64,000 bases of DNA from Viridothelium virens (Eukaryota > Ascomycota > Dothideomycetes > Trypetheliales > Trypetheliaceae). Under the pieces are notes generated by a model. It ran no database searches. It saw only the letters and a program-made list of their open reading frames with translations, and was not told where the DNA came from. Shown here piece after piece: positions 1 to 64,000 of this stretch (its first letter is position 1; every line of letters starts with the position of its first letter). The stretch covers positions 248,001 to 312,000 of the forward strand of contig ML991788.1 in the NCBI GenBank assembly GCA_010094025.1, written 5' to 3'. The position numbers and the translations under genes are program-made.

Positions 1-999
1 GACAAACTTATTGGCCTATCTGGCAATAGACGAAATCCACATCCGCCCACTCGGAAATTTTGAGAATGTCCCGTGGTCTCCTCCGAGCCGTCGTGAAAGC
101 TGCTGGAGACGCTGGCAAGGACAACGCGGTCCTGCAGGGAGCGACTTTAGTTCGAGCACGATGGCGTAGGTGGCCATGCTTGAGAGATGCAAACCCCACC
201 TCACTTCCGCTCTTGCTGAATCTGCCTGTACGGTGTTGAACCCACGCTACATGCAGGTATCCGCAGAAGTCTGAGGTCTAGACAAAGGTGGAGGTGGTGG
301 GAAAAAGAAGTGGTCGAAAAACCAAGCAACACCAAGCAATACGGCAATACTAAGGATACTAAGTGGGTCCAACCCGGTCCAGGGAAAATCCTTCTCATCG
401 ACTCGCCCACTATCAAATGCTAACCCCACCACGGAATACGATAAGATTAGGCATCACTGCCTTTGGCCCCACCTCATCCTTCCCGTCTGAATCCTTCAGC
501 TTCATCCACGACAGTATCGTGCTCCGACCGTCCAAGCCGAGCCTCGTTGTCTGCGCTATCTCTGACGGAACGCTGCAGCCTGTCCCTCTAAATGCTCACC
601 ACATACAGATGGACCACGCCCTGCATTGTAACCTAAGGCGGCTTTCTTGGGAGGACAGCGCCATGGTATGCATGATCACAACGTATCCAACATGGAAAGT
701 CTTGCGAACGCCAGTCGACGGCAGTCTACGGTAGGCTATGGAACCGCCGGTAACAAAGGTGTGCTCAGACTAGAAACGAACAAATGCAGTGAGTCTGTAA
801 AGTCAGTGCCCATGATCATACCTATTATGGTCATGCTTGTTGCAAAGGCGTCGACTCAAGCGTCAAACAACTTGATTGGCGAGAAATCCAGAAGTTGAAA
901 ATAGCCTATGATATTCCAAGCAAAGGCTTGCAACGGTAAGCCAAGTTCTCATTGCATCAACGTATCGAACGCGCACAAACGCGTCTTTCCGTCGTCAAG
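1..999. other. Left edge, no recognised gene
   Basis: I see no convincing gene here. The longest open stretches lack family motifs, and several begin only at non-ATG codons. One minus-strand stretch near 247-432 would encode a hydrophobic segment followed by a run of prolines, like a membrane anchor, but nothing downstream of it matches a family I know. The right-hand part must hold the promoter of the dehydrogenase gene that starts at 1000. Confidence 0.5.
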
Positions 1000-2052
1000 A
1001 TGCCTTTCACTCTGGGTGATCTACTGTTGCTGGCCGACAAGACCATCCTCAACCCCTGGCTCTCTGGGCCAATTCTCGCAGGACTGAGACTACTCGATGT
1101 TTGCATACAGCGTTCAATCGTCACATCTGATGCCTCCATCTTCTTGCCATCGCCCGGACTAGGAAAGGCCTTAACATGGCTCTTCGGAATCGGCGTCACC
1201 CTCCGCGCAAACCGAACCCTCAGTCGAAGAGCCCTTAACAACGGCACCACCGCCCACTTCGACTGGAACAAAGAGATCATCCTCATCACCGGCGGCGCAG
1301 GCGGCATCGGCGGCGAAACCGCGCGCCTCCTCGCCACGCGCGGGTCCCCCATCATCGTCCTCGACGTCCTCCCCCTCAGCTACGACCCCCCTCCAAACCT
1401 GCACTACTACCAAGTCGACCTCACCGACCACGTTGCTCTCGAGAGCACCGCGGCACGCATCCGCAAAGACATCGGCGACCCGAGCATCATCGTCGCGAAC
1501 GCGGGGATCTGCCGGGGCAAAGCGCTGCTGGACGCGTCGCCGCGCGACATCTCGCTGACGTTCGGAGTCAACACGCTCGGGCTGATCTGGACCGCGAAGA
1601 CGTTCCTGCCATCCCTCGCCCAGCGCAACCACGGCCACTTCCTCGTCGTCTCTTCTCAAACCGCGCACTCCGCGACTGCGCGCTTGGTCGACTACTCGGC
1701 GTCGAAGGCGGCGGCGCTCGCGGTCTACGAGGGCTTGCACTCCGAGCTGAAGCACGTGTACAACGCGCCGAAGGTGCGGGTCTCGTGCGTCGCGCCGTGT
1801 GTGGTGGATACGGAGATGTTTCGTGGGATTAAGGCGCCTTCGAATTTTTTGGTGCCGAGACTGCGGCCGAGGGAGGTGGCGGATTTGATCGCGGAGACGC
1901 TGTGGATGGGGGAGAGTAGGAATCTCATGGTGCCGGCGTTTGCGTATATCAGTCCGCCGACGAGAGCACTGCCGGAGTGGTGGAGGGTTGCGTTGGCGGA
2001 TGGGGGGGCGCCGGCGATGACGGAGTTGAGGCCGCATCGACCGATGGATTGA
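1000..2052 (+). CDS. Membrane-anchored short-chain dehydrogenase/reductase (RDH10/SDR16C-like)
   Basis: Single-exon gene of 350 residues. It is an NAD(P)-dependent alcohol/ketone oxidoreductase of the classical SDR family, probably held on the endoplasmic reticulum or lipid-droplet surface by its hydrophobic N-terminus. The nucleotide-binding motif TGGAGGIG starts at residue 97, an NAG motif follows, and the catalytic pair in YSASK is Y232/K236. The open frame extends upstream to 952 only through a non-ATG codon; the ATG at 1000 follows a good context (CAAG) and begins the usual hydrophobic stretch. It lies tail to tail with a P450 gene beside the copalyl diphosphate synthase gene, so oxidation of a diterpene alcohol is a reasonable inferred role. 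The exact substrate is unknown. Confidence 0.88.
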   Translation: MPFTLGDLLLLADKTILNPWLSGPILAGLRLLDVCIQRSIVTSDASIFLPSPGLGKALTWLFGIGVTLRANRTLSRRALNNGTTAHFDWNKEIILITGGAGGIGGETARLLATRGSPIIVLDVLPLSYDPPPNLHYYQVDLTDHVALESTAARIRKDIGDPSIIVANAGICRGKALLDASPRDISLTFGVNTLGLIWTAKTFLPSLAQRNHGHFLVVSSQTAHSATARLVDYSASKAAALAVYEGLHSELKHVYNAPKVRVSCVAPCVVDTEMFRGIKAPSNFLVPRLRPREVADLIAETLWMGESRNLMVPAFAYISPPTRALPEWWRVALADGGAPAMTELRPHRPMD

Positions 2053-2564
2053 TTGGTCGGTACATTGACTGGTACCTTGGTTGAGTAAAAGGGAAAGATG
2101 AAGATGCTCGGGAGCGATCGCCTTTGAGAGCGTGATGAAAGTGTGGGAATTTTTGTGCGGGCAAGGCTTCAGATTGTGCTGCAATCCACAGATTGACAGG
2201 GCTTGAGATATTCGACGAAATTGGAATGATGCATACATGTATGATTCAAGATTGTTTCAGTTACAAGTGGCGTAGTATGCAGGTAAGCACTCACGCACTG
2301 TGATGGAAAATCCCTGTTCGGATTGCAGCATTTAGGACGATCCAATGTTTTTACTCTAATAAGTAGAAGTCGCGATGCACTAATGTACGTATCCAACGAT
2401 AATATAGAAATTTCCTGGTATATATTTTGAAGGCTCAGATGATCCATGCCAAATTAACTTCTTCGCTCTCAGCTCGTATTCATCCCTACACTTGTAGGTT
2501 AATCTAGTAATATGCGTTGCCGCGATTAGTGACCGCCTTTTGAAGGAGGCAGAGCCTCATCAAT
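2053..2564. terminator. Convergent 3' intergenic region
   Basis: About 510 bp between the stop codons of the plus-strand dehydrogenase and the minus-strand P450. No gene is visible. Both 3' untranslated regions and polyadenylation sites must lie here, but I cannot place them exactly. Confidence 0.4.
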
Positions 2565-4408
2565 TCACCATCCTCGAGTCTTCTTCATCGCGACTTTCAG
2601 GCCTCCCTTCGGCCTACTTGTCAACCCTGTCACGATCTGAACTTCTTCGTGATCGACAAGCTCAAACTCGAAACTGCCCACAAGAACGGCTAGAAGACAC
2701 GCAAATTCCCCTCTCGCGAAGGCCTGCCCAATACATGACCGCGGGCCTATATGCACATGTCAGCAAATGCGCCAAAAGTCACAATTATGTTTCACGTCTG
2801 CGTGATGATTCGAAGTGACTGTCTCGGGAGTCGCGGCTCAGAGTGCAGTGGTGTGGAGTGATGCATAACAGAAGAGGACAACAGTGGGAAAAAAAGAAAG
2901 CTATCTTTCAATGTGATTTGGTGGGGAGCTCGCGCGGCAACTGCATACGTTGGTGGCACAGTGCGGATAATGCAGTCCGGAGGCTTACCGTGCAGGAATG
3001 TCATGTAGGCAAAGTTGTTTTCTGCGCCTCCGCTATTCGCCCGTCCAGGACCCATCCACCTCTCAGGGTTGAACTCTGTGGCGTCGGCTCCCCAGAGCGC
3101 TTTCGAGTGATTTACAGCACGCATACTGATAACGATCTCAGTACCTTTAGGTACCACCTGATCCAGGATAGTGGTTGTGCGAGTGGCGACTCGTTTAGTT
3201 ATGCCCGCTGGAGGATAGAATCGCAGCACTTCGTTGCAGACTGCATGGAGATAAGGCAAGTTATCTATTACCTCTGCAGTGATGCCTTCACCTTTCTCAG
3301 AAGTGACTGGGTTTGGCAGTCTGCACTGGACTTCTTCGCGCAATCGGCTTTGAACCTGAGGATTATTGCAGAGTGCGAGGATAGCCCACGACATAGAGCT
3401 GGCAGTCGTTTCGTGCCCGGCCGCAAGAAATGTCAGAACTTGGTTAGCAAGGCCCTCTTCATCAAAGAGGCCAGAGCTCATGGCTACAGAGACGATATCC
3501 GTTGCGGCCAGCTTTCCACCTTGGTCAATAACGTTTTGCTTCTGTCGAATGAGTCGTCTGGCAATGCTCTTGAGCTGTTTTGAAGCAATTGCGATGGCAT
3601 CTTGGGGCTGAATTGGCAGATACCAGGATAATAAGTTCGTTAGAGACGAGGCTATCATCGCCAATTTACTAGGCCGATGAATCGGATCAAAAACGTCTCT
3701 GTAAGCGTTCGAGACCTCATTATCAGGGTTTTGGATGGCACCGAAGTCATGGCCCATTCCTGCGACACCTATAATGTCAAGAGTCGCTCGAGTGATCCAT
3801 TCTGTGATATTGACGATAGAAAATGACGCGCTATTCACAGGAAGAGCTCGACTTAATTCAGCTGCTTTCGACCAGAAGACAGGATAGAGATCCTTGATGT
3901 GCCTATGTTGGAAGGCGGGGAGAAGTCTTCTCCGTTGCATCTTATGCTCATCTCCTTCTGCAATAATGAGGCCCACACCGAGTATTCTTCCCAGACCGAA
4001 TCGTAAGCGGTGAGGTTTGCAAAATTCATAGTTTCTCTGAACCAAAACTTCCGAAAGTGCTTTGGGGCTTGTGAGAAATACGCGCTCCTTGTTAAATTTC
4101 ATGCGATATCCCAAAAGACCATCGTTGGGAATTTCATTAATCCAGCGGTTAAGTGGTATTCCAGAGCGTTCGTCCGGGACGTGACGAACTTGTCCCATTA
4201 GCAGGGAGTTGCCGGGTGGTCCTGGAAGATGGCGGAGAGGACTGAACAGAAACGGCCACAAGAGGATCCTCCATATTGCAAGCAAGGAGAGGTGAATTGG
4301 CAGACAGAAGAAGAAAGCAGATGTGTACGAATGACCAGGAAACAAATGAGGGAGATACGCCGCTTCAATGAGCAGAGCCAGAAGCGTCAATTTCCAAGTC
4401 GACGGCAT
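2565..4408 (-). CDS. Cytochrome P450 monooxygenase A
   Basis: Two exons, 4408-2989 and 2746-2565, give 533 residues; the join is in phase and restores the haem loop. It is a haem monooxygenase with two hydrophobic N-terminal segments and a PGPPG hinge, so it should sit in the endoplasmic reticulum membrane and take electrons from cytochrome P450 reductase. Seen motifs are the I-helix AGHETT (330-335), ExxR (E393-R396), NPERW, and the haem-binding FLHGPRSCIG with the cysteine ligand at about residue 478. The splice junction falls inside this last motif. The intron is 242 bp, long for this window. The gene neighbours a second P450 and the copalyl diphosphate synthase, so I infer that it oxidises a labdane-type diterpene. 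Substrate and position of attack cannot be read from the sequence. Confidence 0.88.
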
Positions 4409-5494
4409 TCTGACCTTGGCAGAACCCGTGAACGAGAGGTGATAACATCTTTAGGAAAAAGGTTCCAGGGTACACTCAACACGGATAACCTTCCTAGCCA
4501 TTCCGCGGTGCGCGACGGAGTCTACGGAGTAAGCCAACCCCATTGTCTCTATTATCCCTTGTCCTGGCCCGTACACGGGTGACAGAAAAAGCAGTACTCT
4601 ACATCAACATTGGGCGCGATCCCGCGTGCCCGCCAGGATTACCAGTGGGTGGCCGCACCATTGAATTGTTAGGAGAAGATACTGTACATAACTCAACTAT
4701 CCGCGAGTACTGTCACCCGCGTGGGCGGTGGGCCGGTGAGCCGTTGCGCACTGACAAGACATCACGTGATCTACCCCTACGCATCCACGGCATCCAACGT
4801 TTGGTGCGCGACAGCTCGCAGGACAAGTCATCATCACTGGCATGCAAGTACCCCTAGCCACTGGTAGCGTCCGTATTGCTTCTCCTGCCATGTGACCGTA
4901 CTAACGACTAGCAGCAGGACGATCGATGCATGCACAAACATACGCTAATCCTCCTAATATCCTACGGCGTATTTACGGGGATCTGAATAGGTGGCTGCCT
5001 GGTCCTTGGTTGCGCTGGCAGGCTGACACTTCGATACCGTTTTCTGGCGCCGAGAGTGATTCTGGCCGGCTCTTGGAGACACTATTGCGCGGTTGACGTC
5101 AGAAAAAGCAGGTTATATTCTATGCTCCGAGATAGGAACATCTGGAGTCTGCGTGCTGACACCCTTGTTACGTGAGCCATTTTCTGCTCGGACCAGTTGC
5201 TTTTGCCATTGAGCGTTATTATGGGATATGCCTTCGCCCAACTAACATCAGGGAAAATAATATGGCTTACGCACTACCATCCCGATTAGTTTTACTAGGA
5301 GCTACCTTATGTATTCCAATCCTTCGCTTCCGCACCACGCCAAGCAACATGGAGGCACGCGTATGCTAAATTTCAGCTCCCTCAATATCATTCCTGCAGC
5401 TCATTAATTCGCGACTCCCTGGAAGATGCTGCAGATAGATCTTAGACTACTGCAGTCTTATGTGCGCTTGAGGTCGGACCCAGGAAGCCTTTGT
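4409..5494. other. Intergenic region upstream of P450 A
   Basis: About 1.1 kb between the start of P450 A and the end of P450 B, both on the minus strand. It should carry the P450 A promoter and the P450 B 3' end. I see no coding region or clear repeat. Confidence 0.45.
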
Positions 5495-7251
5495 CTAACG
5501 TTTAACTGGGGTCATTTTGATCATTAGGGGGATTTTTTCCCACTGTGAATCACTAAGAATTAGCATGGTTACATTGACTTGGAGGCGAGTGACTGACAGT
5601 TGTGTAGATCATCTGGTCTTCGATCCAGTTTTGCTTTTCGTCTGCAAGTGCAAAATCAAAGTGCCAGAGCATCTTGGCCAAGATGAGACGAACTTCAATG
5701 TTTGCAAGACTGTCATTGGAATTAGCAAACAAGTCGTCGTGTATCGCTCAAGACTTGCAACGTACTTTCTACCAATGCAGTTTCTCGGCCCAAAAGAGAA
5801 AGGCTGCAGGGCTTCGCGTTTGTCGTTTGCATATTTCGGATCAGCATCAGGTAGCCATCTTTCTGGAACATATTCATCCGGATCGACGAAGTTGGTTGGC
5901 GAGCGAAATACCGCATATTGAGCCATGCCTAGGGCAGTCTAAATAGAAGGCTTCATATCAGCAGCAAACTCTGAGTAGCCTTATGTTCGTGTCTTTGCCA
6001 AACATACATCTCCTGGTAGCCAGTCACCGACAATGTAAGCACCCTCGGCAGGCGTACGACGGGGATGGCTACCGGCAGCCGGTGGGTAGAGCCTGAATGA
6101 TTCATCGGTAACGGCATTGATGTACCGAAGCTCGCTAAGGCGGGCTATATTGATTTGGTCTCCAGACGTGAATGAACCTCGGACTTCTTCCAGGAGCTTG
6201 TTCATCACACGAGGGTTCTTGAGCAAAAGCCAGATGGTTCCGGATAAGATGGTAGCAGTCGTTTCACTACCAGCAATAACCATGAGATTGGCATTGGCAA
6301 CAAGATCTGGTATTGTGAGGCGTCCCTTCTCTTCTTCGATAAGAAGATGGCTCATGAAGTCGACGTATTCTGGATTACGGGTTTTGCGCCGGCGTACTTT
6401 CTCTTCGACAAGCTCGATGTGCCACTGGCGCCTCTTAACCATCTTCTGAGGCATGAGCCGGAGGATAAGGGAGCGAATATCGAAGAAACGCTGCAGACAG
6501 CGAATGTGGTGGACGTAGACAATGGCATTGAAGATCATTGACATCCAAGGGTGATATTCAGTGTTTTGGAGGCAGTCAAATGGTTCATCAAAAGCCAGGT
6601 GCCCTATGATGTCGAATGTGACATACTTGCCAACTAGGTCAGCGCAAGATACCCGAAGCAAAGCGCGGAAGAGGAGTTCCTTACATTGAACCATCTCACA
6701 AGATTAAATGGCTTCCCGTCAGAATGTAATTCCGTCAGTCGTGCAACGAGGAGATCAATGTAGTGGAGGAGAACAGGTTCCTGTCCTTTCAACACCTTGT
6801 CGGAGAATGCATTGGACAACAACTTCCTGAGTCTGCCATGATCCACTCGACTGGCATTGATGATGGTCGGATAGCGATGGTCGGCATCAGTGTTTTCTGC
6901 AGGGTCCTTTCTATTCTCGGGAAGACCGTTACGGAAGCCATAGATATCTTTCCATGCTGCAGCACCGGTGAAGGACAGCTCGTTGGGGGCAATCCGTACA
7001 ATTTCGCCATGTTTGAGATGGAGATCATGAACAACGATGGGAAATCTTCCTGAGAATTGTTGTCGCAGCCACCAGAGACGAGTTACTGCGGCAAGTCTCG
7101 GACCAGGGTATTTTGCCAACGGGGAGAAATAGAGATTATAAATGGCACGATAAACGACATAAACCACTCCTAACAGGACGCCGAGAAGACCAACCCACTT
7201 CAGACTGAGCAAGCCGCGCGTATAGGACGATTCTGAGTTTAGAGGAGACAT
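5495..7251 (-). CDS. Cytochrome P450 monooxygenase B
   Basis: Five exons (7251-6685, 6625-6008, 5938-5766, 5709-5598, 5542-5495) join in phase to 505 residues. The short last exon encodes the usual C-terminal strand (WEKIPL...MTPV); without it the frame would run into an unrelated tail. Seen are one N-terminal membrane helix followed by YPGPRLA, the I-helix AGSETT (307-312), ExxR in ESFR (364-367), PERWLP, and the haem loop [10 protein letters not shown] with cysteine at about 449. The layout resembles the isotrichodermin-C15-hydroxylase-like P450s common in fungal toxin and terpenoid clusters. It is divergent from the copalyl diphosphate synthase gene across a shared 1.5-kb region, which suggests joint control. 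Oxidation of the cyclised diterpene is inferred; the substrate is unknown. Confidence 0.9.
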
Positions 7252-8723
7252 TTTGTAAACCTTGGGAAGGACGATGGCGAGGCTATCGTCGGATCAAGTC
7301 GAGTCCTTGACGACCAGGGAACATAGCTACCTTACATGTAGGCTCTTACATTAGTACGGTACATAATCAATACAGCACCAAAGTTCGATGATGGTGTATG
7401 TGCCAACGACGCTCCCCTCTATGCATCACCTCGACGCTACCAGTCTTAGCCAAGGACTTCGGATGCAGTGGATAGATTGGTATGGAGTCTGGGTGGTACC
7501 TACCTCCCTAGGAAGTCGGAAGGTACTCCCTATCAGGTTCAGCTCGTCGCGCGGGGTTGCGGCCCCACAAAATTCTGCTGCACGACTATGACCACGACCA
7601 TGACCACGACCACGACCACGACGCCGACGCCGCCGCCGACTGACTTCCAACATCTTCTCTCTACCTTAGTCTACCACTCCTCGCCATCTCCCTCTCAGCC
7701 AATGGCTCTGCATTCATCCCACAATAGATACGAGGATGCGGACTCGACCGATTATGCGAGGCTGAAGTGGATCCTGCTGCACCATTTTGCTCTTTCTGGG
7801 CCTGCTGCATGTCGCCATGCAAACAAGATTGGCTCCTCGTCCGGTAGGATTACGTGCAATAACCTTTCGAGCCGCCGACTTCTCTGCGATCGTCCTCCGT
7901 TCAGACATGTAGTACCCTCCATCAAGACCAATTCATGGTAAGATATGCTTCGATGCGACCAGGACCACAGTGGTGTGACTCTCTATTTCCGACTGCCATG
8001 GAATTCCTGGCGTTCTTACTCAGCACCAATTACATTGGAGTCCCTCACCGAGATATTTTTTTTTCTTCTGTAGAGTCTTATTTGGGTAAACGCTCTTTAT
8101 CAACGCCCACCACTTTTAGACTTACCGAAACCCTTGCTGTGGTTTCTATAGGCTGAATTAGACCGAAAAAGCCTCATGCTCACGAGGCGACCAGGTTTCT
8201 AAATTCTGGATTCGAGCCCACCCTGCCGTCTTCAAACACGGGACCACTTGAAACTACTCGAGTGGCTAGCATGAACTAGTCGTTGCTTCTCTGTCTTTGC
8301 TCCACCAACAGAAATTGGAGGTACTAGACAGTCCCGTCCACGTCAAGGGAACTGCGAGATGGCCCGACTAGCTTCACGCAGTCTTGCTTCAGCGTCAAGC
8401 AGGATGAGAAGACCTTCCCGTCCCTAGCTCTAATCCTGGAATGCCACCCCACGACGCAGACAGCCAAACACGGGAATTTACTACGCCACCTATGAAAGCT
8501 TGTCTTGGATTCCTTACGATCTTTGGCCGCACATTACGACATGTGACAATCGGCTAGCGTTACCATGATCAGGGCTTTCGGAATAGGTCCAGAGACCCTT
8601 TTGTAGATCAAGCCTCCTGTAGGTGAGCCGTTGTCGAACCGTACCTTTAGATGTACTTAATTAGCTTACTATAAGTCTACGTCACTAATCATTCTTTTCT
8701 CTCTTTGTGCGGAAACACTGAGT
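7252..8723. promoter_or_regulatory. Divergent promoter between P450 B and the diterpene synthase
   Basis: The region of 1.47 kb separates the start codons of P450 B (minus) and the chimeric copalyl diphosphate synthase (plus), so it must drive both genes. It contains a short GACCAC/GACGCC repeat near 7.6 kb. I see no convincing gene inside. I could not identify a specific regulator site, and no cluster transcription factor is in the window. Confidence 0.6.
7583..7640. repeat. Imperfect GACCAC/GACGCC tandem repeat
   Basis: A run of six-base units of the type GACCAC, changing to GACGCC and GCC near its right end, lies within the divergent promoter. It is a simple-sequence tract; whether it binds a protein is not known. 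Confidence 0.7.
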
Positions 8724-11700
8724 ATGCATTCAGATTTGCTTGAGGACAGGGCAAGAGCCTTGATCGTTAAATTAACAGACGGGTGTGATGGATATTTTGG
8801 CAGGGGCTCTATGAGTTCTGCAGTCTATGACACAGCCTGGGTTTCTATGATATCTAAATCGAACGGTCTCTCAAGCCATTGGTTATTCCCTGAGTGTTTT
8901 ACACATCTCCTTGAACAGCAGTGTGAAGATGGCAGTTGGCCGTCATACTCATCCCAGAGTGATGGGATTCTCAATACGGCAGCATCGCTTTTGGCATTGA
9001 AGAAGCATTCTAAAGATACCCAACAACAACACCTCACGGCTATGCAGAACCTTACCGGGCGCATCGAGAAGGCAACCTCAGCCCTGAGGTCATTGCTGGA
9101 TCAGTGGAAGGTTGAAGCAACTGTTCATGTAGGCTTCGAGATCCTCATTCCTGCTCTACTGGCCTACCTTGAACAAGAGGGGCTTCATTTCGACTTTCCA
9201 GGGAAAACGCAGCTATATGCAATCAATGCAAAGAAACTAACAAAGTTCAAACCCGAGTATCTCTACACAAACGTCAAGATGAGCGCGCTTCATTCCCTCG
9301 AAGCGTTCATCGGGAAGCTCGACTTCGACCGCGTACAGCACCACAAGGTGAGGGGTGCCTTCATGGCTTCTCCATCCTCCACCGCTGCTTACCTCATGAA
9401 TTCCTCTACCTGGGACAATGAGTGCGAAGCATACCTAAGGAATGTTGTGGTTAATGGAGAAGGAAACTCGACCGGCGGTATACCTAGTGCGTTTCCCTCG
9501 AATATTTTCGAGTTAACATGGGTAATTTCTGCAGAATCTCCATTCTCGTAGCATCCTATCTGATCATTGGTAACAGGGCCTCTCTACCTTGTCTGAAGGA
9601 GGCTTTGCTCTTCAAAACATTGCACCTATTCAGACATCGAAAGCAATAGACTTCTTGAGCCAAACGTTCGCAGAGGAGAATGGTTTATTGGGTTTCGGTA
9701 TGTACCTGATCAGTCGCCTTGGGCATCTATTTCATTCTTTACAAAGGCTCCTACTGATCCCCGCGCAGCCCCATACGTCGGTGCGGATGCGGATGACACA
9801 GCCAAAACGATCCTCAGCCTTAATTTGATGGGTTGTCCAACTTCACCTCGGACCCTACTAGAAGAATTCGAGGACAAGACTCACTTCAAGACATATCAAC
9901 AGGAAAGAGATCCGAGCTTCAGTGCAAATTGCAATGTTTTAAACGCCCTCCTCCACGTCGAAACGCCTTCCGACTACACCCCCCAAATAGAAAAGACTTT
10001 AGAATTCCTTTGTACAACATTCCAGAACTCAAATAGAACCGTACGAGATAAATGGGTTAGTACTCTCGAATAGTCACTCGAGGCCATATACTGACGAACA
10101 TCACAGAACATATCTCCTTTCTATCCATTCATGTTGATGATGCAGGCATCTACTCGACTTCTGCAGCTCTGGAGATCAGGATGTCTTTCGGCTATCTCTG
10201 AGAACTTGGTGACAAAGACACTTCTATCTATCTTATCAGAGCTTTCCAGCAAGACACTTCATTCGCAGAATCGGCACGGCTCATGGGGCGACAAAGGATT
10301 TCAAGAGGAAACTGCCTACGCAGTATTGGTGTTGGCATACTCATTACATATTCCTTCCGTGCAAGATCTTGGCAAGGAGGTACATACTGCTATAGAAAAT
10401 GGTCGCACATTCTTAAAATCGAGAGCCACTGCCAAAAGAGAGGACCTCTGGGTTGAAAAGGTCACCTATGCTTCCGAGATACTTTCCGAGTCATACATAC
10501 TCGCGGCGCTGAACATTCCTCTTCCTGCGCAGCGCCACGACTCTCCATTGTCAGTCACGGAATCTATTGGCTACACGAATGGCAATGCAGCTTCCGCACT
10601 CAACAGTATCGAGACCAATGGTGTCAAGACTGGACGCATCAACGGCTCGAAGGACGTCACATCTAACGGAACTGGCTTGAATCATATCGATTGCGTCAAT
10701 GATTCACTCGAGAATCACGTCAATACTGGTGCCACTGTCGCCGCCATCGATGTTAGATCTGGAGAGATGAACCCCCCGGTGTCAAACGGCACCAATGGTG
10801 GTCAGTGGCAAGGAACTGGTCTCAACGGTCTTCCAAAAAGGTTCGCACTGGAAAAGACGCCCTTCTCGACAAGACGGCAATTCAATGTAGACGAGGGACA
10901 GACCGTGTCAAACTCTACTTGGTCTCTGGAAAACGAGCGCATCCTTCTGAGCCCGTTTGACTACCTGGAACAGGAACCGGGCAAAGACATACGAACACAA
11001 TTTATCCGAGCATTTAACACCTGGCTTGATGTACCAACCGAGAAAGTTAAGGTCATTGCGAATGTTGTGAAAATGCTCCATACCGCTTCCCTCCTCATCG
11101 ACGACATCGAAGACTCTTCCGTCCTCCGCCGCGGCGTTCCGGTAGCTCATAGCATCTTCGGTATACCGCAGACCTTCAATTCTGGCAATTATGTTTACTT
11201 CCTTGCTCTCCAGGAAGTTCAGAAGCTCCGACAACCCCAAGCTACTAACGTCTTTGTGCAAGAACTGCTTAATCTTCACCGAGGCCAAGGCATGGATCTC
11301 TACTGGCGCGACTCCCTGATCTGTCCCTCCGAGCACGAGTACCTCGACATGGTCAGCAACAAGACCGGAGGACTGTTCCGACTCGCCGTCAAACTGATGG
11401 AGGTCGAAAGTCCGCACGAGCGCAACTGCGAACAGCTTGTGGATCTGATGGGCCGCATCTTCCAGATTCGGGACGACTACATGAATCTCTTCTCCACCGA
11501 TTACACACACAACAAAGGGCTCTGCGAGGACCTGACTGAAGGCAAATTTTCCTTTCCGATCATTCACAGTATCCGGAGTGATCCAGCGAATCGGCAACTG
11601 ATGAACATCTTGAAGCAGAAGAGCTCCGAGGAGAGGATCAAGAGATATGCCGTGTCAATTATGGAGAGGACGGGCAGTTTCGATTACACGAGGGTATTCG

Positions 11701-11810
11701 TGCGGACTTTGAAGGGGCAGGCGAGTGAGCTCATTGAACGTTATCAAGCTCAGGGCTGGGGGAGCGGTGACGGCATTAGGAAGATACTAGTGCGTTTGGA
11801 TGTGGAATGA
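8724..11810 (+). CDS. Chimeric copalyl diphosphate synthase / GGPP synthase (PvCPS-like)
   Basis: Four exons (8724-9521, 9577-9697, 9769-10055, 10107-11810) join in phase to 969 residues. The N-terminal half is a class II diterpene cyclase: SAVYDTAWV at 32-40, EDGSW near 72, the acid motif DADD at 313-316, and a GSWG repeat near 458. After a Ser/Asn/Gly-rich linker (about 545-675) comes a complete trans-prenyltransferase: GKDIR at 694-698, first aspartate motif DDIED at 734-738, second motif RDDY near 857-860. The predicted reactions are elongation of IPP and DMAPP/FPP to GGPP, then protonation-started cyclisation to copalyl diphosphate. The prenyltransferase domain replaces the class I synthase domain found in bifunctional CPS/KS enzymes. 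This is the known layout of Penicillium verruculosum and P. fellutanum CPS. Which stereoisomer is made cannot be told. It is the core enzyme of the cluster. Confidence 0.93.
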
Positions 11811-12837
11811 GTTCGATTAGGGCTATCGTACAGCTGAACATCACTTGTGGTGAACCTGCTGAATGCGTGCATCTATGGATTTAGAGTACCGGGAAATGTG
11901 CAACATGGGGCGCGATAGACGGATGGGTCAAGTCAACGGAAGTCATTGCAATTATGGGTCTCTTAAGACCCCACGGGGCTCTTGTTTCCCAGTACACATT
12001 GATCCTATATAAAGCTATTATCTTACATTGCTTGGTACGCGTATAGCCTTCTTAATATCCATTAAGCACTGCTCCATAGAATAGCCGACAGCGAAGATTT
12101 GACGTTCTCTTGCGACATCCTTGTACAATTCCACGGCCTCATTTTGGCCTATTCAGGTTTTTTTCGTGGCACCCGACTCTTCAAGAGATTCCGTGGCTCA
12201 GCACCCGTAAACTACAATACCAGGAAGATCAATGAGGTCTCCCAGAGATCTTCGGTAATCTGTTCCTTTGTACGGCAAAAGATCATGGCCGAGACCTGAT
12301 TAGATTGACGATGTGTAGGATTCTGATCCCTGAGGGTTTCCCGCTTCCTATCCAGGCTAAAATGCTATGAAGCCACCGTACAAACTTAAGGCGTCACATC
12401 GACTTCCACACCCGGGACGGGTGTTGGATCTAAATTCCGGGGACGGGATCCTTCACGACTTTTAGCGAGTCCTCGAACGACCTAAATTTCAGTTCGATCT
12501 GGCTGGACTGTTCTGAAATCTTTGAATATCTGTGCAGTCACGAAAGAAAGCTCATCATGGCGTTGCGCGAGACCCTCACCAACAATGAGCTTCTCGGAGA
12601 CTCCGTTTCCACAAGGCTGATGTGCAGCAGTCGTAGTAGATAGTTCGGAGGAGAGATTTAACGCTAAAATGCCCAGACCATTAATTGCGTTTCATCTGGT
12701 CTTGGTGTTGGGTTCCGTCTATGAGCACGATCAGACTTCTGCATCACTACAACGTGACCAAAACTTCCTCAGCCTTCGTCACGCGCGGTATCATCATGAG
12801 AGTCACTGGATGTAATAAACAGAACCCTGAGATCCGG
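11811..12837. other. Convergent intergenic region after the diterpene synthase
   Basis: About 1 kb between the stop codons of the diterpene synthase (plus) and a membrane protein gene (minus). I find only short frames without motifs, and no repeat. Confidence 0.45.
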
Positions 12838-14049
12838 TCACACTGTGTGTTCAGGCCTTGGAGGTGGTGCTGAGCGGCTGGGCGCTGAACGCTCTTGTAT
12901 CGGAATGCCCTTCTCAAGCTCTTCTTTATCCAAGAAATGGCGAGGAGCGACACCCGTATCGAGCTGATCCGTCCAGTCGGCGGACGCGTCTCTGGATGCT
13001 TTTGTCTCAGTTTGGCCCAGAGCAGCCGCTGAGCGCTGGAGAGATATTTCATCGAGTTCGTGGTAGTTTCTTCTGCCTGATGCGAATGATTGCTGATGAT
13101 CCGTAACTTTTCTAGTCCCTGCAGTAGAAGTCTGTGGTGGCGAGCGTCTAAAGAAGCGCGGTATGAAGGGGAGGCAACAGACAATAAGTCCGCTTGCAAC
13201 CTCAGCCACAGCCCACAGATACACAGGCACAAGTGCGTATGAGATGTCCGTAGCACTGTCAGTCTTGATGCTTTCGACCAGACGCATGGCGCTCGACACG
13301 CAGGCGCTATGAAGTATTAGCAAAGTGAAAGATGGTACGGCAAGGTTGCCTTTGACTCACAAGATGCCTGTTGCGTACACCACGCTGATGCCGACTTTCC
13401 TTCTGCTATTGACTTGTAATCTCAAAATCCATGAGATAGGGAGCGCTAAGATGAGGAGATCCTCGCCCAGGTTTACGGCAGCCGATGCGATGAAGAGGAC
13501 ACCAATATCAATACAGTGGCCCGGCGTGCTGGGGTTCCAAATCTTTTCGCGGGGAATGCATACGAATATCTCCAAGAAAAGATTGATTGTAAGATAGATG
13601 GTGTTCAGGGCGATCATACCAACCAGGAGCCACCAGCGAGAGGTCCTGGCTTGAGGAACAAAGATCTCCATGAGCTGCAACAAAATAGCGGTCTTTGTGA
13701 CTAAAAGCGCGACAACATAGATGATTTGCTGATCATTGAGGACTTCGGCATATTTGGAGAAGTGTGCCGCTGTGAGATCCCAGCCATGCCTTCCATTGCC
13801 GTCCTTTAATGTCGAGAAGCCAAGGGATATGAGCACCACTAAGAGACACCATGCCAGAATGCAGACGTAGTCGACTACAAGCCATTTTTTCAGGATGAAA
13901 AACCTGACGTAGGAACGAATGGACACCAGCACGGTTGGAAACACCAGAAGAATGATCGAAGAGACCAAAACGGCATCTCTACGACCGCTTGGTGGATTCG
14001 CAAGATCCGGGACCACACCTGGAGGAGGCGGCAAAGCTGGCAAGTCCAT
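12838..14049 (-). CDS. PTH11-type rhodopsin-domain integral membrane protein
   Basis: Two exons (14049-13361 and 13306-12838) give 385 residues. The protein has about seven hydrophobic segments in the first 290 residues and a polar C-terminal tail. Family marks are the conserved loop PGHCID, the pattern of small and aromatic residues in the later helices, and CLPFIPRFF before the tail. These fit the fungal rhodopsin domain (Fung_rhodopsin, PF20684) of PTH11-related proteins, which are candidate plasma-membrane receptors. Ligand and signalling partner are unknown. It lies between the diterpene synthase and a phosphatase-fold gene; membership in the cluster is possible but unproven, since this family is very large and scattered across the genome. 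Confidence 0.82.
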
Positions 14050-15095
14050 TGTCGTGGGCTTCTAGGATGAATCTCATAGTCTACAACGACATGCGGCGCA
14101 TGGAGGATTAACAGTGGAAGATAAGAAGAGCGCAGAAGGTCCAAGAAAAGCCCTGAGACACGGACCTCTATGACAACCGGTCATTGTTACGACCCCCTTG
14201 CAGACTCCATAGGCTACACGTCTCAGCGCAAAAGCCTATGCAGGGTGACTGTACTATCAAGCGAGAGGCTATGTATGAATCCACACTTTCAGGGAAGGAG
14301 CCGACAGGCGTTTTGTCCCGGCAGCTGAAGATCTTGGACGTGCAAGTTGAGGGGTGAGTGATACGACTGACGATCAACAAGGGCCAGGAGCAGTGGGGTG
14401 AGTGGCTTACGGAAGCGGCTGCGTTGTGTTGGCTTTTCTGTCTGTAGATGGAAGGCGAAGGTGCACTATTGGTCCTATCGTCGACAGGCTTGCGGCTAAA
14501 GTCTCCTGCGTCTCGTTCACAATCCTACCATCCCAGATCGAGTAGTGCAAGGGTATGTCGCGCTCAGGGTATCAAGTTGGTGTGCATAACACAGAGGTTG
14601 TCCAGACCAAAATCCGATGCTGTGAGGAAGGCATCACCAAACAGTTACCAACAGTACACGAATATATCGGTAGCATGATTTCCTTTATGTCACGCACCTC
14701 TTTCTGGTACCATCTGTCTGACCGGACATTGCAACAAGTCATCCATGTGAAGAAGTGATTTCCAAGAGACGGATCTGACGCGTTGCGCTGACGGGAGGAT
14801 CCACGGGAACATCCGAGCGCTATGACGTTATTGGATAACCTCCTTCCATGTGGGTGCCCGAAGTGGAGATCCATCGTATCCGTATTAGTATGACTACATA
14901 CCTACCTTGTCTTGCAGATCAAGATCAGCTCAGATGCCCAGGCTTTGAAGACTTTATGCTCTTCATCCTGAGACGCGTGTGGATGAATGATATCAAGAGC
15001 TTCGTAGGATACCACGGGTGTGGGCTCAACTAAAAGGAAGAAGATCTCCATGTGAAGGCGATCACAAGCTCATCTGACTCCGCGGAACAAAAAGA
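14050..15095. promoter_or_regulatory. Divergent intergenic region
   Basis: About 1.05 kb between the starts of the rhodopsin-domain gene (minus) and the EEP hydrolase gene (plus). It should hold both promoters. No gene or repeat was recognised. Confidence 0.45.
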
Positions 15096-16100
15096 ATGGT
15101 TCAAAGAAACTCTGCACAACCGTTACCTTTACGCATCCTCACACATAATATTCGCTACGCAACTTCGACTCCTTCCAAGAATGAACTTCCTTGGTCCGAG
15201 CGATGTCCCTTGATTCTAAGCCAGCTTAGATATCACACGCGCATTCTCGATGGTCTTAGCGCTAGCTCAAACCTAGCATCTTGTTTCATTTGTCTTCAAG
15301 AAGCACTGCACTCTCAACTCCAAGATATCCTAACAGGTCTGAATAACCTCTCTCCTCAGGGGAGCTCTACTCTGGCCGCTGAACTGCCTACTGGGCCGGC
15401 ATGGGCGCACATTGGCGTCGGTCGAGAGGATGGCAGAAAAGAAGGAGAATACAGCCCTATCATCTATCCTATCCAGGCCTTCAAGCTTCTAGATTTCCAA
15501 ACCAGGTGGTTGAGTCCAACACCTGAGCAGCCAAGCAAAGGGTGGGATGCTGGAAGCACCCGAATTTTGACCGTCGGGGTCTTTGAACATCGCGCCATCC
15601 GGCGCAGACTTATTGCGTGCAACACACACTTAGACAATGAAGGCACAGTCGCGCGAAAGGAAAGTATTCCAATTATTCTAGAGACGATCAAAACAATGAG
15701 GCAGAAATGGGCAGACGCAGATGGCGAGGAACCGCAATTCTTTCTTGCAGGCGACTTCAATTCGTTCCCCACGCAGGAAGCATATCTTGATACTGCACGA
15801 AGCGGGGTTCTGGGAGACATCATTGACTTTGTTCCCCTTAACCAACGCTATGGAAATGAAGTTACGTTCACGGGATTTGTTCCGGATACCGATGAAGACA
15901 AGGATGATATTGGAAGAATCGATTTTATTTGGTTAGGTCCCAGAAAGAATGTTCATGGTATCCAAGAACGGCAGCCTAGACCTTTGTCAGCAGGATGGGA
16001 AGTCGCAGGCTACTCAGTTCTACCAAACGTGTTTGATGATGGAGTCTTTTGTAGCGATCACAGGTGCGTGGTAGGCGACGTTACTCTTTTTAACAAGTGA
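15096..16100 (+). CDS. Endonuclease/exonuclease/phosphatase (EEP) family hydrolase
   Basis: Single-exon gene of 334 residues with the full metal-dependent EEP fold. Motifs in order are LTHNIRYA (N of the first metal site), CLQEAL (metal-binding Glu), CNTHLDNEG (catalytic His region), FLAGDFNSFP (Asp/Asn), RIDFIWLG, and SDHRCVV (terminal Asp-His pair). There is no signal peptide, so it is probably intracellular. The fold serves nucleases, inositol-phosphate phosphatases and other phosphodiesterases, so the substrate cannot be named. Similar fungal proteins are usually annotated only as EEP-domain proteins. It is 3.3 kb from the diterpene synthase. A role in removing diphosphate from a terpenoid intermediate is only speculation, because known fungal terpenoid phosphatases are mostly HAD-type. 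Confidence 0.88.
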   Translation: MVQRNSAQPLPLRILTHNIRYATSTPSKNELPWSERCPLILSQLRYHTRILDGLSASSNLASCFICLQEALHSQLQDILTGLNNLSPQGSSTLAAELPTGPAWAHIGVGREDGRKEGEYSPIIYPIQAFKLLDFQTRWLSPTPEQPSKGWDAGSTRILTVGVFEHRAIRRRLIACNTHLDNEGTVARKESIPIILETIKTMRQKWADADGEEPQFFLAGDFNSFPTQEAYLDTARSGVLGDIIDFVPLNQRYGNEVTFTGFVPDTDEDKDDIGRIDFIWLGPRKNVHGIQERQPRPLSAGWEVAGYSVLPNVFDDGVFCSDHRCVVGDVTLFNK

Positions 16101-17006
16101 AGCTGCAATGAATTCGTGCTCAGAAGCGACTCGTGTCCGGCAATATGAACAGCTTGACAGGAATGGCTGCATCAATTCGTGCGACCTATGCGCCTATCTC
16201 CGAGGCTCAGCAGTACCGTACGTGGCTGGCATTTGGCCCAAGGGTCTTCCGGCTTGTAGAGAATGGAAATAAAATCACTGTAATCCATTCACCGCTGCTT
16301 CCTAATACAAAAATTTTTTCGCCCTTCTCTCATCTGAGTTCTAAAAACGCTCAAAGAGACCACGGATGACGCCACCATCTCATGTGTCGGACCCAAGGTG
16401 GTTGTCATTGTTGTGAGCAGTGGAGCAGTCTGGACAAATCTCAATGCCCTATGAGAGTATATATCGTTGGCTTAATTGTACACAAGGACGACCTGTGCTG
16501 TCATGCTTTGCCGCAGCTTTGAGTTCCCAGCTCAATATCCTCCTTCTTGATCTGGATATCATGGAGACTTTGGGAACTCTGCAGCTCGATTGATTGGGTG
16601 GTATCTGGCTTGAGGGCAACATTTCCAGTCTGCAGTATGCATTTTTCCATCATTCAAGACTCCACTAGTTCGCCAACACACGCCTGTAGCTCTATCGGGC
16701 GTACTTCCAGGTCGCTTACTTCGAAATCAAGGTCCAGAAATTCATCTCGGCTGGCCTCAATCTCCTGATACAATCCCTCAATCGTGTCATTGCGACCGTC
16801 TAGTCCTTCATCTGCGATCCGGATCATTCGGGGTTTGATCCAACTATCATCATCCATATTTGCCCAACTGTCATAATGTCCGGGCGTGGGCACCAGTTGA
16901 GAGCATGAATGGTGGGAGAAAAGGATGGTAGGTCCAGGCCAGATGAACGAGCTGGCTACATGGTGACCAAGGTGATTTGTGCAGGGTGTCCCCCAAAGCT
17001 CCTGCC
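16101..17006. other. Convergent intergenic region with an unassigned open frame
   Basis: About 900 bp between the EEP gene and the DUF3669 gene. A minus-strand frame at 17010-16654 encodes 118 residues with an acidic end, but begins with GTG and directly abuts the DUF3669 stop codon. I do not count it as a gene. Confidence 0.4.
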
Positions 17007-17939
17007 TCACACTGTCTCCAAACGGTCTATGAATAATTGAGGCAGATTCTTCAAAGAGCTCTCGCCCAGTAGCTCAGCGCTTGTATTCAGGAACTGATTT
17101 CGGAAATGCGTCCATAATCGTTGATCGCGTATGTCGGCTGTTCTGTTCGGACGAGGGAAGAAGGGATCGTTCTTGAAGAATGCAGAGACTGCTTGCGAGA
17201 CACCAGCTTCGTCCATGGACATCGGGTGACAGCAATCGAAGTCCAGTATCCATAATGCATGACTGCCGAGGAAATTAGAGTAGAAGGGTGACGGAAGACC
17301 GTGTCCATTGTGATCTAGATAAGATGCCAATACAAATTCAACATCGTTTGCATCGACTTGTGCTACCCAGTGCATCATAGCAAGGGCATCAGCCAGCGCA
17401 GCTGTGTACCGAAATGTATCCATCCCCAATTCTTCCATTTGGTCAACATGGAGAGGAAAATTGCGTAGAGTGAAAACCTGAAAGCGGGATGTTCTCTGTC
17501 CGATCCGTCGTCGTCCCAGGTATGGTCGAACCAGGCAGTCCTCATCGCTCAAGTTTGCCTTGATCTTTGCGGATAGTGCCGGGGGGCAGTATCGATCAAT
17601 GATGCGTTCTCTAACCGGTGCAGGAAGTGGAGGAATCCTGGTCGAGATAAGGGTGTTGCAGTGGGAAAAACCGGGCGGAAACCTAGAGGCTCGTTCGGAC
17701 CACCATTCATCATTCTCAATAGGTATAAATGCGTGTGGCTGTGGCACGATCATATTGAATCTGGTCTGAGATGTGACGCTTTTCAGACTGTTACTGATGA
17801 TGTTGTGCATTTCCCAGTCATTGCGAAGTGATCGTCCAGGGCCGCCGTCTTCCCTCTTCATCGCACGTTTGTCAACAGTGCTAGCCCATACGCTTCCGCA
17901 GAAGCCTTTTCCGATGCATCGATATTCGATTTCACTCAT
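17007..17939 (-). CDS. DUF3669 domain protein
   Basis: Single-exon gene of 310 residues. The C-terminal half carries the DUF3669 pattern: HWVAQVDANDVEFVL, then WILDFDCCHPMS, an A-V-AFF-NDPF-PRP block, and a final LW--FR--FL segment. The N-terminus has a loose kinase-like glycine stretch (IGKGFCGSVW) and a following lysine, which agrees with the remote protein-kinase-like fold proposed for such proteins. The function of the family is unknown; copies are often numerous and variable in Pezizomycotina. The model starts at the first ATG and needs no intron. Confidence 0.82.
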   Translation of the reverse strand: MSEIEYRCIGKGFCGSVWASTVDKRAMKREDGGPGRSLRNDWEMHNIISNSLKSVTSQTRFNMIVPQPHAFIPIENDEWWSERASRFPPGFSHCNTLISTRIPPLPAPVRERIIDRYCPPALSAKIKANLSDEDCLVRPYLGRRRIGQRTSRFQVFTLRNFPLHVDQMEELGMDTFRYTAALADALAMMHWVAQVDANDVEFVLASYLDHNGHGLPSPFYSNFLGSHALWILDFDCCHPMSMDEAGVSQAVSAFFKNDPFFPRPNRTADIRDQRLWTHFRNQFLNTSAELLGESSLKNLPQLFIDRLETV

Positions 17940-18444
17940 CGTTGCTGTCCCAGTTATGTTATGATTGTTCTCGAAAAGAGGACGAGTATGATTGTGTTAG
18001 TCTGTGACTGTGTCAATTTGTAAATGTGTCAGAAGTATTGTGGTATTGTGTTGTTGAGGTTTGCTTGTTTCTTTGTAAGAACAAATGATAGAGAAATTTC
18101 CGAGAATAATCGTATGTCGGAAAAAAAAGTTGATCCGTACGAAGAGTTCACACTATTAGAGTAAAACTCAATATTGTTCGATTCAACGGTGCATATGATG
18201 AGTAGTCTGTCCAACAATATTCAAGGGATGACCAATCAGGGGGGCTTAATTTGCCCCTAATCCCGAAACAGCAGCCTATGTACACTTTCCAAATCATCCT
18301 CCTGTCGATGAATGGAATACAGTAATAGGACAAAAGTGTCCGGGCAACCCCCAGCAATTTTTCCCTGCCAGCGAGTAGACACTTTTTTCGCATGACTGTA
18401 CATGCTCGCTCGTCCAGAAGCGTATCTCGACCAGCGGATGATGA
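17940..18444. other. AT-rich upstream region of the DUF3669 gene
   Basis: About 500 bp upstream of the DUF3669 gene. It is locally rich in TG and TTGT runs (around 17970-18080). No gene was recognised. Confidence 0.4.
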
Positions 18445-18891
18445 GCTTGGTGGTTGGAGGAAAGACCTATTCAGTCAGAATTGGCGTTGTTACGAGCCTT
18501 GCAGGAACGCTTCCCGCTCAAGGCAAGAGCTGAACGCAGACGCCAGGCATTGATAGACATGATACATCTTAAGCAAGATGGCCTGGACTTGGACGATTAT
18601 GTTGACAAAGCCCGTGGTACCAACAGATTTCTCTCCGACACCGACGCTTACCAACTTTATTACCAATTTGTTGACGGCCTCGACGAAGATTTCATCAGAG
18701 GCATGGCAATGATGAACGTCCCAAGCCACGATCCGAACTCCAAGCAAATGTTTGACACCGCCCGCAACATGGCCAAAACAAGATGCCGATCCTCACCGTC
18801 CAAGAAGGAAAGCAAGTGGGAGGTCGAAATAAAAACCTTTAAGCCACATGAGAAGTCTTTCGGTCCCTGCGTGAACAGAATAAGAAGCTGA
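18445..18891 (+). mobile_element. Retrotransposon gag-like fossil
   Basis: An open stretch without its own ATG encodes a lysine/arginine-rich, helical segment (ERRRQAL, LKQDGLDLDDYVDKA, QFVDGLDEDFIRGM) followed by a basic serine-rich tail. It resembles the capsid-like part of a gag protein from a fungal LTR retroelement. No intact reverse transcriptase, integrase or paired terminal repeats were recognised nearby, so it appears to be an old, broken fragment. The family is uncertain. Confidence 0.45.
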
Positions 18892-21238
18892 AGGGAACAC
18901 AAGACACAATGACAGAGATAATGAAGGCATTCCAAGGATTTTCGATTTCCGGGAATAATCGCGAAACCAACAGCAACAATCGAATCGTAAAGTTCCGAAA
19001 CATATATGTATGCATCACCATCGAGATTTCGTAGCATGCATGTCGCAAATCTGGAAGCCCACGTAGCATCTCCACGTTGTGGGCCAGTATCCTCTTCGAA
19101 AGCACCCTGGGCAATCCGGCACCAGAAGGTCACAGCGTGGGGGCGGGTTTAAGCTAACTCTCGATTTCACTTCATTTCTCCATGTCAATGAGTATGCCAT
19201 CCTTGGACGCCTTTGTCACTCGATTTTACAATACCATTCCAGTACGGAAACTCAGAGCTCGTGAGCTTTCCGGGGTTTGTTCCTTGTCTTGCTATGCATG
19301 ACTCTATATGGCCTTCTTGATCAAGAAGGCTATAAAGTAGCAGACACCATCATCTACAGCTGGATGAAGATCTCCGTAGACACTTTTGAAACATACAGGA
19401 CGATGCAGAATGCCGTATCTGGTGACCTACATCCAAGCCAGAAGTCGGCATGTTGGAGGGTCTTGACCGCCCTGGAGATTGGAAATACGGGTCAAGCCGG
19501 GAAACACATGGAATATGTATGAGCTAATTGATGAATTCGGCAGCAAAGCAGGTCTGTCGCCAATCCTGATCAGAGTATATTCACTTAGGGCCCTGTCGCG
19601 GTTGGGGGAGTTCCTCAGCTGGTACTCAATACAATGTTATTTCAACTTTACTGTTATGATTTGTTGGCCCATATCACGGTGGCGTTAACATGGGCCAACA
19701 AGGTCATAACAGTAAAGTTGAAATAACATTGTACTGATTACCAGCTGAGGAACTCCCCCTCTGCGGTAAGGGAAGAACCCAATCTTCAAACGGTGGATAA
19801 ATTTCACGATCGGAAACGCGTACTTGGAGACACATCAACGGCTGATTACGATATGCTCACCTGTTCCCGGTAAAATGGAGTCACCGTAATCCTGGAGACC
19901 TCTACAGTAACTGTCAGTGCTCTCAAATGCGTGCGAAGCAATGAAGCGAACCACCTTGCGTTGGATGGATACTTATCGTCTTCATAGGGCCTTACCCTTC
20001 AAATTCTGGATATTGCTGGAGCGATTCATCAAGGGCCTCCATCGTTTGAATGATTCAGCCGTTTCGCTATACTACCGGGGCTGGGACGCTGAGATGCTCT
20101 GTTCCGCGAAAACCTGATGCAACAAATCCCGAGTGCCAAGCGCCAATCAGATCGTAGCCTTTCGAGCTACGGGAATGTCATGCGCGCTACTATTACGTAA
20201 TCTATCGACCTTCCAATATTCCTCCTGGCTTCGATCATCTTCGGTCTCCGAGAAGTAATAGGCTGCAACTGTCTTTCCAATTCTCTTCAACATCATGCGA
20301 TCTCTTAATCTCTCCATGTTCCTTGACATATTCCAAGGCAGATGGTCTCATGCTCTCTTGGTGATATTAGGGCACGTTCCACGTCTCTTGGACTTCATCA
20401 TACAGAGGTTCTATTTGTCTCGGGGCTGCGATCTCCCCTTCTTCTCTAGAGTCATACAAAAGACACGGCAATCGTAGAAGCTGATTGCCGGAGTGCGGAG
20501 ATATGATTTCTTATGCTTTCGTTTGATGTCGATGAATCCTCAGACCTGTACCAGCTGCACAGCCTCGATCCGTTTACGTTGTCTACACGGGTATAATAGC
20601 CGGCGATCGTCTAAAAGGCGTTTGGGCTGAGTCGCTTGTCATTCGTCGACTGACCCTGTACATTTAGTCTACGCGACTAAGGCCATTCCAACATCAAATG
20701 TTGCTTAAGCGACTCGGCGACACTCCAAGAGCTAGAGAAATCCTGAATTCTTATTGGAAGTGATCCAGAACATACCGACGTAGGGCAGGACACGCAATAT
20801 TCCCCGCAACTTCTCGATCCCTGCATGAGTTTTGAACAGTTCCTGAGCGGCAGCACCCGTGGTGTGAGGCGTGCCCTTCCTCGTTTGGAGTCCGATGCGC
20901 GCTATATGTCTACATGCATGACGTTTAATGCGTTTCCGATTGAGGGCAAGAATCTTACGAGGTCTCCTTGAATGTCGCGATCTGGTAGGTTACCCTTCAC
21001 GCGGAGCACGACTCAGTGAGGCAGACTGCTCCTTTGTGTAAGCCTCCAACCTTGGTATGCGGAGTAGACTCAGCAGACCATTGCCCAAGACCAAGACCTT
21101 GGCATGATATTATAACTCCGTGCTACCAGGACGCTGGTACAAGTAGCGTTGGTTCGTTCCTCATTATTTACTCTTCGCCCTTCATCATCTCTCATATCTG
21201 CTCTCAACACTTAGGCGTTCTTTACTCTCTTATTGATC
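18892..21238. other. Gene-poor stretch flanking the gag fossil
   Basis: About 2.3 kb of short frames without recognised motifs, holding the foldback repeat at 19604-19759. It may be largely decayed mobile-element DNA. The right-hand part must contain the promoter of the fasciclin gene. Confidence 0.45.
19604..19759. repeat. Near-perfect inverted repeat (foldback element)
   Basis: Two arms, 19604-19672 and 19690-19759, are reverse complements with about four differences over 70 bases and are separated by a 17-base loop. The outer ends are GGGGGAGTTCC and its complement. Inside each arm lies a TGTTATGA / TCATAACA pair, like the TG...CA ends of long terminal repeats or of a small foldback (MITE-type) element. 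Its position 0.7 kb from a gag-like fossil is suggestive. Its origin is uncertain. Confidence 0.85.
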
Positions 21239-22393
21239 ATGCAGCCCAAGTCACTCCTCATCTCGTTGCTCAGTGCATCATGTGTCGGTGCCCAGAGCCT
21301 TACATCTGTTCTCCAGGGTAACAGTGATCTCTCTACCCTGACATCTACACTGCAGAAATTTCCAAGTCTTCTCCAGTCCCTTGGAAGTGCATCCAACATC
21401 ACCATTCTCGCACCCACGAACGAAGCCTTCAATGCCTTGTTCGCGACACCAGCCGGAATGGCGGCTCAGAATGATGACGGACTCTTGCAAGCGGTGCTTC
21501 AGTACCACGTCATCAACGGCACATACCCAGCGTCCTCGATTCCGTCAAGTGGTGCCTTTGTGCCAACACTCCTCACGAACTCATCCTACACCAATGTTAC
21601 CGGAGGTCAACGCGTTGAGGGCATCAGCCAAAACGGCAATGTGACTTTCTTCTCTGGCGGCAAGGCTACGTCAAACGTCACTCAAGCTGTAAGTATTCTA
21701 TCTTCGACCTAACTTCACTACGTAGCTCATCACATTCTAGGATGTCAAATTCGACGGCGGCATCATTCATGTCATCAACGCAGTCCTTACCGTCCCAGCC
21801 AATATTACCAGCACAGCGCAAGCCTCTGGCCTCTCCACTCTGGCCAGTGCCCTTACCCAAACCAACTTGCTGAACACAGTCAACGTTCTCCCTGACATCA
21901 CTGTCTTTGCACCTACTAATCAGGCCTTTGCCGCCATCAACTCGACAATTGCAATGCTGAGCACGCAACAACTGGCCTCGGTACTTGAATACCATGTAAT
22001 TAACGGTACCGTAGCGTATAGCACGACGCTCATGGACGGTGAGACCGTACCGACGCTTAACGGGGCGACGGTCAAGATTACGTTGGCGAATGGTGGTGTG
22101 AAAGTAAACCAGGCAACGGTGACGATCGCTGATGTGCTCGTTGCCAACGGTGTTGTGCACGTTATCGATGGGTGAGTTCATCTAAGATATCCATATCTGA
22201 TTTGACTGAACTAACCGTTGCACAAAGTGTACTCCAACCGAACTCCTCCTCCTCCATGTCTAACGGGACTACACCTGGCGGGCCCAGTAGCAGCCCAATG
22301 CCCGCGCCAGGCTCTGATGCCACCAAGCCACAAAGCGCGGCTGTTGCTGCCTTTGTTGGTGCTTGTGCTTTGTGGTTGGCCTACTACCTTTAG
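21239..22393 (+). CDS. GPI-anchored fasciclin (FAS1) domain protein
   Basis: Three exons (21239-21688, 21741-22171, 22228-22393) give 348 residues. A signal peptide (about 1-18, ending GAQS) is followed by two FAS1 domains. Each has the conserved ITILAPTNEAF / ITVFAPTNQAF opening, a YHVINGT middle and a GGIIHVINAVL / NGVVHVIDGVL close. The tail is Ser/Pro/Thr-rich and ends in a hydrophobic segment (VAAFVGACALWLAYYL), as in a GPI-anchor signal. Many N-glycosylation sequons are visible. FAS1 proteins act in cell adhesion at the cell surface and wall. The starting ATG at 21239 lies just after an in-frame TTG. Both introns have standard GT-AG ends. Confidence 0.93.
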
Positions 22394-22646
22394 ATTGTGC
22401 CTAGATTCGTCCATCTTGGTTGTGGATCATTTTCAACATCCTCTAATATTGGCAGAATGCGAATGTAGCGCTATAATGAGGACGGGAGCGCCGGATCAAT
22501 TAACCTCTGATAGTATGCATGTGTACTCAAGACATCTTAACATAGCGCATAATACTTTGATGTACTATTGTGTTGAAGCTCCAGTGAACCTCCCTATCGC
22601 CTGAACAGTAGCTTTTCCTTTTAGTTGTAATCTATTGAGCACATCT

Positions 22647-23519
22647 CTATTCCTCTCTCTTCTTCCTTTCTGGCGGCTCCGCGCACGCCGTTTTACGTGC
22701 ATACTTGCTCGCCTCTATATTCCTCTCCCTCACATATTCCCTCAAATACCCAGGCACTTCCTCAACCTTATTATAACTCGCCCCAACCGGCTCCCCCAAG
22801 ACCTCCTGCACCGGCACCACCCCGGTCCACACCTTCTCCCGCACCTCCTCCCGCTTTAGATCCTTCCTCTCATCCTTCGGCCCAAAGTCCCGCACCTTCG
22901 CACTCGCACTCTCCACCTCCACCTTCAAGATGCGCGTACTCTGCAGCTCGCCCCCATCAGGCGGCACCCGCGTATTCTCCCATCTTCCCGCCACCACCGA
23001 GTCCGTCACCAGCTCCATCGCCCACAGCTTCTCCTGCCGACCCTCCTCCGTGCTGTCGTCCAGCGCGTACGCGCGCCCGTGCAGCACCGCGCTGCGGTAG
23101 TTGTACGAGTGCGAGAAGGGCGTCAGCGCGAGGACGAGCCCGTCGACGATGGTGGCGCACACGCAGACGGAGAACGAGTCCGAGGGCGACGCGCCCAGAC
23201 GCATGAGACGTGACGAGACGTAGCCGTGGAGGTAGATGGCGGGCGGTGAGGATGAGGAGGGTGGGTAGGTGCCCATTTGGCCGATCATGGGGAGGATGAT
23301 GGGGGTTGGGTCGGAGGGATCGGGCACGAAGGAGATGTGGAGGACGGAGGCGGTGTTGACGATGGAGTGGATGAGGTCGGCGTCGTATTTGGCTGGTTCG
23401 ATAGAATGGGATCAATTGAAGGGAATTGAGGGGAGTAGGGACCTGCTAGACATACCGTAGTCTTTGCCATGTCTGTTGACTGTGTTGGTTGGGTTCTTGA
23501 TGTACTCACCGTCTTCCAT
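22647..23519 (-). CDS. FMN-binding split-barrel protein (pyridoxamine 5'-phosphate oxidase-like)
   Basis: Two exons (23519-23456 and 23392-22647) give 269 residues. The first exon supplies the family's opening NTVNRHGKDYAKYD, where the Arg and Tyr precede the IHSIVNTASVLHISFV strand. Later blocks are MIGQMG, YLHGYVSSRLM, CVCATIVDGLVLA, and SHSYNYRSAVLHGRA. This is the pattern of the pyridoxamine 5'-phosphate oxidase-like / flavin-nucleotide-binding family (PF12900). Members bind FMN, and some bind haem; most fungal ones have no proven reaction. The C-terminus is charged and probably flexible. It has no signal peptide, so it is likely cytosolic. Strong C bias at third positions distinguishes it from the AT-richer genes to the left. 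Confidence 0.87.
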
Positions 23520-24051
23520 TTTGAATGCCTTCACTGGTAGACGCGAAACCCTTCAATTGAGAAAGAGAGGAAAAGAATTGGAATGAGAATTAGGAACAAT
23601 TGAACTCCGCAAACCTTTGCTCCTTTATATATTTGCAGTTCTTGAGTCACTGATGATTTCGACTCATCTCTCGAGCAATTCGATAGGGAACGTCTCTACC
23701 CGCAGCAGGGTCTGCGGGGCAAGATTGGTGCGAACCTCGATGTAGGTACCTGACCAAGCAACAGCTGTCAGCTATCTAACAGAACGCTAGTCAATTAGAG
23801 AGCTCCGAGTCGACAAAGGTGGGGGAGAGGGCCAGATTTTTGAGTCAAATACCACTTCGAAGGCGGTGAAGATTGGCAATTGAACTTTCACCGGTCAGAA
23901 GACGAGAGCACTGACAAAGTCTTGGCATTCTCGACTCGACAGTCAAAGCAGAAGCAGACTGGAGACAACCCGGAACACCGGTCTCTCGGAAGAGGAACGT
24001 GGTATGTACATTGACTATATTGATCATAAATAGTGATTCATTATTTCGTGC
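23520..24051. other. Upstream region of the FMN-binding protein gene
   Basis: About 530 bp between two minus-strand genes. It holds the promoter of the FMN-binding gene and the 3' end of the aminotransferase. No gene was seen. Confidence 0.45.
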
Positions 24052-25018
24052 TCAACATGGCCCCGATATCATAGCAGCAGATGTGTCAGCTCCCACATCC
24101 AATTTCATAACTTGGGTCATGCCAAATTCTTGGTCATCATCCTTCAGAATCTCATCAATCTTCTCGATTTCCTTGATCGTCCAAAACTTCTTGATTCCAT
24201 CCACAAAACGATGCGCCAAAGGTTCCACCTCGTCCTCATTGCAAGCAGCAAAGCACAGGCGGAAGTACTTCCAGCCCTGCTCGTCTCTAATATCATCAGA
24301 CGGTGCAAATATATTGCCAGGAGAAACAAGGACCAAGAACGGAACCGTCGTCCACAGGATCCACTGCGCGCGGGCAAGGCGAGGGAGCGCCACTTTCCGG
24401 TGAAGTGGGTGGGTCTCCAGGTGAAGTCTTACCCAAACGAACATGCCTCCCAGCGGCCAGTCGAACGAAAACATCGGCGACTTCTCCACCACGCTCCATT
24501 CCCCCTGATCCTCATCATCAGCCACTAAGCTCCTCCTCCTCCCGGTCTTCACCGCCCACTTCCCCTCATCCAGGATGCCGCACATGGCATTCATCCTCCT
24601 CTCATAGTTCCCCCTCAACCCCTCCAACCACCTCACCCACCCCCCAAAATCCCACCCCGTCCCATCCCTCGCACCTCCCTTCCCACCCCCTCCCCCTTGC
24701 TGCGGACCCATAAGCAACTCAGCGATCATGCTCTGCACGAAGCCGCTCGGCTGCTGCGTGCTCGTCTCGGTGATGCGCAGGATGCGCTCGATCAGCGCCG
24801 GCTGCGCCGTGATCCAGCCAAGCCGGCAGCCCGGCGCCACCGTCTTGGAGAAGGTGTCGAGCCGGATGACGCGGCCATCGGGGTCGAGCGAGACATAGGA
24901 GGGCACGAGGGAGTCCAGGAAAGCGTAGCCGGAGGATTTTTGCTTTTTCGTGGCCTTGGCGGGTGTTCCTGGGAGGGGCGACGAAGAGGAGGCGGAGGAG
25001 GAGGAGGAGGGGGCCGAG

Positions 25019-25062
<44 letters not shown>

Positions 25063-26109
25063 GCTACTGCCGCTGCTGCTACGCCGCTTGGAGTTCGCGG
25101 TGGGGTATTGCAGGTACCAGTAGGGATCGTCCTCGATGATGATGATGTCGTATTTTTGGCACAGGGCATAGATCTCTTGGCGTCGTTGGACGCTGAGTGT
25201 ACCGGTGGTCGGGTTTTGGCCGATGCTAGCGGCTGATGGTCAGTAAGTTGCTCTTACGGTTGCGTCTTTGGGGGCGTCTCTCACGTTACAGTGTACAGCA
25301 AATGTGGTCGTCTCCCCTTCGAGAAGTCCCAATTTACTAGGACGTCCTCCAACCCGCCCTTTCCGCTCGCTCTCATTCCCTCATCGTCGATTCCCACAGG
25401 CGCAATATTCATTCCTCTTGGTCTTGCAGATTGAATTGCGCCCATGTAGGCGAACTCCTCACAGAGTAGCCCTTCTCGATCCTGCACCAAATCCCTGTGG
25501 GGACTCCATTCGTTGCTCAGTGCCATGATTGCCTTGGAAAAGCCATCTGTTGACCCACATGTAAGTATTATTTCTGGTCCACCTCGATAGCGATGATTTG
25601 GGTGCATGTTATTTCGTGCGAACTCGCGGATAAAATAATATAGCGGAGGATATCCTTGTGCGGTTCCATATTGCAGAGCGCTGGCCAGATCAATCTTGCG
25701 CAAGGGATCGACTTGGGATGAGAAGTGAGGAACGACGACATTGGAGGAAGGTGATTGCTTCTCCTTGGAGGATTTGGGAGCCAGAGAGATCGAGGCAAGC
25801 TGCTCAGAAGGCGGATCAACAGGGTTGTTAGGCGTAGGCTTCCACCTTTCTGGCAGTGCGCTCTTGGCTTCAAGAGTGTCAAAAGGGAAATAATACGTGT
25901 TTGGAAGACCTATTGTCGTTGGTAAGCCTTGATTGTTCTCACGGATGGGGTTGATGCTCAATACCTCCAGCTAATTGACCGATCCCAGGAATGGCAAAAT
26001 ACTTATAGAATTGTTTCATAGCACTCGGCGCACGATTTCGAGTCGCATAGGACAAATGATGGGAGAGATCCTTTGGCTCTGGAAGCCTGTCATCTCCGCT
26101 CTCTGCCAT
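24052..26109 (-). CDS. PLP-dependent aminotransferase, Aro8/kynurenine aminotransferase type, with polyserine insert
   Basis: Three exons (26109-25965, 25909-25285, 25225-24052) join in phase to 647 residues. It is a fold-type I aminotransferase of the aromatic amino acid / 2-aminoadipate class. Marks are the opening GGLPNTYYFPFD, GYPPLYYFIREF, TCGSTDGFSKAI, NPTTGTLSV (Asn binding the PLP ring), IIEDDPYWYLQY (Asp), and the PLP lysine in DTFSKTVAPGCRLGW, followed by a normal C-terminal domain. Between the EDDPY block and the lysine block sits an insert of about 60 residues, mostly serine (from about residue 306), and a Lys-rich patch. A glycine-rich run follows later. The insert makes it longer than the usual 500-580 residues. 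The likely reaction is transamination between an aromatic amino acid and a 2-oxo acid in the cytosol. Confidence 0.88.
25019..25080. repeat. CTG/CTA microsatellite inside the aminotransferase exon
   Basis: About twenty imperfect trinucleotide units (CTG with a few CTA and one CCG) lie in the third exon of the aminotransferase. On the coding strand they read AGC/AGT, so each unit adds a serine. Further serine codons follow just downstream in a GGA/GGC-rich stretch. Confidence 0.93.
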
Positions 26110-26564
26110 GGTGAAGGGTGGATTCAGAAAAACGAATGAATGGCAAGGAAAGCTTCAAGATGGTAAAGTTAGGGATGGAGGATGCGATGCTTGGAAATCA
26201 TTGTTATCTTGTTATCTCCGATAGGGATCCACCTGCACGCATCATTGATTGATCCACTGCCAAGGCAAGTGCTAACTGTTTCCGTCGCGTAGCTGCTCGA
26301 ACGTTGCCCTTGCCAATGACGGAGACGGAGCCGCCATCCCGCGCACCGAAGTCCGCGTCAGCCCCTCCCATGTCCCGGTCGAGCTTCAAGTCTCGCGTCT
26401 ACAGCTATTTCGGTCACCTCCTTGAACAATGTATAGCACGTAAATATCTCTTCATTTTCTTTCCCCATCCACACTCGCTTGGCAAAGGCGCGCTGGACGC
26501 AGCCGGTCTCTGGTGGTCGCACCTCTCCCAGCACTTGCCCCTCCATATAAACCCGCTGTCCAAG
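26110..26564. promoter_or_regulatory. Divergent promoter, aminotransferase / LCCL protein
   Basis: Region of 455 bp between the start codons of the aminotransferase (minus) and the LCCL-domain gene (plus). An open frame runs leftward-in from 26316 in the LCCL reading frame, so a longer LCCL N-terminus is possible. A TATA-like CCATATAAA lies about 20 bases before the chosen ATG. Confidence 0.5.
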
Positions 26565-28636
26565 ATGCGACCCTCCAGACACTTCCGCGATGATCCACAC
26601 GAGGAGGAGGTCGACGAGAACACCGCCCTTCTCGAAGAAGCAGACGATGGCACATTCTCCATTCACTCTGAAGAGCATGACAACACACTTCCGGCGAGAA
26701 TAAAGTCCAATTGGAACCGCTTCGTCGAAAAGCGCATCCCGGTACCTCTACGGCGTGCATCGAAGGCCACTGTCAAGTGGGTCAAAGGACCTCAACCACC
26801 GTATATATACACTATCGAGCCTATATTTCCCGCTATACAGACTACTCCCATACATCTGGTCGACAGGTTTTTACCCAAGCGAAGACATAAAGCAGCAGCT
26901 CTGCTGTTCTTCTATTTTTCCTGGCTCCTCATCTTCTCACTCGTCTTGCGCAAGTCTGCTTTTGCAACAGAAATCGAGGGCTTTGGTGTCCCTGTCACGA
27001 TATCTTGCGCAGCGAGATATTGGTAGGAAACGATTTTTGCAATCGAATTTGGACGTTGCTGATAGCTTATAGGGATAATGGCAATGGCTGCGGATTGAAC
27101 GGCGACAATTGTCGTCCTTTTGGAAACTCAACACTCGCTTTCCGCTGTCCCGCTGACTGTAAACGAGTCCAACTCGTGGACCCTCACGCGGTTGGTGACC
27201 AGGAAATCAATTACCGATCTCTGGTCATCGGGGGCCCATCGGATCCTGACGAACCTATCTCGAGCTCCAAGTACCGGGGAGACTCTTTCATTTGCGGCTC
27301 TGCCATCCACTCCGGCCTCATCTCTAATCGCCAAGGTGGATGCGGAGTGCTCTCACTTATTGGAGAACAAAAGGACTTCCCTGCCACGAAGAAACATGGA
27401 ATCTCAAGTGTTGGCTTCGACTCTTGGTTCCCCCTGTCCTTCTCCTTCCTTGATGGCACCGCAACTCAATGCGAAGACCTCCGTTGGCCGCTCCTCGTCG
27501 TTTCCGTCATCTTCTCATCCCTCCTCTCCCTCTTCACCACCTCCCCAGCCATCTTCTTCTGGTCCATCTTCGTCGGCCTCTTTTTCCATGTTGCGCTCGC
27601 CTCGGACCCGCCCTCCCTCTCCAACTACTACGACCTCATCTCCCTCGCCTTCGGCCGTTTCCTCCCTGCCGCCTTTTGCGGCACTGTCATCTACCGCTAC
27701 TGCGCTCGCCGCACCCTTACCAACCTCACCGCCCAGATCGAGAAGACAGTTCTCTGGCTTGGCGCCTGCTGGGTCGGTGCCCTGAATAACTATACTTTCG
27801 ACAAGATCCCCATCCAGCGCCTCACCCCGCATGACATCCAGCAACAGCCCGGTGCGATCCCCGCCCTCATCATCGTCGTCCTCTCCATCTTCTTCATTGC
27901 CCTGGGTCAGGCCTGGTGCTTCCGCCAAGAGGGTCGCATGCCGCGGTATCTCGCGCTGTATGGCTTCATGGGAACGTGTCTGATCATTATGGTGCTGATC
28001 CCGCGTATGAATCTACGTATCCACCATTACATCCTCGCGTTATTACTGCTGCCAGGCACGAGTTTCCAGAATCGGCAGAGCTTACTATATCAGGGGTTGT
28101 TGACAGGGTTGTTCATCAACGGGATTGCACGTTGGGGGTTCGACTCAATACTGCAGACGCCGGGCCAGCTGCAGGGTAATGCCCAGCTGGGAAGCAGTCT
28201 TCCGCATATTCGGCCGCCAATAATTCCGAGTGATGGGGCGAATGTTACATTTACCTGGCCGAGGCGGGTGCCGGATGGGTATGATGGCATTAGTGTATTG
28301 GTGAATGACGTTGAAAGATGGCGGGTGTACGAGGATGAGACGGAGCGGTGGGAAGACGGATTCACATGGAGCAGGAACGATGACGTGAGCATGTACTTCC
28401 GGTTTGCGTGGATGAGAGGCAGTGGAGCGGCGGATTACACCAGGGCGGGGGTTTGGAAGAGAAATGGCGAGTGGGAGGAAATGGAGTCGGGACCAAGTCT
28501 GGTGGATGGTGAAGAAGCAAAAGACCTGAACAGTCAAGCTGAGATGAACCAAGCGGACGGCTCGGGTATTAGAGGGAGGGAAAATGGGAATGAAGAAGTA
28601 TCCGAAGTTCGACCAACTTTTTATGTGGATATCTAG
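26565..28636 (+). CDS. LCCL domain-containing multi-pass membrane protein
   Basis: Two exons (26565-27022 and 27073-28636; intron of 50 bp) give 673 residues. An acidic cytosolic N-terminus with a leucine motif (ENTALLEE) leads to a membrane helix near residues 115-135. An LCCL domain then begins at the splice junction: WDNGNGCGLNGDNC, FRCPADC and the later CGSAIHSG and GGCGV blocks. About seven more hydrophobic segments follow, then a lumenal or cytosolic domain with acidic tail. This arrangement is typical of the fungal LCCL family, whose molecular role is unknown. The ATG at 26565 is preferred because it has good context and the upstream extension (from 26316) is low in conservation signals; that extension stays open, so the start is uncertain. 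Confidence 0.87.
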
Positions 28637-30771
28637 TTGGAATTCTGTTTCCTCCTTCGGATATATATAGACATGTTGAATTTTGTAAGAGCTCTACATA
28701 TGTAGTTCTTGATGGCCCTATACGTGAGCCAATGGATGTATGTGTCGTCTTATATTTGATATAGTTCAACCCACAGATCCACTCTCCCTTTTCATCTCCC
28801 TTCTGTATCAGCTTGCTGTTGCAGTGTCTTTTCTAATTTTCCTTCAAAGGCAATAGGCGATGTACGGAAACGTTATAAAAGAGTCCAAGCCGTCATACCG
28901 AAAACTTGTCATTGGCTCAACTCGCCTCAATTCCGAATTTGCGGCTCGGTATCATGTGGTGTGCAAACCCCTCCGCTGCTCTTTGTGCTACATCGGGCAG
29001 ATGTCTCCACCTTCGTTCGCCTTCTACTCTTTTCAAAACTCGCCAGACTTATCGTACATGCATGTCGTGGCCAGTCATACGCTCGAATCGGACCCAAGAC
29101 GCGAATATCGTCAGTCTTGGAGGTATCATGACGAACGAAGGCACTCCTTTTCCGGTTGATGCTGGACCTTGGCAGTACCGGACGAGACCAATACTCTAGC
29201 CTCCATGTATTCGAGGAGACCCTTGACATTAGGTTGGAAACCATAGACAACGGGTAAGTAACACAGCTGACAGTGATGATCGAAAGGCAGTCTAATAACC
29301 GTACGCTTCCTACCTATTATGTCGCAAAGCAAAAGCCCGCGAAATAGGCTTGGGCTACTAGCGGTCTCAGCGGTCGGCCTTCCATGTTAACATGTAAACA
29401 TGAGCAATATCTCCGTCACCTCCATTTCGTTGAAAATCGGGGTTCCTGGACATCACTTTCTTTGCTTTTGGCCGGATAATCTGAGATCAGCGGCCCTCAG
29501 CACCTCAGATTACCCACAAAAATGCTTTCGTTGAGTTACTGTGCTTGCGGATCGCGTGGGCCCTGCTCCACTTCTAATGGTATTGCAACATCAGGTCGCT
29601 GAGAACGCCTCAATATGCGAGATGGATTGCTAGTGCCTCCTCCTTCGACCTGGCGTCCGCTGATTTTGGCCCCCATGGTTCCCCTGCCAGTCAGATTGTC
29701 TGGGCGATGCTCATAACAGTCGACAAATTACCAGCGCACCTGTAGGCGCTAACAAAACAAACGTGAGCATTTGAAGAATACAACTTCGAGGGAAGAGTAC
29801 TCCGAGGAGACATGTGCAAATCAGGCAGACGTGTGCACTTCAAATTGCAGATCTTTCCCGTTCAGCCGTGCTACAGCATGACGGACATCTTTCGGCAATG
29901 CCACCCATACGTTATCGAGTCGTTAAATAAAGTTCACCCTCGAGGTGAGGTATATTCACGATTAGCGGATTTCCTAAGAGAAGCTATAAAGGAGAGGCTA
30001 CGGAACATTCCATCCGATGAATTAAGCCAATCGGAACAGTCATATCTCTCTACCTTGCTATACGGACTACTGTCTCCTTGAGGCCTGGAGCCTCGCAAAT
30101 TGTTAGGCTAAACTCATGCAGGCCGCATTGCCCCTGAGGGGATGCTGGATTCTGAGCACAAGCCAAATATGGCCGTACAAGCGAGAACTTTCACGGAATA
30201 CCCGAGAGATGCTTCGCCCTCTAAGTCTAAACCAACAACTAATGGTCTTGTGTCGAATTAGGACTATCTTAGAGTCGGGCTCATATGATGGTGAGTAGGT
30301 AGTGCAGGATAAGCATCTTGGGCTGACATCCACTACCACACGGAGTCTGTCGGGCTCCGGCGGGCCTAGCTTTTCATTGGTACGCACGGTCACAAGGAGG
30401 ATTTTCTCAAGGATTCAATTGCCACTGCAGATCTAGCGTGAATCATGATTTAGCGAATGTAATGAATTTAGTATCCGATCACACTGACAGTGTGAGAGGC
30501 GGAGGGAACTCTGCATAGGGAATACTCCATCAGGTAAGAGGTTTGTGCTGGACCTGGACACTTGGGTCAATTTGACCACCGAGCTGGATTGCTCACCCTC
30601 TAGCCTCCCGAAAAATGCCTATGGAGTGAAGTCTTTTGGTTCGCTGCAACCCTTCACCGGTGCTCGTGGTTGAGCCTTTACAATTCTCTCATTATTTCTA
30701 CTTGAAACTTCTCCCCGCTCTCCTCTTCTCACCCCTGCTGCTCTTGGCCTCTCGCGTCCCTAGCTTTTGCA
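28637..30771. other. Long intergenic region
   Basis: About 2.1 kb with no recognised gene. A plus-strand frame at 29812-30081 could encode 89 residues with an amphipathic, charged second half, but shows no family motif. The right end must hold the promoter of the FAD oxidoreductase gene (pyrimidine-rich stretch near 30690-30760). Confidence 0.45.
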
Positions 30772-32202
30772 ATGGCGTTCACGAACTCAACCAAGCCAGT
30801 CTGTCTCTTGATTCTTTCTCTACTCATCCAGTCTGTCCTATCATTTCCTCGTGCCTCCCATAGTGACCCAAATGGAACTCTCACTCGCGACGTCTGCATT
30901 ATTGGTGGTGGATCGAGTGGCACGTATTCAGCGATTCGATTGCAACAGCTTGGGTTGAGCGTTGCTCTTATTGAGACACAGGATCGCCTCGGTGGCCACG
31001 TGAACACGTTTGTCGATTCTTCGACAAATCAGTCATTTGACTATGGCGTGATATCTTTCGACAACATCTCAGTCGTGACCGATTATTTCGCACACTTTGA
31101 TATCCCCTTGACGTCAGCCGGTTTCTCGGGCGGAGCCTCGTCCACTGTCAATTTCGAGGATGGCAGCTCTGTCCCAGCTTCAAATGTGTCCCAAACAGCT
31201 ATTTTCGCTGCATTTGAAGCGTATCAATCTCAGTTGGCCCAATATCCCTACTTAACGACCGGATGGCAGGATTTACCTTCAACTCTGCCTGACGATTTTT
31301 TGCTGTCGTGGGGTGACTTTATCCAGAAATATAACCTTAGCGCTGCGGCTTTTCTCATCAGCACATTGTTGCAGGGCATTGGAAACATCCTTGTGCAACC
31401 GACGCTGTACATCTTCAAATATCTGAACGCCCAAACAGTTCAAAACATCCTAACCAACGGCTTCCTGACCACAGCCAATCACAACAACCAGGGGCTGTAC
31501 AATAAAGCACTTGCCGAACTAGGTTCGAATGCGCTGATTAGCAGCAATGTCACCAAAATCACTCGGAGCGATACCGGCGTCGAGGTTACTGTCTCAACTC
31601 CGTCTGGCATACAGCAGATCCAAGCTTCAAAACTGGTCATTGCAATCCAACCGAAGCTCTCGAGTCTCAGCCCCTTCCTAGATCTCGATGATCAAGAGCA
31701 AAGCTTGTTCAGCCAATTCAACAACAGCTACTACTGGGACTCAGTGATTCTGAACTCCGGTATCCCGGACAATGTGTCGCTCAGTAACGTGAATCCGAGC
31801 AATCCCTACGGCATCCCCAGTATGCCCGGCATCTACAGCATCAGCGCTGAACCGGTCGAAGGTACCAATGCTCTCTGGTACAGCAGCCCAAATAATATTT
31901 CCGATGAAGAAGTCAAGGCCGACATTTTGACGACGCTTGGTCGAATCAAGACCGGACAGGGTTATCCGTCTCCGAACGGGACAGTAGAGTTCGCGACCTT
32001 CAACAGCCACGCGCCTTTTGAGCTGACGGTGTCGGTCGATGCAATCAAGAACGGATTTTATCAGCAATTGGCCAGCTTACAAGGGAAGCGCAACACTTGG
32101 TGGACGGGCGCAACCTGGCAAGGCGCGCATGACTCGAGCGTCATCTGGAATTATACAGAGTATGAGGTGTTGCCCAAAATCACGGGTTCGACCTCCAATT
32201 AA
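30772..32202 (+). CDS. Secreted FAD-dependent oxidoreductase (beta-cyclopiazonate dehydrogenase-like)
   Basis: Single-exon gene of 476 residues. A signal peptide (LLILSLLIQSVLSF, cut near residue 25) precedes the FAD-binding Rossmann motif VCIIGGGSSGTYSAIRL and the amine-oxidase-like second loop ETQDRLGGHVNTF. A GLYNKALAELG segment and the end block FYQQLASLQG---TWWTGATWQ agree with the flavin amine-oxidoreductase group that includes Aspergillus CpaO. The C-terminus ends soon after the last flavin-domain strand, and several N-glycosylation sequons fit passage through the secretory route. CpaO closes a ring in cyclopiazonic acid synthesis, but no other genes of that pathway are here, so only the fold and cofactor are claimed. 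Confidence 0.86.
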   Translation: MAFTNSTKPVCLLILSLLIQSVLSFPRASHSDPNGTLTRDVCIIGGGSSGTYSAIRLQQLGLSVALIETQDRLGGHVNTFVDSSTNQSFDYGVISFDNISVVTDYFAHFDIPLTSAGFSGGASSTVNFEDGSSVPASNVSQTAIFAAFEAYQSQLAQYPYLTTGWQDLPSTLPDDFLLSWGDFIQKYNLSAAAFLISTLLQGIGNILVQPTLYIFKYLNAQTVQNILTNGFLTTANHNNQGLYNKALAELGSNALISSNVTKITRSDTGVEVTVSTPSGIQQIQASKLVIAIQPKLSSLSPFLDLDDQEQSLFSQFNNSYYWDSVILNSGIPDNVSLSNVNPSNPYGIPSMPGIYSISAEPVEGTNALWYSSPNNISDEEVKADILTTLGRIKTGQGYPSPNGTVEFATFNSHAPFELTVSVDAIKNGFYQQLASLQGKRNTWWTGATWQGAHDSSVIWNYTEYEVLPKITGSTSN

Positions 32203-33775
32203 GAGCGCAAGAGATGGCGTCAGAATTTTCGCATTGACTCTATGACTCAGAATTCCATTCTGAGGAGTTGAACGAGGTCTAATGTATTCTTCTTGGACAC
32301 TCATTACAGCTCATCTACGGTCCTGATGTGGATTTGATCTATTTGCGGATTAGTTCTTTGGCTGGTCCCATCCGCCAGCAGCCGATTGGAAGGGAGGCTT
32401 GGATAATTTTCTTCTGACCCAATCTGATGAGTTCCAATCTGTATTCAGGCTTTGGTTTCCATCCCATGGTAATATTTGTTATATTTCTCAGCTCAAGACC
32501 ATCATTGGTTGGGGAATAGGAAAGCGAACCGAAGTCGAATAGATGAAAGCCCAAATTTTATAGCCCATTGCACTGTGCCTTGTGAAGTTTCCGGTCTACC
32601 AGTACCTCGAGATAAGGCGACAAAGCGATGTAAAAGCCGCGAAGAGAAGACTTGTACTCCAGATCCATTGAGTGCTCGTACTCTACCTATCGTATACCTG
32701 TTGGCTGGGTGTGGTGGAAATAAAGACCACCTCAAACTCCGAAAATTTCCCAACTCCACTTTTGCGCACCACTTCATGCTAATGCCGGACCCGACGCTTT
32801 GCGCAGTGACAAGACATTCAATGATTCATCAGTTTCGCTCCATTCCTCGGCTTTTTGTTCGATATGGCAGAGGTCTTCGAATTCGAAGACATTACCGCAG
32901 CGTTGTTGATATGAGTGGAGTCACGAGAGATGCCAATTGCCAAACATAATCAGCAATAAGGCGCAGTCGCATAAACCATTTGCATTTCAAACGCGCGATA
33001 CAAGCTAGGTCATACCAAAGCTGCTTCCTGAAAACATAATCTCGGCTGCAGTGCAGATGGTCTGGGTGAGACCAAGATTTGCTCTGCGTGAAAGGATGCA
33101 TACGGTGAATGCATTACATTGTGTTTGTACTAACGCTGTTGATCAGAAACCTCGCGGTACGGACGGGTGATCATTAAGATCTGCTTGGAAAGTAGACCAT
33201 TTGGTAGGTTGTGACTCAAGATGTCTTTCGATGAACAGTCTTCACTTTCCTGCCTCGTCCGCCATTCGTTCGCCTCTAGTCAACACACCACAGTCACCCC
33301 TAGAAGACTCAGAAAATACGTCTCAACACACATTACTCAAATATGTCCGCTACTCTCTGCGTCTGAAAGTCGTTTTGACCATCAGCTTCCACTCCTCAAC
33401 TCCAATCTACCTGCTTTTCATTTCACCGTCACGTTGAACGTCAAACCACGGCTATCCTTCTCGGGCAAACCTACTATACGCCAATAGAAAGCACGTCTTG
33501 CGAAAGTCTCCCCCTTTAGGTCTGTTTCTTCAGGTATCCTTACTACAATATCTTATCCATATTGTTTCCGAGCTGCCGGTCAGCTCCGCTATCCCTAAAC
33601 ACCAAGACATTGCAAAAGCGCGCGGGTGAAAACATATCCGGGCTGCACGTAATCAGCATAGGGTCCGGAACATCAAAAATACAGCCGAACCATCGTAGGT
33701 CGGCCTGCCTGCTGTTGTGACGAATCATAGCGGACCCAACCGACCGAGACTTGTGCTCGACTAACTTTTGTAGCC
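32203..33775. other. Long intergenic region
   Basis: About 1.6 kb between two plus-strand genes. A frame at 33221-33487 starts with an ATG in good context and encodes 88 Ser/Pro/Leu-rich residues, but has no family mark. The rest shows nothing I can name. Confidence 0.4.
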
Positions 33776-35492
33776 ATGGCTCCAAAAGCCATGAAAACGT
33801 TGTGGCTGCTGCTTTTCCTCTTTCTCATGGGATACTCCCAAGCATTCTGGAAAATGCGTACTGATGGTTATATTGGGATCGCGCGTATCGATCCCATTGA
33901 AGACCCTGGCATGGTCTCTTGTCACGCCCACACGATCCATGGAGGAAGCAGTAAGTGCTAACTTCTAATTCTACCTTCTGGCGTTATTGCTCTACTATTG
34001 TTAGCAATCCACTACAAGATGCTGTGGCTACTCTCTTACGAAAGCCATTGCAATGCAATCGTTTTTCGGATTGCGGCTCCTTCCAGATTCAGGCTGACCT
34101 CGGACAGACTTTGGGTTCAATTCTACCTATGATGACATGATAAAATCCAACTGCACATCTGCCGCCGTAACACAGGACAAATCCGCCTACTGGACTCCCA
34201 CCCTGATGTTTCAATTCACAAATGGGACGGTAGTAACAGCCCACGAGATGAGCTTTGTCTCGTAAGTACTTTTCAATCTTTTTCGGCGCTTCTTCCAGCA
34301 ACTAACATTCACAGATATTATTTTCTCAACTGGCCGGGTCAGAACATGACGGGTTTTCCGGCAGACTTCAGGATGATCAGCGGAGATCCCACGCGCCGCA
34401 CCATGAATTACCCAATTCCCGACCCTCCAAGGCCTTGGATGGGTAGAGATGCGGCGCAGGATGCGCTCGCGTCAAAAGCCATCGGATTCAACTGCCTCAC
34501 GAAAAATGGCTCTTCCGAAGCATCTCTCGGCCGTCATTATTTGCCAGATAAGGAATTCCTCGAGACGAACTGTCTCGGCGGTCTTCGCCTGGAGGTTCAG
34601 TTCCCGCAATGCTGGGACGGGGTCAACACCGACTCACCTGACCACAAGAGTCACATCAAGTATACGGGCGAGTCATCACCATTGACGATCGCAGAGTGGC
34701 TCTACTAACACAATCCGCAGATCAAGTCATAAGCGGCGACTGCATCGAGCCCGGATACCAAACCCGCGTCCCCGGCCTCTTCTACGAACTCCTCTACAAC
34801 GTCACCGCCTTCACCGGCCAGCAAGGCCAGTACATCCTCTCCACCGGCGACCCAACAGGTACCGTCATCCCTCCCCTTCCCCCCTTCCCTCCCTCCAAAC
34901 CCTCCTCCGCAGCCCCCACCCCAACCCCACTCAACCACACTAACCTCCCCCACCTCCCCTAGGCTACAGCCTCCACGCCGACTTCCTCATGGGCTGGACG
35001 TCTCCCACCCTCCTCAACTCCGCCGTCGCCCAATGCCTCGACCCCGCCGGCCTCATCGACAACTGCCCCCTCTTCCACATCAACGAAACCGCCGCCGCCT
35101 CCTGCACCCTTGCCCTCCCCTCCCCGATCCAGAACGATAACCCGAGCGGCCCGCGTCAGGGACTCGCGGGTGGGCTCAAGGTCGTTTCGTCGGGAACGCC
35201 CCCGATGCCGCCTGCGACTCCGCTGAGTCGGTATGCGGCGATGAATGCGGCGGAGGGGACGTCGGTGTCGTTGTCGGAGACGCCTTCAATGGCGTCGATG
35301 TCGTCGATGTCGTCGATGCCGATGGGGGGCGCTCCGACGATGGCGGGTGGGTTGCCCGGGGAAGGGTTTCCGGGGGTACTCGTGGAGGTCGTAGAGGAGG
35401 TGGTGGTGTTGGTGCAGGGGATGCAGGGGATGGGGGGGAGGAGGAGGCGGCACATTCAGCGGCATGTCGAAGGGGGCCAGCATCATGTTTAG
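33776..35492 (+). CDS. DUF1996 secreted protein
   Basis: Five exons (33776-33950, 34108-34261, 34315-34667, 34721-34858, 34963-35492) give 449 residues. After a signal peptide come the family blocks: RIDPIEDPGMVSCHAHTIHGG, SNFGF, CTSAAVTQDKSAYWTP, NWPGQNMTGFPADFRMISGD, IGFNCL, QFPQCWDGVN-DSPDHKSHI, then LPGLFYE-like VPGLFYELLYN, GDPTGYSLHADFLMGW and C-terminal cysteines. The third intron needs a GC donor (GCGAGT at 34668) to keep the frame and the conserved alignment; the other introns are GT-AG. The first intron is 157 bp. The tail beyond about residue 330 is Met/Ser/Pro/Gly-rich and less certain. DUF1996 proteins are extracellular fungal proteins of unknown function, sometimes fused to WSC domains. 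Confidence 0.85.
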
Positions 35493-37639
35493 GCGGGTTT
35501 GAGTCGGGGGACCCTCAATGGGGGTGGGTGGTGGTTTCACGGGTGGTAACTTTTTTATTGAAGTTTAGAAATTATGAAAATGAATTCTTTCGGAAATTTT
35601 ACGTGCGCGCTGTCTTGTGCCAAAATTTGGCTGGGGGTCTCCCCGATGCTGGTTTTGCAAAATAGCAATCCTGCGAATGATTGTAAGCCTAATTTGTGTT
35701 CAGAATTGGCTTTCTTGTATTTGATTGAGGTGATGCTCTAGAGTGTTGAGTGGTCGTGCCAGTTTGATAGCTCAGTGCAACCAGTGGATCATCATGGACG
35801 ATCGCTAGGACCCGTTTTGCCCATACCTTGTCTTGGTCTTTGGTCGGTGGTGTAGGTGGGTTGGTAGATGACGACGTCGGCCTCTTCTGATTTGCTGGTT
35901 GAATAGATGGGAATCTCACATCCCCTAGACCACTGCGGGCAGGCGCTAGCGCTGCAGGCGAGACGGAAGGTACCTTGTGACGTACATAGCACCTCTCGTC
36001 CTAGCTAAAAAGACTTACCATCCTATTCTCCACTCCCGTTCAGAACCACACCACCTTTTCCGCCATGGAAAAGTACTTGCTGGATTTGCCCATTCGGGCC
36101 AGTGAAAGAATTAGACCCGATTGGGAAATCCCAGTCGACACACGAGCGCCAGTAAGCGCGCCCTCCTGCGCCTCAGTGCGATGGAGGCCCGGGCCATCGT
36201 CATGTTGGTGGTGGAGTCGGTCCGCAAGGACCGATTGTATTCGATGAGGCCCTAGTAATGTTTGCAATTTTTTATACTCTACAGCTCTGTTTCTTCTGCT
36301 TATATTTTAAGGAACGGCATGCATCCTGGAATCTCTTCCGAAGATCCAGACCCCTCTCTTATGTTACCATTCGCCTCTCGAATAAGACCCTCAGAGAGCA
36401 AAACTCCTGGTATACTTTACATTGGAGAATAAATGGAAATTGCCCAATATTGTCTCGAGCAAACAATGCAGAACGCCGCGATCATCGAGCTGGAAAAAGA
36501 AGAGAGCAGAAGATCAGACGGCGGCAAAGAAGGGCTGCTTTACAGAAGAATAGAGAAGATGGCCAAGGGGGCGGAGGACCAAGTGGCACAATTGTATAAT
36601 CATGTGGGAGGTATCCCACTTACCTTATGCAACTGTCGGGCGTATGTACGCCCAGATCACCTCCGGGTGGAAGAGCGTGGACTAAATGCCCAGCAGCGAG
36701 GATGTTTTCACAATTCCCGGGCCCTCATCATGGAGGTGGTGGAGTTGTGGGAGGTACCCCACTTATGCAGTTGTTGGGTTTGGCGTTGAGCCGCCACCAG
36801 AAGATAGATTCGCACCCTTCCACAAAGACAATCTCCTGCCATTTCTGGTGTCTTGCCTTTATGGAGTCCGCTGCTCCGACTTGTCCTTGCCACATGCCCG
36901 GAAAGTCGACAATTTACTTCGGGTCACCCCCAGCAGCAATCAATGAAGGTTGAGGTCAACAGAGCGTACTGAAAACATACGGTACCTCCAGTCATCGGTG
37001 CTATTTTGGCCTTATTTTACTCGGGTGGCCCTCAGCAGAAATAATGAACGATGAGCAAGAACGTTTTTAAATTGTAAAAAGCAAAAGCAAAAGCAAAAAA
37101 AAAAGCTATTTACAAAAAACATGGGTCCAACTCTTTATGAATACAGTTCACGCTGTAAAAAAATCTTCGCCGCTGGGCATATAGCCCACGCCCCGCCCCT
37201 CCACCAGCCGACTAAAGAACGATGAGGTCAAAACTACGCCGATGATTGGAGATACATTCTCAGTACACTTCATTTAACCTTAGGCCTGATCTCGTGATGA
37301 CCTCAACAGTGGTACTCTACTAGTTTCGGACTTAGGTGATCATCGGCGACCCTTCTGACTGCTAAATTCGCACCTCGAAAGCCCTCATCATTGCATATAA
37401 TTTTTGCTTAGGGGCAATGGATGTGGACCTCTTATCGTTTTTTCGAGGTTCTCCTGTCATAACACTACCATAGTTTCTCAATTGTCCTGGCAGCGTACAT
37501 TCACAATACTGCTATTTCCTGTACTCCTCATTCCTCAGCGAACAGTGCCAACGTAACTTACTCTTAAAATACACTTCCGCATCGGCTCCCAGGGATAAGT
37601 GTCCTGAGATTTATAGCATCACCAATATTCGATTACTCC
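35493..37639. other. Gene-poor region with short internal duplications
   Basis: About 2.1 kb without a recognised gene. Two similar segments, near 36604-36645 and 36747-36783, share GTGGGAGGTA-CCCACTTA followed by TTATGCA. A second pair, near 36919-36948 and 37021-37049, shares CGGGT--CCC-CAGCAG. A purine-rich run of CAAAAG units lies at 37079-37108. The region looks decayed. Confidence 0.45.
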
Positions 37640-39265
37640 ATCAACACGGCACAAGATGGCAATTATGCTGCCATGAACCTGACGAAACTCATTTTCGGCA
37701 ATATTTCTACCACGTATACAAATCCGGGTGAAATTTACCATAAACACTCTGGTCTAGCTGCCGCTCTTAGGTTGAAATGGCCGATTCCAAGGTACTGGTG
37801 GTGCTGGTTTTGCTACAGGTCTCAGCAGTCAATTTCTTGCTCTTACACTAAATGCAGTTTATGCAGCTGCTAATACAGATGGCGGACACTCTTTCAAAGA
37901 GTCGTATGCGGTTGCACCTTGGGTATTGGTAAATCCGCACAACGTGAACCAATATCTGCTGCAAGATTTCGCTTCGGTGAGCTTGCATGAGATGGTCGTG
38001 ATGGTAAAGCAGGTCACTGAATCGGTGTACAGGGAGAAACGGAAGTATTCGTACTGGAATGGATGTTCTACCGGAGGACGGCAAGGCCTCATGCTGGCCC
38101 AAAGGTATCCAAACGATTTTGATGGTATCTTCGCAATGTCACCAGCCATAAATTGGGATTGTGAGTGCCCAAAAATGCCTTGTCTGACGGAGGTGAAGTA
38201 AAGACTGTCGGTGCTGACGACGTGGCCGATGTTTCGACTTCAAACTGCTCGGGGTACCCCACGTTTGACGATGAAGGGCAAGAAGCTCCTTGTCCTTGAG
38301 TCTCATCTCTCTCGCCGACCTTTCTTCCAGCAGCCTCTAGAGTTCTTTCAGAATGTGCGCTGATGTTGTTCCTAGTCTTTATGTCAACAGACTACTACCC
38401 TCAACTCATCATGAATGAACTCGACTATTTCCCCACCTCTTGCGAACTCGCCGCCATCGCCGTAGCCGCCATGTCGGTCCGTGATAGTCTCGACGGCTTC
38501 ATCGATAGCATCATCTCCCTCCCCAACCCATGCCACTCCGAACCCCACGCCATCGTTGAAACCCCCTACAGTGCAACGACACCAACAGCACCATCACCCA
38601 CTCCGCCACCACCATCGCCTTCGCCGCCTAGACCGGCTCCCACAGCAGCTCCGGCCACCCCCAATGACCCTGACTCAACCACGACGCCGCACTCACCTCT
38701 AGCATCGGCTTCTCCCTCGCCAACACGAACTGCACCACTCCCATCACCTCCACCTCCACCAGTTCCGCCCACTGCACCAGCAACCCCCCATCTTCCGAAC
38801 CCAAACCTGACTCTTCTCCTTCCTGCTTGGCCCTCCCCCCAACACCACCCTCGCCCCCTCTCATCCCAAACCTCACCCACGACACCCTTCTGCAACTCTC
38901 GCGCTCGCGCTACACCTCCACAATCGCAGTCGGGACGACAGACGCCGACCTCTCGCTCTTTGGCGCTGCAGGCGGCAAAGCTGCTCTGCTGGCGCGGTCT
39001 CGCCTCCACGCTGGTCCTGCCCAACGGCACCGCGGACTCTCACGCGCGCGCGCGCGAGCACTTTCGGCTGTTCGAGGCGCCGGGGAGGGGGCACTGTGTG
39101 CCGAGGGGGGGACCGTATCTGCGGGATGTGCTGGGGAGATTGGTGGAGTGGGTGGAGGGTGGGGAGACGCCGGAGGTGGTCGAGTCGGTGGGAATGGCGG
39201 CTGGAGGAGGGGAGCGTGGTGAGGATGGGGTTTGTGTGCATGGCCTAGAGTGCAGAGGTATGTAG
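37640..39265 (+). pseudogene. Decayed tannase/feruloyl esterase family gene
   Basis: Pieces in all frames match the tannase family in order: YTNPGE, LPLLG-NGRFQGTGGAGFATGL, AAANTDGGH, the nucleophile motif YWNGCSTGGRQGL, YPNDFDGIFAMSPAINW, a probable 229-bp intron (38162-38390), YYPQLIMNELDYFPTSCEL, SLDGFIDSII, CNDTNSTIT, VGTTDADLSLFGAAGGK, LLCWRGLAS-LVLPNGT, and RLFEAPGRGHC near the end. The frame is broken: stop codons replace expected tryptophans at 37755-37757, 37773-37775 and 38629-38631, more stops lie at 38665 and 38671, and frame changes occur near 38570 and 38980. The N-terminal secretion signal was not found. When intact it would have been a secreted esterase acting on gallate or hydroxycinnamate esters. 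Strong GC-rich low-complexity sequence in the middle (38580-38880) adds to divergence. Confidence 0.82.
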
Positions 39266-39401
39266 GCGAGGATCCGGATGTGGCGGCGTCGTTTGAGTGT
39301 CAGTAGCGTGAAGCGGGGTTGATGCCAACGTGTATGGTAGGTAGAGAAAGGTGTCAGGGAGATTAACAGATATATTCGACGCTGGTGTCGTGAGGATTTT
39401 G

Positions 39402-40271
39402 CTATTGGGCGACTGCTTTTGGTTGAGCGGGTCGAACCATACATACGTCCCGTTCGAGTCCGTATCCTGGAATATCCACGTCTACAAAATCAGTGGTGGT
39501 ATTCCGTTGGATGAATCCGTGTTTTCGGTACAAGGCTAAGCCTTTCGGTGCGGATTCCACGTAACATTCTTTGCCCTCAGCATCGGCGCGGGAGGTGCCC
39601 CATACCATGAGGACAGAGCCGAGGCCCTGGCCTTGGAAGGAGGGGTGGGTCGCGATCAGCTCGAGATCTAGATCGATGATTAGCTGTGAAACGACCCGTG
39701 ACAGTGGGTAGAACTGGATTGATTTGGCTCTGTGCTCATTGATAGAAGCAGTCTTGTTGTTCTTTCTTTCCTGACAAAGCATTATCATGTGGAAAAACGA
39801 GGAGCGTGTACTAGAGCTAAGGAGGGACATACACCAATGATCTTCCAAGGGTCCCATGATTTCGATACGACGTTCTATCAAAGTCCCGAACTTCGTCTGG
39901 TTTAGTTCCTTGGCGCTGCCTTCGGGCCATTCCGGCAATTTCCTATCGATTTCGACAGTTGGGCGCGGATGGTTCCACTTTCCGAAAGCCACAACCTTAG
40001 AACCATGGCTGTCGGTGTTATTTGCGGCGTCCGTACCCGCCGTGACGTCGGAGTCAGTACTAATCAACTCGACTATTTTGAGCATGTGTGAATGTGGATC
40101 CTGGCATTCGTTCGCGAGCATGTCCTCCCACCATTTGCGAATGTTGGGGACACGTGGCCAGGCAAACAGAGAATGTGCATTTTGAAAGGCGGCAAAATAG
40201 ACCTCAACGAGTTCAGGGGCGTCGGAAGGCTCAACGGGTAGCAGAGCGAAATTTGACGGAAGTTCTTTCAT
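39402..40271 (-). CDS. GNAT-family N-acetyltransferase
   Basis: Two exons (40271-39833 and 39667-39402; intron of 165 bp) give 234 residues. The uninterrupted frame also reads through the intron, but splicing restores the canonical strand EDHWYLELIATHP followed by the acetyl-CoA loop FQGQGLGSVLM. Earlier blocks are the DAPELVEVYFAAF helix and VVAFGKW strand; later ones are CYVESAPKGLALYRKHGF, with the Tyr of the acid site. These are the A and B motifs of GNAT transferases, which move acetyl groups from acetyl-CoA to amines. The substrate is unknown. It converges on the decayed tannase gene with only 136 bp between them. Confidence 0.88.
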   Translation of the reverse strand: MKELPSNFALLPVEPSDAPELVEVYFAAFQNAHSLFAWPRVPNIRKWWEDMLANECQDPHSHMLKIVELISTDSDVTAGTDAANNTDSHGSKVVAFGKWNHPRPTVEIDRKLPEWPEGSAKELNQTKFGTLIERRIEIMGPLEDHWCMSLLSSSTRSSFFHMIMLCQERKNNKTASINEHRAKSIQFYPLSRVVSQLIIDLDLELIATHPSFQGQGLGSVLMVWGTSRADAEGKECYVESAPKGLALYRKHGFIQRNTTTDFVDVDIPGYGLERDVCMVRPAQPKAVAQ

Positions 40272-41768
40272 TTGGGAGAGATGATTGATGCACGGAAATT
40301 AGATGATGAGACGAGATACGAAGATAATTCGCTTCAATATCTTAATAACAACCTGGTAGATAGGTACAATAGGTCCAAGCGGTGGGTAAAGGGGGAAGGA
40401 AACTGTAGCTTTGAGTAGGAAAGAAGAGGTTCTTATGAGTCTTATGTAGTTTCAGAATGCACGATGTGTGTAATGATCTGGCTACCATTGAGGGTCTATT
40501 GAGCCCTAATTTCCCGCGTCCGTGTTCCGTTGACACCAATCAAAAGTCGGTGGACTGTTTTGACTCACTGTGCAGAGCGTGGTAACGTTGTAGAGTAATG
40601 TTGCAGTGCTGGAGTTCTGCACCTAAAAAAGAGGAAAAATTCTGTGGCTGACTCAGCGATGACTCTATTCCAACCCAAGATTCTGAGGTCGGTCATTGAA
40701 TTTCTCTCGCGAGTGCATCTCCAAATACTTGAAGATATCTCTTTTATTCAATGATATGTTTCTGGCACAGATCATGACAAAAATCAGTCGAATGCCTCGT
40801 CGCTACGGAGTAAGCATTGTGAATAGCCTTGAGAGAGGGCATTAGAGCGCGCGTTCTTGCATTCAGCTTTTAATATCACGCTAGTGTCGACAGGAGTGAT
40901 CAATGGGACAATGAACTCAGAAGCGTATAACGAAGTCAAGACTGGTAAAATGGAAAGGGATTGATCTTCAACAGGATGAGACAAGAAAGCAATTTCGTAA
41001 TTGCATGTTCGCATTAATACTAATCTGGATAAGCCAGTATCGGAGTTGGCACCGAAAGGCCGACCGGCGCGACTTCAACCGTCTCAAGTAACGAGCCTTG
41101 CTGAGACACTGGAAGGACCAGAATTGTGACAGCATGGGAGAAATTCTGACAGTCTATTACTTGGACTGGTTTGAAGGAGGTCGCAAAGTTGTCTGGTAAG
41201 CGCGTCGGTACTTATGCTCCTTGCGTAGTCGGCAGTTCAGGCGGTAGTGTTGTATGGGAGCTGAGATTGAGGTTTGGAGCGGTTGGGAGCGGTTTGGATA
41301 GCAAAAGGGCGAACTCGTCTTCGAGAGGGCTCAGTCACTAGAGAGCAAGATCTTGGATATTGAGAAGCATAATGTGCAGGCCGAAGACACGAGGCGTTCA
41401 TTAGTCGTTATCTCCAGCTTTTTTGGTAATCTACTCAGCGCTCAAAACACAAAGAAGCCTAATATCCATCAAGCACAGGACGTAATAAGAAAAAAAAAAG
41501 ATCAACCCAAGCAACCATGAAAGAGGAAAGTGAAAGAGGGAAAATCCACTGGAAGACATTGATGTAGCTCCCAACAAGGCCGCAGACAGAAGGAAACCTG
41601 CCCCGTCCGTTTTGCAGTGATGTGAGAGTCGCAAATTCGCCTAGAAGTGAATCCCCCCAACTCCCGCCTCTTTTCTCTCATGGCTCCAAAATGCACCTTC
41701 CCCATGATCCAGTTTTGCAGCACTCATCTTACATCCACCTCTTGATCCCTCCCATAACGATCTGTCGC
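40272..41768. other. Intergenic region
   Basis: About 1.5 kb between two minus-strand genes. It holds the GNAT promoter and the 3' end of the secreted-protein gene, with an A-rich run near 41492-41500. No gene was recognised. Confidence 0.45.
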
Positions 41769-42740
41769 TTACTGGGCAGTCTGGGGCTGGAAGAGAGTCT
41801 GGCCGGCACCCTGGCTGAGCTGCATCGCCTGTTGCATGAGCGTGTTGGTGTTGTTGCTGAGGCCAGTAGCAGTGAGGGAGCCCGCGATCTGCTTGCAGGC
41901 CTGGGGGTTGAAGAGGACCTGGCTGGGGACGTTGGCGAACTTGGCAGCCGCGTTCCAGACGGCTTGAATGTTGGGCAGGACGTTGGGGCAGCGGTTGGCA
42001 TCGATCTTGCTGGTGAGCGAGGACGCGACCTGGGCGTTCGGGGCGGCGGCGGTCTTGTCACCGATGTTCTGGAGGTCGACCACGACTTCCGGGAAGAACT
42101 GGCTGGGGAGGGTGTTGCAGGAGTTCTGGAAGACGTTCTGACCGAGTGCCTGGGGTCCGAGCGAGCAGAGGGTGTTCAGGTGGTTCGTCTCGTCGTTCTC
42201 CGCGTTACGGGCGTGGATGGCGTTGCCGGACATGCCAGCGTCGCTGGGGTTGGCAGCGGCGTAGTCGAGGAAGGTGGAGACGGTCTTGACGTCGTTGGAG
42301 TAGGCCTGGATGGCTTGCTGGACTTGGGCCTTGTTGGGGGGGGTCAACTTGGAGCTGAAGGGAGGAGAGCAGCCAGCGGGGAGGATCGCAGCTGGGAGAG
42401 TCGCGCCGGTACCACCAAGGGAGGCGGGAAGACCTTGAGCGTTGGGGACGTTGCCTGGAGCGGTGTTGCCTTGGTTGGCAGACAGGGCTCCTGGTGGAGT
42501 AGGACCACCTGGCTGGGGGATCTGACCAGCGACGTTGGTCGAGCCCGCACCAGACTGAGGAGCAGCTTGAGGAGGGTTAGCACTACCGCCTTGCTGGCTG
42601 TTTCCACCATTGCCGCCTTGCTGGCCTTGACCACTTTGGCCCTGACCGCCTTGGCGATGGTGACCACCGAAGAACCCACCCGCAGGAGAAGCCATCGCGC
42701 CAGTGGCAGCGAGGATAACAGCGATGGTTGAGAAATGCAT
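41769..42740 (-). CDS. Secreted Gly/Gln-rich protein with a ferritin-like-looking C-terminal domain
   Basis: Single-exon gene of 323 residues. A signal peptide (MHFSTIAVILAATGAMASPA) is followed by a Gly/Gln/Asn/Pro-rich stretch to about residue 120 with several GQ and QGG units. The rest forms an Ala/Asn-rich helical domain with about five cysteines. A helix pair around TVSTFLDYAAANP and ARNAENDETNHLNTL recalls the acidic A-x-x-ENDE-xH pattern of fungal secreted proteins with a ferritin-like helical fold, but the metal ligands are not complete enough to claim metal binding. It is likely a cell-wall or extracellular protein of unknown function. Coding strand third positions are GC-rich, giving a long open frame on the opposite strand that I consider a shadow. 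Confidence 0.78.
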   Translation of the reverse strand: MHFSTIAVILAATGAMASPAGGFFGGHHRQGGQGQSGQGQQGGNGGNSQQGGSANPPQAAPQSGAGSTNVAGQIPQPGGPTPPGALSANQGNTAPGNVPNAQGLPASLGGTGATLPAAILPAGCSPPFSSKLTPPNKAQVQQAIQAYSNDVKTVSTFLDYAAANPSDAGMSGNAIHARNAENDETNHLNTLCSLGPQALGQNVFQNSCNTLPSQFFPEVVVDLQNIGDKTAAAPNAQVASSLTSKIDANRCPNVLPNIQAVWNAAAKFANVPSQVLFNPQACKQIAGSLTATGLSNNTNTLMQQAMQLSQGAGQTLFQPQTAQ

Positions 42741-44031
42741 TTTGAAGTTGAGCTGAGTCTTTTTTTAGATTTCTTTGATTGGCCTGGAAAGGAGTGCAAG
42801 TGCAGGTAATGATTGACTAATTAGTTAATACAGTTGTAAGGGAACCGGCCCAAAGAATGAATAGAAGGCTTAGAAGTGAAGTGAGGCTGAGAAGATGCTG
42901 CTGCTGATGAGATGGTTCTGTCAGCGGAAACTCTGGGAGTTTATATATTGAGTTTGGCAACATTGCCATGCCAGCCTCCCCGTTGCGGCCCCAGACTAGA
43001 CTGCTGTATCAGCGGCAGTGGTGGGTGCTTGGCAGGAGCTGTCGCTAGAGGAGCTGCAAGGTCACCGTGCTCGCAGGATGTCACGGCAGCCATGGGTCAT
43101 CCTACTGGGCTTGCTTTTGGAATAGTCCATCGAGCCATGAGTTGTATGAGGCTTTTGCAGTGCGCCGAGAAAAAGCGTGATAGCTGACACTGTATTGCGA
43201 CCCGGGGGGTTTCAAGCTGCGGCGGCCAGGCACTGAGACGCGGTTTCGGCGGGGACCACCAGGACCATCCACGCTTATGCTTGCTGCTTTTACGCCACAC
43301 CTACGCTTTGTTTAGCAGACAGGCAGATCTGAGTTCGCCAACTCGAGGCGAGAAGCGACAGGCGGCAGATTGGAGGAGAGGGCGACTGTCAATCGCTGCG
43401 CCGCTCGTCAAAACAAGCGAAGACGCACCTTGAGGCACACCACAGCCCAAATCGGACACTCACCCTTGAGGGATCGTTCCCTAACTCCTCATCATTGCTC
43501 CTTTGGACTATGGGTTTGATGAGAGGAGTAATTTTTGCCTCTGATCGCACATCAATCAGTCTCAGCTACTGCTCGTAGAGACAAGCCAAGAGCCACTGAT
43601 GATGTACCGCTGTACACCTCTCACCGGCGCAAACTATCACATCAGACACTGTCAACACCACGCTAATCCAGAGTCTTGCCTCCTTTGCCACCTATACACA
43701 GACTATTCTAAGAGGAAAAACTATGCGCGCAGGATCCGACTACACAGAGTCTTAAGCTATGCAAATGCGACACTGGGCATTCGAAGCTCAGGCCAAGCGC
43801 GACCATCAAGCACTACACTGTTAGACTTCTGTAATTTGATGAATTTCTGAATCTTAGTACTTGGACACCGCTACCTTGAGCTCCACACCCTCGGGATGCC
43901 CGTCAACAACAACGCAATAATCATGCGCAGGAGCATGGAAGAATGGTCAACAAGGAACTAGTAAAGAGCTGCCTCATGGCCTTATTGCGATCACACAGTT
44001 TAAGAAGGCCTCGATCAGAATTCGAGGCAGC
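42741..44031. other. Intergenic region
   Basis: About 1.3 kb upstream of the secreted-protein gene and downstream of the glutamyl-tRNA synthetase gene. It contains the promoter of the former (TATA-like TTTATATA near 42940). No gene was recognised. Confidence 0.45.
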
Positions 44032-46032
44032 TCATTTCTCTTTACCTGTGGGGATCTGGAACATGACTGCAGGCTTGCCATCCAAGAAAGGCCTGTCAAT
44101 TCTAAAGAATCCTTTGCGGTCGAACTGAATGATCTTGTCTTGAGGTAGTTGAGCGACATTGCAATCTGCAATGGCTTCGGTCCTGAATTCAGACTTGGGC
44201 GTGATGAAATCATCGACATTATCTTCATCGCCAAGTTTGTCCTTGGTAATTAGGTAGTCAAAATCGACCAGCTCTACTGGAACCAATTTCTGATCGGCAG
44301 ACAGCCACGTAATTTTCTTCTTCGTGGTCTTGAAATCTCCTTCCAGGTGCAGCTCGAGCTCGAGAGATGACACAGGCTGAGGTCCAGACTTGACAAGATT
44401 GAGAGGATTCATGGAGTGGGTGATTTTCCGTACGTAAGCATTTCCCCAATTCATGAGCGTGATCTCTTCACCCTGCGCAAAGGATTGCGCATCTGCCTGA
44501 TCAACCAAGATGTTGCTGCTGTAGTACACTAGCTTCATACCCAGTCCCTTATTTTTGACATGAAGTTCCTTTTCCTCATGAGACGGGTTGGGGTCGGCAC
44601 CCAAAACCGTACACTGGACTCTGTTTTCGGTAATTACGGCAGTATACCGTCCTGCGATAGGATCAATATATTTTTTATTGGTGGCCCAAAACTGGTGCCA
44701 ATCTAGATTAACAATGTTTTTGCTGGGACCCTGCTTCAGGATGTATTCCTGCAGTGCAGGGATTGTCATACCTCGCCGACGTATACCACGAACGGTGGGC
44801 ATGCGTGGATCGTCCCAGCCCCAAACGACTCCCGTCTCGACGAACTTTGTAAGCTTGCGCTTCGAGAGCAGCGTTCGAATGAAGCTGAGTCTCGAAAAAT
44901 TCCAATTGTAGACTGGGCGTAGATTCAGAGCTTTGAGCATCCACTGATACTGAGCATCTCGATCATTGTACTCAGTAGTGCGCAAGGCGTGGGTAATCCC
45001 CTCAATCGAATCTACAATTGGACAACAAAAGTCATATGTAGGGTAAATTTTCCATCTATCACCAGTCCTATGATGTTTCTCCGGACTACAACGGTAGATG
45101 ACTGGATCACGCATGGCCTTGTTAGGGTCATCCACCGAGATTTTGGCACGAATAAACCAGCGTTTGCCCTCGTCAGTACCGGCTTTCATCTCTTCGAAGT
45201 GGGAAAGGCTATCTTCGATACTTGCATCACGGCGCTTGCTCGGAATACCATCCATTCTCTGATCTCGCATGGTTTGCTGTTCAGTATCATCGGCATATGC
45301 ATGTCCTGACTTGATCATTTGGACGCAGTACTCGTAGAGCTCCTGAAAGTAATCACTGGTATGTGTTGTCTTGTCGGCCGTGATCCCGATGAGGGCCAAG
45401 TCCTCAATGATGGAATCCTGGAACTCCTGCTTCTCCTTCATGGGATTGGTATCGTCAAAGCGCAATATTAGCGTGCCACTGTATTTCTTGTGGGCAAAAT
45501 AGTCGTTGAGCAGAGCAGCCTTGGCATGTCCGATGTGCAGATAGCCCCTGTGGGTCTGTTAGCCGCCAACACCAGTTCGCAGAAACGTCTCGGGTAATAA
45601 GCAAACATATTCGAACAAAGTCTATACTGACGATGGTTCAGGTGGAAATCTAGTGACGACGCCCTTGGAGGTATCCTGGAGTCCGATATCATAATTGCCT
45701 CCTTCATCCTTGTTTGACGTCTCCTCCACAGTAGACTTGGCAGCTTTAGCGGGGTGCTGGGGTAATGTGAGCGAGGGGCTGGTTTCCTCAATGAACCTAA
45801 ACCATCGTGTGAGATTGACCATGAGCCCTTGCTTGATGAAAGCGTGAGCTACACGATTGTCTCGCAAGGTTCCCCAGACGGTAGTGTCGGCATCAGTGAG
45901 ACTATGACCAACAATGTACGAACGCAAAGTAAGGTGGGCGTCTAGCTCGGCCATGGGCCCTTCAATCTGCTTGAGGTTAAGGGCCTTCAGCTGCTCTGCG
46001 CGATCTTTCCATTCTTTTACAATCTGATCCAT
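44032..46032 (-). CDS. GUS1: Cytosolic glutamyl-tRNA synthetase
   Basis: Two exons (46032-45632 and 45547-44032; intron of 84 bp) give 638 residues. It charges tRNA-Glu with glutamate in the cytosol. The N-terminal region ends in a GST-C-like fold (YIVGHSLTDADTTVWG). The catalytic domain starts across the splice site: RFPPEPSGYLHIGHAKAAL with the HIGH motif, then LRFDDTNP, YPTYDFCCPIVDSIEGITHALRT and the KMSKS-type loop LLSKRKL. The C-terminal anticodon-binding beta-barrel follows (LMNWGNAYV, TWLS, LVPVELVDFDYLI). The start is limited by the divergent neighbour 292 bp away, so the N-terminal domain is shorter than in yeast Gus1 (708 residues). It shares its promoter with the gene for mitochondrial ribosomal protein L1. 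Confidence 0.95.
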
Positions 46033-46324
46033 GTTTGAATACGGTAGTTGGCACCTTGTTTTTTTGGCTTCGTTTATTTCTGAATGCCGGAAACGCGGGG
46101 CAAGAAATTGCAGTGGTCAAGTGTGCGGCCGGGCAAGTTTTGAAAGTTGTCGCAGCCTCCAAATTCTTACCTAAGGCAGGTAGTCGCGATCCTCCCACGC
46201 CTCCGCTAAGTCGGGCGGGCTGCGACGTCACGTGCGCGTGAAACTTTCGCGCATCCAATCCCAGTCCGAACGATCCCGCCTGCAGTTCGAGCCATTCTAC
46301 CAACGCTCCGCCGGTCTCGTTTCA
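46033..46324. promoter_or_regulatory. Bidirectional promoter, glutamyl-tRNA synthetase / mitochondrial L1
   Basis: Only 292 bp separate the two start codons. It contains the composite element GACGTCACGTG at 46224-46234, which overlaps a CRE/ATF-like half (GACGTCA) with an E-box (CACGTG, 46229-46234). Such sites are bound by fungal bZIP and Cbf1-type bHLH factors; binding here is inferred. Confidence 0.6.
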
Positions 46325-47346
46325 ATGGCCTCAAGAACAAAATTACTCTCACAGCTGGATCTAGCTCTGACACGACCTTCGAGACCGCGCCGATCTCTTC
46401 AGCCTCAATGTCTATCATGGCAGCAGTTGCGTTGTGCCAGTCGCTCCACGAGTGCCAACGCTGCCAAATATAGGAGAAAGGATCAGGGATCAGGTCAAAA
46501 AAGCAAGAAGAAGAAGAAACAAAGGTCAACATTTGTCCAGTATGATCTGGCAAATGCCGATCAGTTCTCGCTCTGCGATGCCATGAGGTAGATTCCATGT
46601 GCGATAGCTCTGCGGCCCTTTGGGATGCTAATTCGAGTATAGGTACATCCGAGCTTTCGAAGTCGGCAGGCCGCCTATGTCTGCCAAGTATGAAGTGCAC
46701 GTCAAAATGAGAACCCAAAAGAGTGGCCCAACCATTCGCAATCGAATGCAGCTCCCTCATCCTGTCAAGACTGATGTTCGAATATGCGTTATATGTCCCC
46801 CAGACTCGAAACATGCGCAAGATGCCAAAAAGGCGGGCGCCTCGGTTGTTGGAGAGGACAGTGTTTTGGAGGCCATCAAGGATGGTAGAATAGAATTTGA
46901 TCGCTGTATATGTCATGCAGACTCACTGCAAAAACTGAACAAGGCCAACGTGGGCAGAATACTGGGACCAAAGGGGTTGATGCCAAGCGCGAAGACCGGC
47001 ACTGTAGTCAAAGAGGCTGGCTCAAGCGTGAAGAGCATGGTTGGCGGTGCTGCATACAGGGAAAAATTGGGGGTGGTAAGGGTGGCGATTGGTCAATTAG
47101 GCTTTAATCCTGAGGAGATGCAAAGAAACATCAAAGCATTCATTGGGAATATCAAGAAGGATATGGGTCTCATGAGCGACAACATCCAAAAAGAGATTCA
47201 TGAAGTGGTGAGTAACACTGTGCATCTAGTTCGCAGCAATTAACAGTGGCTAGGTTCTTAGCTCTACCAATTCGCCAGGCTTTAGCCTTAACGGTGAATT
47301 TTCTAGTCCGACATCTCCGTCGACAAAGGAACTATCAACATTATAA
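46325..47346 (+). CDS. MRPL1: Mitochondrial large-subunit ribosomal protein L1 (uL1m)
   Basis: Three exons (46325-46587, 46643-47207, 47254-47346) give 306 residues. The N-terminus is basic, lacks acids and fits a mitochondrial targeting peptide, followed by a lysine run (KKKKKQR). The L1 fold is clear: RAFEVGRPP, LPHPV, AKKAGASVVGED, then the family signature NVGRILGPKGLMPSAKTGTV, and a conserved C-terminal QKEIHEVVLSSTNSPGFSL. The last exon is short and supplies this end; without splicing the frame would stop in the intron. L1 forms the mobile stalk at the ribosomal E site and binds large-subunit rRNA. It converges with COG2, leaving 83 bp between stop codons. Confidence 0.95.
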
Positions 47347-47429
47347 CAGAACGCTATATAGATACATAAATTCAATATACCCAATTCTCCAACGCCGTCG
47401 CTATGCTAATAACGTCTGCCTGGATCCTT

Positions 47430-48338
47430 TCATGATTTGTGCTCCTTTATATTCTTAATGGCCTCCTTCTCTTCATTAAGATCCCGATAGATTCCTATTA
47501 TCTTCAGAAGCCTTTGCTGCCCATAATTGGTATGGTGGTCCGTTTGCTTCAGTGCTGCGCTCAGATCTAGCAGCATGGTGTTCCGGCACCGCAAGAGTCT
47601 GGACTGCTGAGCCATTGGAAATGGATGGTCCACGCCAATAAGTGGCTCCAACTGCTTGGTAGAGAGATATTGCTCGGCATGCCGACGTAGCTTTGCGACC
47701 GGCATCAGGGAAGTGTCTTCCTCATCGCTGAGGTCTTCGCTATCGCTGGCAGCTTGATCTCCGTCGCCATCAACCGCCGCCTTGGGCTTGGACCCTACCA
47801 GAAGCTTTTCCTCAAGCTCTCCCAACTGTGACTCATACTCCAGAAGTTGCCTCCCCACAAAGATTTGTGCTCTAACTTCCTCCCTCTCCTGCACCAATCC
47901 CTCCACTTCTTTGCTCCTCTCCACGACGTATTTTCTGACATCTTCCACCTCCCGCTTGAACCCCAGGAGTCCAACCCTCACCTCCTCCACTTTTTCGTCA
48001 CCACCATGCAGACTGCTTCCGAGTGTCAAGAAATCTTGGTAATTCGAATTCACAAGATCTAATAGCTCTCTGTTCAATAGCTGACTCCTGGCACGAAGGT
48101 CTGAACGAAGGTCTTCGAGGGTCTGATGTCGATTATGGAGCGAGCTGAGGTACTCTGCAGGAGAAAAGTTGGGCTTGAGAAAATCGGACCGTGGAAGCGG
48201 CGCTGGGTAAGGTAGGTTGTCATCGTCTGTGTCGGAGTGATGAGAGCCTCCAGATTCAGAGCCTCCGAACTGTGACGATATCAATCAATGACTTCGGTGA
48301 GATAGCTGCAGGTTCATTCTGACATAGAAACCACTCAT
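47430..48338 (-). CDS. COG2: Conserved oligomeric Golgi complex subunit 2
   Basis: Two exons give 284 residues: a tiny first exon of 15 bases (48338-48324, MSGFY) and 48269-47430. The join restores the family opening MSGFYFGGSES. The COG2 N-terminal domain follows: LPRSDFLKPNFSPAEYLSSL, then LRSDLRARSQLLNRELLDLVNSNYQDFL, and a long coiled-coil (about 95-165) ending in an acidic patch (SEDLSDEEDTS). COG2 belongs to lobe A of the COG tether, which captures retrograde vesicles at the Golgi. The length fits the short fungal form that lacks a large C-terminal domain. The intron (48270-48323) has donor GTCAGA and acceptor CACAG. The gene is divergent from the Nudix gene over 300 bp. Confidence 0.9.
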
Positions 48339-48638
48339 ACTCTCACGACTTCACTGCCGAATGGACCAGGAAGAAAGTAGCCAGTTAAACCTCGGACTAG
48401 GGGAATGATTGTTTAGCGATGACGTTGCGAATCGTGGGGGAGGGAGCTCGGTCTTTGCCCGCTCCAAAATCCTTTTTCGATTTTTTGATTACAAACTCTC
48501 ATGAGCTCCCTCTTCATTCCAATTGTGCGTTCATGATTTTCATATTTTCTATCTGATAGATTTCTTCAGTTTTCTCTCAGTCTAGAACTTCAAATTTCCT
48601 TTCACGTTCTCCAAGTCTTCTCAGTCTCTTCAGCAGGC
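48339..48638. promoter_or_regulatory. Bidirectional promoter, COG2 / NADH pyrophosphatase
   Basis: Exactly 300 bp separate the two start codons. The right half, toward the Nudix gene, is pyrimidine-rich (TTTTC, TCTTC and CTCTTC runs from 48470 to 48630), a usual feature of fungal core promoters. No specific factor site stands out. Confidence 0.5.
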
Positions 48639-50030
48639 ATGCCGCAGCCCGCTCTCCCAGAGCCAAAGCACCCCGAACTTGATTCAATGCTCACTCGCAA
48701 GTTTGGACGAGAAGTAGCCAATTACTTCTCAGGTAAATACCAAGATTGACTACTTGATTCGTAAACCTTACGCGCCTAGGTTCTCCATTGAACCGTGTGG
48801 GCTTTCTTAGACCGGACCATGTCTTCCTCTCACAAGCCATCCGACATCCAACGACAGCATTCCTCCTCTGTAATAACCTCCAACCACTCACAAAAGAACC
48901 CAAGAAGCTTGCATACGTAGCTCATGCAGACGTCCGCCCGCTTATTGGCGACAATCCTTACGAGAAGTCTGAGGATGACTTGATAGAACAGTACAATTCC
49001 GAAACATCTGTACCACAGATGATATTTCTAGGATTAGATGAGCGGAATAGCAATGGATTAATATATAAGGAGCAATACAAAGGTGCTCCATTCTTTGCCG
49101 TTGATGTCACACCAAGAGGCTCGTATGTAGACATTGCGAAAAAGCTAATCACGGACCTCGAATCGCGTGGTTATTCCTTCGCTCAGGGTAGAGTCATGGA
49201 CATCGAAGCTTCAGAAGGTACGAGATCGCGCGTCTGCTCCTATGTAACCATCTTTCGTCACAATTTTGAAGCTTTGTTTTCGCAGCATGCTAATCCATCT
49301 CGACCCAGCTTCCATCTACGCCGAAGCCCGCCAACTCCTCGACTGGAACGCGCGCAACCCCTTCTGCGCACAATGCGGCTCCCCGACCCTCTCCGTCAAC
49401 GCCGGCTTCAAACGCGCCTGCCCCCCAAAAGACACCGCGAAACTGACCTCCTCCATCGGCAAGACGACGGCCGAACTCCCCTCCGCCGACCGCCCGCCCT
49501 GCTCCACCCGCACGGGGATCTCGAACCTCTCCTTCCCGCGCACCGACCCCACCGTCATCATGGCCGTCGTCTCCGCCGACGCGAGCAAGATCCTGCTAGG
49601 CCGGCAGAAGAAGTGGCCAGCCTACTGGTATAGCACGCTGGCGGGGTTCTGCGAGCCGGCGGAGTCGGTGGAGGAGGCGGTGCGGCGCGAGGTGTGGGAG
49701 GAGTCCGGCATCGAGCTCGGCCGCGTCGTCATCCACTCCACCCAGCCCTGGCCCTACCCGGCGAACCTTATGATCGGCGCCATCGGCCAGGCGACGCCGC
49801 AAGGGGAGACGGTCGACTTGGGGAACGATCCCGAGCTGGAGGATGCGCGGTGGGTGCCGTTTGAGGAGGCGAGGGAGGCGCTACGGACGGGGACGAGTGG
49901 GTTGGGGGAGCCGGCGCCGGAGGGGTATAAGGAGGGGGGGTTGCGGTTGCCGCCGGAGACGGCAATTGCGCATCAGTTGATTAATGCGGTGGTGAATAAA
50001 GGGTTTTTGGGAGCGGACAGTAAGATGTGA
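48639..50030 (+). CDS. NPY1: Peroxisomal-type NADH pyrophosphatase (Nudix)
   Basis: Three exons (48639-48732, 48780-49217, 49309-50030) give 417 residues. It splits NADH to NMNH and AMP. After an N-terminal substrate-associated domain (VFLGLDER-type, seen as MIFLGLDERNSNG), the second splice joins MDIEASE to ASIYAEARQLLDWN. A zinc ribbon follows (NPFCAQCGSPTLS, later RACPP), then the Nudix box GFCEPAESVEEAVRREVWEESG. The trailing SQPWPFP-type signature appears as TQPWPYPANLM, which marks the NADH-specific subgroup. The C-terminus ADSKM ends in SKM, a plausible type 1 peroxisomal targeting signal, like that of yeast Npy1. An ATG at 49287 within the second intron starts an open frame but belongs to the branch-site region. 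Confidence 0.94.
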
Positions 50031-50458
50031 TCGTGCCTAAACCGCGCACCATAACAGCGCAAGCAAGGGATATATATCAATCTCACAACTGTCACCATTT
50101 ACGTACGACTTTATGCCAGCAACGACCATTGTTAGTAACAGAAAGCAGACCTATGATATAACGTCGCCTAATGCTGTCGGAAGGCCATTGTTTGCTTCTG
50201 TTTCACCATAGTCCGGTCGTGCCGAAAAAAAGAGATGAATGGAAATACAGCAATACTACATCGCAACATGGAAAGCTTGAGATATTCCTCAAAATCACAG
50301 ACCCTTCACGATCTGGCATCAATTCGGCAATTTTGACACGCCTTTTTCGAATCTCATGATAGACAAAATCAATCTCTAGGAAGGGTAGAAAATCTTATCG
50401 TCTCTGACTTCTTTGAGCTGCGATTTCCCCTTCTTCTCCCCGACTGACTGTCACAGGG
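50031..50458. other. Upstream region of the sterol-reductase-like gene
   Basis: About 430 bp between two plus-strand genes. It should contain the Nudix 3' end and the promoter of the FAD oxidoreductase. A CTGTCACAG just before the ATG at 50459 could be a splice acceptor, so a noncoding first exon is possible. Confidence 0.45.
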
Positions 50459-51970
50459 ATGGACAAGCATGAAGGGGCAGCGAAGGCAATTGCGATGGCA
50501 GTACGGCAACTGTACAGGCGAAGAGAGTCATACCGCATATTTCATGGCTCGACGAACAGCACACGGCCAGCACACAAAGACAAAGTAATCAACATCAGCG
50601 CCCTGTCAAATGTTCTCAAGATCGACCCCGTAGCCCAATCCATTTTGGTCGAACCGAATGTGCCAATGGACAAATTGGTTCAGGCTACTTTGAGGCATGG
50701 TCTAATCCCTCCAGTTGTTATGGAGTTCCCTGGAATCACTGTTGGCGGAGGGTATGCGGGATCAGCTGGAGAAAGCAGCTCCTTCAGATACGGATACTTC
50801 GACCAGACAGTTAATTGGGTGGAGATCGTGCTTGCCAATGGCGATATCGTCAAAGCCTCCAAGTCCGAAAATCCAGCTTTATTCCAAGGAGCAGCAGGAG
50901 CTCTAGGAACCCTAGGCATTACTACCTTGATTGAACTTCAACTCATCCCAGCTAAGAAGCTCGTGAAGACGACTTACTATCGGACGAAGAGTGTTAAGGA
51001 TGTAATCGAGCTTCTCCACAAAGAGACTGAAAACCCTTTGAACGACTACGTTGACGGCATTCTCTTTTCAAAAGATCATGGGGTGGTAATCATCGGGAAG
51101 CTGACCGATGACAAGCCTGAATCTGTCCGACAGCAAACATTCAGTGGTGCTTGGGACCCATGGTTCTACCAATACGCACAACAGAGGACTGAGTCAGGAG
51201 CTCAAAAGGCCCCTGCCGTTGACTATATTCCCACCGCGGAGTATCTTTTCCGCTATGATCGAGGCGGTTTTTGGGTTGGCTTGGAGGCATTTCGCTACTT
51301 TGGATTTGTTCCCTTCAATCGTCTGACACGTTGGTTTCTGAATGACTTTATGCACACGCGGATGCTGTATCGTGCCCTTCATGGAAGTAATCGATCATTT
51401 GGATTCATCATTCAGGATCTCTCACTGCCTTACCCTAATGCGGAGGAGTTTATTGGATACTCGGCGGATGACTTGAATATATGGCCACTATGGCTGTGCC
51501 CTTTGCGCGAGATACAGCCACCAACATTCCATCCCTCCACAACGATACCGGGTCCTGACTCATCTCCCAAGCCAATGCTCAATATCGGCCTCTGGGGACG
51601 AGGCTCATACGACGTGCAGACGTTCGTATCGCAAAATCGTCGCCTCGAGAACAAGCTTGCGGAGCTCGGTGGGCGAAAGGTACTGTACTCGCATACGTAT
51701 TACACCGAAAAAGAGTTTTGGGCGTTTTATGACAAGGAGTGGTATCAAAATCTCAGAGAGCGCTATTGGGCAACTACTCTGCCGACGGTCTTTGACAAAG
51801 TCAAGGTCGACATCGAGAACTTCAGTCAAAGAACGTCCAGGCTACATTGGCTAGTATCTTCGTGGCCATTCGCGGGTATTCTTGGCATTAGGTCCGCTAT
51901 ACGTAGTCGCGACTATCTTCTGCATCGGCACCCAAGCTGGAAAGACAGTGTAACACTTAGGAAGAAATGA
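50459..51970 (+). CDS. FAD-linked oxidoreductase, delta(24)-sterol reductase (DHCR24/DIMINUTO) type
   Basis: Single-exon gene of 503 residues. The FAD-binding PCMH domain covers about residues 25-185: YRIFHGSTNSTR, then IDPVAQSILVEPNVPMDKLV, VVMEFPGITVGGGYAGSAGESSSFRYG, and GAAGALGTLGITTLIEL. The C-terminal half carries DHCR24-type blocks (GGFWVGLEAF, RFLLNDFMHTR-like RWFLNDFMHTR, LQDLSLPY-like IIQDLSLPY, WPLWLCPLR, HTYYTEKEFW). In animals and plants this family reduces the sterol side-chain C24 double bond. Ascomycete ergosterol synthesis uses Erg4 for C24(28) reduction instead, so the fungal substrate may differ. The N-terminus lacks the membrane helix of animal DHCR24. Confidence 0.87.
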   Translation: MDKHEGAAKAIAMAVRQLYRRRESYRIFHGSTNSTRPAHKDKVINISALSNVLKIDPVAQSILVEPNVPMDKLVQATLRHGLIPPVVMEFPGITVGGGYAGSAGESSSFRYGYFDQTVNWVEIVLANGDIVKASKSENPALFQGAAGALGTLGITTLIELQLIPAKKLVKTTYYRTKSVKDVIELLHKETENPLNDYVDGILFSKDHGVVIIGKLTDDKPESVRQQTFSGAWDPWFYQYAQQRTESGAQKAPAVDYIPTAEYLFRYDRGGFWVGLEAFRYFGFVPFNRLTRWFLNDFMHTRMLYRALHGSNRSFGFIIQDLSLPYPNAEEFIGYSADDLNIWPLWLCPLREIQPPTFHPSTTIPGPDSSPKPMLNIGLWGRGSYDVQTFVSQNRRLENKLAELGGRKVLYSHTYYTEKEFWAFYDKEWYQNLRERYWATTLPTVFDKVKVDIENFSQRTSRLHWLVSSWPFAGILGIRSAIRSRDYLLHRHPSWKDSVTLRKK

Positions 51971-53219
51971 ACATGTGTTAACGTCTTCTCCGTGAATAGC
52001 AGAACTAGCGCGCAAACTTTTCTGTACATAAGGCTTACTAAGGCACGTAAAGAATTAATGCACCTACGTCTGGAACATCCAACCGTCTCAATTTTGTTCT
52101 ATACATGTAGCGATGAGATGATGTGCAAACTATACCCAGCCCAAGTTGTGCGCTGAACGCACATGTTATGAGGGCTTAAGACAGGACTAGGGCCACTGTT
52201 CCTGTGTGCATTACCCATACTCGAAACACCATGTGACCCACGTCTTGAAAGTTACTGCTAGTATATTTGAAAACTAAGTTTATACTTCTTATAGCTATTT
52301 TTATTAAAACTTGCTTATATATAAGCAGTAAAAGTGGTGGTTTACGAACTTACCGTGGCACGCGTGGGCATCAAGGACGGAAGCAGTGGTCTTGATGCAT
52401 TTAGAGAGCGCTTGTGCAGCGGCTATCGTAGCCCAATAGAGATCAGTGTAGCTTCAAGTATGTGAACGTGGATTTTGTATTGTGGGGATCTTGTATATCA
52501 GCGTGGATTTTTCACTATCCAAATCCGCCACTGTTTGCTAGAATGTATACGATACCTGTGGAGTCTACGTGGTAAGCGCCAGCTTCTCACTATGTGCGAA
52601 GCGGACGGTATCTAGAGATTCGGAAATTTTTCTTCAACCAGACCGTCACACACTTTGCAGGAGATCGCCAATATCTTGATGTCAAAACCGCGAATGTGCT
52701 CCTGAATAATGAATACCTCTAGAGCTACTTTGGACTGTCGACTTTGACAAAACCGAGAGAAATGATACATTCGTAGGATACTGACCACAACGTAGGTGTT
52801 CCCGAAATTTTTAACCCCCAAAGAAGCAAAGACCCATAGAGTAATAAAACCTGTGGGGCGCCCGCGAGGAGATACACGGCGTCGCAGTCCACTGGCATGG
52901 TGCGGAGTTTTGGCGGAGGTGGCAGTAACAGCAAATTGTCCCGAGCTTGTCATCCAAAATTTTATGTAATAGGGCAAGCAGCAGGCACCTTTCATGACTT
53001 CTTCTGTGATTTCAGCAATCGATTTCATCTGTTACCCTCTATTATCACCAAGGTAGGATTTGGACTCGACTCATTGAGCTATGGGCACCACTACAGTGCT
53101 TGATATGCCAGAGTTTAAAGGAAAGCAACTCATTAGCTGGCAATCTCGCTCGATCAACGAATGTGTAACAGAACCACTTTGGGTCGTGGACTGCCTACGT
53201 CAAGGTCATGTGTTGTCTT
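51971..53219. other. Convergent intergenic region
   Basis: About 1.25 kb between a plus-strand and a minus-strand gene. The part near 52260-52330 is AT-rich and holds a perfect 16-base palindrome at 52312-52327. No gene was recognised. Confidence 0.45.
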
Positions 53220-54698
53220 TTAGGCCTTTAAGACTTTCTCGATCCTTTTTAAGCCCTCTTCGACTACCCTTGGCGGAAGAGCGAACGTAATCCTCGCCCA
53301 TCCTTTGGCGTTTTCAGGCATATGATGGCTCCTCCCTGCGCTGACCCATACTCCCGCCTCTTTCAACTTCACGATCGTCGCAGCCTCATCTTCCCAGCTT
53401 TCCGCATGCGGAACAATGTTTACAAGAATGAACGGACCAGAGTTGCATGGGAGATAGGACACTTTCAAGCGTTCGAAGAACGAAGTGACAACACGGTATG
53501 AGTCTGTAAAGCGGGTTGCAGTTGTGTCGAGAATACTGTTAAGTTTCGGAGTTCGGAGCACCTGTGTCGTTAAGAGAGTGGATAATATTGAAACGTTGGT
53601 GAAGGATGCGAGCGTGAGCGCATTGCGCAGGTCTGGGTTCGACTGAGTGATGGTACATCCCTGTTCGTCCAGAAAGGTGGATATTAGTAAATCACGACCT
53701 TAAAAGACTTATGCAATGGGGGGCTAAAACAACTAAACACGAACCAGTCTCAACCCACTCAAAGCAAGAACTTTGCTTGGACTCCAAATGACATGCACAC
53801 GGGACTGGTCGCAGCCAATCGCGACCGGGTCAATTGCAAGCACAGAGACGAATTGTCGGGCTTGGGGAAAGCTCGGGGTGTCAAAGGTGAGAGGCCCAAA
53901 GACTTCGTCAGACACAAAGTGGATATCCTTCTCCTGGCAGAAACGCAAGCAGGTCTCAAGTGCTTCTCGCGAGAAACAACGACCTAAGGGATTGTGCGGA
54001 TTGGCAAGCATTAAAATTTTTATCGGCCGATTCGACTCCTCGTATGTCGTCTGCAACGCCGACAAAAACGATGCTTCATCCGAGAGGTCTGAGATTGGCA
54101 CCAATATTGGGACATTGCTTGCTCGAAGGCGACAAACGGTATCGTAGCCGTCTTTAAGGCAATTTTGGATTAGTAAAGAGTGAACTGTGAAGATATTACG
54201 GCTACAATTTGGAGACAATTCAACTTACTCCAATAAGGTGCTGGCAATAAAACACCATCTCCCGGATTGCAGAGATTGTACAGCAGTGCGTCAACACATC
54301 CAGCGGCGCCTGGTGCAATGGCGATCTGATTTGGCTGCACACATGTATTGGGATCGAAGTAGCTGTTAATAAATGCAGCAAGCGCTTCCAGCAACTCGGC
54401 GTTTCCATGGAAGCCTCGTGGCCAAGAAAGATGCTATATGCTTATCACTGGAGATTCTACGTTATACGTCTCATAAGAAGCGAACCTCGGGGTGAAGTTT
54501 ACTCTCCACGACTTCCCTCTCGATCTCGAGAATCTCATCGCGGATCAACCAGTTCTCCGCTACCGACATATCAATAATTCCGTCTTCATCAGGAGTACTG
54601 CCGGCCTCAAGAATGGTTTTTGGTATACGTGGTATCACCGAATCCACGTTGTCTCTACCACGGTCCGAGAGTCTGCCTTTCGAAATGTGGTTGGCCAT
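53220..54698 (-). CDS. ACC-synthase-like PLP-dependent aminotransferase
   Basis: Four exons (54698-54486, 54433-54229, 54151-53745, 53660-53220) join in phase to 421 residues. It is a fold-type I PLP enzyme of the 1-aminocyclopropane-1-carboxylate synthase-like group. Marks in order are IDMSVAENWLI, HPEHLSWPRGFHGNAELLEALA, GAAGCVDALLYNLCNPGDGVLLPAPYWNGYD, LANPHNPLGRCFS (PLP Asn), HFVSDEVFGPL (Asp), the PLP lysine in SPSKVLALSGLRLG, and a C-terminal domain ending near ARITFALP with the substrate-binding Arg. In fungal clusters such enzymes act as aminotransferases, C-S or beta-eliminating lyases, or decarboxylative condensing enzymes, so the reaction is open. It heads a run of genes toward an NRPS-like enzyme. 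Confidence 0.88.
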
Positions 54699-55213
54699 AT
54701 TCTGGGTATTGAGACCAGAAGACTGTAGAGTGTGAGATAGGGCTGGTTGGTCCTGAAAAGTTGGTGAGTCTATTAAGAACGAAGTAGGCTGAAGTTTGCA
54801 ACTGTCTCAGGAACTCTTTAGGTCCGAACCATACGCTCGCGGAACGTGCAGTCTTTTATCTTCACTCAGTCTACCTACGTCATGCTTCTGGCTTACACAT
54901 ACATCTGCATTTCCGTCATAGATTCATTCACGCACGCCTGCCATTTCATGGCTATTCTTCAGCATCTCCAACGCATGGCTATGATTTCAATGCGAATCTT
55001 GTTTTACATAAAACTTTTCTGCACGGTCTTTTACTACTAGCATTTCAATCTCCCACAGTTCCACCACCTTCATTGCATATTCGAGCATAGCCTCCAAATC
55101 AATCCAGTCAAAAGAGCATTTTTGCACGGCTTTTATTGAATTTGACCGGAAAAGCACATACTGGTCTGTGTCACAACCTTATTACTATATCCCAGTAGTG
55201 TCTAGGTTCGTTT
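54699..55213. other. Upstream region of the aminotransferase gene
   Basis: About 515 bp between two minus-strand genes, holding the aminotransferase promoter and the 3' end of the amidohydrolase gene. No gene was seen. Confidence 0.45.
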
Positions 55214-56568
55214 TTATTCCATCGGGCTCCCAAGAAACGTCAATGCTGCTATCGCGAAAGCGTCAAGCGCGTTGGTCATTGTGGGCTGGATGACGGGCTT
55301 GTAGTCGGCACAGTGATGGTGAGGAACCTCATTCAATTTGTTCTCTTTCTCCTTTCTGTCCCAGAGTTCTGGATCGATGCACCCAAACATGTAGAAGAGA
55401 TAGGGAGCTTTCACAGCCTCCGCGAGATATGAAAAGTCCTCACTAGCACCGAACGGATACAACGGCGTCGATTCCGGGCCAAAGTAGGCATCAAATTGCT
55501 CTTTCAGACGAGCCTCGCTTGTCGCATCGTTGATCGTAGATGGCGCGGTCATGAAAGTCTTGATTTGCGGCTCTGGAGCTCCTGAAACTTCGCATTCCAA
55601 TGCTATTATTCTGCGCACTGCAGCAAGCATTCGCTTGTGGACAGCGGCTGTGTACGAGCGGATCGTTACTTTTAGATCAACAAAGTCAGGAACGATATTT
55701 GCCGCAGTCCCTCCATGTATGCTGCAGCACGATACGACCGCGAACTCTTCAGGCCGAACTTCTTTATTGACCACTCCTTGTAGACGTACTACTATCGATG
55801 CGGCTATTAAGACGGGATCGATACACATATCTGCACGGCATACGTGTCCACTTCTTCCAAAAATGCGAACGTCTAATGAATCAATCGCAGTTAAGATGGG
55901 TCCCGGACTTAGCGTGATTCGGCCAGCGCGAACAGCGTGCGTATGCTGTCCAATTACGATGTCAGGTTTAGGTATGCCAAACTTTGCTTCGTCGAATACG
56001 CCGTCCTCGATCATCGCCCGTGCACCTTCTGCCAGCTCTTCCGCGGGCTGGAATAAGCATACAAGTGTGCCGCTCCATTGGGAGCGGGCGGACAGGAGCA
56101 ATTCAGCTGTGCCCATGAGCAGGGCAACATGCATGTCGTGACCACCTACAAATTACATTAGACATGCGAAGAGGATTTTATAAAGGAGACTATCTCACAA
56201 GCATGCATTACCGGTGTATCTTTGCCTTGGCGGTCTTTGCTGATCTTCTTACTTGCATAAGGGAGACCAGTTGCCTCTTTATGTGGCAGCGCATCCATAT
56301 CGGCTCTCAGTACGACTGTTGGGCCTGACCCGTTCTTAAGTATGCCTACCAATCCGTGTCCACCAATTCCGGTGTGAACGGTATAGCCGTCAAGTGATTT
56401 TAGGTGTTTGGCAACGATGCCGGCTGTACGAGCTTCTTCGCCGGAAAGTTCGGGGTTTTGATGAAAGTCTTTGTAAATGTTCTCATATGGTTCCATGGAG
56501 GGACGGTTTTTTTGGATGATCTTTTTAATTTCTGGCCTAGCCAAGGCATTTCTTGTGAGGAGAGGCAT
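55214..56568 (-). CDS. M20-family amidohydrolase (aminoacylase/hippurate hydrolase type)
   Basis: Two exons (56568-56199 and 56145-55214; intron of 53 bp) give 433 residues. It is a metal-dependent hydrolase that cuts amide bonds of N-acyl amino acids or similar small amides. Marks are FHQNPELSGEE, VVLRADMDALP, the metal motif MHACGHDMHVA restored exactly by splicing, FQPAEELAEGARAMI with the catalytic Glu pair, GQHTHAVRAG, a dimerisation domain beginning SGHVCRADMCIDP, and the last metal site FGASEDFSYL. There is no signal peptide; it is probably cytosolic. One odd point is SGHVCRAD where most relatives have GGHGARPH or similar, so a usually conserved His near the dimer interface appears changed. 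The neighbouring PLP enzyme and transporter suggest a small-metabolite pathway. Confidence 0.9.
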
Positions 56569-58061
56569 TTTGTCCGCCGCCGGAAATGTCCAAACTTATC
56601 CAGACCTCGTACACGGAGTAGATAGCATAGAATATGAATGTGAACTGTGGAAAGAATTTTGCAGTGCAGCTTTGAGATGCGAGTCAAGAGCTGAAGGACA
56701 TAGACTTGGGATCTCGACAGCCGGAATGCGGTTCAGCTGCAGAAGATCGTTACACAAGCAGCCGTTCGAGCCGGCAAAGTCCCAGCGATGGTGTCTCCCT
56801 GGTTCCTCTTTCCATGCAGATACATGCATATGGTAGGCAGCAACGGCGGTCTCATAGTCTGCCGTACGCCCCATTCATGGATAACGGCAGCATGTCAATC
56901 AGAAAACAGAATCATTGGTCACTGAATACTCGTAGCGCTAGAGTTCCTTTTGCCTCATGTAACCTCAGCATGTATCGTACTCTACGTCATCAAAATGCGA
57001 GGCCGTGCTCAGAGTGAGCGCGTCCGCTCTCGCCGCATGCAGTTGGGCGGCGCATTTAGTGTAATCCAACGCCGTAATTTGCATAGAGTACCTGCATTCG
57101 AAATGTTTTCCGATGCCCGTTGAGAACTCCCATGTCAGGCACGAGTCGTTTACTAACGCAGATATGCAGCAGCGGTGCGCCCCGCAGCCAGAGTAGAGTA
57201 ATTCGGGCGCTTCAAGTTCAGCTGAGCCTGGGCCAACCGAGGATCACTTCGATCTATGAGCCTCGTTGGAAGACAATTTGCAGTATCTTCCGTCTGGCTC
57301 GATAACTCTGTGTGACTTACCACAAGGATGGGTCGGCTATCATATTTGGATCTCCCGATCCCAGCGTTTGCAACCTGCCTTTTCGCACTGCATCCCACGT
57401 AATATGACTTTCCTGATTTCAATTCGTTAAGACGAAATATCTCTTTGCCGAAAATGGCAAATGTAGCTTCGACATGACACAGGAAGAGTGCGTTTGTCAG
57501 ACCCTCAAACAACACGCATGCAAGATTTGCCTTTCAGCTGCGCTGGCGACGGTAAATGCATGTACAAGATTCGTCACAGCCTGCAGATCTCAATCTGGCC
57601 ACGACCATCGTGGCGAGTTACGCCAGAGTGCGAAACAAACTGCTTGCTCAATGCAACTTAATTCACAGTGACAACGAATGAATGTATTAAGCAAACTTGG
57701 CTTGGGCAAGTCCATTAGACGAAGTATCTGCGATATTTTTCGTTGTGCCTACTGTGACTCCCGTGGTAAGGTAAGACCTCTGGAATACACAGTGAGATAT
57801 TCCACAAGGATCTCTCTCTCTCTCCACAAACACCAGAACACCCAAGAATTAATGTAGCAACAGTCGCCCACAAAGTAACGGTCCTCCTCTTTTCCTGGGC
57901 ACTAAATTATGGGTGCAGTAACCTACGCCTATACATCATACGTTTTGATCCACGCTCAAAGCTCATTCATACACTTTCGGGTACAGTCTATCAGATTGGA
58001 GCTTACGGGCTGTTGGACGAAATTTTGTGCCTGGAACAGATCTTTAGCCGCAAGATTGGCT
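56569..58061. other. Intergenic region
   Basis: About 1.5 kb between two minus-strand genes. It includes the amidohydrolase promoter and a short TCTCTCTCTC run near 57812-57823. I recognise no gene. Confidence 0.45.
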
Positions 58062-59351
58062 TTATGTGCGAGCCTCCGAATCAATTTCATTCCAAGCGCT
58101 GACCTGTTCACTCGTATACTCTGGTTCAAGACGACCAGACTCAACGTCCTTGTTTGCTTCGGCAGAATGGGACAGTTGGTGCTCTTCCGAACCAGCATGT
58201 AACCTTTCGATGGACTCGCCACCAGCGCCATGACTTGGCAATCGTGTAAAGTCCTTGTGAGCTCCATTGTCAATGGGATTAGCTACTGTGCCCATTCTGA
58301 CGCGGCTCTCCTTCGAGAGCTGCTTGGACGATTTGGCTAATCCAAATCGTCGCTTTTCCAAGAATCGTTTCCCGAGATGAAAGATTGCAGGAAGGCAACT
58401 ACTAAACAGGGCGATAGGAATCTCGATTGATACCATTAGTTGCGGTTGAACAAAATTCCCTTGAATTCTTAGCATTCGAACAAGGACGATGCCAAACTTT
58501 CTTGTAGTCAAGAAGCGTAGGTCTACTCACAAGTCAAATCTTCTTGCATAGTGTCGCCTAAGCGTACAATGCTGACAAGCCTGACGATGGACACGACAAC
58601 CACGCTGCGAAGAGATTAGATTATTTTGTAGCAACCTTTGCAAGGTATAAGAATTCACCTATAGCCGCATAGGAAGACTCCTACTAAAGCAACTTTTCGC
58701 TTGGTGTTGAGTTGAAGTTTCCAGAGCATTGGCAAAGGTAAAAGCAGGATAATGAAATCGACGATCACGTTAGAAATGGTGGTTCCCAGAAAGCCGTGTT
58801 CATTATCAATACAATGACCTGGTGATCCTTGCCAGTACTTCTGGACTGGAATGCACTCAAAGATGGCTAAGAGGTTATTTCCGACGCACCAAGCCACGAC
58901 CAAGAAGGCTGCAAACCAGAGACAGTATCTGTAGAGGCGTACTTCACGGAAAACACGAAAATAGAAAAGCACAACCGAAAGCTTGACGAAGGATAATCCG
59001 GTATTGTAAATCAGATTCTCGATCCACAAGATCAGTAGCCATTGATGAGGGTCCCCGTAGTGCATGGCTTCCTTAACATGTAAACCAAGGCCCAGAGATA
59101 CCCACCAGATTGAAAACGCGCACATAACAATCATGAATGGCTGCAGAATTGTCAAACCAGCTGTCTTGATTGTTTCTTCATCGTGAACTCACTGCTGAAG
59201 CCAGCGCTGCCCAGTCATCCCACCAATAATGGGCTTTCGTTGCAATAGTGCGTGACCAAAACCTTAGCACTAGAGTCACGAGCGCAATGATTGTGACAGT
59301 GATCGTGGCACCGAGAATACTGCCCCGTCTATCTCCGGATTCTGACATCAT
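58062..59351 (-). CDS. PTH11-type rhodopsin-domain integral membrane protein, second copy
   Basis: Four exons (59351-59193, 59140-58659, 58604-58531, 58459-58062) give 370 residues. The family features are clear: YWWDDWAALAS after the first helix, WWVSLGLG, IENLIYNTGLSFVKLSVVLFYFRVF, the ECIPVQKYW---PGHCID loop, LLPLPMLWKLQL with RKVALVGVF, DLTWNFV, and CLPAIFHLGKRF before a polar tail. These place it in the fungal rhodopsin domain family (PF20684), with seven helices and a possible receptor role. It is more typical of the family than the copy at 13 kb and is clearly diverged from it, so the two are not a recent duplication. It sits between the amidohydrolase and the transporter. Confidence 0.87.
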
Positions 59352-59920
59352 TGCAACAATAAGTATAGCGTCTTAGAATATTGGAGAACGGTACGTCGAG
59401 TTAAACAGCCAGTGGAATCCAGCCCGACTCTGTATGGCTTCAAAATAACAGGTAGAAGCAATCATCTTGGCCGAAAGATGATTCAAGTAGGCACTGGGAA
59501 TACAGGCTGGCCGTCGTCATCCAAGCTGATGACCCACATGCCCCTGACGGTGGTCCTCTTCCCAACTGCACCTCTACTGGTGTAGGAAGGTACGACAAGG
59601 ATCGTCATGACCTGTGCTATATCGGAAGAAAGGAATGCGTTGGCTCTTGAGACTCGCGGTATTGGGATGATCAGCAGACGAGGGCATCGGAGAGCTTCCG
59701 TTTGCGGGAACTAGGCAAACACGCGCAGCGGAAGTAGGCGAGCGTGCATGCATGAGATGTTGGGTGGCAATTAGATGATCTTCCAATCATATGCGACACT
59801 AATCAACATTTCTACATCGATTTTCTGATCTGGCTGGAGCTATCTCCCTGACGCTCAGCTTTAGATAAGCCGGAGCGGGGGTCATGGTATAATCAGTACA
59901 ATGACATCTTCATTTCTCGT
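59352..59920. other. Region upstream of the second rhodopsin-domain gene
   Basis: About 570 bp between two minus-strand genes. No gene or repeat was recognised. Confidence 0.45.
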
Positions 59921-61334
59921 CTATGCTTTAGCTTTGAGCCGCAAACCAGCCTCCGAGACTCTTGCTAGTAGCGTCAGAGCTCCAAAGAGCGCAAGCAGTA
60001 CCCCACACCAAGCTTGCAGTCCCGCCCAGCCCCCATTGCTCCGTAAAATGGCCCCCGCAATGGGCTCTCCAATGAGACATCCAAGGCCAGCAACAACGAA
60101 AGACACTCCCAGTTGCAGCCCGACTTTACTCAAATTAGGAGAAAGGGAAACAACGCTTATGCCAGGGAGAGAGTTGAATGAGCCAATGAAAATGCCATAA
60201 AGAGCAGCAAATACAACAATTCCAGGTACGTTATCGATCCGGATCCAGCAAAAGCACAGGATTGCAGCGGCAAAAGCATTTGGAATTTGCATGTTCAGCG
60301 GACCAGCCTTGTCAGCAAAATAATTAGACACGAGGCGACCGATGATAGAGGTACCGTTAAGGATGGGCAGAAGGTAGGATGAGAGGGAGTCGCTGATACC
60401 GGTTTTCGCTATCGCGTACAGCTGAATGTAGTACATCGCAACGTAGACACCCATAAAGCCGAAAAAAAGTCCCGCCACATAGGTTGTAAGAGACGGCTTT
60501 CGATAGGCAGCCAAGTCCACAAATCGTAGTTTTGTGATAGGGAAGGCGGCGCGATGGCGCATTGTGAGCAGTGGAATTGCCAATGTCCCGAGCATGATAA
60601 AAGCGATTGCTCGAGTGGCCCACGGAAATCCTATCTCGAGTTCGAGGCGGCGGAACATGATGGGAAATACAACGCCACCTTTGATTATCGTTAGCATAAG
60701 AATTAGCACAGATGAGAAACATACCTAAGCTGCCTCCGACTGACGCAATTCCGAAAGCTATCGCCTTTTTCGTAGTAAAATATTGGGATATAATTGCTAT
60801 TGTAGGTAAAAACAAGCAACCAAAACCCAATCCAACCACTAGACCTTGAGCGAGCAGAAACTGCCAGTACTGCTGACAAATGCTGGTCATGAACATGCCA
60901 AAGCAGCTCAGAAAGGTCCCTAAGATCAATAAGGTGCGCAGGTAGCCTGCATCAAAAGCAGGACCTGATAACGTCCCTCCAAGAAACAGCAAGAATACTT
61001 GTACGGAACCTATCCAAGAGATATTGTCTGGTTTCTCATGGACCAACAAGGTCGTCTGATAGTAGGACTGAAATGCACCAAACATGCTCACAATGCCCCT
61101 AGTGCTCAACGTTAGAACATTGTCGGAATAGAGGTAGTTTTGCCTCAGACCAAGGTCTTGTACTTACCATGTATTGAGATAGAGACAAAAAGCTCCAAGA
61201 ACCTGTAGCCAGGCTAATAATCCACCATCAGGAATCTCTGGAGAAGATGTCACCGGGTGAGATTCATCTACTAGAGATTCTGCTTCGCCAGCAGCAGTAA
61301 CATCGTTTGGTTCTGTCATCGCTGGTGTCGACAT
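59921..61334 (-). CDS. MFS transporter, monocarboxylate-porter type
   Basis: Three exons (61334-61168, 61098-60725, 60678-59921) give 432 residues. After a polar N-terminus come PDGGLLAWLQVLGAF, the classic monocarboxylate-porter opening, then WGIVSMFGAFQSYY, SWIGSVQVFLLF, GLGFGCLFLPTIAIISQYF, and KKAIAFGIASVGGSLGGVVFPIMF. The second half has SSYLLPILNGTSIIGRLVSNYFAD and a final PIAGAIL helix; about twelve membrane helices are expected. The family (SLC16/Mch-like) carries carboxylates or, in fungal clusters, secondary metabolites. The ATG at 61334 is the first in frame; the open frame upstream to 61436 begins only at TTG. Export or uptake of the product of the neighbouring genes is inferred. 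Confidence 0.9.
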
Positions 61335-63491
61335 GACGCTCTCAGTGAGGACAGCAGCTTCTGAGAGGGCGGTTGAGTATTGAGAATGAATAAAGGCAGA
61401 CAACAATCTAAAGCGGAACGTCCCTTTCGTGATCAAGAGATTGACACGTGACTATGCGCATTGTTGTAGGTGCCTGCCTACCTCCCAAGGCGCATCAGGT
61501 AGCCATGCCTCGATTTGCTGATAGTAGAGAAATCCGTACATGGAAATGATTTTGCTCTTGCGCATTTCTGTTTCGTCAAGGGTAGAGTAACCGTTGCGCT
61601 TCCGCCCGTTCCAAGCGACGAATTCCAGCTGGAATTCAGGAAAGTGGGGCGGTTGCAACGCCGTGAAGGTGCAGTAAGGGGGCCGAAGGTGGGTCTCTGC
61701 GCCCAGGTAGCTGCTTTAGGCAGCAACTTTAGATGCATGGTATAAGAGAAATCTTCCAGAACGGGGTGTGGCTGTAGGAAAACCCCAAGCTTGATGTGGG
61801 TTTCTTCACCGTCTTGCTAGCAATCTGCTGTGCGGCCGCCACTGCGTCACAGATAACGCAAATTGCCGCCAAAATCCTGGTTGGCGGGAAGTTAGGGGGC
61901 CAATAATACAGATGCAAGCCGTCACCGTGGTGCTGAGAATATGGTCCACCCTACTCCGTACCACACAGCTAAATTCTCGACCAATGAAAAGTCCTCCATG
62001 AAATGGGGATTCGCGTAATCCGAATGCTTGATATTATCCTTGGCATAGAACTTGTGTCCTACGTGTAAAAAGTGGGGGGGCTTTTTTTGGTCGATTTCAC
62101 AAGGTAATTTTGGGTATTCGGGGGGCACAGGTGGGTGGTGAACCAGAGACTTCTCTGCACTAGGGTGGCGTAGCGAGGCGTCAATGCTTCATACAAGGAA
62201 TATGAAATTTCGCCCAGAACTTGTCACTAAAGGACAATCGGAGTAGAGATCTACTGGAGAAGCCAACCCCTAAAGGTCAACATACGCCTTGCAAGCAACC
62301 TTCTAGCACGAGCAATCTGATCTATGATTTGTGCTTCTGTCGGTCCATAGACTCAATCTGAGACACGAATACTCTTCGCAATTACTCAGCCCTAAGTGAT
62401 CCCTGAAAGGACGGCACGACACGCTGAGCATCCGCAATCTGCATCTCATGAGTAGACAGGATCGTGAGCAATGTTCCACATGTAATATCCCGAGCTTGGC
62501 ATCGAGCTATGAGCGGAAAACGTTTTAGATCGGCGGTTCATTCCTCAGGAAAGATCTATGTTCGCTTCGTGCGATGTCGTATTCGTTATCTAACACATTC
62601 ATTCACAGTAGTCGAAGGCCTGGACCTCACGCCAATATTCTCCCCACGAGCGGCAAGCAGCTCACACCCATTTACTCCAAGCGGTCTCAGCTGTGCCGCA
62701 AGACTAGCCATATCTAATCCGGGTCCTAGATTGAATTGAGAAAGAGCCTGGAACACGTTTGCACACAACTCTTCTTGATACTCTCTCAACCGACTTGAGA
62801 CAAGGTCACAGGCTCAGAAGATCGAGCCATCTGGCTGTTGCACAATCAGTCGTGAGGCCAGATCCAGTTTAATCGGCTTCGGACCTGGAGCCTACGATTC
62901 CTATGCAACAGGGTTGGTGCAAGGTTTGCTATTGACTTTCAGCGAGCTGAGAAGGCAAAGCCGTTGAGGTCCAGGCATTAGAACATGAAAGAATCTCTAA
63001 GAGATGCACTGCACGAGCCCTCATCGCTACCAGCATCTTACCCATGTCGAGACGAAGGCGCTCCAACCGTGGACAATTCAGCTAGCAGGCAATATCCTGC
63101 GAGATTCCTTTTGCTCGCTGTCTCGAGCTTATCCCCGGTGTTGGTTAATCTGGGGCTGCCGCTCTCTATTGGTCTGTTGAGAACTTGCTATGCCTCCATG
63201 GCAAATGGTAGGCGTTATTGCGAGGCTGAATTCTGCTTCTGCACCGAATTGTTAGTTTGCAGGCTAGCTACCAGACTTTCAGACGTCACAAGTAATGCCT
63301 GTCCCGAGAGCTCTTAACACTGCGGTCCAACTTCCACTTCAGGCGTTCACGTCAATCTAATGACGTTCATCTCTACCCTAAGTACTTAATCAGCAGTATG
63401 ACTGGCCGAGATCCATCTTTGCTGCTCTTTCAGTCCCACTGTCGTCAATATTCTGCCAAGGTTCAACTACATTGCTCGTGTCTCCAATATA
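61335..63491. promoter_or_regulatory. Long divergent region between transporter and NRPS-like gene
   Basis: About 2.2 kb separates the start codons of the MFS gene (minus) and the NRPS-like gene (plus). It is expected to hold both promoters. Short frames are present (for example 61515-61745 plus) but none carries a motif. A pyrimidine-rich stretch with TCTCCAATATA precedes the NRPS-like ATG. Confidence 0.45.
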
Positions 63492-64000
63492 ATGGCTTCA
63501 AATCTTAAGGCACTCTTGTCTAGTCATGGAAGACGTCTCATCCCAGCCTTGATAGACGAGATAGCGCAAAAAGACGGAAACAGACCATTCATTTCGATCC
63601 CAGTCTCGTCAAAACTGCAAGATGGCTATGCAGATGTTACATTTGCCATTTTCGCTGCTGCTGTAGACCGCACCTGTTGGTGGCTAGAGGAGACCTTGGA
63701 CCGAAGTCGAGCATCGAACGTGCTTTTCTACATCGGCCCACTTGACGTTCGCTACCTTATCTTAATGGTAGCCGCAAACAAGACTGGATATGTTGTAAGT
63801 TTTATTTCCTTAATATTGTCATCCCTTTTGGCTAATCAAAATGACGTCCAGGCTTTCTTCAGCTCGCATCGGAATAGTTTGGAGGCACATTTGTCCTTGC
63901 TTGATGCTACAAATTGTAGCAATGCAATCCTAGCTGAAGGGGCACCAGCCGTGGTGAAGCAGATATTAGCTAAGCGCGCCATGGACGTTAGCTATATCCC
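63492..64000 (+). CDS. NRPS-like adenylate-forming enzyme, N-terminal part (cut by window end)
   Basis: The first exon is 63492-63794; a second starts at 63852 and runs off the window. The visible 150 residues match the start of fungal NRPS-like enzymes (adenylation-thiolation-reductase or -thioesterase): LIPALIDEIAQ, DGYADVTFAIFAAAVDRTCWWLEETL, LFYIGPLDVRYLILMVAANKTGYV, then SSHRNSLEAHLSLLDATNCSNAIL and VVKQILAKR. The A-domain core motifs that fix the substrate and the downstream domains lie beyond the window, so carboxylate reductase and thioesterase types cannot be told apart. It is the likely core enzyme of a second cluster with the transporter, amidohydrolase and PLP enzyme to its left. 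Confidence 0.85.
   Translation, partial: MASNLKALLSSHGRRLIPALIDEIAQKDGNRPFISIPVSSKLQDGYADVTFAIFAAAVDRTCWWLEETLDRSRASNVLFYIGPLDVRYLILMVAANKTGYVVSFISLILSSLLANQNDVQAFFSSHRNSLEAHLSLLDATNCSNAILAEGAPAVVKQILAKRAMDVSYI

What the first reader, a model, noticed from the sequence alone, without database searches (positions are those of the whole stretch)
1000..11810. Labdane-type diterpenoid cluster built on a chimeric cyclase-prenyltransferase
Seen: one 969-residue frame set with both a class II cyclase (DADD at 313-316) and a full GGPP synthase (DDIED, RDDY), two intact P450s and an SDR. Known: this layout is that of Penicillium verruculosum CPS, which feeds its own GGPP to the cyclase. Inference: the locus makes an oxidised labdane diterpenoid that I cannot match to a described product.
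Basis: partly seen in the sequence, partly recalled or inferred. Interest (0 to 1): 0.85.

Follow-up and report, generated by a model that had tools for sequence, protein, structure and literature searches.

The report
Lichen labdane cluster with fused enzymes
A bark lichen fungus carries a gene cluster that probably makes an oxidised labdane diterpenoid, built on a known kind of two-in-one cyclase and, just outside the window, on a second two-in-one enzyme (oxidase plus phosphatase) that turned up here only in related lichen fungi and one unnamed contig.

Summary
Confirmed and extended. The gene at 8724-11810 (four exons, 969 aa) is a complete class II cyclase/GGPP synthase chimera: DADD 313-316, DDIED 734-738, RDDY 857-860. 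It aligns nearly end to end with solved copalyl diphosphate synthase 9q3i and is about 51% identical to Talaromyces homologues. It falls in one clade of chimeric CPS with three branches: Eurotiales, black Dothideomycetes and Trypetheliaceae. The contig is Viridothelium virens (Trypetheliaceae). The SDR and both P450s are intact; P450-1 appears linked to the CPS in Eurotiales and Dothideomycetes too.

The window cuts the cluster. 44 bases before base 1 starts an 818-aa gene: a P450 fused, within one exon, to a tyrosine-phosphatase-family domain with an intact HCxxGKDRTG loop. Of 120 listed phosphatase relatives only five have both domains: four Trypetheliaceae species and one unnamed contig. 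It could supply the phosphatase step that Eurotiales clusters carry. Its P450 half lacks the usual I-helix acid/threonine pair. A glycosyltransferase and an MFS gene adjoin. Best reading: GGPP to copalyl-PP to copalol to an oxidised, possibly glycosylated labdane. No product, transcript or assay was available.

The parts
8724..11810 (+). Chimeric copalyl diphosphate synthase: class II cyclase (about residues 1-545), NG-rich linker, GGPP synthase (about 671-969); exons 8724-9521, 9577-9697, 9769-10055, 10107-11810
5495..7251 (-). P450-2, 505 aa, exons 7251-6685, 6625-6008, 5938-5766, 5709-5598, 5542-5495; heme motif [11 protein letters not shown]-helix AGSETTA
   Evidence: 68% identical to the N-terminal half of Elasticomyces P0145
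2565..4408 (-). P450-1, 533 aa, exons 4408-2989 and 2746-2565; heme motif HGPRSCIG, I-helix AGHETTA
   Evidence: shares contig lengths or near locus tags with CPS homologues
1000..2052 (+). Short-chain dehydrogenase/reductase, 350 aa, single exon, YSASK motif. Further parts lie OUTSIDE the window to the left and cannot be given window coordinates: P450-phosphatase fusion C18:245312-247956 (-), glycosyltransferase C18:243653-245047 (+), MFS transporter C18:241197-243056 (-); window base 1 is C18:248001
   Evidence: outside parts:

Best explanation
A labdane diterpenoid cluster of the lichen-forming fungus Viridothelium virens, built on two fused enzymes. (1) The C-terminal prenyltransferase of the CPS makes GGPP and the N-terminal class II domain protonates and cyclises it to copalyl diphosphate (strong inference by homology). 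(2) The phosphatase half of the P450-phosphatase fusion removes the diphosphate to give copalol (inferred; substrate not shown). (3) The P450 half and P450-1/P450-2 oxidise the side chain and the decalin, and the SDR adjusts a carbonyl/alcohol (inferred from the labd pathway). (4) The glycosyltransferase and MFS pump may glycosylate and export the product (position only). The product is an oxidised labdane, possibly a glycoside, not matched to a known compound.
For: CPS: near full-length match to 9q3i, both halves to 8v0f, prenyltransferase half to 6v0k. Of 566 homologues 120 are listed; rows P0001-P0036 carry PF00348, the other 84 do not. 28 of 33 rows (P0001-P0033) match all three motif patterns I wrote. 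In a tree of our CPS, 19 of those 36 rows and nine CPS/KS rows, the chimeras are one side of a branch at 100/98. The exon-1 piece found only itself in the genome. CPS with P450-1: 14 of 36 CPS rows share a contig length with one of the first 37 of 120 P450-1 rows, and tags are two apart in the T. eluteriae MAG, Recurvomyces and Talaromyces atroroseus. Fusion: one exon carries both domains; five of 120 listed rows have both domains, one being V. virens itself; heme Cys, ExxR and HCxxGKDRTG are kept in 5 of 5 (ours plus P0241, P0242, P0243, P0245). The Talaromyces labd cluster uses CPS, phosphatase, P450s and an SDR (PMC10744899).
Against: No expression data, product or assay. The phosphatase family (PF13350) resembles PtpB-type tyrosine phosphatases, and I found no precedent for it acting on a prenyl diphosphate (listings; passages of two papers). 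Bogoriella's fusion and CPS rows are on different contig lengths (58295, 28367), and no fusion row for the T. eluteriae MAG is among the 120 listed, so linkage is not shown there. Talaromyces stipitatus and Penicilliopsis PF13350 rows lie on other contig lengths than their CPS, so the domain need not correspond to LabdB. Glycosyltransferase and MFS membership rests on position. A GC-MS survey of Trypethelium virens thalli has no word beginning 'labd' in its main text.
Confidence: 0.76

Rival explanations
1. The chimeric CPS cluster is real, but the P450-phosphatase fusion is not part of the terpene route: its phosphatase acts on proteins, phosphoinositides or inositol pyrophosphates and the P450 serves another pathway; copalyl diphosphate is hydrolysed by a housekeeping phosphatase.
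For: PtpB-like sequence and fold matches, with Siw14 only beyond E 0.001; the labd authors allow that a host phosphatase of A. nidulans does the step (PMC10744899); the P450 half is 91-97% conserved against 65-88% for the phosphatase half, which hints at different constraints; Bogoriella linkage not shown.
Against: The fusion starts 1 kb from the SDR in a divergent pair and shares contig length with the CPS in T. subeluteriae and Bathelium; the four named species with the fusion all also have the CPS.
Confidence: 0.3
2. The cyclase makes another class II product (ent- or syn-CPP, or a hydrated or rearranged labdane, halimane or clerodane diphosphate), so the end product is not a (+)-copalol derivative.
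For: Only about 51% identity to Talaromyces enzymes; class II products switch with few residues (general knowledge).
Against: Motifs and alignment are continuous with solved CPS through the active-site stretch; the Talaromyces labd products derive from (+)-CPP (PMC10744899).
Confidence: 0.2
3. A relic: the cluster is silent or one enzyme is dead.
For: The Talaromyces labd cluster was not expressed in culture (PMC10744899).
Against: The frames examined are open with catalytic motifs, and CPS, P450-1 and fusion relatives are kept in other Trypetheliaceae genera.
Confidence: 0.08

Closest known systems
PvCPS (Penicillium/Talaromyces verruculosum) and PfCPS (P. fellutanum); solved chains 9q3i, 8v0f, 6v0k (which chain is which enzyme is recalled)
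   Same: N-terminal class II cyclase with DxDD, NG-rich linker, C-terminal GGPP synthase; colinear over residues 6-969 with 9q3i
   Different: About 51% identical to Talaromyces homologues, from a lichen-forming Dothideomycete; a separate branch of the clade
labd cluster of Talaromyces sp. HDN151403 (talarobicins; PMC10744899)
   Same: CPS chimera, phosphatase, P450s, SDR
   Different: No ALDH or P450-methyltransferase among the frames I scanned here; a phosphatase domain is fused to a third P450; a glycosyltransferase and MFS gene adjoin
Fungal CPS/KS (ent-kaurene, aphidicolanol-type synthases)
   Same: Homologous class II cyclase half, 43-52% over a little more than half of the query (rows P0037-P0120)
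   Different: No PF00348 domain in those rows; C-terminal half is a class I cyclase (general knowledge); exon-1 search found no paralogue in this genome
Astellolide phosphatases AstI/AstK (PMC5024094)
   Same: Dedicated removal of diphosphate after a protonation-initiated cyclisation
   Different: HAD-like, separate small proteins; here a cysteine-based PF13350 domain fused to a P450

Membership tests
Chimeric (assembly-line) class II copalyl diphosphate synthases, PvCPS type | Class II DxDD cyclase and GGPP synthase with aspartate motifs in one frame | tested here: met
   DADD 313-316, DDIED 734-738, RDDY 857-860; last exon continuous from cyclase end through linker to prenyltransferase
Chimeric (assembly-line) class II copalyl diphosphate synthases, PvCPS type | Groups with chimeric relatives apart from CPS/KS | tested here: met
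   20 chimeras against 9 CPS/KS rows, 100/98
Chimeric (assembly-line) class II copalyl diphosphate synthases, PvCPS type | Makes CPP from C5 units | not testable with these tools
   needs assay
labd-type labdane cluster | CPS plus phosphatase plus P450s and SDR side by side | tested here: met
   the phosphatase is a fused PF13350 domain
labd-type labdane cluster | Phosphatase orthologous to LabdB | not tested
   LabdB sequence and family were not in hand
PF13350 cysteine phosphatases | HCx5R loop and fold | tested here: met
   HCAIGKDRTG at 701; Foldseek to 8dhj E 4.3e-13 on proxy P0245
Oxygen-activating cytochrome P450 (fusion's P450 half) | Heme Cys, ExxR | tested here: met
   FSQGSRACIG, KESYR in 5 of 5
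Oxygen-activating cytochrome P450 (fusion's P450 half) | I-helix acid/Thr pair (AGx[DE]T; motif recalled) | tested here: not met
   AGSLSPS in 5 of 5; of five own-genome P450 matches compared, four read AGx[DE]T (L016, L019, L021, and L017 across an alignment gap), L018 does not

The most novel reading that the evidence does not exclude
The Trypetheliaceae P450-phosphatase fusion is a single-chain copalyl diphosphate phosphatase/oxidase: a cysteine-based (PTP-type) prenyl-diphosphate phosphatase, for which I found no precedent, handing its alcohol to an attached P450 that has lost the I-helix acid/threonine pair and so may do something other than plain hydroxylation. With the cyclase-prenyltransferase chimera, two fused enzymes would carry out at least four successive steps.
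Probability: 0.3. Interest if true: 0.72.

Novelty: new variant of a known kind. Interest (0 to 1): 0.52.

Why it matters
It places chimeric CPS in several genera of lichen-forming fungi as well as in moulds, gives a genetic lead for diterpenoids in a group for which my searches turned up no labdane report, and brings up a domain fusion (P450 plus PTP-family phosphatase) for which searches found no paper. If the phosphatase acts on copalyl diphosphate, it answers which enzyme opens the way from class II products to oxidised labdanes in these fungi.

Tried and rejected
Considered and rejected: that the two CPS halves are separate genes (the last exon runs from the cyclase end through the linker into the prenyltransferase); that P450-2 is truncated (a further GT-AG intron restores a normal end that agrees with Elasticomyces); that the exonuclease/endonuclease/phosphatase gene at 15078-16100 is the missing phosphatase (PF03372 at 1.3e-5; DNase I-like by general knowledge; a rhodopsin-domain gene lies between). 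P0145 I read as neighbouring P450-2 and P450-1 homologues run together by a gene model; that was not tested.

Led nowhere: searches for papers on Viridothelium or Trypethelium with diterpenes (listings; passages of one paper), for a P450-phosphatase fusion (no paper), for a PTP-type prenyl phosphatase (listings; passages). NCBIfam gave no match over a curated cut-off among rows shown. AlphaFold of proxy P0245 was confident only over the phosphatase (mean pLDDT 59, 410 of 810 residues under 50), so the P450 half and the domain arrangement were not interpreted. Whether the Trypetheliaceae and black Dothideomycetes chimeras form one clade is undecided (AU p 0.18).

Limits: one search scored only proteins of about 264-838 aa and the 7995 candidates sharing most words, and listed 120 of 179, so five fusions is a lower bound and short stand-alone phosphatases are missed. 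In the motif count five of 33 rows missed a pattern (P0013, P0015, P0025, P0027, P0032) and were not followed up. Gene models of homologues are others' work; P0001 and P0004 lack a stretch that ours has. In the window I scanned by Pfam a selection of frames, not every frame.
Full report
What is there. The window is C18:248001-312000 of a 30.7-Mb genome. The gene at 8724-11810 has four exons and encodes 969 residues with DADD at 313-316 and DDIED at 734-738; RDDY falls at 857-860, counted on the alignment. Pfam sees only the prenyltransferase (PF00348, residues 680-921), which may explain why some relatives are named 'geranylgeranyl pyrophosphate synthetase'. phmmer against solved structures aligns residues 6-969 to 9q3i and both halves to 8v0f, both called 'Copalyl diphosphate synthase'; that these are PvCPS and PfCPS is my recollection. 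The SDR (1000-2052) and both P450s are intact.

Which organism. P0244, 'cytochrome P450 [Viridothelium virens]', lies on a contig of 430946 bases, the length of C18, and its first 717 of 720 residues equal my model of the neighbouring fusion gene. Viridothelium virens is in Trypetheliaceae, Trypetheliales, Dothideomycetes; that it is a bark lichen is general knowledge, in line with PMC10073361, where a lichen called Trypethelium virens is studied (passages). A MAG named Trypethelium eluteriae gives 98% (CPS, over 89%) and 100% (P450-1, over 87%) identity, so that MAG is this species or a very near one.

How wide the CPS is. Of 566 homologues, 120 are listed; P0001-P0036 carry PF00348 and the other 84 do not. 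Identities to our CPS are 87% T. subeluteriae (928 residues), 71% Bogoriella, 68% Bathelium, and 47-52% over full length for P0005, P0006, P0015, P0016, P0017 and P0033; P0013 aligns in two pieces at 52 and 62%. A tree of our CPS, 19 of the 36 rows and nine CPS/KS rows over the cyclase half puts the chimeras on one side (100/98), with three branches of bootstrap 100: Eurotiales, three black Dothideomycetes (Meristemomyces, Recurvomyces, Elasticomyces; the habit is recalled) and four Trypetheliaceae. The family of the named lichens and of Recurvomyces was looked up. The label 'Phyllocladan-16-alpha-ol synthase' on many Penicillium rows looks wrong for a protein with a prenyltransferase in its C-terminal half.

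Core partner. P450-1 has 1197 homologues at E <= 1e-120, 120 listed, so its family is large, but the nearest rows come mostly from CPS-bearing genera. Fourteen of 36 CPS rows share a contig length with one of the 37 P450-1 rows I compared, and tags are two apart in three species: Q9157_005666/005668, LTR78_000152/000150, UA08_07229/07231. In Elasticomyces one gene model runs a P450-2 relative (68%) into a P450-1 relative (61%).

What lies outside the window. In the 10 kb to the left, ORF L007:7315-9102 (minus) holds p450 (2.7e-30) and Y_phosphatase3 (3.2e-58) in one open frame. The spliced gene (L007 exons 9956-9559, 9509-9337, 9271-9153, 9078-7312; C18 = L007 + 238000) is 818 aa; its last exon spans the P450's C-terminal half and the whole phosphatase; FSQGSRACIG is at 454 and HCAIGKDRTG at 701. 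Searching with the phosphatase part returned 179 proteins, 120 listed; five have both domains: T. subeluteriae, Bogoriella megaspora, an unnamed ENA contig, V. virens itself, and Bathelium mastoideum. The four named ones are Trypetheliaceae. The ENA contig length also carries a P450-1 row. In Bogoriella the fusion and CPS rows have different contig lengths (58295, 28367), so linkage is not shown; the T. eluteriae MAG has no fusion row among the 120. Against four other fusions the P450 part (240-505) is 91-97% identical to ours, the phosphatase 65-88%, the linker 43-83%. The genome has two further PF13350 loci, one on the same contig at C18:412-413 kb, 46% identical over 111 residues, a possible source of the fused domain. 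Two PDB sequences match the phosphatase by phmmer, 8dhi and PtpB; by fold on proxy P0245 the seven matches under E 0.001 are the same two proteins, with the fungal Siw14 phosphatase just beyond. The P450's I-helix reads AGSLSPS in 5 of 5 fusions, while four of the five own-genome P450 matches compared read AGx[DE]T.

Further left are a glycosyltransferase (L007:5653-7047, tail to tail with the fusion) and an MFS gene (L007:3197-5056); beyond them are a frame with a P-loop read by eye and a HET-domain frame. To the right of the CPS is a fungal rhodopsin-domain gene. I take C18:241.2-259.8 kb as the likely cluster; the two leftmost genes rest on position.

How it most likely works. By homology the prenyltransferase makes GGPP and the class II domain makes copalyl diphosphate; in PvCPS the two are joined by a long flexible linker around a hexameric core (PMC8190136, passage). 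In Talaromyces the labd cluster (LabdA 89% to PvCPS) gives labdanes derived from (+)-CPP, with phosphatase LabdB, P450s LabdE/F, P450-methyltransferase LabdC, ALDH LabdD and SDR LabdG, which reduces a C-2 ketone (PMC10744899; first part of the text and passages). Here the phosphatase role would fall to the fused PF13350 domain. This is inference: that paper allows a host phosphatase to do the step, and the astellolide phosphatases are of the HAD family (PMC5024094, passages).

What is new. The CPS is a member of a described kind in lichen-forming fungi. The fusion is what I have not found described: searches found no paper with the terms used, in an open-licence library only. Verdict: new variant of a known kind, interest moderate, higher if the phosphatase acts on copalyl diphosphate.

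Noticed in passing
L007:7312-9956 (C18:245312-247956), 44 bases before window base 1: P450-tyrosine-phosphatase-family fusion gene, found in four Trypetheliaceae species and one unnamed contig; P450 half lacks the I-helix acid/Thr pair.
   Followed up: yes
C18:412065-413154 (L011-L013, L020): Stand-alone PF13350 phosphatase, 46% identical over 111 residues to the fused domain, on the same contig about 165 kb away: possible parent of the fusion.
   Followed up: partly
window 13360-14061 (-): Fungal rhodopsin-domain (PF20684) membrane protein next to the CPS; cluster membership unknown.
   Followed up: no
window 15078-16100: Endonuclease/exonuclease/phosphatase family protein, one open frame.
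   Followed up: no
P0007-P0011, P0014 and other Penicillium rows: Public name 'Phyllocladan-16-alpha-ol synthase' on proteins that carry a prenyltransferase domain; probably a mis-transferred name.
   Followed up: no
P0001, P0121 (T. eluteriae MAG): 98-100% identical to the V. virens genes, unlike T. subeluteriae (87%); the MAG's species name may be wrong.
   Followed up: no
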